64,000 nucleotides of DNA, taken from positions 1-64,000 of the forward strand of contig CALUKD010000007.1 in the NCBI GenBank assembly GCA_944321125.1, given 5' to 3'. The notes beneath the pieces were generated by a model, which was not told where the DNA came from, did not search any database, and was given only the letters and a program-made list of their open reading frames with translations. The DNA comes from Candidatus Butyricimonas faecavium. GTDB lineage: Bacteria; Bacteroidota; Bacteroidia; Bacteroidales; Marinifilaceae. The translations under genes were made by a program, and so were the position numbers. Positions 1-64,000 of this stretch are shown piece after piece (the stretch's first letter is position 1; each line of letters opens with the position of its first letter).

Positions 1-97
1 CAGGAAATTATCATAACAAGAGAATGTCTAATTTATTAAATGTCAAATTAAGTAAACCTATTTCAGGAAACTACAGTGTTTGATAACACTATTTTAC

Positions 98-135
98 ATT
101 AATTTGAATTCAATAAAAACAGAATTCAAATTAAT
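98..135. repeat. AT-rich perfect inverted repeat
   Basis: A 14-bp perfect stem (98-111 with 122-135) with a 10-nt A-rich loop lies about 90 nt beyond the 3' end of the minus-strand gene at 226-1020. A smaller 6-bp hairpin (AGTGTT/AACACT) is at 75-90. The 225 bases at the left edge hold no gene. The stem could end transcription of the minus-strand run, but there is no clear T-tract. Confidence 0.5.
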
Positions 136-225
136 GCGTGACTGTTGAAACATGAGCTTAAGCATATTTTAAGATAATAAACGGGCTTTCTTTAAATGGG
201 GTGTTTAAAGGGATTATTTTTTCTT

Positions 226-1020
226 TTAGTCTTCCAGCGCAATTTTTCCATTAAGTGGCGAGAAAAGGGGAATTTTAGGTTTATCTTTTAATAAATCTTT
301 CACGTCATCAAGTGATAATTTTGGAGCGGGTTCCGGTCCGGCAATTCTTCCCACTCTTCCTTGAAGGTAGTATTTTTGATAGGAGGCCGGGAGTTTGTCG
401 TTGATGTAATCATCAAAAAGGCGTTGGTATTCGATACTGGAATGAAGGACTCTCTCTTGTATTTTGAACAGCATATCATGTGATATAAAGGTGCGGAAGG
501 TGTCAAGACCATTCTCGCAAATTCCTAGGGCAATCCCGTCAGTGAGGCAACACGTAAATCTTTTTTTTTCATCAGATTTGGGGTAAAAATAACTGCTGTT
601 GTGGTCCACATAATACCGGATTACATCCATCCCGGGGGTATGGAGATTGTTGGGAATTAAATGACGTGTGCGGTAACGGCTGAAAAAGTGTCCTGTGTAC
701 CTGCTGAAAACGAGTTCTTCGGTTTTTATGTTGTAGACGGGAAATATAATGCCCATGCCACTGTGGGTTTCGTAAGTGGAGTAATAATGAACGTCCGGGT
801 TTTCCCGTTCTTTTTTGTTTTTGCACGTGATGATAATGTGCCATTTGTTGTATGTGAGAGGGGATTTCCATTCGATTTGGTATGATATGGGAAATTTCTT
901 GGCAAACAAGATTTTCCGGCGATGCGTGTTGATGAAAAAATCCCTCTTGTTCTGAATTGCGGTAGTATCGCGTCTTGCCTCTTTGATAATGGCTTCCGGT
1001 GACATGGTGTCCAAAAACAT
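226..1020 (-). CDS. Hypothetical protein at the end of the hydrogenase-like cluster
   Basis: This 264-residue protein is not recognised. It has no signal peptide and no membrane segment. It is rich in aromatic and basic residues (for example HFFSRYRTRH near residue 110), with a Cys-Cys pair in FTCCLTDG near residue 155 and a Lys/Pro-rich C-terminal tail. It starts 18 nt downstream of the PHP gene on the same strand, so it is probably the last gene of that transcription unit. It might be a cytoplasmic partner of the cluster or an unrelated passenger; the sequence alone does not decide. Confidence 0.75.
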   Translation of the reverse strand: MFLDTMSPEAIIKEARRDTTAIQNKRDFFINTHRRKILFAKKFPISYQIEWKSPLTYNKWHIIITCKNKKERENPDVHYYSTYETHSGMGIIFPVYNIKTEELVFSRYTGHFFSRYRTRHLIPNNLHTPGMDVIRYYVDHNSSYFYPKSDEKKRFTCCLTDGIALGICENGLDTFRTFISHDMLFKIQERVLHSSIEYQRLFDDYINDKLPASYQKYYLQGRVGRIAGPEPAPKLSLDDVKDLLKDKPKIPLFSPLNGKIALED

Positions 1021-1038
1021 AGTCCTGCAAGTTTTAAA

Positions 1039-1749
1039 TTAACGGGTGATAGCTGCCCGGATGGAATCGAATGACAAGTCCGGTAGCGAGAATATCGTGA
1101 AAATTTTACCGATATCGTCAATGTAATGTGCATCGGAAGAACGGATGAATTTGTACCCGGATAAGTATGCATTTTGTTGAAGAAATTGTTCCAGTGTCGT
1201 GTGAGGACTAAGTTCAAGAGCCTCGCATTTTAAGTCTTTTGGGACGAATCCGAGTTGCGAGAGAATGCTGAAACGGGATTTGTCAATATGGGCCGGGATG
1301 AAGATACCATCCAGTGCATGGACAGTACGTTCTATCGTGTCTATATTGACATCCAGTGCCGTAATCAGTAATCGTTCTTCTTCGTATATAATCTGTTCTT
1401 CGGCATCAACTACAACTTGGTAACCGAATTTGTCCGGATTATTTTTTATATCTGGGAGATGGAGATCTAGGAAATACTGGAATTGGGCAAGGTGTTCCAG
1501 AGTCGGAAAGAATGCGAGGGCGTGAACCTCTTCAGCTGTGTTGATTTCCGTTCCGCAAAGTACCCGTAGCCCTCGCTGTTCGCCCAGTTGTTGAATTACG
1601 GGGGCTTGCCGGGTGGAGTTATGATCCGAAATTCCGATAAGGGACAAGCCTTTCTGTAATGCCATACCGATGATGTTTGCGGGACTCATGTCGAGATCTC
1701 CGCAGGGTGACAGCACGGTGTGTATATGTAGATCGGCCCGGACTTCCAT
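1039..1749 (-). CDS. PHP-domain metal-dependent phosphoesterase
   Basis: A 236-residue cytoplasmic protein of the PHP (polymerase and histidinol phosphatase) superfamily. The metal-binding motifs appear in the expected order: DLHIHT at residues 7-12, SDHNS near residue 42, an acidic GTEIN motif near residue 66, PAHID near residue 153 and SSDAHY near residue 209. These supply the His and Asp ligands of a multinuclear metal centre that hydrolyses phosphoesters; the substrate is unknown. It is 11 nt downstream of the DRTGG gene. PHP proteins commonly accompany DRTGG, HATPase and iron-hydrogenase-like genes in anaerobes, so it is likely part of the same regulatory or maintenance module. It is too short for a DNA polymerase, and no histidine biosynthesis gene is nearby. 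Confidence 0.88.
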   Translation of the reverse strand: MEVRADLHIHTVLSPCGDLDMSPANIIGMALQKGLSLIGISDHNSTRQAPVIQQLGEQRGLRVLCGTEINTAEEVHALAFFPTLEHLAQFQYFLDLHLPDIKNNPDKFGYQVVVDAEEQIIYEEERLLITALDVNIDTIERTVHALDGIFIPAHIDKSRFSILSQLGFVPKDLKCEALELSPHTTLEQFLQQNAYLSGYKFIRSSDAHYIDDIGKIFTIFSLPDLSFDSIRAAITR

Positions 1750-1760
1750 AAGATTCGTGA

Positions 1761-2096
1761 TTAGGGGTGAAATAGTTGGTAGAGTTGTCCCGTGATCTCA
1801 AAAGTTTGTAACGGGCTGGAAAGAATAGGAATATTTTCGTTATTGCTTTCTTCTACGGTGTCTTCTTCCGGGACGTGCCCTTTTACCAGAATGACGGCAG
1901 CAATTTCTTTCAAGGAGGCAATAGCCATGACATTTTTGTGTGTTTGTAGGGTGATCCATATATCTCCTTCTTGGGCATGTCCCATGACATCACTTAGTAG
2001 GTCGGACGTGTAGCCTCCTTTAACTTCTCGTTGTAAACCGTTTTGTCCGGAACATACCGTGAGGTTTAGCTGGGAAACAATGTCTTGTACTGTCAT
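1761..2096 (-). CDS. DRTGG-domain protein (first of two)
   Basis: A 111-residue single-domain protein resembling the DRTGG regulatory domain, which is also found in phosphotransacetylase-like and CBS-containing proteins. The first half has the typical start (helix LNLTV, then GGYTSDLLSDVMGHAQEGDIWIT) and a core ending ILVKGHVPEED. No catalytic motif is visible; these domains are thought to be small ligand or protein interaction modules. It lies between the hydrogenase-like gene and the PHP gene and has a paralogue at 4042-4386. The shared DLMSDVL/DLLSDVM signature suggests the two may pair as a heterodimer; that pairing is inference. Confidence 0.82.
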   Translation of the reverse strand: MTVQDIVSQLNLTVCSGQNGLQREVKGGYTSDLLSDVMGHAQEGDIWITLQTHKNVMAIASLKEIAAVILVKGHVPEEDTVEESNNENIPILSSPLQTFEITGQLYQLFHP

Positions 2097-2138
2097 AATT
2101 TGTAGTTTGTGGTTTTTCGTGAATATATTTTATTTCGT

Positions 2139-3482
2139 TTATTCTCCAAATCTTTTTAATCCCCACGTTTTTTCTGAAAGTTCGAGGGATTCTTCCGGTG
2201 TCATCAGGGCTTCGTTGCACAGGAGTTTTTGCATGAACACGCATTGATTGAGTTTCGCCTTTCCTTGAACGACATCTCTTGCCAGCGTGTGGCAGGCCGG
2301 GGCGCCACAGGCACCGCAGTCGATTTGCGGAAGAACGCTCATGATGCGGTTTAATTTTTCCATCTTCTTCATGGCAACAAGCATGTTTTCGTCGAGTTGT
2401 TCAATGGAACGCGGCGGGATTTTTCCGCTAAGTTTACCTCGTTTGAAGAGGTAGGATTCGTATTCCTGTATGTCATCAAAATCGGGTTGTTGTTCATGTT
2501 TGCTGGCTTGCATCCGTTTGCGTAAGCGTTCGATGGTCAGGAACCGGTTGTTTACGACGAGCGCACCTCCGGCGCAGGAGTGGTCGCATGCTCGTAATTC
2601 AAGAAAATCGATATCCGAGAGTTCATCATTTTCTATTTTTTCGAGGATGTCGATTACGTTGTGAATTTCGTCAATGGCTAGGCAACGACCTTCAAATTTG
2701 GAGGCTTCACCTTCCGATAAGTCCCAGGCAATGGATTCGGGGGAAAGGTATGTACGTTCGGTTACGGTTTCCACGGGTTGATCCCGGTGTTGCGTGAGTC
2801 CCATCTGTATTTTGTTGTAGATGAAATTCAGGTTGATGACCCCGTCGATGTTAGATTGATCGTCACCTACCGGGCTTTTTACTGCTGCAATTTTTGCGGC
2901 ACAAGGTGTGACATAAAATATACCGACATCATCCGGCGGAACATTTTTGTCAAGATATTTTTTGCGGGCAAAGATGGCTGCTAGGTCCATAGCTTGTTTT
3001 AACGGGATGATGTGATCGATCAGCGAGGGAAAACGTACTTGTATCAGGCGGACGATTGCGGGGCAGAAGGACGAAATGAAGGGGCGTTCGTAAGAGTTCT
3101 TTTCCATATGATGTTGTATGGCTTTTGCTAAAATACCTGATGCTTGTGCCACTTCGATTACTTCCGTGAATCCCATCTGGTGGAGTTCCGCGAAGATTTG
3201 CTGTTCTGTGATTTCTTCTGAGAATTGTCCAAAAAGAACTGTTGGGAGAAGGATGATTCTGTGTTTGAAATTGAATATCTGGTTGAAATCGTCCTGCTCC
3301 ACGTATATTGCATGTTGCGGGCACGACTTGAGGCATTTACCGCAGTCGACGCAAGCATTTTTATTTATCGTTGCCAAGCCACCTTTAATGCGGATAGCCT
3401 GCGTGGGACAGAGGCTCATGCAGTGTGTACATCCGATACAGGCAGTGCTGGCAACTTTTAATGCGTGGTAAAACGGTTCCAT
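2139..3482 (-). CDS. [FeFe]-hydrogenase-like Fe-S protein, probably sensory
   Basis: A 447-residue protein. It opens with two 4Fe-4S ferredoxin motifs (Cys15/18/21/25 and Cys44/47/50/54), continues with an iron-hydrogenase large-subunit-like domain (about 70-330) and ends with a further Fe-S domain (Cys389/392/397/414). The four Cys that would hold the H-cluster cubane can be matched: Cys140 (SSFCP), Cys194 (TPCAAK), Cys299 and Cys303 (ACDHSC). Catalytic enzymes have TSCCP, whose first Cys relays protons; here that place is Phe139, and the Glu after the second motif is also absent. I infer a redox or H2 sensor, or an electron carrier, rather than a H2-evolving enzyme. The neighbours (HATPase, two DRTGG proteins, PHP) match clusters seen around sensory hydrogenases. 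No HydE/F/G maturase is in the window. Confidence 0.85.
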   Translation of the reverse strand: MEPFYHALKVASTACIGCTHCMSLCPTQAIRIKGGLATINKNACVDCGKCLKSCPQHAIYVEQDDFNQIFNFKHRIILLPTVLFGQFSEEITEQQIFAELHQMGFTEVIEVAQASGILAKAIQHHMEKNSYERPFISSFCPAIVRLIQVRFPSLIDHIIPLKQAMDLAAIFARKKYLDKNVPPDDVGIFYVTPCAAKIAAVKSPVGDDQSNIDGVINLNFIYNKIQMGLTQHRDQPVETVTERTYLSPESIAWDLSEGEASKFEGRCLAIDEIHNVIDILEKIENDELSDIDFLELRACDHSCAGGALVVNNRFLTIERLRKRMQASKHEQQPDFDDIQEYESYLFKRGKLSGKIPPRSIEQLDENMLVAMKKMEKLNRIMSVLPQIDCGACGAPACHTLARDVVQGKAKLNQCVFMQKLLCNEALMTPEESLELSEKTWGLKRFGE

Positions 3483-3487
3483 GTATT

Positions 3488-3540
3488 AATTTTAGATTTT
3501 AAATTTTAGATTCCAGCCACACGAGCCAACGCTTTTGGGA
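3488..3540. repeat. Interspersed intergenic repeat, copy R1
   Basis: AT-rich tracts (ATTTTAGATTTTAAATTTTAG) lead into CCAGCCACACGAGCCAACGCTTT. Related copies lie at 59474-59567 (opposite orientation) and 63311-63406. The shared core is AAAGCGTT followed by a short variable stretch and GGCTrGAA. It sits in the 137-nt gap between the hydrogenase-like gene and the HATPase gene. Confidence 0.6.
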
Positions 3541-3619
3541 TTTTATTTTAAATTCCTGATAGTTTTTTAGTCGTTGACTTTTAACTTTTATCCCATAGTT
3601 TTTTTATCGCTACGAGCGA

Positions 3620-4030
3620 TTAAAAAAACGTGGTCATTGTGACTTTTGTCCCTTCGTTTACTTTGGATTCGATTGTTAGTTTATCACAGTTTTTCTGCAT
3701 GTTCGGGAGCCCCATTCCCGCTCCGAATCCCATTTCCCGAACTTCGGGTGAGGCGGTGGAATATCCTTCCTGCATGGCGAGGTCTATGTCCGGAATACCG
3801 GGGCCTCGGTCGCTGACGACAACGGTGATGACTGTGGGATCGATGGACACTTGCATGGTTCCTTCATAGGCGTGAGCAACGACGTTTACTTCTGCTTCAT
3901 AAAGGGCAACTACGATCCGTTTTAGTACGGCAGGATTGACGTTTAGTTGTTTCAATATCTTTTTTACCTCGCTAGAGGCAGTTCCGGCCCGAGAAAAGTT
4001 TCCCCCTTCGATGTTGTAGTTGAATTCCAT
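3620..4030 (-). CDS. ATP-binding anti-sigma-like regulator (HATPase, RsbW type)
   Basis: A 136-residue protein made of one GHKL ATPase domain. The N box is EAEVNVVAHAYEG near residues 47-59, the G1 box DRGPGIPD near residues 73-80, and the G2 region GMGLPNMQKNC near residues 105-115. There is no histidine dimerisation domain, so it resembles RsbW/SpoIIAB-type protein kinases that bind a sigma factor or phosphorylate an anti-anti-sigma protein. It starts 11 nt after the upstream DRTGG gene and precedes the hydrogenase-like gene by 137 nt. This gene order suggests it reads out the redox state of the Fe-S protein, but the target is unknown. Confidence 0.87.
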   Translation of the reverse strand: MEFNYNIEGGNFSRAGTASSEVKKILKQLNVNPAVLKRIVVALYEAEVNVVAHAYEGTMQVSIDPTVITVVVSDRGPGIPDIDLAMQEGYSTASPEVREMGFGAGMGLPNMQKNCDKLTIESKVNEGTKVTMTTFF

Positions 4031-4041
4031 AATGCTTGTTT

Positions 4042-4386
4042 TTAATAAATGGGCTCTAGCCCTGCTTCATACAGGAGCCCGCAGACTTTGAACATGCTTT
4101 GCTTGCTTTGTAAGATAGCGATATTACACTCTTTGGCTAATTCTACCATATCGGGGGTGGCTTGTTTTCCTCGAACAAATAGAATAAAACTGATGTCAGA
4201 CATTTCTGCCGTGCGGATTACTTGTAAGTTGGCGAGTCCCGTGATGAGAATCATTTCGCTGGTGTCTAATCGGAGTACATCGCTCATTAAGTCGGCAGCA
4301 AAAGCATGACGGATGGTTTTGTTAAGGTGGCCGTTTTCGTGAATCACCCGGGCATTTAATAATGCGGCAATTTCCTTTAGAGTCAT
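4042..4386 (-). CDS. DRTGG-domain protein (second of two)
   Basis: A 114-residue DRTGG-like protein and paralogue of the one at 1761-2096. The shared pattern is an N-terminal helix (LKEIAALLNARV), then AADLMSDVL, a beta strand ILITGLANLQVIRTAE and FILFVRGKQ. It is the first gene of the run. A minus-strand terminator at 4419-4454 separates it from the large metallopeptidase-like gene upstream, so the cluster should have its own promoter. A TACCTTAG sequence on the minus strand around 4409-4416 is one base from the TAnnTTTG element and could serve, but this is weak. Confidence 0.82.
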   Translation of the reverse strand: MTLKEIAALLNARVIHENGHLNKTIRHAFAADLMSDVLRLDTSEMILITGLANLQVIRTAEMSDISFILFVRGKQATPDMVELAKECNIAILQSKQSMFKVCGLLYEAGLEPIY

Positions 4387-4418
4387 AAGTTTGTTTTTTG
4401 ATTGCTCCTAAGGTAATC

Positions 4419-4454
4419 AAAAAAAATCGGATTCTCAAAGTTTGGGAATCCGAA
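4419..4454 (-). terminator. Intrinsic terminator after the metallopeptidase-like gene
   Basis: On the minus strand an 8-bp stem TCGGATTC/GAATCCGA (4446-4453 with 4427-4434) is followed by a run of eight T (4426-4419). It lies 14 nt past the stop of the gene at 4468-7467. Confidence 0.8.
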
Positions 4455-4467
4455 TATTTTGAATCTA

Positions 4468-7467
4468 TTAAATGGTGAAGGCTACCGAGAAGAGCATATC
4501 GACAAACATAGAGTTACTTTTCGTTTCGTATCCGGTTCTGAAACCAATGTTTACGGGGAACGGGAGACGGAAGAAGTGGGTGTCGGCTGAGATTTCGACT
4601 CCATAAGAGTGGTAGGTTTTGTTCCAATAGCGATTTTGTTCCCAACCGGTGTCGAAGAAGGGTTCAGCCGTGAATCGTTTCATGTAGACAAGTGGTCCGA
4701 TGTGGGCATCCGGATACCAGAAGGGAAAGGCGTAAGAGATTTTCAATGTTGATAAATTGTACCCGTAGAGAGAAGCTCCCCGGGGAGAGTGGATTTGGTT
4801 CCCGTAATAGTTCGTCGTTTTATTTGATTTCAGTTGATGACCAAAATAAAGCGTCCAAGAATGATGTTGCCAGAATCCGGGAAGATACAGGCGTCCTTCT
4901 GCCCATTTCGTGTCACCGTAGTCCAAACCATCGAATGGCGTATGTGCATACCCTATTTCTAACCGCTGTCCCCAGCGGGGATAGATGTCCCGTTGACTTG
5001 TCCGGGTCTGGTTGTTGAGAACAAGCCCGTAGCGCATGATCTGAAGTTTTATATCATCCGGATTTGCAAGTACGGAGTTATACGGGTTGTTGGAAGGTAG
5101 GCTGGTCCAGCGGTTGTGATCCAGCAGATAGGAATGTCTTTGTGCCATCGAGTGTATGGCTTGGATTTCGTATTTTATGTAAGGGATGATGTAACGGGAA
5201 TAGTTTTTCCGGGAAATGTTGAAAGGAAATTGTACCGTGGCTATCCCTTTGGTGAGTTGTGATTTGTAAATTGCACGAACCGTATCGATTTCTTGGGTCG
5301 GAACAATTTTTATCGCATAATCTTGCATTAAGTCTTCATGGCGTCCGCTTTTGAATTCCAGTTGCAAGGTGGGCCAGAAGCCTTTGTAAGTGGCTTTTAT
5401 CTGCCAGTTACCATGTTCATAACCTTTCCCTCTCACGAATCCTGCGGTCAGGAACAAGGTGCTTAGTTTGTTTTGAGAACTGACGGCTACTCCGAAATCG
5501 ATGTCCACGTCTTCGGCATCCGGAAAGATGGGCCCCCAGCTATGAAAATTGAAGAGGTGAGTGGTTTTGTTGTATTTTCGACTGGCGTAGGTGGAGTCGG
5601 CGGTTAACTTGAATTGCCAGTTTTCCTGTCGTGTTACACTGTCTGCAATGCAGAAGGTTCGGGTGTCTATTGGGTTATTTTTCAGTTGGTTGATGGCAAT
5701 TTTTCCCGGTTTGTACCCGTCAGATGTGTAGAACGAGAATAAGAGTGAATCTTTGTTTGGAGTTACCATCGGGTAACGCAGGCCGAATTTGGAATTTAGA
5801 ATGTTGGCTCCGAATTCCTGCGGTTGAGTTTGTCGATAGAACGAATTGTTGGCGTTAAAGGCCCCCCGGTATATGATCTGGTCGTTTACAGTAATCGGGT
5901 TATCGATCTCGTAGGGTGTGAATGTGGTGATCGGGGTACGTTTGCCTGTTTGAATATCGATTGATTCGAGGTGTTTGCCTTTCGAAGAAACTACCACGGT
6001 GACGATATTGTTTTTTCCGTCGTAGGAAGGGTGTACGAATAGTTCATCTCCCGTACCTTTTACCCGGAATATTTCTTTTTGGAATGTGTTGTCAAGGATC
6101 ACGATGGAGGCATTGTTTTCCTTGTCTACTTCCACGAAACCCCAATTCCCGTTTACGGCGAAGGGGGCGTACCTGTTCTGCCGGGTGGAATAACGGCGAT
6201 ATTTTTTGTTACGCAGATCATAGCTGGCGAGAACCATTTTGCCTCCATGTTCCCAGCGGGGATGGTATTTATACTCGGACCACACGAGTGTTTCGTCTTG
6301 GTAGGCAAATTTATAATCATACATGATTCCCGTACGGGTAATGATTTCGTCTTTATCCGGGTGTAAGATAACTAAAGCTCCCTCTTGTGCCAGCCCTTCT
6401 TTGTAGGCAATGATTTGACCGGACGGGGTGGCTGTCGGGTAATGGTAGTTCGTGTATATTTTGTTTGTGGTCGTGATGGTGTCAAATGAATGGGGTATTT
6501 GGTCAGCTTCCTGCCTCCATGTTTGTTGGAGTTCACAGAAATTGTCCCGGTAAAGGGTTCGTTTGGCATCGCAATACGTGTTGGCCTGTTTCACGCTGTC
6601 AGGATTAATGAAAAGAGATTGGAAGTGGCGGGAAGACCAGATGGAGTCCCGTTTTTCGTTCATCGTGAGTTTAAGACTACGGGCGAAAGGTGTGATTCCG
6701 TACGGGCGTTTCCCGACCCGAGTGAGGGCATCTTGCCAAATGCCGGGACCATAGTGAACGCGGCTGTTCCCGACCATGTAATAACCAAGAGCGTAATGGT
6801 TGGGGACAAAGTCTTTGTAAGAGCCGAGTACGGCCTTATTGTAGGTATAGATGCCTTTTTCCGTGACCTGAGCTTTCATTTCATTAAGAAATTCGGGTGA
6901 ACGTCCGCGTCCGCTTTTCCCGACAGAGGTTTCAAATACCGTGGCATCTCCTTCAAGGAACCACATGGGGACATATATCCCGATGACGGCCATCGTGATT
7001 TGTTCGCCGAAGATGTAATATAATGCTTTGGTAAAACTTTGATTTACTTTGTCGTATTGTACGATGTGACGGAATTCATGGACACATAGGTGTTCCAGCC
7101 AAGCATCGCTGACATCTTGTGGGGGTGCCGTGTAAAGTTCGCTCTTCTTGGGAGCCCAACCTGCGTTTCCATTTGACACGCCACCGTTGGCCCGTACGAT
7201 CATAGACATCCTTTTGGGTTTGATACCGAGGGTGTTGGCGTGGGTGTATAGTTTCTCATAAATATTTGCTAGATATTGCGCGTTGTCCTCGAAGAAATCG
7301 GGGTAGATGATCTGGAAGTTATCTGTTTTGATTTGTCGCCATCGAGTATTGCAGGGATCCTGTCCAAGATCAACAAATTGGGCATTACCGGGAGTTATGA
7401 GAGTGAATATGAGCAATATGCCTATTGTTAATGAATTTAAGAAAAACGAGGTATGTTTGTGTCTCAT
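4468..7467 (-). CDS. Secreted HEXXH metallopeptidase-like protein with propeller and barrel-like C-terminus
   Basis: A 999-residue exported protein with a signal peptide ending near GNAQ (residue 30). The N-terminal part (about 35-230) resembles peptidase-MA/gluzincin domains: HEFRH at 130-134 and a downstream Glu in WFLEGDATVFE (Glu172), the usual zinc ligands and catalytic residue. The middle (about 330-640) has repeated beta-strand units like a TolB-type propeller (for example GQIIAYKEG, TLVWSEYKYH). The last 300 residues alternate polar and aromatic residues and end in LFSVAFTI, as expected for an outer-membrane barrel. I infer a cell-envelope protease or peptide-binding protein anchored in the outer membrane. 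It stands alone in its transcription unit. Confidence 0.8.
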   Translation of the reverse strand: MRHKHTSFFLNSLTIGILLIFTLITPGNAQFVDLGQDPCNTRWRQIKTDNFQIIYPDFFEDNAQYLANIYEKLYTHANTLGIKPKRMSMIVRANGGVSNGNAGWAPKKSELYTAPPQDVSDAWLEHLCVHEFRHIVQYDKVNQSFTKALYYIFGEQITMAVIGIYVPMWFLEGDATVFETSVGKSGRGRSPEFLNEMKAQVTEKGIYTYNKAVLGSYKDFVPNHYALGYYMVGNSRVHYGPGIWQDALTRVGKRPYGITPFARSLKLTMNEKRDSIWSSRHFQSLFINPDSVKQANTYCDAKRTLYRDNFCELQQTWRQEADQIPHSFDTITTTNKIYTNYHYPTATPSGQIIAYKEGLAQEGALVILHPDKDEIITRTGIMYDYKFAYQDETLVWSEYKYHPRWEHGGKMVLASYDLRNKKYRRYSTRQNRYAPFAVNGNWGFVEVDKENNASIVILDNTFQKEIFRVKGTGDELFVHPSYDGKNNIVTVVVSSKGKHLESIDIQTGKRTPITTFTPYEIDNPITVNDQIIYRGAFNANNSFYRQTQPQEFGANILNSKFGLRYPMVTPNKDSLLFSFYTSDGYKPGKIAINQLKNNPIDTRTFCIADSVTRQENWQFKLTADSTYASRKYNKTTHLFNFHSWGPIFPDAEDVDIDFGVAVSSQNKLSTLFLTAGFVRGKGYEHGNWQIKATYKGFWPTLQLEFKSGRHEDLMQDYAIKIVPTQEIDTVRAIYKSQLTKGIATVQFPFNISRKNYSRYIIPYIKYEIQAIHSMAQRHSYLLDHNRWTSLPSNNPYNSVLANPDDIKLQIMRYGLVLNNQTRTSQRDIYPRWGQRLEIGYAHTPFDGLDYGDTKWAEGRLYLPGFWQHHSWTLYFGHQLKSNKTTNYYGNQIHSPRGASLYGYNLSTLKISYAFPFWYPDAHIGPLVYMKRFTAEPFFDTGWEQNRYWNKTYHSYGVEISADTHFFRLPFPVNIGFRTGYETKSNSMFVDMLFSVAFTI

Positions 7468-7551
7468 ATGTAGTAGCTTGTAGTTTATTTTTTTTATAAA
7501 ATTATTCCGCTAAAATAATTATTTTTTCCCACAATCTCCATCAAGAACAAT

Positions 7552-7559
7552 TATCTTTG
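7552..7559 (+). promoter_or_regulatory. Promoter -7 element of ligA (TATCTTTG)
   Basis: An exact match to the Bacteroidetes TAnnTTTG element lies 130 nt before the ligA start. No clear TTTG is found 19-21 nt upstream. Confidence 0.6.
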
Positions 7560-7561
7560 TA

Positions 7562-7597
7562 CACGATGAAGAAGAGATATGTCTCTTACTTATCGTG
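7562..7597 (+). promoter_or_regulatory. 5' leader hairpin of ligA
   Basis: A long stem (CACGAT...AAGAGA against TCTCTT...ATCGTG, 13 of 16 positions paired, 4-nt loop TATG) begins right after the -7 element, so the mRNA would start in or near this hairpin. The rest of the leader holds two partly self-complementary copies of an ACAAGTTATAGGTT / AACTTGTAACCTG sequence at about 7600-7680. Confidence 0.45.
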
Positions 7598-7676
7598 GTT
7601 ACAAGTTATAGGTTGTAAATTTCTGGTTATGACCTGAATAGATTTAAAGTTTTAACTTGTAACCTGTAATTTGTAA

Positions 7677-10193
<2,517 letters not shown>

Positions 10194-10236
10194 AGATTGG
10201 GATATTTTAATCCGGTGTAAATGCTTGTGGACTTAT

Positions 10237-10267
10237 TTTGAATATTGAAGTATATAGTTTATCTTTA
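10237..10267 (+). promoter_or_regulatory. clpC promoter (TTTG - 19 nt - TATCTTTA)
   Basis: TTTG at 10237-10240 and TATCTTTA at 10260-10267 are separated by 19 nt, the Bacteroidetes -33/-7 layout with one mismatch in the -7 element. The clpC start is 50 nt downstream. Confidence 0.65.
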
Positions 10268-10317
10268 CGATAAATAAAAAGTAACAAGTAAAGCCGTGGA
10301 AGGGCGGTATTGAAAAT

Positions 10318-12822
10318 ATGGGAAAAGAAGATACAAGACGACTAAAACAGATCATGACTTCGGCAGGCGAGGAAGCAAAGCGACTGGGGAATTCTAAAAT
10401 TTACCCGGAGCATTTGTTTTTGGGATTGTTGAAGTTGAGAAGTGGAAGGGCGATTGATATATTGATGTCTTTAGGGTTGGATTTTTACGAGGTGAAAGAT
10501 AAGATAGAGCAACGCCTGGAGGGGAAACGTTATAAATCCGATAAAGTGGAAGGTCTTGACTTCACATTAGCGGCGAATAGCGTGTTGAAGCGTGTGTCTG
10601 ACGAGGCATGGGATTTGGGGGATGATGAACTGGATTCGGAACACGTAATGCTGGCAATATTGAGGAATCAAGCTGGTTTTGTGACGAAGTTGTTTAAAAC
10701 AATGAATATAGATTACGACATCTTTAAAGAGGCCGTGCTAAAAGAAAAGATGCGGATGCAATCCGAATTTAATGACGAGGGAGATGATCCAGAAGATGGA
10801 GATGATGAAGCTTCTATGTATAATCCTTATCGTCAGGGAGGGCCTGTTTCTTCCAAATCTGATACGCCTGTGTTGGATAATTTCGGGAATGATATCACAA
10901 AGGCCGCGGAAGAGGGGGCTTTAGACCCGATCGTAGGACGTGACCGGGAGATCGAGCGTTTGGCTCAGATTCTAAGTCGTCGTAAGAAGAATAACCCGGT
11001 ACTGATTGGTGATCCGGGAGTTGGTAAATCGGCTATAGCCGAGGGACTTGCTCTGCGTATCGTTCAGAAGAAGGTATCGCGAGTGCTGTTTGACAAGCGA
11101 GTAATTTCTTTGGATATTGCTTCTATCGTGGCAGGAACAAAGTACCGCGGTCAATTCGAGGAACGGATGAAGGCGATTCTTGCCGAGTTGGCGAAGAATC
11201 GGAATATCATTCTGTTTATTGATGAGATTCATACGATTGTCGGGGCTGGAGGTTCCGGGGGTAATTTGGATGCGGCCAATATGTTGAAACCGGCATTGGC
11301 TCGTGGTGAAATTCAATGTATTGGGGCAACAACATTGGACGAGTATCGCCAAAATATAGAGAAAGACGGTGCTTTGGAGCGTCGTTTCCAAAAAGTGTTG
11401 GTAGAACCGACTTCGTTTGACGAGACGGTGGAAATATTGAATAATATTAAGTCCCGTTACGAGGATCATCATAACGTGCGTTACACGGATGAAGCGATCA
11501 AGGCTTGTGTGAAGTTAACTACCCGTTATATTTCCGATCGGGCTTTACCGGACAAGGCGATTGATGCTTTGGATGAGGCGGGATCGAGAGTACATATATC
11601 TAATATAAATGTACCACCGATTATCGAACAGTTGGAGAAGGATGTGGAAGAGGTGAAGGAGAAGAAAAAGGATGCCGTGAAACAACAGAACTTCGAGGTG
11701 GCGGCTGCTTTCCGGGATAGGGAACGACAGTTGTTGAAGCAGTTGGAAGAAGAGAAGGTAAATTGGGAACGGGATTTACAGGAAAACCGGGTGACCGTGA
11801 CAGAAGAGCATATTGCCGAGGTGGTGGCTATGATGACCGGGGTTCCAGTGAAACGTATTGCCAAGACCGAAGGGATGAAGTTGTTGCAGATGCATGATGA
11901 ATTGAGCGAGAGTGTTGTTGGGCAGAAGGAAGCGATCGAAAAGATCGTGAAGGCCATACACCGGAATCGTGCCGGGTTGAAGGATCCGAATCGACCGATC
12001 GGTTCGTTTATCTTCTTGGGACCGACAGGTGTCGGAAAGACTCAGCTGGCAAAGGTTTTAGCTCGTTATCTGTTTGATACAGAAGATGCATTGATCCGGA
12101 TTGATATGAGTGAGTACATGGAGAAATTCGCCGTGTCCCGGCTAGTGGGAGCGCCTCCGGGATACGTGGGATACGAGGAAGGTGGGCAGTTGACCGAGAA
12201 AGTACGTCGTAAACCGTATTCTGTCGTGTTGCTGGATGAGATCGAAAAGGCTCATCCGGACGTGTTTAATATTCTATTGCAATTGTTGGATGACGGGCAG
12301 TTGACAGATAGTCTGGGACGGAAAGTGGATTTCAAGAACACAATTGTGATCATGACTTCTAATATTGGTAGCCGTCAGTTGAAAGATTTCGGCCGGGGAA
12401 TCGGTTTCGGTTCTCAGAACATGGAGGGAAATAGCGAATATGCTAGGGGTGTTGTTCAGAAAGCGTTAAAGAATGCTTTTTCACCGGAGTTCTTGAATCG
12501 TATTGACGATATTATCATGTTTAATCCTTTGACGAAAGAGGATATCTACAAGATTATCGATATAGAGTTGAAGAGCCTGTTTAAACGGGTGAACGACCTC
12601 GGTTTGATGATTACGATCTCGAAAGAAGCGAAGGATTTTATTATCGAGAAAGGGTATGATCCACAGTATGGTGCCCGTCCACTGAAACGAGCTATTCAGA
12701 AATACTTAGAGGATGAATTAGCGGAGGTGATTATTAAAGGTATTGCGGAGGGAACCGAATTGGATGTCGGTTATGATAAGGAGAATGATAAGTTGATTAT
12801 TATAGAGAAAGAAAACGAATAA
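10318..12822 (+). CDS. clpC: Clp protease ATP-binding subunit ClpC
   Basis: An 834-residue Hsp100/Clp unfoldase that feeds proteins to ClpP. It has two Clp_N repeats (1-140), an acidic linker (150-165), AAA module 1 with Walker A GDPGVGKS at 231-238 and Walker B ILFIDEIH, a short middle region with a UVR-like motif (about 455-480, [15 protein letters not shown]), AAA module 2 with Walker A GPTGVGKT at 568-575, and a C-terminal D2-small domain. An IGFG loop near residue 700 fits the ClpP-docking tripeptide. The UVR-like motif and the short middle domain favour ClpC over ClpB. It is a single-gene unit with its own promoter and a strong bidirectional terminator behind it. Confidence 0.95.
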
Positions 12823-12843
12823 ACGTAAAATAGTTTTATAAGT

Positions 12844-12887
12844 AAATAGCCGATTGTACTAAAAGCTTACAATCGGCTATTTCTTTT
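12844..12887. terminator. Bidirectional terminator between clpC and the convergent peptidase
   Basis: A perfect 15-bp stem, AAATAGCCGATTGTA (12844-12858) with TACAATCGGCTATTT (12868-12882), has a 9-nt loop and is followed by TTTCTTTT on the plus strand. It lies between two convergent stop codons. Confidence 0.85.
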
Positions 12888-12900
12888 GAAGTAAGAAGAT

Positions 12901-14892
12901 TTATTTTTTTATTACTTTCTGTAAAGCATGAATCATGGGTTCCACGCTGAGGTTGTTGCCCGTGGCTTGGATCATCCATTCGTTGGGAGTTAGACGGCCT
13001 AGGCGGTAAATGCGGTCAACTTCTTGTGCGAAATTCTTGCCGTTGAGATAATCTTCCAGTTGGAATTCGATGATTTGACCGAAGGCATAAGCTGACAAGT
13101 ACAGCGGGTAGCTGATCATGTGGGAATAAATCGCTAAAACCGTTTCGTCTTTTTTTCCGAAGACGGGGGCATAGTATTTATTCCATATTTCTTTTGATAA
13201 GTTGATCGTGGCTTCTTTTAGCTGTTCGGCTGTTGCATTCGGGTTCGCATATAACCATTCCCAGATGGAGATATCGAGCATGGAAACACCCATGATTTCG
13301 TACAGGCTCCAGAATTTATCAAGAATGTCCATCTTGTCTTTTTCCGGGTCATTGTTTTCGATGCCTAGTAATTGCAGATCCCGTTTTTGGAACACAAAAG
13401 CAAGTGCTTCAGTGAAAGCCGTGTTCGGAACTCCGGCCATCATGAAATTGTCTACATTGTACATGGAGATGGTTTGTTCCACGTTGTGACCGAATTCGTG
13501 AACGGCGATATTGTATCCCTTGTAATTCATTCCTTCTGCCGGGATTCGTGTGCGGAGGTGTGATTGTTGGCCTTTCATGGCGGCTCCCCATGCATGTCCT
13601 GAACCTCTGGCAGCATCTACGGCTATTTTATCACAAATTTCATTTGCTCTTTCGGGGGTAAAACCCAGATGCGTAAGTAGGGAGGGAAGGCCAGCCTTTA
13701 AGGCCTCTGCGTTCGGGTAAAGTTTTTGTATCTGGGCATCCAGTTTGGTTTCATCCAGATTACTGCGGGGTTTAAATCCATCGTACCAGATGTCATAAGC
13801 TTCTAGTTTGCGGCCTAGACGTTTGGAAATAATCTTGCCGACTTCTTTTAATTCCGGAGAAGTGAGGAATTGGGAGAAAAGAGCTTTTACGTCTTCTACC
13901 GATACTTCCATTTCTCCTGAAAATTTCCGTTCGATGAAATTCTTCCCGGCGTAAGGGTCGATGGCTTTCATGGCGTGAAAGTTGTTCAACATACGTTGAT
14001 AACGTTCTGTTGCCTCCGGGGTTCCCGTTACGGTTTGGCCGTTTTGGGTGAGTGTGTTGGTGTAAGGATTCCAGTCGTAAGCTCCGGAATTGATGACTTG
14101 TACGGGGATTTCTTGCGAGATAATCCGTTTCATGACTTCATAAACGGTGCGTTGCTTGTCCACCCCTTCTTTTCCTTTGTTGTAGTTGGCCTTGATTTCG
14201 TCTCTTAAATTCCAATGAGTAAGTAGAATTTTATCTTCAGGGAAGAGTTTTTGCCCTTTGGCGTTTAGCACATGACCCATGTAAATGTTGTAACTTGAAA
14301 TATACACGTCTGCATCACTTTCCGCTTTCACACCAGCTTGAATTAGTTCTGCCGGAACCCGTTGGGTAAATACGTCTCCGAGACGAGCATAGGCCCAAGC
14401 CATGCGGTCGTTACCTAGTTTTTCTTTGTCCTGCAAAGGTACTTCCGGGAAGTTGAGGGCAATGATGAAGCCGATTTTATTGTTGTAAAAATCGTTAATC
14501 AAGTGAGAACCGGGACTATAAGCACCGAACATGGGATCTATGTCATGAAGAGGGCCGTTGTCTTGATGCAAGTTTAATTGAAGTTGGAGCGTGATTTCGT
14601 TAAAATGTCCCCATAAAGCCTCGAAGTAATGACTTACCTTTTGGAATACCTGTTGTTTCTGTTCCGGGTCGGCGATATAATTCTTCACGCAAAATTCTTG
14701 GAATTCGGAATCCGTACCATCTTGTGGTTGCCAAAGGTGAGCGACTTGTCGTACTCCGGTTTCAATGGCGATTGTGTTAGTAACTCCTTTTGCCTGAATG
14801 TCGGTAATGGTGGCTTGAATTGTTTTCTCCGGGATAGCGGCTTTCGTCAAGAATCCCGAGAATAGACATACCAATAATAACGAGTGTTTCAT
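12901..14892 (-). CDS. Secreted zinc metallopeptidase (HEXXH, M3-like)
   Basis: A 663-residue protein with an N-terminal signal peptide (LLLVCLFSGFLTKAA, cleavage near residue 19). The zinc site is HEFGH at 465-469, with a downstream Glu495 in FTEALAFVF as probable third ligand, a spacing seen in oligopeptidase-type gluzincins. The protein is mostly helical, as expected for M3/M2-like folds that enclose peptides in a channel. I infer periplasmic degradation of oligopeptides; the exact family is not certain. The gene is read in the same direction as the GNAT gene 58 nt upstream, with two overlapping hairpins between them. Confidence 0.8.
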   Translation of the reverse strand: MKHSLLLVCLFSGFLTKAAIPEKTIQATITDIQAKGVTNTIAIETGVRQVAHLWQPQDGTDSEFQEFCVKNYIADPEQKQQVFQKVSHYFEALWGHFNEITLQLQLNLHQDNGPLHDIDPMFGAYSPGSHLINDFYNNKIGFIIALNFPEVPLQDKEKLGNDRMAWAYARLGDVFTQRVPAELIQAGVKAESDADVYISSYNIYMGHVLNAKGQKLFPEDKILLTHWNLRDEIKANYNKGKEGVDKQRTVYEVMKRIISQEIPVQVINSGAYDWNPYTNTLTQNGQTVTGTPEATERYQRMLNNFHAMKAIDPYAGKNFIERKFSGEMEVSVEDVKALFSQFLTSPELKEVGKIISKRLGRKLEAYDIWYDGFKPRSNLDETKLDAQIQKLYPNAEALKAGLPSLLTHLGFTPERANEICDKIAVDAARGSGHAWGAAMKGQQSHLRTRIPAEGMNYKGYNIAVHEFGHNVEQTISMYNVDNFMMAGVPNTAFTEALAFVFQKRDLQLLGIENNDPEKDKMDILDKFWSLYEIMGVSMLDISIWEWLYANPNATAEQLKEATINLSKEIWNKYYAPVFGKKDETVLAIYSHMISYPLYLSAYAFGQIIEFQLEDYLNGKNFAQEVDRIYRLGRLTPNEWMIQATGNNLSVEPMIHALQKVIKK

Positions 14893-14898
14893 AATCGT

Positions 14899-14942
14899 CT
14901 CAAGTTTAGAAACTTGAGGGGCTGTAATTTTTACAGCCCCTC
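14899..14942 (-). promoter_or_regulatory. Two overlapping hairpins between GNAT and peptidase genes
   Basis: On the minus strand a 12-bp stem (14942-14931 with 14927-14916, loop of 3) is followed by an 8-bp stem (14918-14911 with 14906-14899). They share bases 14916-14918 and cannot both form completely. The second one ends about 7 nt before the peptidase start codon. No T-run follows, so this could be an attenuator-like or translation-gating element rather than a simple terminator. Confidence 0.5.
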
Positions 14943-14950
14943 GATTTGGT

Positions 14951-15472
14951 TTATTGATTTAGTAGTTGGAAATATACAATGTCTTCCCATCCGTTTCCCC
15001 GGCGAAGCCAATTTTTTCGGTATCCGGTCTGTACGAAACCGAGTTTTTCGAAAAGTTTACGGCTGCCAATGTTGCCGCTGGGTACGCTACTGTAAATCTG
15101 GTTCAGTCCTAATGTTTCGAAGCAGTAGTCGATCATCAAGCGGATAGCAGCTGTTGCGTAGCCTTGTTTTTGGTTTTCAGTATTGTGAATCATAATTCCA
15201 ATACCGGCACGTTGATGGTATGGATCGAAATCATAGAGGTCAACTAAGCCGATCCGGGCATTCGTATCCACTCTTTCAATCATTAAGCGGAGTTGCTTTG
15301 TGGTATATATATCCAGATGACAAGTTTCGATGTATTTCTTTAACGTGAATAGGGAGAAGGGGGTAAGGGTGTCACTGACTTCCCATAAATCCATATCGTT
15401 TTCCCATTGATACAGACATTCTAAGTCTTCAGGTTCTAAAGCTCTTAAGCGAATGATGTCATCGTTTATCAT
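14951..15472 (-). CDS. GNAT-family N-acetyltransferase
   Basis: A 173-residue enzyme of the GNAT fold (RimJ/SpeG-like) that transfers acetyl from acetyl-CoA to an amine. It opens with the typical DIIRLRALEPEDLECLYQWENDMDLW and carries the acetyl-CoA motif QKQGYATAAIRLMIDYCF near residues 103-120, followed by the conserved VPSGNIGSRKLFEKLGF (about 130-146). The substrate could be a polyamine, a ribosomal protein or an antibiotic; nothing in the context decides. It stands upstream of the peptidase gene on the same strand and has a minus-strand -7 element (TATATTTG, 15529-15522). Confidence 0.88.
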   Translation of the reverse strand: MINDDIIRLRALEPEDLECLYQWENDMDLWEVSDTLTPFSLFTLKKYIETCHLDIYTTKQLRLMIERVDTNARIGLVDLYDFDPYHQRAGIGIMIHNTENQKQGYATAAIRLMIDYCFETLGLNQIYSSVPSGNIGSRKLFEKLGFVQTGYRKNWLRRGNGWEDIVYFQLLNQ

Positions 15473-15521
15473 AGTTGCTGTTTTATATTTTTTTCGAATA
15501 AATAGTATTATTTGTCGCTTT

Positions 15522-15529
15522 CAAATATA
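15522..15529 (-). promoter_or_regulatory. Promoter -7 element (TATATTTG) for the GNAT gene
   Basis: An exact TAnnTTTG match on the minus strand, 50 nt before the GNAT start codon. The -33 TTTG is not evident. Confidence 0.55.
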
Positions 15530-15604
15530 ACACTTTTTGGTATTAGTTGGTGTTAACTAGGAGAAAAAAATAGGTAGGGAGATGAATCTTGCCACTTTTA
15601 AAGC

Positions 15605-15612
15605 TATCTTTG
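15605..15612 (+). promoter_or_regulatory. Promoter -7 element of miaA (TATCTTTG)
   Basis: An exact TAnnTTTG match lies 41 nt before the miaA start codon, in the divergent gap with the GNAT gene. Confidence 0.6.
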
Positions 15613-15652
15613 TAACGGGAAAATAAACAAGTAGCATCATAGAGCAATATTC

Positions 15653-16576
15653 ATGTATAATTTACTGACCATCTTGGGGGCTACGGCCACGGGGAAAACC
15701 TCTTTAGCGGTACGTTTAGCCGCAGATTTAAAAGGAGAAATTATTTCAGCCGATTCAAGACAAATCTATCGGGGGATGGATCTTGGTACCGGGAAAGATT
15801 TGGATGAATACGTTTACGAGGGGAAACTTGTGCCTTATCATTTGATTGATATTGCAGATGCCGGATTCCGTTTTAATTTGTTTATGTATCAGCAGGAATT
15901 TTTGAACGTATGGAGGGACTGTGAACGTAGGGGTGTTTTTCCTGTTTTGTGTGGGGGAAGCGGTTTATATGTGGAGTCTATACTGAAAGCTTACCGGATG
16001 ACTCCTGTTCCGGAAAATCCCGAGTTGCGGGGACGTTTGGCTCATAAGTCTTTATCTGAATTATCTGATATATTGGCTTCTTATCGTTCATTACATAATA
16101 CTACGGATACAGACACGGTGAAGCGGGCTATCCGGGCTATCGAGATTGCCGAATATTATAAAACTCATGAACCGGAAGAAGGAGAGTTTCCGGAAGTGAA
16201 ATCCTTGATTGTTGGAGTGTTGTTTGACCGGGAAACGCGCAGGAAGCGAATAACAGAACGTTTGCATGCTCGTTTACAGGCAGGTATGGTTGATGAGGTG
16301 AAGGGATTACTTGAAAAGGGAATAAAGCCAGAAGATTTGATCTATTACGGGTTGGAGTATAAGTACCTAACTTTGTATTTGACAGGAGAATTGAAGTATG
16401 ACGATATGGTGGAACAATTAAATATCGCTATCCATCAGTTTGCCAAACGACAAATGACATGGTTCCGTAAGATGGAACGGGATGGGTTTGACATTAAATG
16501 GCTGGATGGAAATATGCCTTTAGATGAGAAGGTTGGACAGGTGAAGGAATGGCTTGACTCGCCGAAGGCGAGCTAA
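15653..16576 (+). CDS. miaA: tRNA dimethylallyltransferase (MiaA family, short Bacteroidetes form)
   Basis: A 307-residue enzyme that adds a dimethylallyl group to A37 of tRNAs reading UNN codons. The P-loop GATATGKTS is at residues 9-17, followed by GEIISADSRQIYRGMDLGTGKD and the conserved PVLCGGSGLYVES. The MiaA signature normally reads GTAKP where this has GTGKD, so it is a divergent copy; Bacteroidetes often carry two MiaA homologues, and which one this is cannot be told here. Its stop codon overlaps that of the convergent gene (stops at 16573-16576), leaving no room for a terminator. Confidence 0.88.
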   Translation: MYNLLTILGATATGKTSLAVRLAADLKGEIISADSRQIYRGMDLGTGKDLDEYVYEGKLVPYHLIDIADAGFRFNLFMYQQEFLNVWRDCERRGVFPVLCGGSGLYVESILKAYRMTPVPENPELRGRLAHKSLSELSDILASYRSLHNTTDTDTVKRAIRAIEIAEYYKTHEPEEGEFPEVKSLIVGVLFDRETRRKRITERLHARLQAGMVDEVKGLLEKGIKPEDLIYYGLEYKYLTLYLTGELKYDDMVEQLNIAIHQFAKRQMTWFRKMERDGFDIKWLDGNMPLDEKVGQVKEWLDSPKAS

Positions 16577-17136
16577 TCATGGCAATGACAACTACAATCG
16601 TGGTCATGGTGATGTTCTTCTTCATCCTCTTTTTCTTTGAGAAGCATCTCTTCTAAATGAGGGATGGTGCCTTCTAATAAAAAAGCGTTGTCTTCGTTCT
16701 TTTCGGATTTTAAACGGTGGATGGCTATATGAATTTTTTCTTCCGGGATGTTACCGTGTAGGTTTTCGATGACAGTGGAGGCTTCCAATGCTGTGATAAA
16801 GTCTTCATGTAATAGCATATCAACGAACACATCCAAGTATTCCGAAAAATCGATAGCAGATTCCCAGCAGATGCGTAACAAATTGGCTTTTCCGCTACTA
16901 CCGGAGGCGTTGATCAATTTATCCATTAAGACCGTTTTGAAGTCGGATTCTTTTACGTCCGAGAGTAAGGCTGTGAGATTGGTAATGATATTCGTGTCTT
17001 GACTTTGTAGCAGGATGTCCAGTAATTCAGGGACGATGGAAATGTCACCTTCTTGTTTAATTTGTTCGATAGCACCTCTAACGATGTCCATGTCTTTGCT
17101 GGACAACTGTTTTAATATATCCTGTTTGTTTTCCAT
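16573..17136 (-). CDS. HEAT-like repeat protein with His/Cys-rich metal-binding tail
   Basis: A 187-residue, mostly helical acidic protein. Several 30-35 residue helical pairs (for example IVRGAIEQIKQEGDISIVPELLDILLQ near the start) resemble HEAT/ARM repeats. After residue about 172 it ends in a His/Asp/Cys cluster, EHHHDHDCSCHCHD, which would bind a transition metal. There is no signal peptide. The tail suggests a metal chaperone or metal-sensing scaffold, but no metal gene is adjacent (the CDF transporter is about 4 kb away). It overlaps miaA by 4 nt at the stop codons and has its own minus-strand -7 element at 17187-17180. Confidence 0.78.
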   Translation of the reverse strand: MENKQDILKQLSSKDMDIVRGAIEQIKQEGDISIVPELLDILLQSQDTNIITNLTALLSDVKESDFKTVLMDKLINASGSSGKANLLRICWESAIDFSEYLDVFVDMLLHEDFITALEASTVIENLHGNIPEEKIHIAIHRLKSEKNEDNAFLLEGTIPHLEEMLLKEKEDEEEHHHDHDCSCHCHD

Positions 17137-17149
17137 GTGTTTCTATAAT

Positions 17150-17187
17150 TTTGTATCCAACACTTCCAAGTATTGGATACAAATATA
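17150..17187 (-). promoter_or_regulatory. Promoter overlapped by an inverted repeat upstream of the HEAT-like gene
   Basis: A minus-strand TATATTTG (17187-17180) matches the -7 element and overlaps an 11-bp perfect inverted repeat (TTTGTATCCAA at 17150-17160 with TTGGATACAAA at 17173-17183). The repeat could end xerD transcription or serve as an operator. Confidence 0.5.
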
Positions 17188-17191
17188 AGGA

Positions 17192-18106
17192 TCATTTGCG
17201 GGATTTCTTTGCTCTAGGGTGGAAATTTGTGATCGTATCTCGGAGATACGAGTTATCTAGGTGTGTGTAAATTTCCGTTGTCAGAATAGATTCATGTCCC
17301 AGCATGTCTTGAACTGTGCGAATGTCTGCCCCGCCGTTTACTAAGTGTGAAGCAAATGAATGGCGAAAGGTATGGGGAGATACCACTTTATTCAAGCCAG
17401 CACGGAGTGCTGTTTCCTTGATGATATTGAATATCATTACACGCGAGAGAGACTTCCCCATCTTGTTTAAAAAGAGAATATCTTCGAATCCTCTTGCTTT
17501 TTTCATTTTGTCGCGATCTTTTTTCAAATAGCAACGGATTTCGTCTTTTGCTTTCGCTCCCAGTGGAACAATCCGTTCCTTGTTTCCTTTTCCTTCGATT
17601 TTGATGTATCCTGTCCGGAAGTTAATTTGTGATAACTTCAAATTGACAAGTTCGGATACACGCAAACCGCAAGAATATAATGTTTCGAGAATTGCTTTGT
17701 TACGTTGTCCTTCTTGTTTGGTTAGATCCACAGCGTTGATCATGGATTCAATTTCCTCGACGCTGAGAACGCTGGGAAGAGTACGTCCGATTTTTGGTGC
17801 ATCAAGCGAATTGGCCGGGTTAAGTCCGATAGCTCCATCATATAACAAATACTTGAAGAAAGATTTGATACTGGAAATACTTCTAGCTTGAGTACGAGGA
17901 GTGATCCCGGTGTCTTTCAAAGCAGAAATATACTCGTTTAATACGTCGTAGGACACTTCTTTCGGATTTAATGAGGGTGTCCGTTGTTCACAATAGGCTC
18001 CCAGCTTTCTGATGTCATTCAAATAAGCTTCCACCGAGTTGGTTGATAGTGATTTTTCTAAAATCAAATAAGTTCGAAAACTATCTATCGCTTCGTTCCA
18101 AATCAT
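17192..18106 (-). CDS. xerD: Tyrosine recombinase XerD
   Basis: A 304-residue site-specific recombinase that resolves chromosome dimers at dif with a XerC partner. It has an N-terminal SAM-like core-binding domain (1-85) and a catalytic domain with Arg149 (CGLRVSEL), Lys173/176 region (EGKGNKER), His245 and Arg248 (SPHTFRH), His271 (LGHES) and nucleophile Tyr280 (TEIYTH). It has the Xer length and an intact catalytic set, and no integrative-element genes lie beside it, so I call it the housekeeping enzyme. Bacteroidetes carry many integrase paralogues, so XerD versus XerC is slightly uncertain. Confidence 0.9.
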   Translation of the reverse strand: MIWNEAIDSFRTYLILEKSLSTNSVEAYLNDIRKLGAYCEQRTPSLNPKEVSYDVLNEYISALKDTGITPRTQARSISSIKSFFKYLLYDGAIGLNPANSLDAPKIGRTLPSVLSVEEIESMINAVDLTKQEGQRNKAILETLYSCGLRVSELVNLKLSQINFRTGYIKIEGKGNKERIVPLGAKAKDEIRCYLKKDRDKMKKARGFEDILFLNKMGKSLSRVMIFNIIKETALRAGLNKVVSPHTFRHSFASHLVNGGADIRTVQDMLGHESILTTEIYTHLDNSYLRDTITNFHPRAKKSRK

Positions 18107-18329
18107 TTTTAGCTGTGTTACAAAATAAATAATACAAATTCTAATTCACCACTTTAAACCTATCTCAAGAGTATTCTGATAGATTTTTGCCAGATAAAGG
18201 TATAAGTTTTTTCTTGGAGTTGTAACAGTTTTGTCAAGTTTAACACTCATAATTTTTATTATTAGACCTTATAATCAAAATTTAATGCCTAAATCAGGAT
18301 TGGAATGTCCGGTCTCATTGTTTTTTTGT

Positions 18330-18337
18330 TAATTTTG
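18330..18337 (+). promoter_or_regulatory. Promoter -7 element of aroQ (TAATTTTG)
   Basis: An exact TAnnTTTG match lies 21 nt before the ATG at 18359. It lies downstream of an in-frame ATG at 18305, which argues against that earlier start. Confidence 0.5.
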
Positions 18338-18358
18338 TATTCAATAAAAATGGGGAAT

Positions 18359-18772
18359 ATGAAGATATTGATTTTAAACGGTCCCAATCTTAATCTTTTG
18401 GGAATCAGGGAAAAAAATATTTACGGGGAAACTTCTTTCGAGGAGTATTTGTCGGGACTGAAAGATTTTTATACGATGGTGGAGATCGATTATTACCAGT
18501 CGAATGTGGAGGGCGAGCTTATCAATAAAATTCATGAAGTGGGATTCTCCTACGACGGGATCATTTTGAATGCAGGGGCATACACGCATACTTCGATTGC
18601 TATTGCGGATGCTATTGCGGCAGTACCCTGTCCCGTAGTCGAGGTTCATATTTCTAATACGGCAAAGCGGGAATCGTTCCGTCATGTTTCTTTCTTGACA
18701 CCTGTTTGTCGAGGAGTAATTTCCGGTTTCGGATTGAAATCTTATGAACTTGCTTTACAGTCATTTATATAA
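18359..18772 (+). CDS. aroQ: 3-dehydroquinate dehydratase, type II
   Basis: A 137-residue shikimate-pathway enzyme that removes water from 3-dehydroquinate. The start MKILILNGPNLNLLG is the classic family opening. The catalytic Tyr falls in the flexible loop (REKNIYGE), Asn in LNAGAYTHTSIA, and the His motif in VEVHISN. The frame is open upstream to an ATG at 18305, but that adds a hydrophobic stretch absent from the family, and a -7 element sits between, so ATG 18359 is preferred. It precedes pyk by 82 nt on the same strand. Confidence 0.93.
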   Translation: MKILILNGPNLNLLGIREKNIYGETSFEEYLSGLKDFYTMVEIDYYQSNVEGELINKIHEVGFSYDGIILNAGAYTHTSIAIADAIAAVPCPVVEVHISNTAKRESFRHVSFLTPVCRGVISGFGLKSYELALQSFI

Positions 18773-18854
18773 GTGTTTTGTCGTGTTGCAGGTTGGTGAG
18801 TTGTAGGTTACAAGTTGGGGGAATATGTAAAAATAACTATTATTATTTAATGAT

Positions 18855-20255
18855 ATGAAGAAGACTAAGATTGTGGCTACCATATCTGATAAAAGATGTG
18901 AGGTAGAGTTTTTAGAGAAGCTATATCGTGCCGGAATGAATGTGGTTCGGTTGAATACGGCTCATCAAGACATGGAGCAGGCGTTGAAGGTTGTGGAGAA
19001 TGTTCGGAAAGTTTCGGATAATATAGCCATTTTGATTGACACGAAGGGACCGGAAGTGAGAACTATGTTGATGGATGAACCGATGCATGTTGATCGGGGA
19101 GAAACGGTTTATCTGACGGGCGATCCGGAGCTGAAGATGGATGGGAAATTGATACACGTGTCCTATCCCTATTTTGCAGAAGATATAAAAGTAGGCGACA
19201 AGGTATTGGTGGACGATGGGGACGTGGAATTGGTTGTTGTCGAGAAAAAGGATCATTATCTGGAAATGGTGGTAACAAACGAGGCTGTTATTAAGAATCG
19301 TAAGAGTGTAAACGTACCGGGGGCTTCTTTAAAATTAGAATCATTGAGCGATAAAGACCGGGCGTTTATCGATTTTGCAATAGATAATAATTTGGATTTT
19401 ATAGCCCATTCTTTCGTACGTAATAAAGAGGATGTTATGGCAATACAGGCGATATTGGATTCCCGAGGAAGTAAAATCAAAGTCATTGCCAAGATTGAGA
19501 ATCAGGAGGGAGTGGATAATATTGACGAGATTTTGGATTATGCTTACGGGGTGATGGTTGCGCGTGGGGATTTAGGGATCGAGATTGAGGCTGAGAAAAT
19601 ACCTAAGATTCAACGATATATTGTTAAGAAATGTATTGAAAGTAAAAAGCCCGTGATTATTGCCACGCAGATGTTACATACGATGATCGAACATCCTAGA
19701 CCGACTCGTGCGGAGATTAGTGATATTGCGAACGCTATTTACATGGGGACGGATGCGATCATGTTAAGTGGGGAGACTGCTTACGGGGCATATCCCGAGG
19801 AGGCAGTAACCGTGATGCGCGAGGTGGCAGAGGAAAATGAGGGCACTATTCCACCGGATGCAGGAAGAAGTTTGGTTCGTATAAATAACGAGATCACGGC
19901 TGCATTGGCTCGTTCGGCTGTAAAAACAGCATTGATGTTACCGATTAAGGCGATCGTAGTTGACACTCTTTCCGGACGTACGGCCCGTTATTTGTCAGCT
20001 TTTCGAAGTGACTTACCTGTTTACGCCCGGTGCTATAATGAACGGGTGATGCGTGAATTGGCTCTTTCATTCGGGGTGTATCCTTATTATACAGAGAAAC
20101 CGATGTCTCGGGATGAGTTTATGAATGACCTTCCTGAAATGTTAATGCAGAATGGTATTAAGGCTGATGACTATGTGGTGGTTGTAGGGGGAAGTTTCGG
20201 GCATGGTAAAGGAGCCTCATTTATTGAGGTATGTAAGATCGGGGAGATCCGGTAG
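18855..20255 (+). CDS. pyk: Pyruvate kinase
   Basis: A 466-residue glycolytic enzyme that makes pyruvate and ATP from phosphoenolpyruvate and ADP. Motifs are IVATISDKRCEVE at the start, VVRLNTAHQD (the usual form is RLNFSH; here Thr-Ala), IDTKGPEVRT, the metal-binding MVARGDLGIEI and the signature ATQMLHTMIEHPRPTRAEISDIANA. The B domain and C-terminal allosteric domain follow in normal order. The NTAH variant and the His in ATQMLHTM mark a diverged but probably active branch. The gene faces mscL, with a long inverted repeat between them. Confidence 0.93.
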   Translation: MKKTKIVATISDKRCEVEFLEKLYRAGMNVVRLNTAHQDMEQALKVVENVRKVSDNIAILIDTKGPEVRTMLMDEPMHVDRGETVYLTGDPELKMDGKLIHVSYPYFAEDIKVGDKVLVDDGDVELVVVEKKDHYLEMVVTNEAVIKNRKSVNVPGASLKLESLSDKDRAFIDFAIDNNLDFIAHSFVRNKEDVMAIQAILDSRGSKIKVIAKIENQEGVDNIDEILDYAYGVMVARGDLGIEIEAEKIPKIQRYIVKKCIESKKPVIIATQMLHTMIEHPRPTRAEISDIANAIYMGTDAIMLSGETAYGAYPEEAVTVMREVAEENEGTIPPDAGRSLVRINNEITAALARSAVKTALMLPIKAIVVDTLSGRTARYLSAFRSDLPVYARCYNERVMRELALSFGVYPYYTEKPMSRDEFMNDLPEMLMQNGIKADDYVVVVGGSFGHGKGASFIEVCKIGEIR

Positions 20256-20258
20256 TGA

Positions 20259-20331
20259 ATTTACGATTTATGATTTAAAAGCAGAATAAGTTTTATACAA
20301 TTGGTATGTGATGAAATCATAAATCGTAAAT
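20259..20331. terminator. Long perfect inverted repeat between convergent pyk and mscL
   Basis: 18-bp perfect arms (20259-20276 with 20314-20331, ATTTACGATTTATGATTT and its complement) are separated by 37 nt. They start 3 nt after the pyk stop and end 11 nt before the mscL stop. An mRNA stem-loop could end or protect both transcripts. The arm resembles the AT-rich flank of the interspersed repeats. Confidence 0.6.
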
Positions 20332-20342
20332 CTAAAATTTTA

Positions 20343-20771
20343 TCAGTGTTTATCTTTCAAGATATCCCGGATTTCTGTCAATAGTACTTCTTCTTTTGAG
20401 GGAGCAGGAGGTACGGTAGGAGCCGGGGTCTCTTGTTTTTTGGTTCTCAATTTATTCATGAATTTGATAGCGATAAAGATTGAGAAGGCAATAATTAAAA
20501 AGTCGATCGTTGTTTGTATAAAGTTACCATAGTTGAGAGTGACGGCTTCGACGATTTTTCCTGTTGCTTCGTTTGTGTGGGCTTTTTGTAATACAATGTG
20601 TAAATTGGAAAAATTTATTCCTCCAATAAGTATTCCGATGAGGGGCATGATAATGTCACTGACCAATGATGAAACGATTTTTCCGAATGCACCACCGATA
20701 ATGATACCTACAGCCATGTCGACTACATTCCCTTTTAGAGCAAAAGCTTTGAATTCATCTAAGAGTTTCAT
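20343..20771 (-). CDS. mscL: Large-conductance mechanosensitive channel MscL
   Basis: A 142-residue inner-membrane channel that opens under membrane tension to release solutes on osmotic downshock. The opening [34 protein letters not shown] is the N-terminal helix and pore-lining TM1. TM2 is [23 protein letters not shown] (about 85-107), followed by a charged C-terminal bundle with a Pro-rich linker ([13 protein letters not shown]). It is a single gene convergent with pyk. Confidence 0.95.
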
Positions 20772-20859
20772 GTTCTGATTCGTTTTATAATTTAAGTGTT
20801 TGAACGTTTAAACATTTAAAATGTTTTAAAATTCTGCGGAGAAATCACATTAATTCTCG

Positions 20860-20867
20860 TAACTTTG
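20860..20867 (+). promoter_or_regulatory. Promoter -7 element (TAACTTTG) for the CDF operon
   Basis: An exact TAnnTTTG match lies 13 nt before the CDF start codon, so the leader would be very short. Confidence 0.55.
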
Positions 20868-20880
20868 CGAGCGTTTAGCT

Positions 20881-21786
20881 ATGTCAATGGAAAAAGAAAG
20901 TCGGGAAAAGCAAATATATAGGGCTACAATTGTTGGTTCAATTGCCAATTTCTTTTTGTTAGTGTTCAAGTTTGTTGCGGGAACGCTAGGGAAAAGTAGT
21001 GCTATGATTGCCGATGCAGTACATTCTTTGTCCGATTTTATAACAGATATAATCGTTTTGGTTTTCGTAAAAGTTTCTGCTAAACCGAAAGATGCGGGGC
21101 ATGATTACGGGCATGGTAAATATGAGACACTGGCAACTGCAATTATCGGGATTATTTTGTTAATGATCGGAACTGGGATTTTTTGGAACGGATTGAATCA
21201 GATACTTGCTTTTTATCGGGGAGAAGAATTGGGGAGTCCCGATTTAATTGCTTTGATAGCAGCTCTTGTTTCGATTGCGGTGAAAGAAATCCTTTATCGT
21301 TATTCGGTTATCGTGGGGCATAAAGTGCAAAGCCAAGCTGTAGTGGCAAATGCTTGGCATCATCGTTCAGATGCTTTTTCATCCATCGGTACTGCTTTGG
21401 GTATTGCCGGGGCAATTTTTCTGGGGAAAGATTGGCGGGTGCTTGACCCGGTTGCAGCCGTTATCGTGAGTGTTTTTATCGTGAAAGTGGCCATTCAGCT
21501 CTTGATACCTTGTTTGAATGATTTATTGGAACGATCTTTGCCGGAGGAGGTCGAAAAGGAAATAATCACGATAATAAATGAAGACCCGCAAATAAAAGAT
21601 CCTCATAATTTGAGAACTCGTCGGATCGGTAATAACTTTGCTATAGAAGTGCATATCCGCCTACAACCGGATATGACCGTTTGGGAAGCTCATGTGATTG
21701 CTACCGGTATTGAGAATCGCTTGAGGGCTAAATATGGATCACGTACTCACGTGGCCGTGCATGTGGAACCTGTGAAAAATGAATAG
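20881..21786 (+). CDS. Cation diffusion facilitator (CDF) metal transporter
   Basis: A 301-residue inner-membrane antiporter that exports divalent metal (Zn, Fe or Mn) against protons. Six membrane segments are visible. The transport-site motif ADAVHSLSDFITD (about 43-55) and the second HHRSDAFSS (about 160-168) carry the Asp/His ligands; the HxxxD arrangement in the second helix leaves the metal specificity open. The C-terminal cytoplasmic domain (about 215-299) ends with HVHIRLQPDMTVWEAH-type metal and dimerisation residues. The gene is 6 nt upstream of a lipoprotein gene, forming a likely operon. Confidence 0.92.
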   Translation: MSMEKESREKQIYRATIVGSIANFFLLVFKFVAGTLGKSSAMIADAVHSLSDFITDIIVLVFVKVSAKPKDAGHDYGHGKYETLATAIIGIILLMIGTGIFWNGLNQILAFYRGEELGSPDLIALIAALVSIAVKEILYRYSVIVGHKVQSQAVVANAWHHRSDAFSSIGTALGIAGAIFLGKDWRVLDPVAAVIVSVFIVKVAIQLLIPCLNDLLERSLPEEVEKEIITIINEDPQIKDPHNLRTRRIGNNFAIEVHIRLQPDMTVWEAHVIATGIENRLRAKYGSRTHVAVHVEPVKNE

Positions 21787-21792
21787 ATATAG

Positions 21793-22425
21793 ATGAGAAG
21801 AACAGTGTGGTATTACACGATAGTGTTTGTGTGTTTAATATTGGTAGGGGCTTGTAAGGATAACGAAAAGAGTAAAAAGCCTTTTGTTTATTTTAAAAAT
21901 TATCAGAGAACTTTTAATGATCTAAATGACAGGCATCTGTCATCCGCCAAGCGATTGGGAATTACTCCATTGAGGTCATCAGAGGATTTGAGTAAGGCAG
22001 ACCGGGATTTAAAAGAGATTAAATCCTGCAAATTGTTCCAAGTGGATAAATTAACACATTCGGAACCTTATCTTGTCCCGGAGGCTTGTGATTTATTGGC
22101 TGATATAGCCCGAAATTTTAAAGACTCCCTATACCAGAAAGGATTGCCTTCCCATAGTATTATCGTGACAAGTGTGTTGCGCACGGGATCCAGCGTGAAG
22201 AAATTGCGGAAGAGTAATGGGAATGCCAGTGCTAATTCTGCTCACGTGTACGGAACTACTTTTGATGTGGCCTATGCACGTTTCAAAAAGGACGGACGTA
22301 AAGAAGCACCGAAAGAAAAGTTGAAAAGTGTATTGGCAGACGTGTTACAGGATTTGCGTTTGCAAAAGAAATGTTATGTTCGTTACGAGTTTAAACAAGG
22401 TTGTTTTCATATCACGACAAGATAA
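21793..22425 (+). CDS. M15-like (D-Ala-D-Ala carboxypeptidase-type) lipoprotein
   Basis: A 210-residue lipoprotein with lipobox LVGAC (Cys21). The C-terminal half matches the LAS metallopeptidase pattern: Arg130 (SVLRTGSS), SAHVYGTTFD with His151 and Asp158 spaced as in SxHxxGxAxD, and final His206 (GCFHITT). These would bind one zinc and cleave D-amino-acid peptide bonds in peptidoglycan. It resembles Bacteroidetes DUF5715 proteins, from memory of that family. It follows the CDF gene by 6 nt. I infer an envelope peptidoglycan trimming enzyme, anchored in a membrane and facing the periplasm. Confidence 0.78.
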   Translation: MRRTVWYYTIVFVCLILVGACKDNEKSKKPFVYFKNYQRTFNDLNDRHLSSAKRLGITPLRSSEDLSKADRDLKEIKSCKLFQVDKLTHSEPYLVPEACDLLADIARNFKDSLYQKGLPSHSIIVTSVLRTGSSVKKLRKSNGNASANSAHVYGTTFDVAYARFKKDGRKEAPKEKLKSVLADVLQDLRLQKKCYVRYEFKQGCFHITTR

Positions 22426-22486
22426 CATAAACGATATTAGTAAGATACATAAGAGATAGTGCAGTATGTATTATTAAAAAAATCGT

Positions 22487-22494
22487 TATCTTTG
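22487..22494 (+). promoter_or_regulatory. Promoter -7 element of ychF (TATCTTTG)
   Basis: An exact TAnnTTTG match lies 74 nt before the ychF start. A small hairpin (CCACA/TGTGG) occurs in the leader near 22515. Confidence 0.55.
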
Positions 22495-22567
22495 TCGGCT
22501 GAAAAAATGCATTCCACAGGTGTGGTGTGCTGGTCGGTTAGATAATAATTAAAATGACAAAAATATA

Positions 22568-23668
22568 ATGGGTTTACAATGTGGAATAGTCGGTTTACCA
22601 AACGTGGGAAAATCGACACTATTTAATTGTTTGAGTAATGCAAAGGCTCAGTCTGCAAATTTTCCTTTTTGCACGATCGAACCGAATGTGGGTGTGATTA
22701 CCGTGCCAGATGAGCGACTGAATAAATTGGTCGAGTTGGTACAGCCTCAAAACGTGGTACCTGCTGTAGTGGAGATTGTGGATATTGCAGGGTTAGTGAA
22801 GGGTGCCAGTAAAGGTGAAGGTTTGGGAAATAAATTTTTATCTAATATCCGGGAAACGGATGCTATTATTCATGTATTACGTTGTTTTGACGATAATAAC
22901 ATTGTGCATGTAGATGGTCATGTTGATCCGATTCGGGATAAGGAAACGATCGATACCGAGTTACAGTTAAAAGATTTGGAAACGGTGGAAAACCGTTTGG
23001 CAAAAGAGGAAAAGAAGGCCCAGACCGGAGGAGATGCGAAGGCAAAACGTTTGGTTGAAGTGTTACATTTGTATAAAGATGCGTTGGTGCAGGGAAAATC
23101 TGCTCGTTCCGTGCAATTGAACGATTTACAGCAAGAGGTTGCGAAAGAGTTGATGTTGTTGACGAATAAACCTATTTTGTACGTTTGTAACGTGGACGAG
23201 GCCTCCGTCGTGACTGGAAATAAATACGTGGATGCTGTTCGGGAAGCCGTGGAGGACGAAGGGGCTGAAGTATTGGTGATCGGTGCTGCCATTGAGGCAG
23301 ATATTGCAGAGCTGGATACTTACGAGGAGAAACAGTTGTTTTTGCAGGATTTGGGATTGGAGGAAGCCGGGGTGAATAAATTGATTCGTACGGCTTACAA
23401 GTTATTGAATTTGCGTACTTATTTTACGGCAGGTCCGAAGGAAGTAAGGGCGTGGACTTTTAAAAACGGAATGAAAGCCCCGCAGGCTGCCGGGATTATT
23501 CATACGGATTTTGAGAAAGGGTTTATCCGTGCAGAAGTGATCAAATACGAGGACTTTGTAGCTTTGGGATCTGAGGCAAAATGCAAGGAAGCCGGCAAAA
23601 TGTCAGTGGAAGGAAAGGAATACGTGGTGCAGGACGGGGATATGATGAATTTCCGTTTTAACGTGTAG
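22568..23668 (+). CDS. ychF: Redox-regulated ATPase YchF (Obg-type)
   Basis: A 366-residue translation-associated ATPase of the Obg family. G1 is GLPNVGKST at residues 8-16, G3 VDIAGLVKGASKGEGLG near 73-89, and the base-recognition loop reads YVCNVDE instead of NKxD, which is why the family prefers ATP. A C-terminal TGS domain (about 280-365) ends with YVVQDGDMMNFRFNV. It is followed after 28 nt by the purine permease gene. Confidence 0.95.
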   Translation: MGLQCGIVGLPNVGKSTLFNCLSNAKAQSANFPFCTIEPNVGVITVPDERLNKLVELVQPQNVVPAVVEIVDIAGLVKGASKGEGLGNKFLSNIRETDAIIHVLRCFDDNNIVHVDGHVDPIRDKETIDTELQLKDLETVENRLAKEEKKAQTGGDAKAKRLVEVLHLYKDALVQGKSARSVQLNDLQQEVAKELMLLTNKPILYVCNVDEASVVTGNKYVDAVREAVEDEGAEVLVIGAAIEADIAELDTYEEKQLFLQDLGLEEAGVNKLIRTAYKLLNLRTYFTAGPKEVRAWTFKNGMKAPQAAGIIHTDFEKGFIRAEVIKYEDFVALGSEAKCKEAGKMSVEGKEYVVQDGDMMNFRFNV

Positions 23669-23696
23669 TGGGAGCATTATTTTTATCGCGGATAAG

Positions 23697-24995
23697 ATGA
23701 TATTACAAAAACTTTTTGGATTTGATCCCAGCGTGATGAAGATAAAGACAGAAATCATGGCTGGGGTCACTACTTTTTTGACGATGTCGTATATTCTTGC
23801 TGTGAATCCGGATATCCTTTCGGCGGCATCGATGGATCGGGGGGCAGTGTTTACGGCCACAGCTTTAGCGGCATCTTCTGCAACATTGATAATGGCTATT
23901 CTGGCGAAATTGCCTTTTGCCTTAGCGCCAGGTATGGGGTTGAATGCTTTTTTTGCCTTTACCTTGGTGCAAGGTATGGGGTATTCTTGGGAGAGTGCTT
24001 TGGCGGCTGTTTTTATCGAGGGCGTGATATTTATTTTGTTGACTGTGTTTAATATACGGGAGTTGATCGTGAATGCTATTCCCGAAACCTTGAGACATGC
24101 CATATCCGTGGGAATTGGGTTGTTTATTGCTTTTTTAGGATTACAAAAGGCTGGGTTGATAGTGGCTGATCCTGTAACATTTGTAGCTTTAGGCGAGTTT
24201 ACTCCATCGACGCTGTTGGCTATGGGAGGAATTGTTATTGGAGGAGTGTTGGTTGCCCGGAAAGTAAAAGGGGCTCTTTTTTATGCTATCGTGGCTGTTA
24301 CGTTATTAAGTATTCCTTTGGGGATAACCCAGCTTCCGGAAGACTTTTCTTTAGTGTCGAAGCCTCATTCTCTGGAGCCGGTCTTTTTTAAATTGGATTT
24401 TCATTCTTTGTTGTCCCCGAATATGTTGATTGCGATTTTCTCGCTTGTGTTTATGGATATTTTTGATACTTTAGGAACATTGGTCGGTACGGCAAATAAA
24501 GTGGGGATGGTAAGACCTGACGGGAGTATCCCGAAATTGAAACCTGCGATGATGGCGGATGCCGTGGGAACGACGGTCGGGGCTTTGCTCGGGACATCAA
24601 CCACGACGACTTATGCTGAAAGTACTGCCGGTATTGCCGAGGGAGGACGTTCCGGGTTGACTGCTGCTGTTGTTAGCGGATTGTTTATTGTCGCTTTATT
24701 TTTCGCTCCGTTCTTTTTGTTGGTTCCAGGTATTGCTACAGCTGGGGTATTGGTGATCGTGGGGAGTTTTATGTTTGATGCGGTGAAAAAAATACGTTTC
24801 GATGATATAACTGAGGCTTTCCCTGCTTTTGTGACTATTATCACGATGCCTTTGACTTATTCGATTGCCGAGGGTATAGTGTTGGGGATATTGGCTTACG
24901 TGTTACTTAAATTGTTGACAGGTAAATACCGAGAGTTGAATCTCACGATATGTATACTCTCGGTATTGTGTATTTTGAAATATGTGTTTGTTTAG
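23697..24995 (+). CDS. NCS2-family purine permease (AzgA type)
   Basis: A 432-residue inner-membrane proton symporter for adenine, guanine or hypoxanthine. It has 12-14 hydrophobic segments. The substrate-site signatures are GLNAFFAFTLV in TM3 and the TM10 region GTSTTTTYAESTAGIAEGGRSGLTA. The opening FDPSVMKIKTEIMAGVTTFLTMSYIL is typical of the AzgA/YgfQ branch. It probably salvages nucleobases. The TAG stop at 24993-24995 abuts the stop of the convergent rluD gene (24996-24998) with no spacing. Confidence 0.92.
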   Translation: MILQKLFGFDPSVMKIKTEIMAGVTTFLTMSYILAVNPDILSAASMDRGAVFTATALAASSATLIMAILAKLPFALAPGMGLNAFFAFTLVQGMGYSWESALAAVFIEGVIFILLTVFNIRELIVNAIPETLRHAISVGIGLFIAFLGLQKAGLIVADPVTFVALGEFTPSTLLAMGGIVIGGVLVARKVKGALFYAIVAVTLLSIPLGITQLPEDFSLVSKPHSLEPVFFKLDFHSLLSPNMLIAIFSLVFMDIFDTLGTLVGTANKVGMVRPDGSIPKLKPAMMADAVGTTVGALLGTSTTTTYAESTAGIAEGGRSGLTAAVVSGLFIVALFFAPFFLLVPGIATAGVLVIVGSFMFDAVKKIRFDDITEAFPAFVTIITMPLTYSIAEGIVLGILAYVLLKLLTGKYRELNLTICILSVLCILKYVFV

Positions 24996-26072
24996 TTATT
25001 CGACATCTTCCAGTTCCCGATTTGCCACGTAGCTTCGCCATTTTTCAATGAGTTGTTGAATGTCTCGTGGTATTTCGGAATTGAAGTCCATCCATTCTCC
25101 CGTTCCCGGATGTTCAAAACCGAGGGTCTTGGCATGTAATGCTTGGCGGGGGCAGAGGGTAAAACAATTTTGTACGAATTGTTTATATTTTGTGAAAGTG
25201 GTACCTTTTAAAATTTCATTGCCACCATATTCAGAATCATTAAATAAGGGATGTTTAATTGATTTGAAATGAGCTCGGATCTGGTGAGTACGTCCGGTTT
25301 CCAGTATACATTCCACAACGTTCACATAGCCCAAGCGTTCCAATACGTGATAGTGGGTTATGGCGTGTTTACCATAGTCGCTACCTTCTGGGAATACACC
25401 CATGATTTTTCGGTTAGAGATACTTCTTCCGATATTACCGATAATTGTTCCGTTGTCATTTTCCAAGTTTCCCCAGCATATTGCCACATATTTCCGGCTA
25501 GAGGTTTTGTGGAAAAATTGGGAAGCTAGTTTGGTTTTAGCTTCTTCAGTTTTAGCAATGACCAACAGACCGGAAGTGTCCTTGTCTATCCGGTGAACCA
25601 GTCCGGGGCGAGGATCGTTTTCTTTGAATAACGGATTCCCTTTCAAGTGCCATGCCAAGGCGTTTACGAGAGTCCCCGTGTAATGCCCATAGGAAGGATG
25701 TACCACCATGCCTGGTTCTTTGTTAATGACCAGCAGATAGTCGTCCTCGTACACGATATTTAGAGGAATATCTTCCGGTATGACCCGTATTTCCCGTTTC
25801 GGGTGGGGGAGCATCAAGGTGACAATATCTTTGGGTTTTACTCGGTAATTGGATTTTACCGGTTTATTATTGACTTGTATACATTGAGCCTCTGCCGCTT
25901 CTTGTATTTTGGTGCGGGATACGTTGGGTAACCGATCAACCAGAAAACGGTCGATGCGCAATAAATTCTGACCGGGATCAACTTCCAAACGGAAGTGTTC
26001 ATACATTGCTTGTTCTTGTTCCGGTTCGTCCTCGCCCAGTTCTTCTAAATCTTCTACTTCTTCTTCTATCAT
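24996..26072 (-). CDS. rluD: Large-subunit pseudouridine synthase, RluA/RluD family
   Basis: A 358-residue enzyme that converts uridines of 23S rRNA to pseudouridine. An acidic N-terminus is followed by an S4 RNA-binding domain (about 35-90, LLRIDRFLVDRLPNVSRTKIQ) and the catalytic domain with PGLVHRIDKDTSGLLV, catalytic Asp163, and the GRTHQIRAHFKSIKHPLFND motif. The ATG overlaps the stop of the PASTA gene by 4 nt, so the two are translationally coupled. RluD is the likely orthologue because of the S4 domain and size; RluC cannot be excluded. Confidence 0.93.
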   Translation of the reverse strand: MIEEEVEDLEELGEDEPEQEQAMYEHFRLEVDPGQNLLRIDRFLVDRLPNVSRTKIQEAAEAQCIQVNNKPVKSNYRVKPKDIVTLMLPHPKREIRVIPEDIPLNIVYEDDYLLVINKEPGMVVHPSYGHYTGTLVNALAWHLKGNPLFKENDPRPGLVHRIDKDTSGLLVIAKTEEAKTKLASQFFHKTSSRKYVAICWGNLENDNGTIIGNIGRSISNRKIMGVFPEGSDYGKHAITHYHVLERLGYVNVVECILETGRTHQIRAHFKSIKHPLFNDSEYGGNEILKGTTFTKYKQFVQNCFTLCPRQALHAKTLGFEHPGTGEWMDFNSEIPRDIQQLIEKWRSYVANRELEDVE

Positions 26073-26893
26073 GGTTGTTGCTCCTCAATGGACAGGGAGT
26101 CCAATGCCATTATTTTTTCTTTATCTTTTGTGAGATAGAGCGTGATGTCTCCTCCCATTTTCATGGTCATATTCTCTTCGAATTCAGGCTCTTGTTGGTA
26201 TATAATTGCCGTAGACTGGTCTGCCTCGGTTTTAACCGTGTTGTCGGGTAGGATCTCTCCCGTATTCAAGAATGCTTGTAATAGTAGGGCTTTTGCTTCT
26301 GCCAGTGTTTTTCCCACTAATGACGGGATAGCTACTTGATCATTGGATGTGTTCCCATTCCCGAGTACAATATCTACAGTTTCACCCTTTTGTATCAAAC
26401 TATTGGGTTCAATGATATTTCCGTCGTATTTAAAATCAAGGACTAGATTTTTGAAGTTGGAAGGAACGTATTCGATTCTTCCAACATTGAGTCCTAAGTT
26501 CTTTAATCGTTGCAAAGATTGACGGAAAGCCACATTGCGGAGATTAGGGAAAATGATTTTTTCCGGAGCATTGGCATTGATCGTTAGCTGAATGGCTCGG
26601 TTATTCTTCACTTGAGCATTCGGTGACGGGAATTGTTCCACGATGGTTCCCGGTTTGGCATTATTGTCATAGATCGAATCGATGACAAGGATTTGTAAAT
26701 TTTTCTCTTTGGCGAAAGGTGCAGCCTCATCGGGAGTGAGTCCCCGGAGCTCGGGAACGGTAATATAGTAGCCATGATTTGTGTATTTCTCCAAGCGGTT
26801 TAACACGATATATCCTATCAGGAACAACACGATGCAGGCTACGGCTATGTTGATCAATAACACAATGATATGTCCTTTTTTAAAGAAACCCAT
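26069..26893 (-). CDS. PASTA-domain membrane protein
   Basis: A 274-residue protein with one N-terminal transmembrane segment (about 9-31) and three PASTA domains outside the membrane (about 36-105, 106-180 and 185-255). Conserved starts are YITVPELRGLTPDEA, IIFPNLRNVAFRQSLQRLKNLGL and VAIPSLVGKTLAEAKALL. There is no kinase or transpeptidase domain. PASTA repeats bind muropeptides or beta-lactam-like groups in other bacteria; in Bacteroidetes such stand-alone proteins precede rluD. The 3' end overlaps rluD by 4 nt. The promoter is probably the minus-strand TATTTTTG at 26991-26984. Confidence 0.88.
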   Translation of the reverse strand: MGFFKKGHIIVLLINIAVACIVLFLIGYIVLNRLEKYTNHGYYITVPELRGLTPDEAAPFAKEKNLQILVIDSIYDNNAKPGTIVEQFPSPNAQVKNNRAIQLTINANAPEKIIFPNLRNVAFRQSLQRLKNLGLNVGRIEYVPSNFKNLVLDFKYDGNIIEPNSLIQKGETVDIVLGNGNTSNDQVAIPSLVGKTLAEAKALLLQAFLNTGEILPDNTVKTEADQSTAIIYQQEPEFEENMTMKMGGDITLYLTKDKEKIMALDSLSIEEQQP

Positions 26894-26975
26894 AGAGTGT
26901 ATAACGTTTGTAAGTTTATAAAACTTGCCGGGTTCATTTTTACAGAACGCAGGCAGTACCGGTATCGAAATACCT

Positions 26976-27032
26976 TAACTTTGCAAAAATAGCAGAGATT
27001 TTTCAATTATCACTACTATTTTACTATTTTTG
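26976..27032. promoter_or_regulatory. Divergent promoters between PASTA-rluD and the LysM gene
   Basis: TAACTTTG (26976-26983, plus) abuts CAAAAATA (26984-26991), which reads TATTTTTG on the minus strand. The two -7 elements are therefore back to back and pointing in opposite directions, with their 3' ends touching. A second plus-strand TATTTTTG is at 27025-27032, 25 nt before the LysM start. Confidence 0.5.
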
Positions 27033-27056
27033 CTTTGAAAATAAGAAGTGATAAAG

Positions 27057-28835
27057 ATGGTAAGATTCATTTTAGTGTTCTTGTTGCTGGGTTTGACTGG
27101 TTATGTCAAGGCGCAGGAAGTCAAGATAGAGAAATCGACAGAGAAGATTGTATATCGGGGGAAGTCCTATTATCTCCATACGGTGAAAGCCAAGGAAACG
27201 CTTTTTTCCATATGTAAGGCTTATGGAGTCTCTGTGGATGAAGTGAAAACATTAAATGATAAGAAAGAGAATGCTCTTTCAATCGGGGAGGTGTTGAGAA
27301 TTCCTGTGGTGGAACCATTTAAATCTATTGATGATAAGTTTTATTATCACCGGATGAAACCGAAAGAGACGTTATATTCTCTTTCCCGAAAGTTTAATAT
27401 TAAGATGAAACGGATTTTGAAAGATAATCCGGAATACGATGTGAGTCGACCGATTGCAGAAGGTGCTGTTGTAAAATTGGCATTGAGGCAGATTGATCGG
27501 ACTGTGTTGGAGGCTGAATTGCGTTGGGAAAAACGTCAGGCGCAAGAAATTCAACAGGCTCAACGTGAAGAGATGGAAAAGCATGAGGGGAGTCATCCGA
27601 ATACTTTCCCGCCTGCCCGTGATTCTTTGGAAGGAATGGTGCAGCAGGTGGTGGGCGATACGATGTTTATAGTTCCTGATATTGTTCATGAGCTTCACCG
27701 TGTGAAGGTCGCTCTTATGTTACCTTTGTACGTAAAGGAGAATAAGTTACCCTTATCCGAGGAGGAGATTCCAGTAGACACGTTAGGGGTAAATATACGG
27801 AATGAACGTTGGCGTTTATCCTCTCGTACAGAACCTTTCTTGCAATTTTATCAGGGAGTGTTGATGGCCGTGGATAGTTTAAAACGTCTGGGATACACAA
27901 TCGATTTGTATGTTTATGACACGGAACGTGATCCCAATACCGTGCAGCGTTTGGTAGGGGAATTGAATTTGTTATCTCCGGATTTAATTATTGGTCCCGT
28001 GTACCCGGACACGTATAAGGCGGTTGCCGAACAATTAGGAAACCGAACGATTCCGATGATTTTTCCGCTTTCTTCGCGAGGAGGTGATCTGGTTCGTTTC
28101 CCGAATTTCGTGCAGTTGAATACGTCTATGGTTTCTTTGGTAGAAGAGATGGCGGACTGGATTGTTGCGAATAGTGCGCAGGCTCATCTGATAAATATTA
28201 TTCCAGACGGGGGGGCTCGCTCTGGGGACGAGAAGCGTTTGACGGATCTGGTACAGACTCGTTTACAGGTAAATGGGATGGATAATATGACAAGTTGTCA
28301 ATGGCAACCTCAAATGAATTTAGATTCATTACGCAAGATTATGAGACCGGGAGTGGAAAATATTATTTTGTTTCCAACTATAAATGAAGCGGCGGCTAGC
28401 CGGACGTTGCCTGTGTTGTCTGCATTGGCAGATCAGTTCCAGATCACGGTAATCGGTTTCCACGATTGGCTGAAGTTTACTTCGATTGATGAGGAGGTCT
28501 TGTTTAAGTTGAATGTGAAGATGATGACGAATGGTTACGTGGATTATCAAGGAGATGTGGCCAAGGAGTTTTCTGCGAAACATCGGGATTATTTTTATTC
28601 GGAACCGAGTAATGTTGTAAACCGGGCGTTTGATATTGTTATGTGTTTTGTTCCCTTGGTCGATGTGGAACGAGGGAATGCCTTGAATGTATTACGAACG
28701 AAGGATATAAGCGGGACATTTACCCGTTTTCAATTCCATTCTGTAAGTGGATTTGGAGGATTGGAAAATCGTGGATTATACTTAATTAACTATAGTCGGA
28801 ATTTTGAGATTATTGTAAAACCGGTAATCAAGTAA
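27057..28835 (+). CDS. LysM-repeat protein with periplasmic binding-protein-like domain
   Basis: A 592-residue exported protein with a signal peptide (MVRFILVFLLLGLTGYVKAQ). Two LysM domains follow (YYLHTVKAKETLFSICKAYGV and FYYHRMKPKETLYSLSRKFNI), then a charged linker and a large domain (about 215-590) resembling amino-acid ABC substrate-binding proteins (KVALMLPLYVKEN, DLIIGPVYPDTYKAVAEQL, HDWLKFTSIDEE). LysM anchors to peptidoglycan; no transporter genes are adjacent, so a sensory or structural role in cell-wall metabolism is likelier than uptake. ATG 27057 is preferred over a GTG at 27048, 9 nt upstream. Confidence 0.85.
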   Translation: MVRFILVFLLLGLTGYVKAQEVKIEKSTEKIVYRGKSYYLHTVKAKETLFSICKAYGVSVDEVKTLNDKKENALSIGEVLRIPVVEPFKSIDDKFYYHRMKPKETLYSLSRKFNIKMKRILKDNPEYDVSRPIAEGAVVKLALRQIDRTVLEAELRWEKRQAQEIQQAQREEMEKHEGSHPNTFPPARDSLEGMVQQVVGDTMFIVPDIVHELHRVKVALMLPLYVKENKLPLSEEEIPVDTLGVNIRNERWRLSSRTEPFLQFYQGVLMAVDSLKRLGYTIDLYVYDTERDPNTVQRLVGELNLLSPDLIIGPVYPDTYKAVAEQLGNRTIPMIFPLSSRGGDLVRFPNFVQLNTSMVSLVEEMADWIVANSAQAHLINIIPDGGARSGDEKRLTDLVQTRLQVNGMDNMTSCQWQPQMNLDSLRKIMRPGVENIILFPTINEAAASRTLPVLSALADQFQITVIGFHDWLKFTSIDEEVLFKLNVKMMTNGYVDYQGDVAKEFSAKHRDYFYSEPSNVVNRAFDIVMCFVPLVDVERGNALNVLRTKDISGTFTRFQFHSVSGFGGLENRGLYLINYSRNFEIIVKPVIK

Positions 28836-29062
28836 TTCTAATTCTTTTATAGTGATTGCATAAAAAGACTGTAACGATACGGTTTTATTTTGTGTAGCTT
28901 AGAATGAATTAATTTTGATGATTTACAGGTAACCTTGGATTGGGTATTGTCGTTGTCCCGCATAATTACCACTATTACATTTTGGATAGAATGAAAATTG
29001 GGGAGTACGGCATTTTTTTTGATATAATTAATAGGAATTGGAATTTACTAAATTAACCTGTT

Positions 29063-31246
29063 ATGACAGAAGCTACGACACACATTACTATACAACAAAA
29101 ATATAGATCTTTATTAAAGTCATGTAAGAATTTGATTTCAGCCGAGGATATTCGTCTCGTGCGAAAAGCTTTCGACACGGCAATGAGTAGCGAGGCAAAT
29201 TCACAAGCGGTTACCGAGAAAGATATTCATCGGTTACTGGATACCGGATTAATTATCACGTCAGAGATTGGGTTAGGGAGAACTTCTATTATTTGTTTGA
29301 TGTTGCACCGGGCAATAGAGTCTGGAATGTTGAAATTGGAACAAGTAAAAACGACGTTTGGTGAAAAGGTAGTCCAGATATTAGCCGGTTTACGGGATAT
29401 AAGCCATATTTACGCTACTCACCGGGTGGTGGATTCCGAAAACTTCAGAAAATTATTATTGAGTTTTGCCGAGGATGTACGGGTACAGTTGATTTTTCTG
29501 GCGGAGAAATTGTATGATTTACGACATGCAGAAAGTCTACCTCCGGAACAACAACGGGAGTTGGTGAGGGAGACCAGTTATATTTACATCCCTTTTGCCC
29601 ATCGTTTAGGTTTGTATAATATTAAATCAGAGATGGAGGACCTAGCTTTGCGTTATGGGGAACCGGAGGTGTACAAGGAGATTTCTTTAAAGTTGGAGGG
29701 GACTCGTGAGGCTCGAGAAAAATATATCAATGAGTTTATTGCTCCTATCGTGGACGAATTTAATAACCGGGGTATTAAGTTCAAGGTGAAATGGCGTACC
29801 AAAACGATTGCTTCGATCTTGAATAAGATGCGGAAGAAGCAGGTAGAATTTGAAGAAATTTATGACATATTTGCGGTTCGTTTTATATTAGATAGCAGGG
29901 GGGCGGAAGAGAAGGCCGATTGTTGGAGAGCTTATTCGATCGTAGCCGATAAATATACGCCTAATCCGCAGCGATTACGGGATTGGATTTCAGTACCTAA
30001 ATCCAACGGTTATGAATCATTGCAGACTACCGTTCTCGGACCTAACAATCGATGGGTGGAGGTGCAGATTCGTACGGAACGGATGGATGAGATTGCTGAA
30101 AAGGGGTTTGCGGCTCACTGGAAGTATAAAGGGGGAACGGCGGACAAAGTAATCGAGGAGTGGCTGACAGAGTTACGAGAGATATTGGAGAGTTCGGAAG
30201 TCGGAGCCGTGGATATGCTCGATGATATTAAAATTAATCTACAAGATAAGGAGGTACATGTGTTTACTCCGGCGGGAGATTTGAAGACTTTACCGGCAGG
30301 AGCAACGTTACTTGACTTTGCTTATGCCATCCATACAGCGGTGGGGGCTCATTGTGTTGGAGGAAAAGTAAATCAACGTAACGAGACGTTGCGTTACGTG
30401 TTGAAGAACGGAGATCAGGTATCTATCCTGACCTCAAATAATCAACAACCGAATGCCGACTGGCTGAATATAGCCACGACTTCAAAGGCTCGTAATAAGA
30501 TCCGTCAGTTTCTTACAGAAGATTCGCGGGCACAGGCTACACTGGGTAAGGAGATGTTGGCTCGTCGGTTTAAGAATTGGAAGTTAGAGTTGACAGACGA
30601 GGTGATTCATCGTTTGCAACAACATTATAAATATAAGTTTGCGATTGATCTTTATCAAGCGATTGCCGAGGAAAAGTTGGATATGGCGGAGATCAAGGAG
30701 TTTATTACTCGCCCGAAGGAGGAGGAACGTACGATTACCACCCCTAGGGAAGAAGTGCAGGTTACTCCGTCCCGCCCGATTAGTGAAGACGTGTTGTTGA
30801 TCGACCGGAACGTGGATAACGTGGTGTATAAGTTTGCCCGTTGCTGTAACCCGGTATTCGGGGATGATATTTTGGGATTCGTTTCTATTGGAGAGGGGAT
30901 TAAGATTCATCGGACCCAGTGTAAAAACGCTCTTGATTTACAACGTCGGTACCCGTACAGAATAGTGCAGGCTGCTTGGACTAATGCCGGAACAACTTCT
31001 TATCAGACGATATTGAGTATAGTGGGACGTGAAGATGCAGGTATGGTGACCAAGATTACTGAGGTGATAGCGAAGGATCCGAAGATCACGTTACGGGGGT
31101 TGTCCATTAATTCGAGCGAGGGGGTGTTTGATGGGCAGATTACTGTGTTGGTTAGTGATACGGAACATTTGTCGCAACTGATTTCCCGGTTGAAACGTAT
31201 ACAGGGTGTTATACGAGTATATCGTCATGATTCTGTAAAAGAGTAA
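29063..31246 (+). CDS. RelA/SpoT-family (p)ppGpp synthetase with degenerate hydrolase domain
   Basis: A 727-residue stringent-response protein. The HD hydrolase region (55-155) is broken: the HD pair is H82-R83, the ED pair reads Glu86-Ser87, and the NxxxR helix reads LAEKLYDLRHAE. The synthetase domain (230-350) is intact in outline: YDIFAVRFIL, RLRDWISVPKSNGYESLQTTV and EVQIRTERMDEIAEKGFAAHWKYK. A TGS domain (about 395-455), a zinc-finger-like region (RCCNP near 593) and an ACT domain (about 645-725) follow. It should make but not degrade (p)ppGpp, so a second SpoT-like enzyme is expected elsewhere. There is no recognisable promoter in the 227-nt gap upstream. Confidence 0.9.
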   Translation: MTEATTHITIQQKYRSLLKSCKNLISAEDIRLVRKAFDTAMSSEANSQAVTEKDIHRLLDTGLIITSEIGLGRTSIICLMLHRAIESGMLKLEQVKTTFGEKVVQILAGLRDISHIYATHRVVDSENFRKLLLSFAEDVRVQLIFLAEKLYDLRHAESLPPEQQRELVRETSYIYIPFAHRLGLYNIKSEMEDLALRYGEPEVYKEISLKLEGTREAREKYINEFIAPIVDEFNNRGIKFKVKWRTKTIASILNKMRKKQVEFEEIYDIFAVRFILDSRGAEEKADCWRAYSIVADKYTPNPQRLRDWISVPKSNGYESLQTTVLGPNNRWVEVQIRTERMDEIAEKGFAAHWKYKGGTADKVIEEWLTELREILESSEVGAVDMLDDIKINLQDKEVHVFTPAGDLKTLPAGATLLDFAYAIHTAVGAHCVGGKVNQRNETLRYVLKNGDQVSILTSNNQQPNADWLNIATTSKARNKIRQFLTEDSRAQATLGKEMLARRFKNWKLELTDEVIHRLQQHYKYKFAIDLYQAIAEEKLDMAEIKEFITRPKEEERTITTPREEVQVTPSRPISEDVLLIDRNVDNVVYKFARCCNPVFGDDILGFVSIGEGIKIHRTQCKNALDLQRRYPYRIVQAAWTNAGTTSYQTILSIVGREDAGMVTKITEVIAKDPKITLRGLSINSSEGVFDGQITVLVSDTEHLSQLISRLKRIQGVIRVYRHDSVKE

Positions 31247-31264
31247 TTTTATTTTGATTTTTTC

Positions 31265-31272
31265 TATATTTG
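31265..31272 (+). promoter_or_regulatory. Promoter -7 element (TATATTTG) of the ECF sigma gene
   Basis: An exact TAnnTTTG match lies 38 nt before the sigma factor start codon. A TTTG at 31253-31256 is too close to act as the -33 element. Confidence 0.55.
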
Positions 31273-31309
31273 CATAGTTCTAAATGATTGGTTAACACGT
31301 GATAGTAAT

Positions 31310-31873
31310 ATGTCGAAACAGGATGAGGTAAAGTGGTTGCAGGGATTAAAGGTTGGGGATGACCGGGCCTTTAAAGTTCTGTTTGAAAAATATTATGCCT
31401 CACTCTGTGCATTTGCCACTAATTTCGTGAATGATCCAGACGTGGCGGAAGATATTGTACAGGAGATATTTTTCAAATTATATACGGATAAACCGACTTT
31501 TGATGTTGTAGTGGCCTTGAAATCTTATTTGTATCTGGTTACCAAGAATCAATGTCTGAATTATTTGAAACATGCCCGAATTGAGCAGGAGTATATGTCT
31601 TTCTTGAAGGAACGGGAAACAACGACATTCTTTTTTAACCAGATTGTGGAGCAAGAGTTATTAGCTTTATTGTCGGAGGCTATACAGGATTTGCCGGAGC
31701 AGACGGGACAAGTATTTCAATTGGTGATGGAAGGTTTCGATAATGCTGAGATTGCGGAGAAACTGAATCTCTCCATAGATTCGGTAAAGTCACATAAAAA
31801 GCGTGGGAAACAATTATTGAAGAGCCGGTTAGGAGATATAACGGCAATCATTTTATTTCTGTCGAATTGTTAA
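31310..31873 (+). CDS. ECF sigma factor (FecI-like)
   Basis: A 187-residue sigma-70 family factor with region 2 (KYYASLCAFATNFVNDPDVAEDIVQEIFFKLY, about 27-58, the -10-recognition helices) and region 4 (LPEQTGQVFQLVMEGFDNAEIAEKLNLSIDSVKSHKKRGKQLLK, about 125-170). It would direct RNA polymerase to the susC-like locus when its FecR partner signals. The FecR gene is directly downstream, but an intrinsic terminator lies between them (31883-31910), so sigma is probably made in excess over anti-sigma unless readthrough or a second promoter supplies FecR. Confidence 0.93.
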   Translation: MSKQDEVKWLQGLKVGDDRAFKVLFEKYYASLCAFATNFVNDPDVAEDIVQEIFFKLYTDKPTFDVVVALKSYLYLVTKNQCLNYLKHARIEQEYMSFLKERETTTFFFNQIVEQELLALLSEAIQDLPEQTGQVFQLVMEGFDNAEIAEKLNLSIDSVKSHKKRGKQLLKSRLGDITAIILFLSNC

Positions 31874-31882
31874 ATTTGTAAG

Positions 31883-31910
31883 AAAGTGTCATTCAAGTGA
31901 CACTTTTTTT
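31883..31910 (+). terminator. Intrinsic terminator between sigma factor and fecR
   Basis: A 9-bp stem, AAAGTGTCA (31883-31891) with TGACACTTT (31898-31906), has a 6-nt loop and seven T (31904-31910). It overlaps an apparent upstream GTG start at 31897 of the FecR frame, which shows that the FecR start must be further downstream. Confidence 0.85.
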
Positions 31911-31947
31911 ATACTTGATTGTTTTTTGGGTTGTAAAAGAAATTAAT

Positions 31948-33114
31948 ATGAAAGAAGCATTTGAAATAGCACGGATTATTCAGAAGAGTTTGAAAGGGGA
32001 ACTTTCTGAAGCAGAGGAAAGACAATTATCCGATTGGAGAAAAGTTTCCGAGGAGAATGAACGTGCTTTTCAACGTATGATTTCAGAGGATTTTTACACA
32101 GTTGGGATGGAGAAGTTGGAAACGTATGATTACCGGGTGGCCTACGGACGTTTCTTGCAAAGAAAATACCAACAACGTCGTAAAAGGAGATTTTTGATAA
32201 ATATGGCTCGGGTAGCTGCAGTTGCGTTACCATTTATAATTGCTCTCGTTCTTTACATCGGATTGAATCGAGAAAAAGAACAAACACTACGTCCTTCTTT
32301 GGCTACAAATATCCTTCCGGGGACGAGTAAGGCCGTGTTGACACTGGCAAACGGGCAAATGATTCCTTTGGGTGAGGAAGCAGCGGATAGCACGATTATT
32401 ACAGATGGAACACAGATTAACGCTTCGGGGTCTGGGGTGACATACGCTAGTAATGGAGAAAGTGGATCGATCGTTTATAATAAATTGGAAATACCTCGCG
32501 GAGGAGAGTTTTGTTTGACACTTTCGGATGGAACAAAGGTGTGGTTAAACTCGGAAACTTCTATCCAGTATCCGGTGGCCTTCGGAGCAAAGGAACGACG
32601 GGTTTTCGTGCAGGGAGAGGCCTATTTTGAAGTGGCAAAGGATGTGAAGAAACCTTTTACCGTACAGTTCATGAGTTCGTCGGTAACGGTGTTAGGAACT
32701 TCTTTTAATATCCGAGCCTACCCGGAGGAAAAACAGTCACAAACTACTCTTGCAGAAGGATCTGTGAGGATTTATAGTCCTGGTAGTTCAATGTTATTGA
32801 AACCGGGAGAGCAGGCAGAGGTGAATGTGTTATCGGGTGAAATGGTGAAGAAGGAGGTTGAAGTAAAAAGTTTTACGAGTTGGAAAGACGGGCGTTTCGT
32901 ATTTGAACAACAACCGTTGGAAGATATAATGAGGACATTGGAACGATGGTACGATATTCGTGTGATATTCCGTGATGAGGGGGCGAAGCGAATTTCTCTA
33001 TCGGGGAATTTGAAACGATATGGTGATTTCTCCCAAGTAATGAAAATGTTACAGATGACGGGAGATGTGCGATTTGAATTATATGGAAATGATGTATATA
33101 TAACTACAGAGTGA
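31948..33114 (+). CDS. FecR-type anti-sigma factor
   Basis: A 388-residue inner-membrane regulator. Residues 1-75 form the cytoplasmic sigma-binding part, a membrane segment follows (about 83-105, VAAVALPFIIALVLYIGL), then the periplasmic FecR domain (about 170-270, LEIPRGGEFCLTLSDGTKVWLNSETSIQYP) and a C-terminal SusC/STN-contacting domain (about 315-388). ATG 31948 is chosen because the frame runs on to a GTG at 31897 that lies inside the terminator and would add a non-native hydrophobic stretch. It relays the state of the STN-bearing SusC protein to the ECF sigma factor. Confidence 0.92.
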   Translation: MKEAFEIARIIQKSLKGELSEAEERQLSDWRKVSEENERAFQRMISEDFYTVGMEKLETYDYRVAYGRFLQRKYQQRRKRRFLINMARVAAVALPFIIALVLYIGLNREKEQTLRPSLATNILPGTSKAVLTLANGQMIPLGEEAADSTIITDGTQINASGSGVTYASNGESGSIVYNKLEIPRGGEFCLTLSDGTKVWLNSETSIQYPVAFGAKERRVFVQGEAYFEVAKDVKKPFTVQFMSSSVTVLGTSFNIRAYPEEKQSQTTLAEGSVRIYSPGSSMLLKPGEQAEVNVLSGEMVKKEVEVKSFTSWKDGRFVFEQQPLEDIMRTLERWYDIRVIFRDEGAKRISLSGNLKRYGDFSQVMKMLQMTGDVRFELYGNDVYITTE

Positions 33115-33115
33115 A

Positions 33116-33136
33116 CCCCTTGATGGCCACAAGGGG
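33116..33136 (+). promoter_or_regulatory. Hairpin in the fecR-susC gap
   Basis: A 7-bp stem CCCCTTG/CAAGGGG with a 7-nt loop begins right after the fecR stop and lies 40 nt before the SusC start. There is no T-run. It may be an mRNA stability or processing element that sets the ratio of FecR to SusC. Confidence 0.45.
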
Positions 33137-33176
33137 AGGCAAGTGTATAAAACTAACTAAATTAATTAATTACATT

Positions 33177-36100
33177 ATGGAGAAGAACCGAAATAAGTCT
33201 CTTCTGGGAGATTTATGGCTAATAAAAAACCGATTAATGATGAGAATGACGATTGTTTTATTATTGTTTTCGTCATTCACGGCAGTGGCTCAGAATGTCA
33301 CTGTGAAAATGAAAAATAGTTCATTTATTCAAGTTGCTAAAGAAATTCAAAAGCAAACGGAGTTAACTTTTTTGTACAATGATGCAAAAGTGGGTAATAT
33401 TACGGGATTGAATCCTGATTTCACAAATGCAGATGTAAAAGTCGTTTTGGAATATTGTTTAAGGAATTCAGGACTTACGTTTTCGATCGTGGATAACACG
33501 GTGGTGGTTAGTCCTGTGAAATCAACTAATCAACAAAAAGAGAATAAGCTTACGGTGGCAGGTAAGATCACGGACCAACAAGGACAGCCTCTTCCGGGAG
33601 TGAATATTATTATTAAGGGAACCACGATTGGATTCGTGTCTGACGTGGATGGAAAATTTACGGCAATTTGTTCGCGGGGTGATTCCTTGCTTTTCTCGAT
33701 GATTGGTTTCGAAATGCAGACGGTGGCAATTAATAGTGATTCCCCTTTAAACATTAAAATGAAGGAGGCTACGGAAGCGTTGGATGAGGTTGTTGTTGTT
33801 TCAACGGGTTATACCCGTCTGCCGAAGGAACGTGCTACGGGATCATTTAGTGTTGTTACAGCTAAAGAATTAGCAAAGCGTCCTAGCCCGAACATTATGA
33901 ATCGTTTGGAAGGTGTTGTTCCAGGGGTTTATGTGGATGTTAAGAATTCGGATATGACTTTTTTGTATGGGTCTAACCGAACAGATGGACAATTGGAGGA
34001 ACAAAATAATATTTCAATGAACATTCGTGGAAGGAGTAGTTTTACCGATGCGATGAGCCGTCCCTTATTGGTTATTGATGGATTTCCTACGGATTTGGAA
34101 ATGAAAAACTTGAATCCAAATGACGTGGAGTCAATTACTTTTTTGAAAGATGCAGCAGCAGCTTCTATTTGGGGGGCTCGTGCTGCTAATGGGGTAATTG
34201 TTATTGAAACAAAAAAAGGAAAGAAAGGGAAACGGGGTACAACGGTAAATTTTGGTATGAATGTTATGACTTCTGGTTCTCCACGTTTTAATACTTTACC
34301 AATCATGAATTCTGCGGAGATGATAGATTATGAACGGGAGATGGTTGAGAAAGGATATATTACTCGTCCTACCTATGCATCAGCTTATACGTTCGAGATA
34401 TCACAGGCTGCCAAAATCTTACTGGATGCGAAAGATGGGATTATAACTCAAGCAGAGGCAGATACCAAATTGGGTGAATTAGCAGAACGAGAAGCATATC
34501 GGGATGTAAAAAAATATATGTTACAACCTTCTTTTTCTCAACAATATAATTTATCATTTAGTGGAGCTTCAGACGATATGAACTATTTTTTGTCTGCTTC
34601 ATATGCTAACGAGCAATCCAACACCAAAGGGGAACAAGGAGATCGTTTTACCTTAACTTCAAATTTGAATTTCAAAATCATGAATTGGGCAACGTTGAGT
34701 ACGAGCATACGGGCTTCATTGATTGATATAAAAAACAATGGTATGGGATTATCCGTTATTCAAGCTACCTCAACAGTGCTTCCTTTTTTACCTTATGATC
34801 AAATGGTGGATAGTGACGGGAATCGGGTAGATTATTATAGATATCTTAAGGATTTTGTAGATGAAAAAGAATCACAAGGATATAAAAATTGGAAATATAA
34901 TTATTTAGATGAATTGGATAATAAAGATGATCGGCGGAAAGAACAGGCCATAACAATGACTGTTGGATTGAATATTCCAATTCCGAGAGTGAAAGGGTTA
35001 ACTATAGACGGACAGTTCATGTATGAAAGAACAAATGCAAAAAACAGGACATATCAGAATGAGAATACATATGAATGGAGGGATATTTATAATACCGCAA
35101 CAATATATGATGCTACAACCGGAAAGTTAACTCATGCTTTGCCCGATGGAGGTTTATTAAATGTTGCTTACAATGATTCTCGGAATTATAGTGTGCGTGG
35201 CCAAATTAACTATGATAATACATTTGCAGAAATTCATCAAGTGTCTGCGTTAGCTGGTATTGAATTACGAGAAACGAGAAACTGGCAGAGTGGTGCAAAT
35301 TATTATGGGTATAATGAACAAACTTTGCAGGCGGGATCTCAATTGCAAAATCCTTACCCGACTGTTTGGGGATATACAACATCTTTGCGCGATAATAGTC
35401 CAGAAGTAGATTATCAACGTCGTTTCTTGTCATATTACGGAAATGTTTCTTATACCTTGATGGGAAAGTATGTTTTAACAGGAAGTGCACGTTATGATGA
35501 TTATAATAATTTTGGTGTTGATCGGAAATATAGAGCAACACCGATGTGGTCTACTGGGTTATCATGGCATATTGGCCGAGAAGATTTTATGCAAGATAAT
35601 GTAGGGTGGGTAAATCAATTAACATTCCGTGCAACTTTTGGTTACAATGGTAATATAGATCAGAATCAATATCCATTCACACAAATATCATTGACTTCAA
35701 GCAATGATGATTTTACTCAATTACCTTCGTCAAGTATTAATTTTGCTGCTAATCCTTCCGTTCGCTGGGAGAAAACGGGAGTATTGAATTTTGGCTTGGA
35801 CTTTGCTATATTAAGTCATCGGATTTCTGGTTCTCTAGAGTGGTACAATAAATATTCACGAGACTTATTTGCAGACTATACAATAAATCCGATATTTGGG
35901 GCAAATGCTTCAAATAATTATACGCTTTCCCGTAATGCAGCTAAGGTAAATGGTAAAGGATTGGATTTGTCGTTAACGGGGATTATTGTACAGAAAGATG
36001 ATTTCAATTACAGAATGAATTTGACCTATTCATATAACACAAATGAGGTAATTTCTTCTCCCTATGAAATGTCTCCCTCTTTTTATGCTAGTGGGGGTGG

Positions 36101-36761
36101 TAGTGGAAGAATGTTAGAGGGATATAATATGAATAATTTCTGGGCATATCGTTGGGCTGGTTTGGATGAAAATGGTGATTCTCAGGTATATAATGCCAAT
36201 GGCGAAATTGTAAAAGCAACGGAGAGTGTGACAAATGATGATTTGGTATATGTGGGTACATTGACACCTAAACATTTCGGAGGATTTTTTAATACGTTTA
36301 CTTATAAAGGTTTGTCTCTCTACGTGGGAATTACTTATAAATTGGGATATATTTTTCAAAAACCTACTATTTCTCAACAAGCAGGTGGACGGAATTCTTA
36401 TTATGAGATTAATGAGGACATGGCCAAACGTTGGAGAGAAGCGGGGGATGAAGCTATAACAAATGTTCCTCGTATTGGAACGAGTGCCAATAGTTTTGTA
36501 CGTTACCGGGGGGCAGACATCCATATAGAAAAAGGTGATCATATTCGTTTGAGAGAGGTGTCTTTAACTTATGAACTTCCTAACAAATGGTTAAATAAAT
36601 TGATGATTAATAGTGCTTCCATTGGGTTTAGTGCAACGAATTTAGGTTTGATATGGAAGAAGAATAATGCAGGTATTGATCCAGATTTTATTCCCAATAG
36701 TCGTAGTTTGACAATGTCTCCTACTCCATCGTATAATTTCTCGTTAAACCTTAATTTTTAA
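33177..36761 (+). CDS. SusC/RagA-family TonB-dependent transporter with STN domain
   Basis: A 1194-residue outer-membrane transporter. After the signal sequence (to about residue 40, SSFTAVAQ) come an STN signalling domain (about 41-110), a carboxypeptidase-like Ig fold (VAGKITDQQGQPLPGVNIIIKGTTIGFVSDVDGKFT), a plug domain (ATGSFSVVTAKELAKRP...NRLEGVVPGVYVD) and the barrel ending in YNFSLNLNF. The STN domain contacts FecR, giving trans-envelope signalling. The substrate is unknown; no glycosidase is nearby. ATG 33177 is preferred over the ATG at 33111, which overlaps the fecR stop and lies before the fecR-susC hairpin. Confidence 0.94.
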   Translation: MEKNRNKSLLGDLWLIKNRLMMRMTIVLLLFSSFTAVAQNVTVKMKNSSFIQVAKEIQKQTELTFLYNDAKVGNITGLNPDFTNADVKVVLEYCLRNSGLTFSIVDNTVVVSPVKSTNQQKENKLTVAGKITDQQGQPLPGVNIIIKGTTIGFVSDVDGKFTAICSRGDSLLFSMIGFEMQTVAINSDSPLNIKMKEATEALDEVVVVSTGYTRLPKERATGSFSVVTAKELAKRPSPNIMNRLEGVVPGVYVDVKNSDMTFLYGSNRTDGQLEEQNNISMNIRGRSSFTDAMSRPLLVIDGFPTDLEMKNLNPNDVESITFLKDAAAASIWGARAANGVIVIETKKGKKGKRGTTVNFGMNVMTSGSPRFNTLPIMNSAEMIDYEREMVEKGYITRPTYASAYTFEISQAAKILLDAKDGIITQAEADTKLGELAEREAYRDVKKYMLQPSFSQQYNLSFSGASDDMNYFLSASYANEQSNTKGEQGDRFTLTSNLNFKIMNWATLSTSIRASLIDIKNNGMGLSVIQATSTVLPFLPYDQMVDSDGNRVDYYRYLKDFVDEKESQGYKNWKYNYLDELDNKDDRRKEQAITMTVGLNIPIPRVKGLTIDGQFMYERTNAKNRTYQNENTYEWRDIYNTATIYDATTGKLTHALPDGGLLNVAYNDSRNYSVRGQINYDNTFAEIHQVSALAGIELRETRNWQSGANYYGYNEQTLQAGSQLQNPYPTVWGYTTSLRDNSPEVDYQRRFLSYYGNVSYTLMGKYVLTGSARYDDYNNFGVDRKYRATPMWSTGLSWHIGREDFMQDNVGWVNQLTFRATFGYNGNIDQNQYPFTQISLTSSNDDFTQLPSSSINFAANPSVRWEKTGVLNFGLDFAILSHRISGSLEWYNKYSRDLFADYTINPIFGANASNNYTLSRNAAKVNGKGLDLSLTGIIVQKDDFNYRMNLTYSYNTNEVISSPYEMSPSFYASGGGSGRMLEGYNMNNFWAYRWAGLDENGDSQVYNANGEIVKATESVTNDDLVYVGTLTPKHFGGFFNTFTYKGLSLYVGITYKLGYIFQKPTISQQAGGRNSYYEINEDMAKRWREAGDEAITNVPRIGTSANSFVRYRGADIHIEKGDHIRLREVSLTYELPNKWLNKLMINSASIGFSATNLGLIWKKNNAGIDPDFIPNSRSLTMSPTPSYNFSLNLNF

Positions 36762-36772
36762 ATATGGTTGAT

Positions 36773-38197
36773 ATGAAAAAGAATATTGTATTATATAGTT
36801 TAATTGTTGGGTTAAGTGGAATCTTTTCTGCTTGTTCGGATTGGGTAGATATTAAAACAAAAGGAAAGTTGATTCCGGAAGAAACGGTGAATTATCGTTA
36901 TCTGATGAATAATACCAATAATTTTCGGTACACTCTTTCTGAGCAAGATTTTGCTTCAGATGATATTAATATTTCGGATGAAACGCAACAAAATGCTATT
37001 TATGAGACAGATAAATTTATTCCAATGTACACTTGGGCAGATGAAATTTATAGTCAGTCAGAGCGGGATCCGGAATTGAATGCTGTTTATCAAGTAATTT
37101 ATAATTGTAACGTGGTGATAGATGAAGTGATGGGCAGTAAGAATGGTACTGAAACTGAGAAATTGGCGATTCGGGCAGAAGCTCTGGTTCATCGTGCTGA
37201 TGCTTATTTGTCTTTGGTAAATTTATATGGGAAAACTTATAATGCAGCAACAGCTTCTATAGATCAAGGTGTTCCTTTGTTGACAACTCCTCGAGTGGAA
37301 GGATCTTTACCTCGGGCATCTGTAGAAAAAGTATATGAACAAATATTGCAGGATTTAAATGATGCTTTTGAGTATTTACCTGATCTTCCTGATTATAAAT
37401 TTTATCCTAGTAAATGTGCCGTTTATGCTTTGAAAGCAAGGACTTACTTGCTAATGGCTAATTATACTGAGGCAAAAAATAATGCGATAGAAGCATTAAA
37501 GTTACAGAATACGTTAGAAAATCTGAATGATTATGTGGGTGATATTGTTAATGATACGAAGTCTTATCCAGAGAATCTGAAAGATAAAGAAGTAATCTTG
37601 GCCAAAATGCCTAGAAATAAATATCAAATTGCTTCTTATAATGCTGTTGCTCTTGTGTTAAGTGACGATTTATTAAATTTGTTTGATAAAGAACATGATT
37701 TGCGTTACTTGTATTTTACTCGGCCGATGACAGATCTAGAAGTTACTTATTCAGGTAGGATATATTATAAAGATTATTTGTATTCTAATGATTATCCTAA
37801 GAATGAGGCCCGTAATATGGGGCCTTGTGTACCGGAAATGATGCTAATTGAGGCAGAATGTTGGGCTCGTGAGGGAGAGGTTACGGAAGCAATGAATCTT
37901 GTTAATAAATTAAGAGAGTACCGTTATGTTGCGGGAGAGGACTATACATTGAATGCTTCTACGGCTAAAGATGCGTTGGGAATAGTATTGCAAGAACGTC
38001 GTAGGGAATTAATGTGTCATGGATTGCGTTGGATGGATCAACGTCGTTTGACGAATGATCCGGATTTCCCGACACAGACAGTAACTCGGGTATTCAAAGG
38101 AACAACTTATACCTTGGAACCGGGGGCTTTACGTTATACTTTCCCGATGGGAGAATTGTATCTTGAAGAAAATCCGGAGATCGGACAAATTGAATAA
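36773..38197 (+). CDS. SusD/RagB-family surface lipoprotein
   Basis: A 474-residue lipoprotein with lipobox GIFSAC (Cys21) and TPR-like helices (AIRAEALVHRADAYLSLVNLYGKTYNAAT) typical of SusD, plus the C-terminal MLIEAECWAREGEVTEAMNLVNKLRE and RRRELMCHGLRWMDQRRL motifs. It forms the lid over SusC and binds the substrate. It begins 11 nt after the SusC stop; an ATG 9 nt earlier (36764) is possible. It is followed by a hairpin and the thioredoxin gene. Confidence 0.93.
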   Translation: MKKNIVLYSLIVGLSGIFSACSDWVDIKTKGKLIPEETVNYRYLMNNTNNFRYTLSEQDFASDDINISDETQQNAIYETDKFIPMYTWADEIYSQSERDPELNAVYQVIYNCNVVIDEVMGSKNGTETEKLAIRAEALVHRADAYLSLVNLYGKTYNAATASIDQGVPLLTTPRVEGSLPRASVEKVYEQILQDLNDAFEYLPDLPDYKFYPSKCAVYALKARTYLLMANYTEAKNNAIEALKLQNTLENLNDYVGDIVNDTKSYPENLKDKEVILAKMPRNKYQIASYNAVALVLSDDLLNLFDKEHDLRYLYFTRPMTDLEVTYSGRIYYKDYLYSNDYPKNEARNMGPCVPEMMLIEAECWAREGEVTEAMNLVNKLREYRYVAGEDYTLNASTAKDALGIVLQERRRELMCHGLRWMDQRRLTNDPDFPTQTVTRVFKGTTYTLEPGALRYTFPMGELYLEENPEIGQIE

Positions 38198-38203
38198 GAG
38201 TAT

Positions 38204-38260
38204 GTAAGGTTCATAAAGTTATGAGGTTTAAAAGTACTTTATAAATTTTGTGAACCTTAC
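38204..38260 (+). promoter_or_regulatory. Hairpin between susD and the thioredoxin gene
   Basis: A 10-bp perfect stem (38204-38213 with 38251-38260) is extended by about seven more pairs, including GU pairs. There is no T-run. It lies in the 92-nt gap between SusD and the TlpA-like gene, and could attenuate or stabilise the upstream mRNA. Confidence 0.5.
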
Positions 38261-38289
38261 CTGCTTTATAAACTAATAAATCGTATTGT

Positions 38290-40269
38290 ATGAAAAAAAT
38301 CACATTGTTAGGAAGTATCATTGTACTTCTATTATTTGCCTGTATGGTTAAAGCTCAGGATCGTAAGCCTTTTCACATCATTCCATTGGTGCCGGTTGTC
38401 GGGCAGGATGTGAAGTTCACGTATGATAACTCATTAACATCTCTGGCTGATGAGGAAACGATTTACGGAACGGTTTATTACTGGGAAAATTTGTGTTGGA
38501 AGGCAGAAGATTTGAAGTTGGTGAAGAATGATACGGCATGGGAGGCTATTTGTAGAGTACCAGAAAATTGTGCGTTATTATCATGTAAGTTTTATGCGGG
38601 GGACAAGAAGGATACAGGTGGACGTTCGACATATGCGACAATGACTTTTAATAAGAACGGGCAGAATTTACCAACAGCTTATATGGCGTGGGGAATGTTG
38701 CGCAACAAGACGTTGGAGTCTTTACCGGGATATTGTGAAGAGAATGCGTATATTGATGATGAGGTTATGCGTTATTGGCTGAATCAACAACTTATGAAAG
38801 ATCCGGGTGCTCGGAAGTATGTGTTCTACTATGCGGCAAAATTATTGAATAAAATGATGCCAGGAGAAAAACATGAACAAATGTTGGGTGACGTGGATTT
38901 TATATTGAATTTGCCGGATGCAGATGAAGCAACCTTGTTGAAAGCGTTGGAAGTCGCTAAGAATATTGTAAAAGACAGCACGAAAGCGGCAGCAGTAGAA
39001 AACCGGATTTTAAAAGATTACCCCAATGGGATTTTGGCTAGAGATCAAGAGATCTGGCGAATTTTCAGAATTATGGATGCTGATGCGAAAGCTTCGGAAT
39101 TGGAGGCTTTCTTAAAACGTTTTCCGACTGAAAAGTTTAAAGATATAGAAACCGAAACTTCTTCCATGTATTTGGGTAAAATTTTTCAGGCCGTTATTTA
39201 CCAGCCTATTATCAAGAAGAATGATTATAGCTTGTTGTATAAATATATTCATGATGTGCCTCATCTTCATTTGCAAACATTTTACTGGCATATGGTGCAA
39301 ATACCGTTGAGTACGAACCAGAGGACACCGGAACAGGTATTACCTTTTGCTAAAGTTATTTATAACGAGCTAATGACTCGTCCCCAAGTAGGTTCTGAGC
39401 GGATGTATTCCGATAGAGAGTGGAAGGATAATTTACTTACGAGGTGCAAAGATATGATTTTGAAACATGCGTTCGTGTTGGATGCTACCGGTTTTTCTGC
39501 CGAAGCGTTGGAGCTAATGGAAGAAATTAAAGGGAAGTATAATTTTAAATCGGCAGAATATAATAATCAATATGTTCGTTTGCTGGAAAAAAATGGTTAT
39601 CAGTCAATGGTCATTCCCACGATCGTGGCTAGTGTGCGAGAAGATGCGGTTACTCCCGAAATGTTGGAAATCCTGCGAAAAGACTATGTGAAACAGCACA
39701 AGAATGATAACGGTTTTGAGGTTTATGTCAGTTCATTGAAATCGAGGGAAAAACAACAAGAATTGCAAAAACATTTGCAGGAGACGATGATTAACAAAGA
39801 GATCGAACTTTTTGCCATGGAGGATCTAGACGGAAATAAGGTTGATCTTTCAAAGATGAAGGGGAAGATTATCGTGTTGGATTTTTGGGCAACTTGGTGT
39901 GCTCCTTGTAAGGCTTCTTTACCGGGGATGCAAATGGCGGTGAATAAGTACAAGAATGATCCGAACGTGGCATTTTTCTTTGTTTCTACAATGGAAACGG
40001 CGGCGAATTTTAAAGAACAGATTCGGAAATTTATGAAGGAGCATAACTACACGCTGAAAGTGCTTTGTGATAATGTTAATCCGAAAACGAAGAAACAATC
40101 TGCTGTTTATGATACTTATGCCAAGGCTTTTAAATTTTCCGGTATTCCTCACAAAATGATTATAGACGGGAATGGAAAATTGCGTTGGAGCATTAACGGT
40201 TATATGGGAAGTCCCTCGGCTTTGGCAGAGGAGATGAACCTTATGATTGAGATGTTGAAAGCGGAATAA
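38290..40269 (+). CDS. Exported TlpA-like thiol-disulfide oxidoreductase with long N-terminal domain
   Basis: A 659-residue exported protein with signal peptide (MKKITLLGSIIVLLLFACMVKAQ). The first 500 residues form an Ig-like start and a helical region not recognised beyond that. The C-terminal 140 residues are a TlpA/thioredoxin domain with active site WCAPCK (Cys537 and Cys540) and the segment IIDGNGKLRWSINGYMGS. It is likely periplasmic, reducing disulfides or resolving thiols. It is the last gene of the SusC/SusD locus, which implies the imported ligand or its binding protein involves cysteines. That link is inference. Confidence 0.88.
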   Translation: MKKITLLGSIIVLLLFACMVKAQDRKPFHIIPLVPVVGQDVKFTYDNSLTSLADEETIYGTVYYWENLCWKAEDLKLVKNDTAWEAICRVPENCALLSCKFYAGDKKDTGGRSTYATMTFNKNGQNLPTAYMAWGMLRNKTLESLPGYCEENAYIDDEVMRYWLNQQLMKDPGARKYVFYYAAKLLNKMMPGEKHEQMLGDVDFILNLPDADEATLLKALEVAKNIVKDSTKAAAVENRILKDYPNGILARDQEIWRIFRIMDADAKASELEAFLKRFPTEKFKDIETETSSMYLGKIFQAVIYQPIIKKNDYSLLYKYIHDVPHLHLQTFYWHMVQIPLSTNQRTPEQVLPFAKVIYNELMTRPQVGSERMYSDREWKDNLLTRCKDMILKHAFVLDATGFSAEALELMEEIKGKYNFKSAEYNNQYVRLLEKNGYQSMVIPTIVASVREDAVTPEMLEILRKDYVKQHKNDNGFEVYVSSLKSREKQQELQKHLQETMINKEIELFAMEDLDGNKVDLSKMKGKIIVLDFWATWCAPCKASLPGMQMAVNKYKNDPNVAFFFVSTMETAANFKEQIRKFMKEHNYTLKVLCDNVNPKTKKQSAVYDTYAKAFKFSGIPHKMIIDGNGKLRWSINGYMGSPSALAEEMNLMIEMLKAE

Positions 40270-40284
40270 CGGTATATTTGATTT

Positions 40285-40329
40285 ATTAGGATTTAGGTAG
40301 GAGTTATTCGCCTCCTTCTAAATCCTAAT
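40285..40329 (+). terminator. Stem-loop after the SusCD-thioredoxin locus
   Basis: ATTAGGATTTAGGTAGGAG pairs with CTCCTTCTAAATCCTAAT across a 7-10 nt loop, with one bulge. It starts 16 nt after the stop. There is only a weak T-run. Confidence 0.6.
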
Positions 40330-40463
40330 TTATATCCTTAATCCAATCGTTTTAATGGCTTACAGAAAGGTATAAATGAGTTAAAGTCGAGTTCATGTCG
40401 TCTTTATTTCTTGGTGGTTTGTTGTGTTTACTGATTGTTCTGGATATTGAAACCGTTATAATT

Positions 40464-40506
40464 GAAAAGCATCACCTAGTCTCTCAAACTTTAGGTGATG
40501 CTTTTC
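40464..40506 (-). terminator. Bidirectional terminator of the minus-strand hydrolase gene
   Basis: A perfect 15-bp stem, GAAAAGCATCACCTA (40464-40478) with TAGGTGATGCTTTTC (40492-40506), has a 13-nt loop. It lies 23 nt beyond the hydrolase stop; on the minus strand the stem ends in TTTTC followed by AATTATAA. The 190 nt before it hold no gene. Confidence 0.75.
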
Positions 40507-40528
40507 TTCTGTTGATGGTCAGATCATT

Positions 40529-41941
40529 CTACTTTCGGTCTTTTTGTACATTTTCTTGTAACCAATTCCCCATGATTTGTAGGGCTTCTTCTGAAAACAC
40601 GTCTTCTAAATCGGGTATTTCTTCCCGGGTACACTCTTTACAGCGTTGGAACATATGGTTCAAGCCGGGGAGAGTCACGATTTTGTATTGTGTGTTTTTG
40701 CCCTTATCCAGCAATTGTTTGATGGATTCCAAGTTTTCTTTGGCAGGTACCATGATGTCTTTATCCCCGTTCAGTGCTAGTACGGGTTTATGAATGCGGG
40801 GAATATAATTTTCCGGATTATAATGGATCATTTCCCTATACCAACGTCCTTGTGCTTGATGCAGGTAACGACTGAAAAACATTTCATCTCTTCCATGATT
40901 AAGATTAACAGCTTTCAGTGTGGCTTCGTCTTGTTGGGCTATCCATTGATCGAAGGCTTGCCGTAAAGGAATATCTAGGGGTTGTTCCAAGGGGACGGAG
41001 TGTACTTTGTCGAATAAAGTATTAAAAAGACTCATAAACTGCTCCACCCGCTCCGGTGTCATTCCGGGGGTGGTCCGTAAAATGGCGTCATTTTGTAATT
41101 TCAAAATCTGTAGGCCATCGACACCCACGCCAGCCAAAGAAATAACAAATGATACGTCTGGGGAGTCTGCTCCTAACATGAACGCTACCTGTCCGCCTTC
41201 ACTATGTCCGATGACCCCGATGTGCTTGCTATCTGTTTCTGGGCGTTGTTTTAGATAGTCGATCCCGGCTTGGGCATCCCGTGCAAAATCGCTCGTTGTG
41301 GCTTCTTCGTATATTCCGTTAGTTTTTCCAGTTCCCCGATCATCGGTTCGTAACACGATGAATCCTTGGCGAGTGAGGTAGTCCGCTATTTTGAAAAAGG
41401 GTTTGTGACCGGAAAAGGTTCCGTCTCGGTCTTGTTTCCCAGTTCCGGATATAATGATGGCTGCAGGGAAAGGGCCTTTACCTTGTGGAATAGTCAGAGT
41501 TCCTACAACCTGTATCGAATCACATGATACGTAGGAAACTTCTTCAGAATAGTAAGGATAAGGTGGGCGTGGATTTTGTGAAAAATAGACAGGTTGGAGG
41601 CTATCGACTTTACCGAGAGTAAATTCCCGTGTCTTCCCGTAGGTGGTCACTTCTGCTTGGATAGAGTCTTTACCGGCATGGAAGGAACCTTCAAAGCGAA
41701 TATTCTCCCGGTTGAAGATGGCAAGGATACTTTCATCTGAAAGTACGAGTGTGTCGGCTTTTGCTTTGTCAATCCATTGTTCCGGAAGTGATAGAAAAGC
41801 TTGGGATGTTCCTTCCGGTGTGGTTTTTAACTCGATGAATACTCGTTTACTACCGGATTGTCCTTGCCAAGCATGAGGCGAAGAGGTACATCCGAACAGC
41901 GTAACGGAGGATAATAGTGCGATTGTTTTAAGGTGTAACAT
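40529..41941 (-). CDS. Alpha/beta-hydrolase lipoprotein
   Basis: A 470-residue lipoprotein with lipobox LFGC (Cys18). An N-terminal beta-rich domain (25-125) precedes an alpha/beta hydrolase fold: oxyanion-region GTGKQDRDG, DDRGTGKT, nucleophile Ser247 in GHSEGG, acid near GDKDIMVP and His in GLNHMFQ. Such secreted esterases or peptidases act on small esters or peptides in the periplasm. It is closely similar in layout to the gene at 55850-57235, which also has GHSEGG and GLNHLFQ, so the two are paralogues. Confidence 0.86.
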   Translation of the reverse strand: MLHLKTIALLSSVTLFGCTSSPHAWQGQSGSKRVFIELKTTPEGTSQAFLSLPEQWIDKAKADTLVLSDESILAIFNRENIRFEGSFHAGKDSIQAEVTTYGKTREFTLGKVDSLQPVYFSQNPRPPYPYYSEEVSYVSCDSIQVVGTLTIPQGKGPFPAAIIISGTGKQDRDGTFSGHKPFFKIADYLTRQGFIVLRTDDRGTGKTNGIYEEATTSDFARDAQAGIDYLKQRPETDSKHIGVIGHSEGGQVAFMLGADSPDVSFVISLAGVGVDGLQILKLQNDAILRTTPGMTPERVEQFMSLFNTLFDKVHSVPLEQPLDIPLRQAFDQWIAQQDEATLKAVNLNHGRDEMFFSRYLHQAQGRWYREMIHYNPENYIPRIHKPVLALNGDKDIMVPAKENLESIKQLLDKGKNTQYKIVTLPGLNHMFQRCKECTREEIPDLEDVFSEEALQIMGNWLQENVQKDRK

Positions 41942-42027
41942 ACAGTTTTAATTTTAGTTTTCCCTCAAAACATCCAATTGCCTGAAAAGTGTCACTTATT
42001 TGTAAATTTCTTACTGGACCTTAATTT

Positions 42028-43206
42028 TCAATTCTCTATTTTCAATTGTTTCAGCGTGATGACCGTGATTTCAGGCCATGCACCGAAGCGCAGGGGCATC
42101 AATCCGATATATCCCAACCCGACATTGACATACAGACCTTGTTTGCCTTCCATATAAAGTCCACTCCATTCTGGGTATATGAATCGAGACGGGGAAAGTC
42201 GTCCGATAGCAAATTGCATGGCGTGCGTGTGACCTGCCAGCATGAGGTCAATATCCGTGTCGAGTACTTCCCGACGCCAGTGTGTGGGGTTGTGACTTAA
42301 CAATAGTTTGAAAGAGCATTGTTCCGTGCCTTTCATGGCTTTGGGAAGGTCGCTATATTGAGAAAAAGGAGGTTCTCCGTTATTTTCTACACCGATCAAA
42401 GCAATGCTATCTGCGGCACGTTTTAGTATCACGTGCTCATTGTTTAACAAATGCCATCCCATGGAGGCCTGTTTGTTTTGTATATCCCGGATGTTTTGGT
42501 CTCGGGCTTCGTTTGTCGGCCAATTGTAATAAGGGCCGTAGTCGTGATTTCCAAGAATGGAGAACACTCCGTCCGGGGCTTTCAATTGTGCTAGAATATT
42601 TTCAAAGGGTTCTAATTCTGTGGCCTTTGTGTTGACGATATCTCCTGTAAAAACAATTAAATCGGTTTGCTGAGCGTTGATCTGATCCACCGCTTTTTGT
42701 AAGGCAGCTTGGTCTCCGTTCCAGCTACCTGTGTGTATGTCAGAAATTTGTGCAATGCGATACCCGTCGAAAGCGGCAGGAAGATCGGGAGTGGTGAACG
42801 TGACTTGTTGCACATCAAATCGTGTTTTGCCCCATATTGCACCGTAAAGTACCATGAGCATCATGCCGATTCCTAACATGATACCAAGCCAGCTAAAAGG
42901 TTGTATTTGCCATTTGAATAAGTATTTTAACGGTAAATCAAGTAGTGAGCAAAGCATGAAAATAGTTTTTGGCAGTACAATAGCCATGTAGGTGATCGTG
43001 AAGATTCCGATGAGGTTTTGTAGGGCCAAGGTTTCTTTGGAGGATAATAGAATCCAAACGAGGGCGAATAACAGGATCACGGAAGGAAGAAACCATAGCC
43101 AACCTAACGGATTGCCTCCTGTTGATTTTGTGATATGCGATTTATAAATATAGATATCTGGAATGATTAATAGTAAAAAAAGATAGATAGACAGTTTCGA
43201 GAGCAT
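42028..43206 (-). CDS. Membrane-bound metallophosphoesterase
   Basis: A 392-residue protein. The first 135 residues contain four hydrophobic segments; the rest is a calcineurin-type phosphoesterase with the classic metal motifs in order: QISDIHTG (about 152), FTGDIVN, LGNHDYG and GHTHAMQ (near 329). It resembles YkuE/LpxH-like enzymes that hydrolyse phospholipid or UDP-lipid phosphates at the membrane. The substrate is not deducible. The start is ATG 43206; a minus-strand TAACTTTG (43268-43261) is the likely -7 element. Confidence 0.88.
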   Translation of the reverse strand: MLSKLSIYLFLLLIIPDIYIYKSHITKSTGGNPLGWLWFLPSVILLFALVWILLSSKETLALQNLIGIFTITYMAIVLPKTIFMLCSLLDLPLKYLFKWQIQPFSWLGIMLGIGMMLMVLYGAIWGKTRFDVQQVTFTTPDLPAAFDGYRIAQISDIHTGSWNGDQAALQKAVDQINAQQTDLIVFTGDIVNTKATELEPFENILAQLKAPDGVFSILGNHDYGPYYNWPTNEARDQNIRDIQNKQASMGWHLLNNEHVILKRAADSIALIGVENNGEPPFSQYSDLPKAMKGTEQCSFKLLLSHNPTHWRREVLDTDIDLMLAGHTHAMQFAIGRLSPSRFIYPEWSGLYMEGKQGLYVNVGLGYIGLMPLRFGAWPEITVITLKQLKIEN

Positions 43207-43260
43207 ATATTTTCTGTTTTTGTATAAGTGGTATTATTATTTGTTTGTTTCTTGATTAAA

Positions 43261-43268
43261 CAAAGTTA
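43261..43268 (-). promoter_or_regulatory. Minus-strand -7 element (TAACTTTG) for the phosphoesterase
   Basis: An exact match lies 54 nt before the phosphoesterase start codon; no clear -33 TTTG. Confidence 0.5.
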
Positions 43269-43449
43269 TCATTTCTTTTTTGAGTGGTTTTCGAGAGCAA
43301 GATTTTTTATTTTTCTTTGGGAAATCTTTGAAATGTTGTTGGTTTCCTAGAGGAGCTTACCAACTTAATTTGAGAGTAATTGAGGAATTTTGAAGTGTTT
43401 TATGTTTTAATGTTAAATGCAGGCTGTGTTAGGTAAATAATTTTGTTCT
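43269..43449. other. Gene-free stretch upstream of the structured RNA
   Basis: This is part of a 641-nt gap (43207-43847) without a protein gene. I see only T-rich, low-complexity sequence here, with no clear repeat or open frame. The rest of the gap holds the RNA element (43487-43606), a small AAAACGTTTT palindrome at 43609-43618 and the tldD-like promoter. Confidence 0.5.
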
Positions 43450-43483
43450 TTTGTGGTTTATATTAAAGAAATATTTACTTTTG
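43450..43483 (+). promoter_or_regulatory. Promoter for the structured RNA (TTTG - 22 nt - TACTTTTG)
   Basis: TACTTTTG at 43476-43483 matches TAnnTTTG exactly. TTTG at 43450-43453 is 22 nt upstream, slightly longer than the usual 19-21. The start site would fall near 43488, so the RNA would begin inside its first helix. Confidence 0.6.
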
Positions 43484-43486
43484 TCT

Positions 43487-43606
43487 TGTCAATTCGAGAA
43501 ATAATAGAAAAGTGTATAGCACATGAAGGAATAAGCCTCCGGAAGTGTTATACACTTTTTTTATTAAATCCGAGTTGACATTCAATTTAATATCCGGAGG
43601 CTTTTT
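43487..43606 (+). ncRNA. Candidate structured RNA with nested helices and loop-tail pairing
   Basis: Three helices can be drawn on the plus strand. Helix A is 43487-43496 with 43571-43580 (10 bp). Helix B is 43506-43522 with 43545-43561 (17 bp), followed by a T-run (43556-43562) as in a terminator. Helix C pairs loop bases 43533-43543 (AAGCCTCCGGA) with 43593-43603 (11 bp, GC-rich), then TTTTT. B nests in A, and C crosses them as a pseudoknot or a competing state. G-U pairs in A (U93-G74) and B (G19-U48) work only for the plus-strand RNA. The loop also contains ATG AAG GAA TAA. With its own promoter 5', and the tldD-like gene having a separate promoter, it looks like an independent small RNA, though a leader switch cannot be excluded. 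Confidence 0.65.
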
Positions 43607-43748
43607 AGAAAACGTTTTTTGAGAGATATAGTTACATATAAATGTAATATTTTGAATTCTAATTTGTCGATGAGGGTGAGAGTACCGTGATGGGAAATCA
43701 TCCTTTTTTGCATTTCTTCACTTTAAGAAAAATTTAAAACGTTTGAGT

Positions 43749-43779
43749 TTTGCATCCATAAGGATTCGTCTTATATTTG
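43749..43779 (+). promoter_or_regulatory. Promoter of the TldD/TldE-like pair (TTTG - 19 nt - TATATTTG)
   Basis: TTTG at 43749-43752 and TATATTTG at 43772-43779 are separated by exactly 19 nt. This is the best-matched Bacteroidetes promoter in the window. The start codon is 68 nt downstream. Confidence 0.75.
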
Positions 43780-43847
43780 TTAACAGAAAAATAGTGCGTG
43801 ATCTTTCAATGATCTTTTATTATTTACATGATTAAAAACAATTACAC

Positions 43848-45551
43848 ATGAGAAAAACAGTATTGGTTATTTTTAGTTGCTTTCTCTCCCTGTTGTTTTT
43901 TCCTAAGGCTTACGGGCAAGGACAGGATAAGTTACTGGGACTTCTGAAAGAAGAATTGGCTCAACAGATGAAAGAACTAAAGGATGAAGAATTTCCCCCG
44001 TATCACATGAATTACAGGGTGATTGATGTGACTTCTTCCGTGGTGTCTGCTTCTTTCGGGGCGCTGATGAATAGTCAGCAATATCGTTCCCGGACGTTAG
44101 TCCCGCAGATTCGGTTAGGGAATGAAAAACTTGATAATTTTAGATTTAATCAAATGGGATCTGCTATGTCCCGGTTTCAAGGCCCTTCTGTGGCTCGTTT
44201 ACCTTTAGATGAAGAGAATAATGAAGATGCTGTTCGTCAAGCTATTTGGGATGAAGTGAACAATCGTTATAAGTTTGCCGTGGATATGTATCAAAAGACG
44301 AAAGCAGAAAGTTCTGTAAACGTGGAAGAGGAAGACAAGGCTCCTTATTTTTCAGAAGCGAAAGTAGAGAAGTATTATGAGGCTCCGCTCTCGGCTGAGA
44401 AAATGACGATTGATATGGATCAGTGGGCTGCCCGGATGAAAGAAATTTCAGCCGTGTTCAAAAACCAACCCGGGATTATGAAAGGGGATGCGATCATGAT
44501 TTACACAGTGGAGAGACGTTATTTCGTGAATAACGAGGGAACAGAGGTTGTACAGAATCTACCCTATGCCCGTATCATGGTATTTGGAGAGACAAAAGCC
44601 GATGATGGGATGGAATTGCCTTTGAATTTGTCTTATTTTGCCTATGATCCGGCTGATCTTCCCGCAAATGACGAAATTATTGCGGATACCAAGGAGATGG
44701 TGAAGACATTGGAGGCTTTACGTGTAGCTCCAGTGGTAGATCCGTATACAGGGCCGGCTTTACTCTCCGGTCCAGCCAGCGGTGTGTTTTTTCACGAAAT
44801 TTTCGGTCACCGGATTGAAGGACAGCGAATGAAGAGTGAGAATGACGGACAGACATTCAAGAAGATGATTGGTCAGTTAGTATTGCCGGCAGATATGCAC
44901 GTCTACGATGATCCGACTCTTCGGGAATATGCAGGAGAGGATTTGAATGGATTCTATAAATATGATGATCAAGGAGTAAAAGCAGAACGGGTGGACGTAG
45001 TTGTTAATGGTAAATTAAATGATTTCTTGATGACTCGTACTCCGATTGACGGTCATCCTCGTACCAACGGTCATGCTCGTGCCAGCGATGGATTCGATCC
45101 TGTTTCTCGTCAATCTAATCTGATAGTCGAAACTTCTAACCCGAAAACTCCGGAAGAATTACGTCAATTGTTGATTGAAGAAGTGAAAAAACAAGGTAAG
45201 GAATATGGTTATTTCTTTAAAGAAGTGACAAGTGGATTTACATTCACGGGTAAAGGTGGAACTAACTCTTTTAACGTGACCCCTCTGGAAGTGTATAAAG
45301 TTTTTGCTGATGGTCGTCCGGATCAATTGGTGCGTGGCGTTGATTTGATCGGAACTCCGCTTTCCATGTTTTCTAATATTATATATGCTGGAAATGATGC
45401 TCGTGTGTTCACGGGTATGTGTGGTGCAGAATCAGGTTCTATTCCTGTAACGGCTATTTCCCCGACTATTTTGGTGAATAAGGTGGAAACGCAAAGAAAA
45501 GCTAAATCTCAAGATATTTTACCGATTTTACCGGCTCCGGGAACGAAATAA
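43848..45551 (+). CDS. Exported TldD-like metalloprotease
   Basis: A 567-residue protein of the TldD/PmbA family. Unlike cytoplasmic E. coli TldD it has a signal peptide (MRKTVLVIFSCFLSLLFFPKAYG). The HExxxH zinc motif is HEIFGH, His316 to His321, in GVFFHEIFGHRIEGQ, so a catalytic subunit is expected. The C-terminal half has the family signatures TNGHARASDGFDP and GGTNSFNVTPLEVYKVFADGR. Known TldD acts with TldE to cut unfolded or modified peptides such as microcin leaders. The adjacent gene is the partner-like subunit without zinc motif. The site of action is probably the periplasm. Confidence 0.9.
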   Translation: MRKTVLVIFSCFLSLLFFPKAYGQGQDKLLGLLKEELAQQMKELKDEEFPPYHMNYRVIDVTSSVVSASFGALMNSQQYRSRTLVPQIRLGNEKLDNFRFNQMGSAMSRFQGPSVARLPLDEENNEDAVRQAIWDEVNNRYKFAVDMYQKTKAESSVNVEEEDKAPYFSEAKVEKYYEAPLSAEKMTIDMDQWAARMKEISAVFKNQPGIMKGDAIMIYTVERRYFVNNEGTEVVQNLPYARIMVFGETKADDGMELPLNLSYFAYDPADLPANDEIIADTKEMVKTLEALRVAPVVDPYTGPALLSGPASGVFFHEIFGHRIEGQRMKSENDGQTFKKMIGQLVLPADMHVYDDPTLREYAGEDLNGFYKYDDQGVKAERVDVVVNGKLNDFLMTRTPIDGHPRTNGHARASDGFDPVSRQSNLIVETSNPKTPEELRQLLIEEVKKQGKEYGYFFKEVTSGFTFTGKGGTNSFNVTPLEVYKVFADGRPDQLVRGVDLIGTPLSMFSNIIYAGNDARVFTGMCGAESGSIPVTAISPTILVNKVETQRKAKSQDILPILPAPGTK

Positions 45552-45578
45552 AGATGTGGAAATTATAAAATTACAAAG

Positions 45579-47225
45579 ATGAGATATATATTATCACTAT
45601 TAATATTTTTCTTGCTGGTAGGGCCAGTAGTGGCTCAGAATGAACAAGATCAAGTGATCTTTAAGGCTATGCAGGATGAATTGCAAAGAAATAAAGCAGA
45701 ATTGGCATTGCCGGGAATGGATAAACCGTTTTATTTGTCTTTTTCTTTAGGAAGATTTCGCCAGTTTGAAGTCGTTGGAGAACTAGGAGCGATCACGAAT
45801 TCTTTGGAATTGCCGTGGAGAGGTGTGGGTTCGTCTCAACTACTATTGGGGGATTATAATAATACGAATGATACTCGTTTCGTGGGACAATTCATGAAAA
45901 TAGGAATGCCTGCTGAAGCAGATTATGATATGATTCGTCGTAATTTTTGGTTGGTATCCGATGCCGCTTACAAAATGGCATTACGCGAGGCTGCAGCCAA
46001 AGAAGCGGCTTTAAAGTCAAATCCGCAAACCCCGGAAGAGGCACAATTACCGGACTTGGTGAAAGCTGAGCCGATTACGAAGATCGTGGAAAGCAAGGTT
46101 CCTTACGAAATTGATATAAAGAAGTGGGAAAATGCGATTCGTGAACTTTCTGCAATATTCAAAAACTACAAGGAAATTTACAACTCATCAGTAGGTATTA
46201 GTGGCTTGGATATGGAGGTTTACAAACAGACAAGTGAGGATGTGACGATGAAACAACCAGTTTCATATGTAAACTTTTTTGCACAAGGGTATGTAACCAC
46301 GGGAGAAGGTGTAAAGATTGGGGATGCGCTTTCTATTTTAGTTGCTCGTCCTCAGGATATGCCTTCGTTGGAAGAGTTGAAGAAGAGGGTGACCGCTTTT
46401 GCAGAAAGTCTGATGAAGTTGAAAAATGCTCCGGTTGTTGAAGAGTTCTATTCAGGTCCGGTTCTTTTTGAAGATGGTGCTTCTTCCAGTATTTTCGTGA
46501 ATAACCTGTTGAATCAAGGTGGATTATTTGCATATCGTAAACCGATAGGTCAAGCAGGAGGTAGAACACTCGAAGGGCGTATCGGAAGAAAAATTATTGA
46601 TAATCGTTTGACAGTAAAAAACTACACGAGCTTGGAGAAATATAATGGAACTCCCTTATTAGGAGCTTACGAGATTGATGCGGAAGGAGTTATTCCGGAA
46701 AAAGAGATGACGTTGGTTGATAAGGGAATTTTGCGTCAGATGTTGAATGGTCGAGTGCCCTCTTTGAAAACTCAACACTCTACGGGTAGTTCTCGTTTCG
46801 TGATGACTGGAAGTGATATTGTTTATACTACGGCTCCGGGAACGATTCATATTCAGGTGGATAAAGGAACGAAACAGGATAAGATGAAAAAAGCCTTAAT
46901 TAAAGCAGCTAAGGATGAAGGGTTAGATTATGCTTATATCGTGCGTGGTCTTGCCGGACCAGCTTCCCGTATTTATAAGGTGGATGTGAAGGATGGTAGT
47001 GAAACTCAAGTTCGTTTCGGTGATGTTTCTGCTATTAATTTGGCTAAGATCAAACGGGTTCTGGAGATTTCAAGTAAAGAGAATGTGTCTAATTATATTC
47101 TGAATCGTCAGGTGCTTTCTTCTTTGATTTATCCGGCTTCAGTTTTGATCGAAGATGTGGAAATCAACAAGTCCGAGCCGAAGAAAGAAAAAGAACCCGT
47201 GTTGAAGTTTCCGTTACAGAGATAA
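45579..47225 (+). CDS. Exported TldE/PmbA-like partner subunit
   Basis: A 548-residue TldD/PmbA family paralogue with signal peptide (MRYILSLLIFFLLVGPVVAQ). The HExxxH motif is absent: the matching site reads VLFEDGASSSIFVNNLL. This is the usual difference between TldE/PmbA and TldD. The C-terminal half shares the fold (SSRFVMTGSDIVYTTAPGTIHIQ, ISKENVSNYILN). It begins 27 nt after the TldD-like stop, and a strong terminator follows. I infer a periplasmic TldD/TldE heteromer. Confidence 0.85.
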   Translation: MRYILSLLIFFLLVGPVVAQNEQDQVIFKAMQDELQRNKAELALPGMDKPFYLSFSLGRFRQFEVVGELGAITNSLELPWRGVGSSQLLLGDYNNTNDTRFVGQFMKIGMPAEADYDMIRRNFWLVSDAAYKMALREAAAKEAALKSNPQTPEEAQLPDLVKAEPITKIVESKVPYEIDIKKWENAIRELSAIFKNYKEIYNSSVGISGLDMEVYKQTSEDVTMKQPVSYVNFFAQGYVTTGEGVKIGDALSILVARPQDMPSLEELKKRVTAFAESLMKLKNAPVVEEFYSGPVLFEDGASSSIFVNNLLNQGGLFAYRKPIGQAGGRTLEGRIGRKIIDNRLTVKNYTSLEKYNGTPLLGAYEIDAEGVIPEKEMTLVDKGILRQMLNGRVPSLKTQHSTGSSRFVMTGSDIVYTTAPGTIHIQVDKGTKQDKMKKALIKAAKDEGLDYAYIVRGLAGPASRIYKVDVKDGSETQVRFGDVSAINLAKIKRVLEISSKENVSNYILNRQVLSSLIYPASVLIEDVEINKSEPKKEKEPVLKFPLQR

Positions 47226-47290
47226 CATAACCTAAGAGCTTTTACAAGATAGAGTCTGAAGTTACGACTAAGTTGGACTCTTTATTCAAA

Positions 47291-47331
47291 AAGGACTGTC
47301 TAATAAATGAGAATTAGGCAGTCCTTTTTTT
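47291..47331 (+). terminator. Intrinsic terminator after the TldD/TldE-like pair
   Basis: A 14-bp stem (47291-47304 with 47313-47326, one GU pair), an 8-nt loop and a run of seven T (47325-47331). Confidence 0.9.
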
Positions 47332-47355
47332 GTTGTAATGTTCGCAGGGAATGAA

Positions 47356-47363
47356 TACCTTTG
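47356..47363 (+). promoter_or_regulatory. Promoter -7 element (TACCTTTG) of the M1-like membrane protein
   Basis: An exact TAnnTTTG match lies 35 nt before ATG 47399. An in-frame ATG at 47351 lies upstream of this element and would not be in the mRNA, which decides the start. Confidence 0.6.
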
Positions 47364-47398
47364 CTCAAGGTTGGTTGGTACTTTTTAAGATTGTAAAT

Positions 47399-50300
47399 AT
47401 GGCATTTGAAAATATACGTCTGGTAGCCCGTTACGAGCGGAATTTGATCATAAGAAATAAATTGTTTTGGATATTTGCTTGTTGTGTGGTTATCGGGATC
47501 ACTCTTTCACACTGGCTATGGCAGGGGGAAACGTTAGGTGGATTTCGGTGGTTAAATAGAGCTTTGCCTTCATTTATTCCTTTTTGGAACGCTTGGTTTT
47601 ATAATTTGGTGCAAGGGATCATCGTGATTTTTATCGGTATTGATTTTGTGTGGAGGGATCGTCAATTGGAGACGAATGCCGTGTTTTCTGTTCGTCCGGT
47701 GACTAATTTGGCTTATCAAACGGGGAAAGTGTTGGGAATTGTGGAGGTTTGCTTCGTGCTGAACTTGATAACGATGGGATTAGGGATGATTTTCCATCTT
47801 TTGTTTGGGGAACCGGGAACTTTCCAGTTAAAGATTTATTTTGTCTATTTGTGCGTAATGACTTTGCCCACGTTGTTTTTTGTGTTGGGAATAGCTTTAA
47901 CCGTGGCTAATCGGGTAAAGAACCATGCCTTAGCAGTATTGGTATTATTGGGCGTGTTTGCTGCATTTTATTTTGGGACTACGGATTTATTATGGGGTGC
48001 TGTTGACCCATGGGGGCGTACTTTGCCGCTTTTGTTCTCGGATGTGACGGGAATGCTTCGTCCGGAATGGGTGATTTTGCAACGGGGAATGTTTGTTTTT
48101 CTAGGTTTGGGACTTATTATACTCGCCATGGGAATGATGAAACGTTTGTCTGAACAGGTTATGTGGAAAGTGAGAGCCGGGGGATGGACGTTCATGCTGT
48201 TAGGTATATTATTAGGGGGAGCTTATTACACTGTCTTTTGCAAAATAAATAATCGAAGAGATTTGTATCGGGGGGTATTCGAAAAATATGCGGAAGTGAA
48301 AGGAGGGCATGTTAAGACGCATACTATCTATTTCCGTCAGGAGGGGGATAAAATAACGGGGATAAGTGATCTGGTTGTGACAAACGTAGGCATGCAACCC
48401 TTGGCTCACCTTGTACTCTATTTGAATCCGGGCTTGGAGGTGATAAACTTGACAGGAAGGGAGGGGGAGAAATTACCTTATACTCGGGAAGCCCAAGCCA
48501 TTCTTTTGGAGAGAACGTTACAGCCCGGTGAAGAAATTCTTTTACATGTGGTTTACGAGGGGAGAATTGATGAGGCAATTTGTTTTCCGAATTTTACGGA
48601 CGAGGAGTTTCATGATACCCGGTTAATGAATTTTTTCCGGACATATCATTCGATATTCCGTCATGGGAGGTGCTTTGCTCGTGTTGGAGATAATTATACT
48701 TTACTTTTCCCGGAATGTTTATGGTACCCCGTTTGTGTTCCTCCGGTAAATGTGAATGCCCCTTTGGTTCGTCAGTATGATTTCACCCGTTACCAATTGA
48801 AAGTAGGAGAGATCGGGGAACGGGTGGCTATCTCACAAGGAAAGATGGAGATAAGTGGAGATACGACTATTTTCAGAAACCGGGAAGCATTACCTTCTTT
48901 AAGTTTAAGTATTGGATCGTATGAGCGAAGAAGTATCGTGTTGGATTCCTTGACTTTTGAATTGTATTATTTTCCCGGGCATGACTTTTTTATGCGGGAT
49001 TACACTAGTCTTAAAGATTCTGCAGAGTTTCTTTTGGAAGAGCCGGTAAGTACGATGCGGGAGATAAAGGGAGGTGATTATCCTTTTGGTAAGTTAACCT
49101 TAATTGAGACTCCGGTAAATTTTGTTCCTCACCAGTATAAAGGATTTACAGGAAGTGAATTTGTACAGCCGGAGCTACTGTTTTATCCGGAGAGAATGTA
49201 TTTGGGGTATTACTCTCACGTGGGCTTTTGGCCTGGAGATGAGGATGAGAGAACTCGTTTTGAGTTGGAAATAGATGCATTCCGTAACTTGTTGGAAGTG
49301 AATTTACTCACGGGTGTTTTTGATTGTTCTGCCTTGTTTTGTGATTTCGGGGGCGTATTGCAATCCGATGAATACCCGGGCTTTGGCAGTATCGTAAACG
49401 ATTTAGCCAAGGTGGACTTTTTTAATGGGCCGATGGTATACGTGGGCGAGGATATTAGTTACCCCGAGATTGTTACTTATTGGAATGGAAAATCCATGCG
49501 GGAAGCTTTTGTGGATCAAGAGGTGAAAGGAGATCAATTACAGAAGTTCCTGAGGAAAAAATATGAATTGATTCAAAAGCATTTACAGGCACTCGTTGGA
49601 GAACGGGAGTTATTTAACTTTATGAAGCAATTTAAGCAACGTTATTTGTTTATGGCACCTGATTTCGCCATACTTGAAAAGGAGTTTAAGGCCCATTTTC
49701 ATGTGGATATTCGAGAGATTTTGGATTATTATTATGAGGGGAAGGAATTACCTGCGTTATTTATTCGGGATTTGAAAGTAGAATTGTATGAAGAGGGAGA
49801 GAAAGCTAAAAATATAGGTAGTTGTAGAATATATAACCCTACTTCGGTGCCGGCAGTCGTGACACTAAGCGTGGCAACGTATTCCATGGGAGATAACGAA
49901 ATGGGATCCGGAGTGCGTAATTATTTAATTCCGGGACATAGTTGTAAAGAGATTCGGGCCGATTTGGGGATACGTGATGTTTTTGCCTTAGAGATGAATC
50001 TCTGTCAAAACCTTCCCGGAGAGAATGTCTTGGAATTGACTTCATCAAAGGATTTGGCAAAAACGAAGAATGGGAAAACAGGTATTTGGGATGTGGATAG
50101 TACTATTTTTACTCGTAAGGTTCCGGGAATAGTCGTAAATGCTGAGGATCCCGGTTTTGTTATTCATGAAAAAAAGCGAAAGGGGAAACTGGCAACTTAT
50201 TTTTTTACGGGAGAGAGTGGGAAAAAATATAGTTACGTGTATGATCATGAGCATTGGACTTTAGTTACAAGTGACCGATGTTACGGGGATATTGTGAAAA

Positions 50301-50689
50301 GTGCTTATTATAAAATTGCCGGAACCGGGAAATCTAAAGTAGAATGGAAGGTGAACGTGGAGAATCCCGGGAAATATGAAGTTTTTGTTTATGTTCCGGA
50401 TGTTGAGGCTACTTCTGCTCGTAAAGTTTTTATTGGAGGAGCCAGACTTTTTTACCAAGTAACCTCTGCGGAGGACATCACGGACGTGGAAGTATTATTG
50501 GATCACGAAGAACCTGGATGGATTTCTTTGGGGAAATTTAATTTTAATCGTGGAGAATACAGTGTGTTTCTAAGTGATCGTGGCGGTGATTCTTTGACGT
50601 GGGAGAATGATGGTTCCTATGCGTGGGAAAGGGACGCCGTACAATTGATTTTTGCTAATGCCGTGAAATGGGTTCCGGTTAATGAATAG
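47399..50689 (+). CDS. ABC-2-type membrane domain fused to an M1-like pseudo-peptidase domain
   Basis: A 1096-residue protein. The first 245 residues carry about six to seven membrane segments in ABC-2 permease order (MAFENIRLVARYERNLIIRNK). The rest faces the periplasm: an M1-aminopeptidase-like region (about 300-770) in which no HEXXH motif is present (the expected place, after QPELLFYPER, reads YLGYYSHVGFWPGDEDER), and a C-terminal golvesin-like beta domain (about 930-1090, YYKIAGTGKSKVEWKVNVENPGKYEVFVYVPD). Bacteroidetes have such permease/M1 hybrids, usually beside an ABC ATPase; none is here. The loss of the zinc ligands suggests a binding or structural role. It is separately transcribed from the TldD/TldE pair but in the same direction. 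Confidence 0.8.
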   Translation: MAFENIRLVARYERNLIIRNKLFWIFACCVVIGITLSHWLWQGETLGGFRWLNRALPSFIPFWNAWFYNLVQGIIVIFIGIDFVWRDRQLETNAVFSVRPVTNLAYQTGKVLGIVEVCFVLNLITMGLGMIFHLLFGEPGTFQLKIYFVYLCVMTLPTLFFVLGIALTVANRVKNHALAVLVLLGVFAAFYFGTTDLLWGAVDPWGRTLPLLFSDVTGMLRPEWVILQRGMFVFLGLGLIILAMGMMKRLSEQVMWKVRAGGWTFMLLGILLGGAYYTVFCKINNRRDLYRGVFEKYAEVKGGHVKTHTIYFRQEGDKITGISDLVVTNVGMQPLAHLVLYLNPGLEVINLTGREGEKLPYTREAQAILLERTLQPGEEILLHVVYEGRIDEAICFPNFTDEEFHDTRLMNFFRTYHSIFRHGRCFARVGDNYTLLFPECLWYPVCVPPVNVNAPLVRQYDFTRYQLKVGEIGERVAISQGKMEISGDTTIFRNREALPSLSLSIGSYERRSIVLDSLTFELYYFPGHDFFMRDYTSLKDSAEFLLEEPVSTMREIKGGDYPFGKLTLIETPVNFVPHQYKGFTGSEFVQPELLFYPERMYLGYYSHVGFWPGDEDERTRFELEIDAFRNLLEVNLLTGVFDCSALFCDFGGVLQSDEYPGFGSIVNDLAKVDFFNGPMVYVGEDISYPEIVTYWNGKSMREAFVDQEVKGDQLQKFLRKKYELIQKHLQALVGERELFNFMKQFKQRYLFMAPDFAILEKEFKAHFHVDIREILDYYYEGKELPALFIRDLKVELYEEGEKAKNIGSCRIYNPTSVPAVVTLSVATYSMGDNEMGSGVRNYLIPGHSCKEIRADLGIRDVFALEMNLCQNLPGENVLELTSSKDLAKTKNGKTGIWDVDSTIFTRKVPGIVVNAEDPGFVIHEKKRKGKLATYFFTGESGKKYSYVYDHEHWTLVTSDRCYGDIVKSAYYKIAGTGKSKVEWKVNVENPGKYEVFVYVPDVEATSARKVFIGGARLFYQVTSAEDITDVEVLLDHEEPGWISLGKFNFNRGEYSVFLSDRGGDSLTWENDGSYAWERDAVQLIFANAVKWVPVNE

Positions 50690-50730
50690 AAAAGTGGTAT
50701 TTATTTGTATAAAAGTAAAATCATGTAGAT

Positions 50731-51204
50731 ATGAAAACCAAGATAAATAAGACTAATGCTGTTCGTTTATTGGATAAAGCGAAGATTGACTATGAATTGA
50801 TTCCTTACGAGGTAGATGAAAATGATTTGGCCGCAACTCACGTGGCTGCACAATTAGGGGAGAATATCGAACAGGTATTCAAAACGTTAGTATTACACGG
50901 GGATCGAGGGGGATACTTCGTTTGTGTTATTCCGGGTGATCATGAACTGGATTTGAAGGTGGCTGCTAAGGTATCGGGGAATAAAAAGGTAGATTTGATT
51001 CCGATGAAGGAGTTGTTGCCTATTACCGGGTACGTCCGAGGCGGATGCTCACCTATCGGAATGAAAAAAGAATTTCCCACGTTTATCCATGCAAGTTGTT
51101 TAAAGTTCGAATACATTTATATCAGTGCGGGTGTACGGGGATTACAAATTCGTTTGAACCCGAAAGATTTAATCAGTTATACAGGAGCGGTATTGATAAG
51201 TTAA
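50731..51204 (+). CDS. ybaK: Cys-tRNA(Pro)/Cys-tRNA(Cys) deacylase, YbaK/EbsC family
   Basis: A 157-residue trans-acting editing enzyme that hydrolyses Cys-tRNA(Pro). The opening KTNAVRLLDKAKIDYELIPYEVDENDLAATHVAAQLG matches the family. Lys45-region FKTLVLHGDRGGYFVCVIPGDHELDLKVAAK and the C-terminal GGCSPIGMKKEFPTFIHASC carry the substrate-binding residues. It ends inside the long inverted repeat at 51200-51258, so its stop codon is part of a stem. Confidence 0.92.
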   Translation: MKTKINKTNAVRLLDKAKIDYELIPYEVDENDLAATHVAAQLGENIEQVFKTLVLHGDRGGYFVCVIPGDHELDLKVAAKVSGNKKVDLIPMKELLPITGYVRGGCSPIGMKKEFPTFIHASCLKFEYIYISAGVRGLQIRLNPKDLISYTGAVLIS

Positions 51205-51258
51205 AAGCTGAAAGCTAAAAGTTGGCTCACCTTCAACTTTTAGCTTTCAGCTTTTAAC
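51200..51258. terminator. 25-bp perfect inverted repeat between ybaK and the histidine kinase gene
   Basis: Arms 51200-51224 and 51234-51258 are perfectly complementary with a 9-nt loop; a T-rich stretch (TTTTAGTTTTTTTA) follows on the plus strand. The ybaK stop codon lies in the left arm. It separates two convergent genes. Confidence 0.85.
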
Positions 51259-51269
51259 TTTTAGTTTTT

Positions 51270-52985
51270 TTATCGGATTGGAAATGCAATTGTGAATCTG
51301 CTTCCTTTGCCGATCTCACTTTCCACCCAGATTTTCCCATCATGAGCTTCCACGAAATCTTTCGAAATGGCTAGTCCTAGCCCGCTACCCTGTACTTTAG
51401 TACCCGGAACTCGGAAATAGCGGTCAAATATGCTTTGGTGATATCTGGGATCGATTCCTTTTCCAAAATCCTGCACGAATATTTGTAGGGTTTGGTCCAC
51501 TTCCTTGGCACCCACGATGATTCGGGAGTTCTCTTTCGAATAGTGAATGGCATTGGAGAGGAGATTCGTGATAACCCAAGCTATTTTTTCACTATCTACA
51601 AATAGTTTGTGGATCTTTTCGGGGTATTCCACTTCAATATTACACCCGAAACGTTCGGCAAGCACCCGGGTCGCCGATATTGCATAATTGATCAATTCGA
51701 TCGGTTTCGTGATCTTTGGGCTTAAAATTAGCTTTCCGGTTTCCACTTGGGTTAATTTAAGCAGTTCTCCGGTGATATTCAACAACCGATCACTATTTTC
51801 TTTTATGCTGCTAGCGAGAGATTGTTGTTCGTCGTTCAAATTACCTACCCGTTGATCTTCCAGTAATTTCAAACTCATCATAATAGCTGAAATCGGAGTT
51901 TTCAGTTCATGTGAAATCGTGGAAATAAAAGTCGTTTTGGCGGAATCGAGTTCTTTGAATTCCGTGATATTCTTTAACAAAATCACGTTGCCGACCTGTT
52001 TTTCTCCCTCCGTTTCAGTTTCCGTTAATTTAATCGGTACGTAAACGGCTTGGAAAAAACTCTCCTTGTCATCGGCATATATCTTTAATGGCTCGTGCTT
52101 TTCATTTGGATGCACCAGTTCGCGAATAAGGCGGCGTAACAAATCATTCTTTAATGATAACTCGTCGGCAGATTGATGTATCATCTGTTCTCGTTTGAGG
52201 TTTAATACGGTCAATGCCTCGTTGTTCACGAAAAGAATTTGCCGATCATGGTTCAAACCTATTATCGGTTCGTGGATACTGTTGACGATAGCCTCTAGGT
52301 ACTTTTTACTGGATAGCAGGGTCGCCAATGAACTTTGCTGATATTCTTCCAGACGTTCAGCCATAGCGTTAAAAGAAGTTGCCACTTCGTTGAATTCCCG
52401 AGTAGAATCAAAATGCAGGCGTTTACTGTAATTGCGGTGGGCAATTTCTAGAATACCGCGTGTCAACTCGCTGATTGGTCGGGTTATTTGCGAAGGGAAC
52501 AGCAGGAGTAGGGTAAAAGCAACCCCGACGCTGCATATCCCGATAATGGAAATCCATAACGTGGCTTGTCGGGCTGTGTCCTCGGCAATTATGCTATTAC
52601 GTTGAATAGAGGCCATGTTTAGGCTCATAATCTGATTTAAGTCTAACCGGAGTTGTCGGATATTCTGTTCGTTAGGCTCCTCGTCCAATAATTTGAAATG
52701 GCGGGCTAGGCGGTTAGTAGCTTCAGACTCGTTGATTTCCGTGATATTCAGTCGCTGTTTTTCGAGATTCTCCATGAATATATTCAACGCTTCCCGGTCC
52801 GTTTCGAGATTATCGAGAGCGTAAAGCATCCCTCTCGCGTAGTCAAGCGAATTGTAGTTGTCGGACAGAATATTTTCTGCATCATCGGCTAGTTTATGAA
52901 TGTAACTGATCGCTAGAACTCCGAGTAGTACGATGATCATGAAGAGAAGACCTATTCCCGATGTTAATTTCGTTTTTATTTTCAT
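51270..52985 (-). CDS. Membrane histidine kinase (HAMP-PAS-HisKA-HATPase)
   Basis: A 571-residue sensor kinase. Two transmembrane helices (8-28 and 143-164) flank a helical periplasmic sensor of about 115 residues. HAMP (165-217), PAS (225-345), HisKA with phospho-acceptor His359 in TFISTISHELKTP and a C-terminal HATPase (NLLSNAIHY, GKGIDPRYH, GSGLGLAI) follow. It is 49 nt downstream of the KdpD-like gene, which supplies the N-terminal KdpD domains in a separate protein. No response regulator gene is adjacent. Confidence 0.93.
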   Translation of the reverse strand: MKIKTKLTSGIGLLFMIIVLLGVLAISYIHKLADDAENILSDNYNSLDYARGMLYALDNLETDREALNIFMENLEKQRLNITEINESEATNRLARHFKLLDEEPNEQNIRQLRLDLNQIMSLNMASIQRNSIIAEDTARQATLWISIIGICSVGVAFTLLLLFPSQITRPISELTRGILEIAHRNYSKRLHFDSTREFNEVATSFNAMAERLEEYQQSSLATLLSSKKYLEAIVNSIHEPIIGLNHDRQILFVNNEALTVLNLKREQMIHQSADELSLKNDLLRRLIRELVHPNEKHEPLKIYADDKESFFQAVYVPIKLTETETEGEKQVGNVILLKNITEFKELDSAKTTFISTISHELKTPISAIMMSLKLLEDQRVGNLNDEQQSLASSIKENSDRLLNITGELLKLTQVETGKLILSPKITKPIELINYAISATRVLAERFGCNIEVEYPEKIHKLFVDSEKIAWVITNLLSNAIHYSKENSRIIVGAKEVDQTLQIFVQDFGKGIDPRYHQSIFDRYFRVPGTKVQGSGLGLAISKDFVEAHDGKIWVESEIGKGSRFTIAFPIR

Positions 52986-53034
52986 ACCCTAAACTTAATT
53001 CGATTTAATGAAACTTTCAAGAATTCACCCATGT

Positions 53035-54159
53035 TTATGAACCGAGAATAATTAAATCCACGTTCAATGTAGCCAAATTATTCAATAATTTCTTGTATCG
53101 AAGAGCAGAACGTATGTACGAGAACAAGTGAATGTTGGGTTTTCCCACGCAAACTGTACTGATCTGTCTTTCCCGGCAAACGTTGATGATGGTTCCGATA
53201 ATATCATTTGATTGAATTTGAAGTACTTCTCCACCCAGTTCTGATACCAGCTTGAAATGATTGATCAAGTAACGTTGATTGGCCAGCGGGATGCGATCTG
53301 CGCTTTCATGTCTGGTTTGCACGTGGAGAACCACGAATTTACTATTGTAATGGGTGGCTAGGCGTGCTACTTTGCGGATGATTTTGCGTGGTGTCTTTTC
53401 TTGACTGCTGATGCAGGCTAAGAAACGTTCATGACGTAAACCGACGTTTTCCACTACTTCATTTTCAACCTTTTTTTCCACTCGCAAGGCTACCTCTTTC
53501 AAGGCTAGTTCTCGGAGTTGAAGGATGTTTTCTGCTTTGAAAAAGTTACGTAAGGCTAATTCAATTTTATCTGGTTTGTAAATCTTTCCGGCTTTTAACC
53601 GGGAGATCAACTCTTCGGCAGTCAAATCGATGTTCACTACCTCGTCGGCCTGTCCTAACACGCTGTCGGGAACTCGTTCTTTTACCTCGATCCCGGAAAT
53701 GTCCTGTACCTCTCCGTTCAGGCTTTCGATATGCTGAATATTTACGGCCGTGATGACGTTAATTCCCGCATCCAGCAAGTCGAGTACATCCTGCCAACGT
53801 TTCTCGTTCACACAGCCCTCGATATTCGTGTGGGCCAGTTCATCGACAATAACTACTTCCGGGTGTATTTGTAAGATTGCCTGTAAATCCATCTCTTCGA
53901 CCTCCTTACCCTTGTAAAATAGTTTTTTACGAGGTATCACGGGAAGTCCTTCCAATTTGGCTACCGTGTCAACGCGACCGTGCGTTTCCACGTAACCTAC
54001 CTGTACATCCACTCCGGCGTTAAGCAAATCATGTGCTTCCCGTAACATTCGGTAAGTTTTTCCAACCCCGGCAATCATGCCGATATATATCTTTAAATGT
54101 CCTCTCTTAGCCTTTCTGATAAGACTAAGGAAGTGTTCAACGTTCTGCTCCTTGTCCAT
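53035..54159 (-). CDS. kdpD: KdpD N-terminal sensor module (stand-alone)
   Basis: A 374-residue cytoplasmic protein equal to the first third of KdpD: KdpD domain with Walker A GMIAGVGKT (27-35), Walker B-like VDELAHTN (105-112), then a universal-stress-like domain (about 250-374, CISSQEKTPRKIIRKVARLA). It has no membrane segments or kinase domain; the kinase is the next gene. In many Bacteroidetes this pair follows kdpFABC; here the gene upstream runs in the opposite direction and none of kdpFABC is in the window. It may report K+ or cyclic-di-AMP state to the kinase. Confidence 0.9.
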   Translation of the reverse strand: MDKEQNVEHFLSLIRKAKRGHLKIYIGMIAGVGKTYRMLREAHDLLNAGVDVQVGYVETHGRVDTVAKLEGLPVIPRKKLFYKGKEVEEMDLQAILQIHPEVVIVDELAHTNIEGCVNEKRWQDVLDLLDAGINVITAVNIQHIESLNGEVQDISGIEVKERVPDSVLGQADEVVNIDLTAEELISRLKAGKIYKPDKIELALRNFFKAENILQLRELALKEVALRVEKKVENEVVENVGLRHERFLACISSQEKTPRKIIRKVARLATHYNSKFVVLHVQTRHESADRIPLANQRYLINHFKLVSELGGEVLQIQSNDIIGTIINVCRERQISTVCVGKPNIHLFSYIRSALRYKKLLNNLATLNVDLIILGS

Positions 54160-54372
54160 AACGTTAATAAGATAGCAAAAAACGTGCGAGATGAATATTG
54201 TTTGTTTTATTTTTTGTCAATCAGTGTTTTGTTGTAATACTTGTTGATCTGTTAAGTGATAAAACCTTTCCATTTTGGTAGGATGCCTTCCATTTTGGAA
54301 ATCATGTTAATTTTATATTTTTAATAAATTGGTCTATTTTTTGCATCATCGGAGATATAAACTGGTGTTGCA

Positions 54373-55167
54373 ATGAAAAGAGCGATTTTATATGGTATAA
54401 TACTATTTCTATGTGGATGTGATTTAATCGAGTATCATCCGTATGATGTTCGTTTACATGGAGAAACAGATATAAATGCGAAGAATATAGCTCGTATAGA
54501 AGAAATTTGCGAGGGAAAAGACACCTTGCGCTTCGTGTTAATGGGAGATAGTCAGCGGTGGTATGATGAAACGGAAGATTTTGTAAAAGCTCTCAACAAT
54601 CGGGATGACGTGGATTTTGTGATTCATGGCGGGGACATATCCGATTTCGGCTTGACGAAGGAGTTCATGTGGGTACGGGATATTATGGGAAAATTGAAAG
54701 TTCCTTACGTGGCCTTGCTCGGGAATCACGATATTCTCGGGAACGGGATGGACGTTTTTCTGGAGGTATACGGGAAAGAGAATTTTTCTTTTAGGGCGGG
54801 GAATACTAAGTTTATTTGTTTGAACACGAACGCTTTGGAATTTGATTACTCACATCCGGTGCCGGACTTCACGTTTATGTACAATGAATTGCAAGACACC
54901 GTGGGTTGCCTTCGGACGGTTCCGGTGATGCACGTGCAGCCTTTCAACGTGGAGTTCAATAATAACGTGGCTTATGGTTTTCACGCTTTGTTGTTGGAGT
55001 TTCCGGGAGTAGAGTTTTGTTTACACGCTCACAGTCATACGCTACTTCATGAAGTATTGTTTGATGACGGGATTCCGTATATTGGTTGTGCGGCGATGAA
55101 AGATAAGAATTATTTGTTATTCACCTTAACACTGGGAGGATACGAGTATGAAGTGGTCTATTATTAG
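54373..55167 (+). CDS. Metallophosphoesterase lipoprotein
   Basis: A 264-residue lipoprotein with a lipobox ending LCGC (Cys16). The calcineurin-like motifs are present: LMGDSQ, HGGDISD, LLGNHDI, a middle region LQDTVGCL and HAHSHT. The first motif has GDSQ in place of DxH, a variant that still binds metal in some families. It probably dephosphorylates a periplasmic substrate. Its 3' end overlaps the next gene by 20 nt in a different frame, which implies translational coupling. A TATTTTTTG stretch near 54336 is a poor -7 match. Confidence 0.84.
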   Translation: MKRAILYGIILFLCGCDLIEYHPYDVRLHGETDINAKNIARIEEICEGKDTLRFVLMGDSQRWYDETEDFVKALNNRDDVDFVIHGGDISDFGLTKEFMWVRDIMGKLKVPYVALLGNHDILGNGMDVFLEVYGKENFSFRAGNTKFICLNTNALEFDYSHPVPDFTFMYNELQDTVGCLRTVPVMHVQPFNVEFNNNVAYGFHALLLEFPGVEFCLHAHSHTLLHEVLFDDGIPYIGCAAMKDKNYLLFTLTLGGYEYEVVYY

Positions 55168-55807
55168 AGTCGGAATCATGACCATGTTCATGGGAGTAGC
55201 AACAATCGTGTTGGGAATGACGGATGATGACCGGGAACAACGACGGGCAGAACGGCATCAGCGTAAATTACAACAATATAAGTCCGGGTGGAACCGTCTG
55301 ATTCCGAAGTACCAGAACATACAGTATGCCGGTTCCATGGGATTGCTCTCCTTGGGAGTCGGTTGGGATTACGGGAAAAAGAAGCAGTGGGAAACAGAAA
55401 TCATGTTCGGTTTGGTTCCTCGGTTTTCTTCCAACAAGGCAAAAGTAACTTTCACGTTGAAGCAAAATTATGCGCCGTGGGAGGTTAGTCTTGGCGGCAA
55501 GTGGTGGTTGGAACCACTGGTGACGGGGCTGTACATGAACACGGTATTATCCGATGATTTTTGGGTGAAAGAGCCGGAAAAATACCCGAGTAACTATTAT
55601 AAGTTTTCTACCCGGGTACGTTTTCATATCTTTGCCGGACAGCGAGTCGCTTTCGATCTAGGACCCCATTCTCCTTTTCGTCGTATCACCGCATTTTACG
55701 AGTTGAGTACCTGTGACCTTTACATCATCAGCAGTGCCACGAACAAATACGTGAAAACATGGGACATTCTAAGTCTCTCGTTTGGAGTGAAGTTACATAT
55801 CTTGTAA
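55148..55807 (+). CDS. Probable outer-membrane beta-barrel protein
   Basis: A 219-residue protein of unknown function. It has an N-terminal hydrophobic stretch (about 3-25) that may be a signal sequence, a short charged segment (DDDREQRRAERHQRK), then repeated amphipathic strands (SLGVGWDYGKKKQWETEIMFGLVP, VSLGGKWWLEPL, FSTRVRFHIFAG), ending in aromatic-basic strand SLSFGVKLHIL. This is consistent with an 8-10 strand barrel. It overlaps the lipoprotein gene and so belongs to the same operon. Function is not deducible. Confidence 0.72.
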   Translation: MKWSIIRVGIMTMFMGVATIVLGMTDDDREQRRAERHQRKLQQYKSGWNRLIPKYQNIQYAGSMGLLSLGVGWDYGKKKQWETEIMFGLVPRFSSNKAKVTFTLKQNYAPWEVSLGGKWWLEPLVTGLYMNTVLSDDFWVKEPEKYPSNYYKFSTRVRFHIFAGQRVAFDLGPHSPFRRITAFYELSTCDLYIISSATNKYVKTWDILSLSFGVKLHIL

Positions 55808-55817
55808 TTATTTCTCG

Positions 55818-55825
55818 TATATTTG
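55818..55825 (+). promoter_or_regulatory. Promoter -7 element (TATATTTG) for the hydrolase-patatin pair
   Basis: An exact match lies 25 nt before ATG 55850. It lies downstream of the barrel-like gene's stop, so a new transcript may start here. Confidence 0.5.
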
Positions 55826-55849
55826 CCTAATATTAAAACGAGAAATGGA

Positions 55850-57235
55850 ATGAAGAAAATATTTGTATCCGTATTTTTTATCCTTGTGGTAATGGCCGTG
55901 AATGCGCAGGATATTGCTGGGCCGTGGGGAGGAACTTTGAACATTCAAGGCGTGAAATTACGGCTTGTTTTTCATGTTTCCCGTTCCGGGGATTCGTGGA
56001 CGACAACAATGGATAGTCCTGATCAGGGAGCGAAAGGAATTCCCATGGGGAAAACGGAATACAGGGATAGCGTGTTGACCATCATGGCACCGGCCCTCGG
56101 GATGAGATTCTCTGGGAAATGGCAGGGTAATGACAGTATAAAAGGAACTTTCATGCAGAACGGATTGACATTGCCGTTGGAATTGATTCGAGTGGATGGG
56201 GAGAACACCCTTTCCCGACCACAAGAGCCTAAACCTCCCTATCCGTACCGGGTTGAAGAGGTAACCTTTGAAAATGCGAAGGCAGGCGTAACCTTGGCAG
56301 GTACGTTGACGTTGCCGGAAAAGGAGAAACATTATCCGGTTGTCGTGTTGATCTCCGGTAGTGGACCACAAAACCGGGATGAGGAACTGATGGCGCATAA
56401 GCCTTTTTTGGTGCTTGCCGACTATCTTACCCGACAAGGAATCGGGGTGTTACGTTTTGATGATCGAGGTGTGGGTAAATCCTCCGGGAATTTCGGGACG
56501 GCAACCACGCTTGACTTTGCAGATGACGTGGAGGCTGCCGTGAACTTTTTGAAGAATGATCGGAACGTTCGGAATATCGGGCTTGTCGGGCATAGTGAAG
56601 GAGGGATGATTGCTCCCCTTGTAGCTCGCCGTTCTAGGGACGTGGCTTTTATCGTTCTGTTGGCAGGGCCTGGGCTACGGGGTGACCGTATTCTACTGGA
56701 ACAACAGAAAGAAATGGGAAAGGCAACCGGGGGGACAAAGGAGGAGCTGGAATACTCGTTGGGCGTGAACAGGAAATGTTTTGACCTCGTCTTGGAGAGT
56801 AGTTCCAGTAAAGAGGCAGAAATTTCTTTGAAAAAATACATGGATAGCTTGAATCTGGCAGGAAAACTACCGATTAACATGAGAAATGAAAGCGGTGCTG
56901 AACTTTGGCGTAGACAAGTGTTGTCCCCGTGGATGTATTTTTTTGTAAAGTATGACCCGTTGCCTGTTTTGAAAGATGTAAAATGTCCGGTGTTGGCCTT
57001 GAATGGAAGTAAAGACCTGCAAGTTTTGCCGGAAAATTTGAGAATCATTAAGAAAGGTTTGGAGGCAGGGAGGAACCGGAGCGTGACCGTGAAGGAATTA
57101 CCCGGGTTAAATCATCTTTTCCAAACTTGTGAATCGGGTTCTCCCGCTTTATACGGTACGATAGAGGAAACTTTTTCGCCCGTGGCTTTGAAAGAGATTG
57201 GGGACTGGATTAAAATGTTGAAAATGAAAAAGTAA
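55850..57235 (+). CDS. Exported alpha/beta hydrolase, paralogue of 40529-41941
   Basis: A 461-residue protein with signal peptide (MKKIFVSVFFILVVMAVNAQ) but no lipobox. The N-terminal beta-rich domain (20-125) and hydrolase domain match the other paralogue: DDRGVGKS, nucleophile Ser249 in GHSEGG, acid in GSKDLQV and His in GLNHLFQ. ATG 55850 is used because the frame extends to a TTG at 55823 that overlaps the -7 element. It is 6 nt upstream of the patatin gene. I infer a periplasmic esterase or peptidase with unknown substrate. Confidence 0.87.
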   Translation: MKKIFVSVFFILVVMAVNAQDIAGPWGGTLNIQGVKLRLVFHVSRSGDSWTTTMDSPDQGAKGIPMGKTEYRDSVLTIMAPALGMRFSGKWQGNDSIKGTFMQNGLTLPLELIRVDGENTLSRPQEPKPPYPYRVEEVTFENAKAGVTLAGTLTLPEKEKHYPVVVLISGSGPQNRDEELMAHKPFLVLADYLTRQGIGVLRFDDRGVGKSSGNFGTATTLDFADDVEAAVNFLKNDRNVRNIGLVGHSEGGMIAPLVARRSRDVAFIVLLAGPGLRGDRILLEQQKEMGKATGGTKEELEYSLGVNRKCFDLVLESSSSKEAEISLKKYMDSLNLAGKLPINMRNESGAELWRRQVLSPWMYFFVKYDPLPVLKDVKCPVLALNGSKDLQVLPENLRIIKKGLEAGRNRSVTVKELPGLNHLFQTCESGSPALYGTIEETFSPVALKEIGDWIKMLKMKK

Positions 57236-57241
57236 TATGCC

Positions 57242-59467
57242 ATGAGATACTTGCAACCATCCCGATGCACGGGATTTCGTTTCCCGATAATCCAACGTTT
57301 GCTCTGGATCGGATTGTTGGTGCTGTTAGTATCCCCCGCGGTGGAGGCTCAACGGAAAAAAGTGGGTGTCGTGTTAAGCGGAGGGGGAGCGAAAGGGGTA
57401 GCGCATATAGGTGTTCTGCAAGTGTTGGAAAAAGCGGGAATTCCCGTGGATATTATCGTGGGAACCAGTATGGGGTCAATCGTGGGAGGTCTGTACGCCA
57501 TCGGTTATTCGGCTGATCAGTTGGATAGCCTCGTGAGAGTTCAGGACTGGATGTTTCTTTTAAGTGATAAAGTAAACCGGTATGACTTGCCTTTCGGGGA
57601 GAAAGAGCAGGATGGCAAGTACTTGCTTTCGTTCCCTTTTGACCGGGGGAAGAAACGTCCATCGGGTTTTATCAGCGGGCAGAACGTGTATAATCTCTTT
57701 TCCGACCTCACGATTGGTTATCATGATTCCCTTGATTTTTTGCAACTACCTATTCCGTTTGCCTGCGTGGCTGCGGATATGTTCCACCGAGAAGAAATCG
57801 TGATGAAGAGTGGGAATCTGGTACGGGCCATGCGGGCGAGTATGGCCATTCCCGGTTTTTTTACCCCGGTAAGAATGAATAACCGGGTATTGGTTGACGG
57901 GGGAATATTGAATAATTTCCCGACAGACGTGGCCCGAGAGTTGGGGGCGGAGATCGTGATCGGGGTTGATGTACAGGCCGATTTGATGAAGGAAGACAAA
58001 CTGGAGTCTGTCTCCGGTGTGATCCCGCAAATCATCAATCTCCTCTGCATGAACAAACATGAGGAAAACGTGAAACTTGCCGATTTAGTCATTCGTCCAG
58101 ATATGAAAGGATACACGGCTGCAAGTTTTAGTGCCCGTGCGATTGATTCATTGCTAGCCCGGGGAAAAGTGGCGGCTTTGCAACAATGGTCCGAGATCAT
58201 GAAAGTAAAAGAAATGATCGGGGCGTCCGAATGTATAGGCAACAGAATTCCGAAAGTCTGTCAACCGGAGAAAATTGCAATTCGGAATATCATTATCCGG
58301 GGATTATCCTCGCGAGAAGAAGGGTGGGTACGTCGGAAGATGCGGATAGAAGAAAATAGCGAGATCACGTTGGATGATATTCACCGTGAAATCGCGACCT
58401 TGTATGGTACAAAAGTATTTGTGGCGGTGGATTACCGGTTGTTGGGGACTGCTCCCCACGATTTGGAGTTAAGTTTGAAATCCAACCCTATGAGTACGCT
58501 GAATATCGGTTTCCGATTCGATACGGAGGATATGGCGGCAATCTTGTTAAATACGACGTTAAATAACAAGGGATTACGGGGATCACAACTGGCTCTAACC
58601 GGACGTTTGAGCAAGAACCCTTACGTGAAACTGGAATATTCAATGGAAAACACGTTCCTGCGCGGTTTTAACCTAGCCTATATGTTTCGCTACAATGACG
58701 TGGATTATTACCGGAAAGGGAAAAAGACGAATAACGTGACTTATCGCTACCACATGGGTGAATTGGGATTATCCAGCCTGTACTTGCGTAATTTTAAATT
58801 CAAAGTGGGATTGCGGTACGAGTATTTCGATTATAATTCCCTGCTTTTCTCTAACGAGGACGAAGTCATGAGCATTCGTCCCGAGGGATTTTTCAGTTAT
58901 TATGGGGTAGCGGAACTGGATACGTATGATCGTCGTTTCTATCCTTCCCGGGGAATTTCTTTGAAAGCTGCTTATTCGTTATACACGGATAATTTGGCGA
59001 CGTATGACGGGGGATCACCGTTTTCCGCCTTATCAGTTCGTTTCCGCCCGGTGGTTTCCCTTTCTGATCGTTTGAAATTATTACCTTCCGCGTCCGGGCG
59101 GGTGTTGATAGGGCATGATCCTGCTTATTCTTATTTTAATAATCTAGGGGGAACGGAATTCGGACGTTACAACACGCAACAGATGCCTTTTTGGGGAATT
59201 AACCACGTGGAACTATTCGAGAATGCTGTTATCGTGGGAAAATTGGAATTCCGTCAGCGGATGGGGCGAAAGCACTATCTTTCCATCATCGGGAACTATG
59301 CCCTGCAAGACGATAATTTCTTTGACCTCTTCGGTCGTAAAGGTATATGGGGAGGGGGAATCGGTTATTCCCGGGATTCCATGTTAGGGCCGATTGATCT
59401 GATTTTTACTTTCTCCGATTGGTCGGAAAAATTAGGGTGTTACTTTAATCTGGGATTTTATTTTTAA
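57242..59467 (+). CDS. Patatin-like phospholipase with outer-membrane barrel (type Vd-like)
   Basis: A 741-residue protein. After a long signal region (to residue about 36, VSPAVEAQ), the patatin domain has oxyanion GGGAKG (47-52), nucleophile Ser76 in GTSMG and the partner Asp219 in VDGG. A POTRA-like segment (about 335-400) and a 16-strand-type barrel (about 415-741) follow, with the last residues LGCYFNLGFYF fitting a C-terminal barrel signal. This is the PlpD/FplA layout in which the lipase is translocated to the surface. It should cleave phospholipids or acyl lipids. Start ATG is 6 nt after the hydrolase. Confidence 0.9.
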   Translation: MRYLQPSRCTGFRFPIIQRLLWIGLLVLLVSPAVEAQRKKVGVVLSGGGAKGVAHIGVLQVLEKAGIPVDIIVGTSMGSIVGGLYAIGYSADQLDSLVRVQDWMFLLSDKVNRYDLPFGEKEQDGKYLLSFPFDRGKKRPSGFISGQNVYNLFSDLTIGYHDSLDFLQLPIPFACVAADMFHREEIVMKSGNLVRAMRASMAIPGFFTPVRMNNRVLVDGGILNNFPTDVARELGAEIVIGVDVQADLMKEDKLESVSGVIPQIINLLCMNKHEENVKLADLVIRPDMKGYTAASFSARAIDSLLARGKVAALQQWSEIMKVKEMIGASECIGNRIPKVCQPEKIAIRNIIIRGLSSREEGWVRRKMRIEENSEITLDDIHREIATLYGTKVFVAVDYRLLGTAPHDLELSLKSNPMSTLNIGFRFDTEDMAAILLNTTLNNKGLRGSQLALTGRLSKNPYVKLEYSMENTFLRGFNLAYMFRYNDVDYYRKGKKTNNVTYRYHMGELGLSSLYLRNFKFKVGLRYEYFDYNSLLFSNEDEVMSIRPEGFFSYYGVAELDTYDRRFYPSRGISLKAAYSLYTDNLATYDGGSPFSALSVRFRPVVSLSDRLKLLPSASGRVLIGHDPAYSYFNNLGGTEFGRYNTQQMPFWGINHVELFENAVIVGKLEFRQRMGRKHYLSIIGNYALQDDNFFDLFGRKGIWGGGIGYSRDSMLGPIDLIFTFSDWSEKLGCYFNLGFYF

Positions 59468-59473
59468 TTTAGA

Positions 59474-59567
59474 ATGCCCCCTCTAACTTTCCTTGTGTAA
59501 GGGGGAGCCGGAGGAGGTAGTCAAAGCGTTAGTTTTGTGTGGCTAGAATCATAAATCTAAAATTAAC
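59474..59567. repeat. Interspersed intergenic repeat, copy R2
   Basis: It includes a CCCCCT/AGGGGG stem (59477-59482 with 59500-59505), then GGTAGTCAAAGCGTT (about 59516-59530) and GGCTAGAATC with AT-rich flank. The block GGTAGTCAAAGCGTT is identical to the complement of R3 at 63362-63376. It is in opposite orientation to R1 and R3. Confidence 0.65.
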
Positions 59568-60074
59568 GGCAGCATGTGCTGTCGTTAAACACCTCATGCT
59601 CCTAAAGTGGAGTGAACCGAGTTGGAGGTAATTTTCCCGTCGGCGGTCACGGCGGGTGTCTCCTTGTTGGTTTTCTTCTTCGGGTCGATGGGAGTGTCGG
59701 GATGAATCTTAGGGATGGTCAGCATACCCTTGCGTTTCTTGTTAACGCTTGTGAAACGATTGGCCCACTTATAGAAAGCCGAGAAGCCACATGCAGGGAA
59801 ATACAAAAGATAGTTGATAGCTGCATTGCGCATGGCTATGGTAAAATGACGAATGTTTTGTACTGAAACGGGAATATTTAACCGTTCCGCAGTTGAAAGA
59901 GTATTTGCGACAGTTTTTTTTTACATTCTATTGGTATTAAACCACAGGAAAAATAAAATGGAGGAATGAAATTATAGTTCTATTTTATTGTCTATTAAAG
60001 AAAAAGCAGGGAGTAATGAATATTATTCTTTGTTTTTCCTACCTTTACTCACTAATGAATTTATATACAACAAG
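59568..60074. other. Poorly coding stretch before the GNAT-NTF2 gene
   Basis: Besides a doubtful 79-residue frame (59594-59833) I see no gene, promoter or repeat here. The frame of the GNAT-NTF2 gene runs open to a TTG at 59988, but that segment has no acetyltransferase similarity. Confidence 0.4.
59594..59833 (-). CDS. Doubtful small hypothetical protein
   Basis: A 79-residue frame of unclear reality: MRNAAINYLLYFPACGFSAFYKWANRF followed by a Lys/Pro/Thr-rich tail (KIHPDTPIDPKKKTNKETPAV). No promoter element or ribosome site is evident, and a frame of 84 residues also exists on the opposite strand. It may be a remnant of a mobile element gene. Listed because it is the only frame of any length in this gap that reads at all like protein. 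Confidence 0.25.
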   Translation of the reverse strand: MRNAAINYLLYFPACGFSAFYKWANRFTSVNKKRKGMLTIPKIHPDTPIDPKKKTNKETPAVTADGKITSNSVHSTLGA

Positions 60075-61010
60075 ATGAAATATCTCATTAAAACCGAAAG
60101 GTTGATCATACGGCTCGCTGAACCGGAAGATGCAGAAGGCATTTTTTCTTACCGTTCTGACTTTGTGGGAAATAAGTATCAAGGGTGGTTCCCTGATTCA
60201 GTAGAAGAAGTCCGTGATTATATCAGTGATATGCCGGCGACAATGGATATTGCCAATATATGTTTTCAGTTTGCCATTATTCTTGCAGATAAAAACAGGT
60301 TAATTGGTGATATGGGAATTAGTTTTACCAATCACAACAATATGCAGGCTGAACTTGGATGTACACTACATAAAGATTATCAGAAAAAAGGTTATGCTAC
60401 AGAAGCATTGAAAGCAATGGTTGATTATCTTTTTGGAACGCTCGATAAACATCGGATTATAGCCTCAGTCGATCCGAGAAATACAGCTTCTATCCAGTTA
60501 ATAGAGCGATTGGGGTTCAGAAAGGAAGCTCACTTTAAGGAAAGCTATTATTTGCGTGGGGATTGGATAGATGATATAATTTATGCGAAGCTTAAAACAG
60601 AATGGGGTAATAATGATAAATATAACAAAGAAGAGATAATGATAGACCCCAAGGTTATTGCCTTGCGATTTAATGAATGTATCAGTAGGGCTGACATTAA
60701 TGGACTATCCAGTTTAATGACTGAAAATCATATTTTTATCGATATAGCAAACAATCGAATTGTAGGGAAATCTGATAATATAGTTAAGGCATGGAAGCCA
60801 TTTTTTGGACTTTATCCGGGATATCAAAACATTTTTGAGTGCATAACAGTAAATGGTTCTATGGTTATTATGCAGGGATATTCCATTTGTTCAGATCAGG
60901 TTCTAAATAATGTTCATGCCATTTGGGTTGCAGAAATAAAGGAAAATAAGGTTAATCTATGGCATATCCATCCGGACACGAGAGAGAATAGAAATAAGTT
61001 TGGTATATAA
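60075..61010 (+). CDS. GNAT acetyltransferase fused to an NTF2/SnoaL-like domain
   Basis: A 311-residue protein. Residues 1-180 are a GNAT domain (MKYLIKTERLIIRLAEPEDAEGIFSYRSD, QKKGYATEALKAMVDYLFG, ASVDPRNTASIQLIERLGF). After a charged linker (about 181-195), residues 196-311 form an NTF2-like fold (DPKVIALRFNECISRADINGLSSLMTENHIFID, GLYPGYQNIF, HAIWVAEIKENKVNLWHIH). Each is a small stand-alone enzyme or binding fold in most bacteria; the fusion is unusual. ATG 60075 is chosen over the TTG at 59988. The gene is richer in A+T and in AGA/AGG and ATA codons than its neighbours, suggesting recent acquisition; this could be an antibiotic-modifying enzyme. Confidence 0.82.
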   Translation: MKYLIKTERLIIRLAEPEDAEGIFSYRSDFVGNKYQGWFPDSVEEVRDYISDMPATMDIANICFQFAIILADKNRLIGDMGISFTNHNNMQAELGCTLHKDYQKKGYATEALKAMVDYLFGTLDKHRIIASVDPRNTASIQLIERLGFRKEAHFKESYYLRGDWIDDIIYAKLKTEWGNNDKYNKEEIMIDPKVIALRFNECISRADINGLSSLMTENHIFIDIANNRIVGKSDNIVKAWKPFFGLYPGYQNIFECITVNGSMVIMQGYSICSDQVLNNVHAIWVAEIKENKVNLWHIHPDTRENRNKFGI

Positions 61011-61328
61011 ATATGAAACAATAAATATTGGAGAATATAAATGAAGGAAATTATATACTATTTTACAGTAATCAAGCGAGCAAGGTATCAGAATAGTAGG
61101 TAAGTCTCTTTTTTATTCCTGACGGTAGGAGTCGGTGAAGATTTTCCTTGCTGGCCGTTGAAGTGATAACGAGATGCCGGTTTAAATTGTAATCAATGAC
61201 ATGGGGACATGCTAGCTAAAAACTTTCTCTTACACGGGGGAGGCCTGCCCCCTGCTAATCCTTCCTCTACCCCTGCCCGCGGGCATCAACAGAGTTCCAA
61301 CATAACACGAACGGAACATGTACACTGG

Positions 61329-61372
61329 TCAGTGTTCATGTTATGTAGTTGCTATGTTTATGCTATGTTCAT
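61329..61372. repeat. 11-bp tandem repeat cluster
   Basis: Four 11-bp units in a row: TCAGTGTTCAT, GTTATGTAGTT, GCTATGTTTAT and GCTATGTTCAT, then a partial GATATAG. Eleven base pairs is about one helical turn, so identical faces of the helix are repeated, as at arm-type or cooperative protein binding sites. Confidence 0.6.
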
Positions 61373-61824
61373 GATATAGCGCAAGGGTAGGGAAACCATA
61401 ACGAAAAGATGGACTATCCTCTGACAATAATGGAAGGCAATTCATATACTGCTTTACGGAGAATTTCATTGCCACGTGAGCGCCACGTGGTTTCGAGTTA
61501 TCCACGTTCGGGAGGTAGCGAGAGAACTTTCCGAGGTGAAATTTAGAAAGCGGGAGATCATCAAATCTCAAGTGAATTGAGTGATCCCGGTGAAGTTAAG
61601 AGGGAGTTGGAAAATGTGAGATAAATTTTAACACATGATCATTTGGCGGTAAACTTGTATATAAGTTCCTTGTCGTACTAACTCTTTGTATGACCAACAG
61701 CCACGAATAGTTACCCGATTCCGAGAGACCCGACAGAGAACCTCTCTCCCCGGACACGGTTGTGCATGTTTATCCTTATCTCACCAGCTCGGATACGGGC
61801 GAGTACACCCGTTCCGTTTACTTG

Positions 61825-61883
61825 CGTGTTTCCCCCGGAGCTGATGACACCCTCAGGTGGGGTAGACGTCCGGGGGAAACACG
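61825..61883. repeat. 14-bp perfect inverted repeat downstream of nuoN
   Basis: CGTGTTTCCCCCGG (61825-61838) pairs with CCGGGGGAAACACG (61870-61883) across 31 nt, with an inner 4-bp CACC/GGTG stem. It ends 4 nt before the nuoN stop codon side. On the minus strand no T-run follows, so it may be a stability hairpin for the nuo mRNA. Confidence 0.6.
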
Positions 61884-61886
61884 GTT

Positions 61887-63308
61887 CTACATCCCGAAAC
61901 TAAACATTCCAATGCTTTCGTACACGATGCTGAGAATTCCCGCTAGCAGGATTCCGGCGCTGCATACAACGAGACTTGCACGAGAGTAATTATCGGAGTT
62001 GAACCTAGCGATCGGTTGCTCGTTCTTGTTGATAAACATGGCTTTTACCACTCTCAAATAATAGTAGAGAGAGATAATGGTATTCAACAGGGCGATGAAA
62101 ACCAGCACGTAATATCCTTGTTGTGCGGCGGCGGCAAATATGAAGAATTTACTGAAGAATCCGGCGAATGGCGGGATACCTGCCAATGAGAACAGGGCAA
62201 TCATCATCACGAAGCTCAAACGGGGATTCGTGGTGTACAACCCGTTGTAATCATCAATCGTGATTTTACCGGAGCGGTGTTCTACCACGGCGATAACCCC
62301 GAAAGCAGCCAAGTTTGATAACATATATACGAGTACATAATATACCAATCCCGTCATACCCATAGCGGTTCCGCTGATAACTCCCAACATGATATACCCG
62401 GCTTGAGAGATGGAGGAATAGGCAAAGAATCGTTTCAGATTCTGTTGCCGTATGGCGAAAATATTGGCCAGCGTGATAGAGGCTATAATTACCCAGTAGA
62501 GGATAGCCTGCCATTCATTCACGAGCGGGGCAAATACTTTGTAGAGAATCACCATCAGCACGAATGCCGCAGAACCTTTCGAGATTACCGACAAATAGGC
62601 GGTGACGCTTGTCGGGGCACCCTCGTATACGTCTGGTGTCCATTGATGGAAAGGAACGAGTGATAATTTGAATCCCAATCCCACGAAAAAGAACACGAAG
62701 GCCATCATCTGGAGCGGACTACTGTTGAGGCCGGCAGGGATGTCCTCGAAGTAAAGTGTTCCCGTTGTCCCGTAGATTAACGAGATTCCATACAATGATA
62801 AGCCGGAAGCGAATACGGCGGTAAGGATGTATTTGGCACCGGCCTCTGCCGATTTTTGCTTGTACTTGTCGAAGGCGGCAAGTGTTGCCATCGGGATAGA
62901 TGCTGTTTCCAACCCGATGAAGAACATTAGGAAGTTCCCGGCTGAAATCATGAAATACATACCTAGCAGCGTGGCCAACGTGATCATGTAGAACTCACCC
63001 CGGCGAATAATAGCGCGTTCGCTGGAAAGCCAGTTATTGGCTTGCATGAACACGAGTAGCGTACCGATGCTCAAGATGGATTTCATGACTCCCCCCATTG
63101 CCGTACTGTGATACATCCCCCCGAATGCTGTTACATCCGGGCTGGGCCAGATGTTCAACAGGATGTGGATTCCCACGAGGATGCAAGCTGTCGGTTGAAA
63201 GTACTTCAAGCTTTTCGGGGAGCCGAATATGTCGTAAATTAAGAGTATAACGATCACCGTAACCAGTGATATTTCCTCCTTCATTAATAAAAAATTAGCG
63301 TAAACCAT
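61887..63308 (-). CDS. nuoN: NADH-quinone oxidoreductase subunit N
   Basis: A 473-residue inner-membrane subunit of complex I, one of three antiporter-like proton-pumping subunits. Thirteen to fourteen hydrophobic segments are visible. Conserved lines include [53 protein letters not shown] (with the key Lys) and [20 protein letters not shown]. It is downstream of nuoM on the same strand and is the last gene of the nuo run visible here. Confidence 0.95.
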
Positions 63309-63310
63309 GT

Positions 63311-63406
63311 TTTAATTTTAAATTTTAGATTTTAAATTTTAAGTTCCAGCCGTGCTGGGCCAACGCTTTGACTACCCCTTCTAACTCCCCCTGTGGGAGG
63401 GGTAGT
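63311..63406. repeat. Interspersed intergenic repeat, copy R3
   Basis: AT-rich flank, CCAGCCGTGCTGGGCCAACGCTTTGACTACC, then a 9-bp stem ACTACCCCT/AGGGGTAGT (63371-63379 with 63398-63406) with an inner CCC/GGG stem and six T behind it. It lies in the gap between nuoM and nuoN and matches R2 in reverse over the AAAGCGTT block and the poly-C/poly-G hairpin. Confidence 0.65.
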
Positions 63407-63445
63407 TTTTTCATTCTAAATTCTACTTTCCGAATTTTCAATTAC

Positions 63446-64000
63446 TTATTGCAGGGCAGCAAGTATGGAACCGAGTGATGCCCGGATCATATCGGAAAGC
63501 CATAATGGGGCCAGACCGATTCCCGCGATGGCAACAATCAGTATGATCGTGGAAAAGCGTTCATACCAGTTGGCATCGGTGAGGGCATAATGGTGCTCGT
63601 TGACCACGCTCCCGTAGAGCAGTTTCCCGACCACTCGCAGGATGTACACTGCCGTGATCACGATGGACGTGCAGGCAATGATCGTGAATACCCGGTGGAA
63701 GGTGTCTGTTTCTTGGAAAGCACCGACGAAGACGGTCATTTCAGCCACGAACCCGCTTAAACCGGGAAGACCGAGGGAAGCGAGACCGGCAATCACGTAG
63801 CATACCCCGAGGTAAGGCATGATCTTCATCAAACCACCCATTTCCCGGATGTCCCGGGTGTGCGTACGCCCGTAAATCATACCGATTAAGGCAAAGAACA
63901 AAGCTGTCATCAGTCCGTGAGAGAGCATTTGCATCACAGCTCCTGTCATGGCTGTCTGGTTTAGCATCAGAATGGCGAACAGTACCAACCCGCAGTGGCT
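63446..64000 (-). CDS. nuoM: NADH-quinone oxidoreductase subunit M (partial, cut by window edge)
   Basis: The C-terminal part of a complex I antiporter-like subunit. The frame is open to the window edge, where it reads SHCGLVLFAIL, the SxHxG motif of NuoM helix 8. Further conserved lines are MLSHGLMTALFFALIGMIYGRTHTRDI and LASLGLPGLSGFVAEMTVFVGAFQ. The normal length is about 490-500 residues, so about 310 residues lie outside. An apparent TTG start at 63988 is not a real start. Confidence 0.93.
   Translation of the reverse strand, partial: SHCGLVLFAILMLNQTAMTGAVMQMLSHGLMTALFFALIGMIYGRTHTRDIREMGGLMKIMPYLGVCYVIAGLASLGLPGLSGFVAEMTVFVGAFQETDTFHRVFTIIACTSIVITAVYILRVVGKLLYGSVVNEHHYALTDANWYERFSTIILIVAIAGIGLAPLWLSDMIRASLGSILAALQ

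Follow-up and report, generated by a model that had tools for sequence, protein, structure and literature searches.

In the window, by which we mean the whole 64,000-nucleotide stretch of Candidatus Butyricimonas faecavium DNA that was analysed, complementary segments upstream of a tldD-like gene (43848–45551, plus strand) can be read as a set of crossing RNA helices. The question that this locus raises is whether these segments form a leader of the neighbouring gene, a DNA-level repeat or an RNA gene in its own right. Comparison of sequences strongly supports their assignment to an undescribed family of structured RNA, because the first domain of this RNA recurs in about 100 viruses of Bacteroidota, usually back-to-back with a DNA-modification gene. 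We put the chances slightly above even that the locus is a stand-alone noncoding RNA gene with a double pseudoknot in domain 1, a link to phage DNA modification and a trans-acting, protein-binding product.

Architecture of the predicted RNA at the window locus

The predicted RNA is encoded on the plus strand and is composed of two domains. Domain 1 opens with the 5′ arm of helix A (43487–43496), which pairs with 43571–43580 and takes up the RNA 5′ end; because this helix begins a few nucleotides from the predicted start, the end would be captured and not free for pairing with mRNA. Helix B joins 43506–43522 to 43545–43561, and the loop of its hairpin contains the 5′ arm of helix C (43533–43543), whose 3′ arm (43593–43603) is followed by a T run. 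These three helices lie exactly where the preliminary description of this locus had placed them. Helix F, the fourth, had escaped notice there, as had the whole of domain 2. Helix F sits directly between the 3′ arms of B and C, with its 5′ arm (TATTAAAT) at 43562–43569 and its 3′ arm (ATTTAATA) at 43585–43592, the latter abutting the 3′ arm of C. The hairpin that F forms has the 3′ arm of helix A as its loop. The helix order is consequently A-B-C-B′-F-A′-F′-C′, in which helix C joins the loop of B to the 3′ tail and helix A joins the loop of F to the 5′ end. Immediately 5′ of C lies a conserved loop motif (GAAGGAAT, 43525–43532), whose form across the family is approximately RARGR-N(3-6).

Upstream of domain 1 we identified a -7 box of the TAnnTTTG type (TACTTTTG, 43476–43483) and a TTTTG at 43449–43453 that is a possible -33 element. 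The tldD-like gene, a neighbour outside the RNA, has its own box (TATATTTG, 43772–43779), so both promoters proposed earlier were confirmed. Domain 2 starts with hairpin D (GTTACAT, 43631–43637, and ATGTAAT, 43642–43648), which shows compensatory changes among the chromosomal copies, continues with a conserved A/U-rich single strand (TTTTGAATTCTAATTTGTC, 43650–43668) and closes with terminator hairpin E (GGGTGA/TCATCC followed by T6, 43674–43709), which has a conserved loop (CCGTGATGG, 43685–43693) and is the likely 3′ end of the transcript. Because the second domain and terminator E extend to 43709, the predicted transcript is most likely about 222 nt long (~43487–43709) and ends at E, beyond B and C, and not after 75 or 120 nt as had been suggested.

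The span 43487–43610 folds at -39.3 kcal/mol compared with -18.65 ± 2.9 for shuffled sequences (z = -7.1), and 0 of 200 shuffles were as good. When helix C of the window was considered alone, an equally long pairing appeared in 176 of 20,000 shuffles of the tail; across the whole family this helix is far beyond chance. The B loop of many members contains AAGGCnnnnGCCT, which would permit a small local hairpin in competition with the first C pairs, possibly a folding intermediate.

Copies in Butyricimonas and another genus

A plain DNA similarity search of the window's genome found one copy, and in four of the five other Butyricimonas genomes it found the tldD-locus copy at 96, 93, 86 and 86% identity; in phages and plasmids it found no homologue. 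The tldD-locus copies always lie upstream of the same tldD and are present in all five genomes with that orthologue, the sixth genome, G004, being without it. Among these five copies, one A/B pair has both members altered, from G-C to A-U, and a pair is lost in only one A/B cell. All five one-sided A/B changes in the genus result in G-U pairs on the plus strand. The arms are thus kept in relatives with compensatory changes, and the earlier observation that the G-U pairs fit only the plus strand holds across the genus. The three-codon frame that had been pointed out in the loop is unconserved: its ATG is AAG in one species and missing at other loci.

Because plain similarity yielded no more than the tldD copy, in four further species, covariance models were needed to go beyond it. 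A model built from the five Butyricimonas tldD copies (R1) adds copies in all six genomes of the genus, including one near cinA, one between trpB-like and pfk-like genes and others at two more places (gene names read from the proteins). The aligned copies are alike from the promoter through the terminator at window position 43709, that is, over domain 1, hairpin D, the single strand and E. The E loop reads CCGTGAYGG across them, and the E stems are compensatory (GGTGGG/CCCACC, GGCAGG/CCTGCC, GGAGGG/CCCTCC and AGCGGG/CCCGCT). A model of domain 2 (R2) detects this domain in each of the six Butyricimonas genomes, as well as in another genus (full copy L088 in genome G010), and adds a fourth copy in the window's genome. 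We saw 16 full copies at several unrelated loci in the six Butyricimonas genomes and the one other genus. In 16/16 of them the TAnnTTTG box ends 3–7 nt 5′ of helix A. The original proposal of a structured RNA with crossing helices and its own promoter was supported.

The four copies in the window's genome are located on C7 (the window), C9, C11 and C17, and the last is truncated; the idea of a repeat present many times accordingly failed. The C17 copy (L090) retains helix A (ATCCCACTC/GAGTGGGAT) but has a deletion of hairpin B and the C 5′ arm. Where every full chromosomal copy has CCGGAGGC as the 3′ arm of C, L090 has CTGCAGGC; its domain 2 is intact and its E stem compensated (GGAGGG/CCCTCC). 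Decay of this arm after loss of its partner is what pairing in C predicts (n = 1).

These copies bear on two alternative readings of the locus. An attenuator or leader of tldD would agree with the position of the RNA upstream of tldD in all five genomes having the orthologue, but we consider it very improbable and largely refuted: tldD has its own promoter, terminator E intervenes, and at the other loci the downstream genes differ (tldD, cinA, trpB/pfk and others), on which grounds any cis leader or attenuator was rejected. The tie to TldD/TldE is one of vertical linkage at one of several loci. A DNA-level element, such as a repeat, a transposon end or a cruciform, would account for the long inverted repeats; it is scarcely credible, being refuted by the strand asymmetry of the G-U pairs, which fit one strand only, and opposed by the fixed promoters and the lack of a dispersed repeat. 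The occurrence of copies at unrelated loci with their own promoter and terminator supports the earlier suggestion of a trans-acting RNA, for which we infer a function that is probably protein-directed. The genes nearest the window copy contain no phage domains.

Several smaller observations were made in these genomes. At G004:C1:1417463 (L095) we identified a relic of the cinA-locus copy in which terminator E alone survives. The CCGTGAYGG loop with a T run is also found in other terminator-like Butyricimonas hairpins (G000:C4:122995, G000:C23:32443 and others; L101, L089), a recurrence that may mark the E loop as a terminator motif common to several hairpins; the pattern has 11–27 matches per genome versus 0–4 for a reversed control, with overlaps and coding DNA counted. 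Each Butyricimonas genome (G000 and relatives) encodes two to six close tldD paralogues, several of which may serve different peptide substrates.

Members of the family in phages

A C-arm pattern search of viral contigs returned eight contigs. Two of these (L270 and L274) are real members with the complete domain-1 architecture adjoining a phage Dam gene, and five are apparent chance matches in coding DNA. The remaining one, L271, is uncertain: its minus strand (1247–1322) shows the same crossing plan (GATGAGCCTAG/CTAGGCTCATC and GCCTCCGGT/ACCGGAGGC, with a T run) in an otherwise dissimilar sequence, which could be a distant member or chance. When the phage Dam gene was collected in viral contigs (80 loci), the RNA was found divergent to dam in about 30. 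A gene-blind search with a pattern for helix B of one sub-family matched 97 viral contigs, 80 of which were examined further; in Bacteroidia the same pattern occurs in 1 of 395 genomes, at two places, and the one inspected has a Dam gene start divergent to it. Domain 1 was found in about 100 viral contigs, including Winogradskyella phage Peternella, and 78 of the 80 gene-blind contigs have a TAnnTTTG box no more than 60 nt upstream of helix B. Domain 2 was absent from the phage contigs searched. The viral pattern GGCCGTGAYGGTNACC proved to be a common, uninformative sequence and was reused as a control set, and L103 was rejected as an ordinary GCCTTCGG terminator with a chance-level match. A sequence-only full-length profile gave only chance-level matches outside the family among 295 genomes of the order.

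A helix descriptor recovered A, B and C in 15/15 chromosomal copies (the window and 14 others) and in 26 of 28 phage sequences, one of them (L325) in the wrong register; L322 and L358 were overlooked by the descriptor, yet have a significant C by the shuffle test. Eight sequences (L298, L301, L304, L316, L345, L346, L349 and L356) were delimited by this descriptor. In comparisons of C with shuffles, ≤2 of 200 were as good in 22 phage sequences, and 0 of 200 in all 15 chromosomal copies tested. Canonical pairing was then scored in 60 non-redundant phage sequences against 200 shuffles and against slid registers. It reached 89.4% for helix A (shuffle mean 74.5%, maximum 77.8%), 97.0% for B (shuffle maximum 85.6%), 98.1% for C (92.2%) and 68.3% for F (56.7%), the value for F being low partly because its variable-length arms align poorly in columns; scored per sequence, F has a phage mean of 18.0 versus 9.1 when shuffled. 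Slid registers of all four helices gave lower pairing than the true ones. Of 66 sequences in which C was read on both strands, 62 gave the longer pairing on the plus strand and 1 on the minus strand. The arm sequences have turned over almost completely with the pairing of A, B, C and F retained, and the family conforms to a descriptor comprising the TAnnTTTG box, the eight arms in the order given above and the RARGR loop motif before C.

Relationship of the bacterial and phage forms

Model R1, which contains Butyricimonas sequences only, reaches phage members (best 41.4 bits, E 1.7e-6) and matches more than half of the 80 gene-blind contigs at E ≤ 10. At the same threshold it finds nothing in 675 kb of unrelated viral contigs and, at E ≤ 0.01 per genome, nothing in 294 other Bacteroidales genomes. 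Because the R1 scores, weak to moderate for phages, partly reward any long hairpin, the strongest argument for kinship is the shared promoter, helix order, loop motif, C arms and T run. The loop sequences are also close, as in the window (ATGAAGGAATAAGCCTCCGG) and L294 (ATGAAGGTCTTGGCCTCCGG). We consider the two forms probably homologous on the basis of their common architecture, the loop motif and the model scores. As the phage contigs searched yielded no domain 2, the phage and bacterial roles may differ.

Probable coexistence of the helices

In the window, A+B amounts to -31.9 kcal/mol (about -39 with extensions), C+F to -19.9 and C to -17.7. Coexistence is favoured because, on these energies, A+B would not give way to C+F at equilibrium but could accommodate C in addition. 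In most phage members A, B, C and F use separate nucleotides, so that all four could form in one molecule. We favour a double pseudoknot in which these helices would coexist and hold both RNA ends. The competing view, a two-state switch between A+B and C+F that would make C, with its T run, a regulated terminator, draws on the nesting of F within C, which it abuts, and on the T run behind C in most phage copies. We hold such a switch improbable, since in the window C+F falls short of A+B by ~12 kcal/mol, the phage helices are mostly on separate nucleotides and all compatible, and no constant same-direction gene lies behind C in the phage contigs. A kinetic switch between helix states is possible. 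The attenuator first envisaged, with C competing against a terminator B, does not agree with the presence of a separate terminator at unrelated loci or with the far lower stability of C+F. Nor do most phage members have a long T run after B, as they do after C.

Comparison with known RNAs

Rfam 15 at gathering cut-offs gave 0 matches in the whole window and 0 in ten phage loci, in agreement with the first reading, which had recognised no named family. Matches by E-value were far below cut-off and mostly generic microRNA hairpins; mir-2804 and others were rejected as hairpin look-alikes. The same applies to RT-14 RNA (RF02921), which scored 23.0 bits against a cut-off of 48.1 (E 0.57), and no reverse transcriptase domain is found in the seven ORFs nearest the RNA. 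The 6S RNA model (6S-Flavo, RF01685) had no match in the window or the ten phage loci, and GibS scored at best 19.4 against a cut-off of 115. The RNA resembles FopS/GibS in being a multi-copy intergenic RNA gene of a gut Bacteroidales genus with a sigma-ABfr-type promoter and its own terminator (PMC11697453). However, FopS consists of a single-stranded 5′ R1 seed and a terminator hairpin (PMC11697453), whereas here the 5′ end would lie in a helix and the core would be a double pseudoknot. STAXI RNAs also feature pseudoknots near antirestriction and DNA-handling genes, but their pseudoknot is repeated two or three times and they belong to Enterobacteriales (PMC2864571); the present RNA has no such Rfam match. 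The Rfam scans of the window and ten phage loci likewise returned no match to GOLLD. That RNA is found in phages as well as bacteria and is several times longer than the present one. The likeness lies in being a conserved noncoding RNA without a known partner (GOLLD being an ornate RNA, PMC12286853). We found no counterpart described in Rfam 15 or in the published open-access papers searched. What we regard as new is the RNA family itself; that phages carry structured RNAs is already known.

Phage genomic context and proposed function

A divergent ORF lies near the RNA in 73 of the 80 gene-blind contigs, and in 70 of these 73 scorable contigs it is of DNA-modification type: a single-linkage methyltransferase cluster accounts for 57, another 12 are ABC-ATPase/GNAT proteins, which were assigned to DNA modification only by position and by a GNAT domain scoring below the Pfam cut-off, and one is Mom. 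The distance from the RNA to the divergent gene is 30–170 nt. In Peternella, the RNA is on the minus strand and occupies the gap 38618–38754, with gp61 on one side and the methyltransferase gene gp62 on the other; this member of the Winoviridae is Mu-like and has a MuA transposase (PMC8776804). The setting recalls the mom locus of Mu, and one contig here carries Mom itself beside the RNA. In a Mu-type genome the mom locus forms a DNA-modification cassette of its own at the right end, controlled by proteins and Dam methylation, and we know of no comparable RNA there.

The constant divergent position could mean that the phage RNA is a cis regulator of the modification gene and that the bacterial copies are drifting relics. 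We hold this reading improbable, given that the bacterial copies lack such a neighbour yet show compensatory changes across loci and species, and that interference in cis would not require such a structure. Conservation of structure over sequence, captured ends and the company of modification genes fit a protein-binding RNA acting in trans, for which roles in anti-restriction, defence or lysogeny control were considered. The helices and their conservation, the promoters, the phage association and the genomic positions can be read from the sequences; the function goes beyond them. We propose that in Mu-like and related Bacteroidota phages domain 1, which lies divergent from a modification-type gene in a mom-like position, would be an independent transcription unit producing a long-lived RNA that acts in trans, binds a protein and is part of an anti-restriction or lysogeny cassette. 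In Butyricimonas, where domain 2 supplies a hairpin, the conserved single strand and the terminator, a resident RNA may function through its accessible GAAGG loop and the E loop. A more tentative version, to which we give well under even chances, is that a new class of knotted phage RNA, lying beside the modification gene in the anti-restriction cassette of Mu-like Bacteroidota phages, inhibits a host defence factor or serves as a decoy for it, and that Butyricimonas adopted this RNA, joined it to a second domain and increased its copy number.

Pairing with RNA is just as conceivable for the GAAGG loop as binding of a protein. If so, the loop, with the A/U-rich strand or the E loop, would be the mRNA seed of a base-pairing small RNA and the pseudoknots would merely stabilise it, as the conserved loop motif and domain-2 single strand would allow; multi-copy Bacteroides families that repress susC-type mRNAs do exist (FopS, PMC11697453). 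We nevertheless consider this, the main rival reading, unlikely, because the 5′ end is shut in helix A, the structure is kept far more strictly than a seed requires and the phage copies in the contigs searched are without domain 2. The invariable position next to DNA-modification genes hints at an RNA component of phage anti-restriction, and an RNA with both ends captured would be common to marine and other Bacteroidota phages and a gut genus. The loop-tail double-pseudoknot topology would also give RNA structural studies a new object of small size.

Two groups of divergent phage proteins are of interest in themselves. In L449 and its cluster, a DNA-methyltransferase-like N-terminus is fused to a thymidylate-synthase domain, and this protein is possibly a DNA hypermodification enzyme. 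In L395 and 11 other contigs, the mom-like position is occupied by an ABC-ATPase and GNAT-like protein (phrog_11143), which is a candidate new DNA-modification protein.
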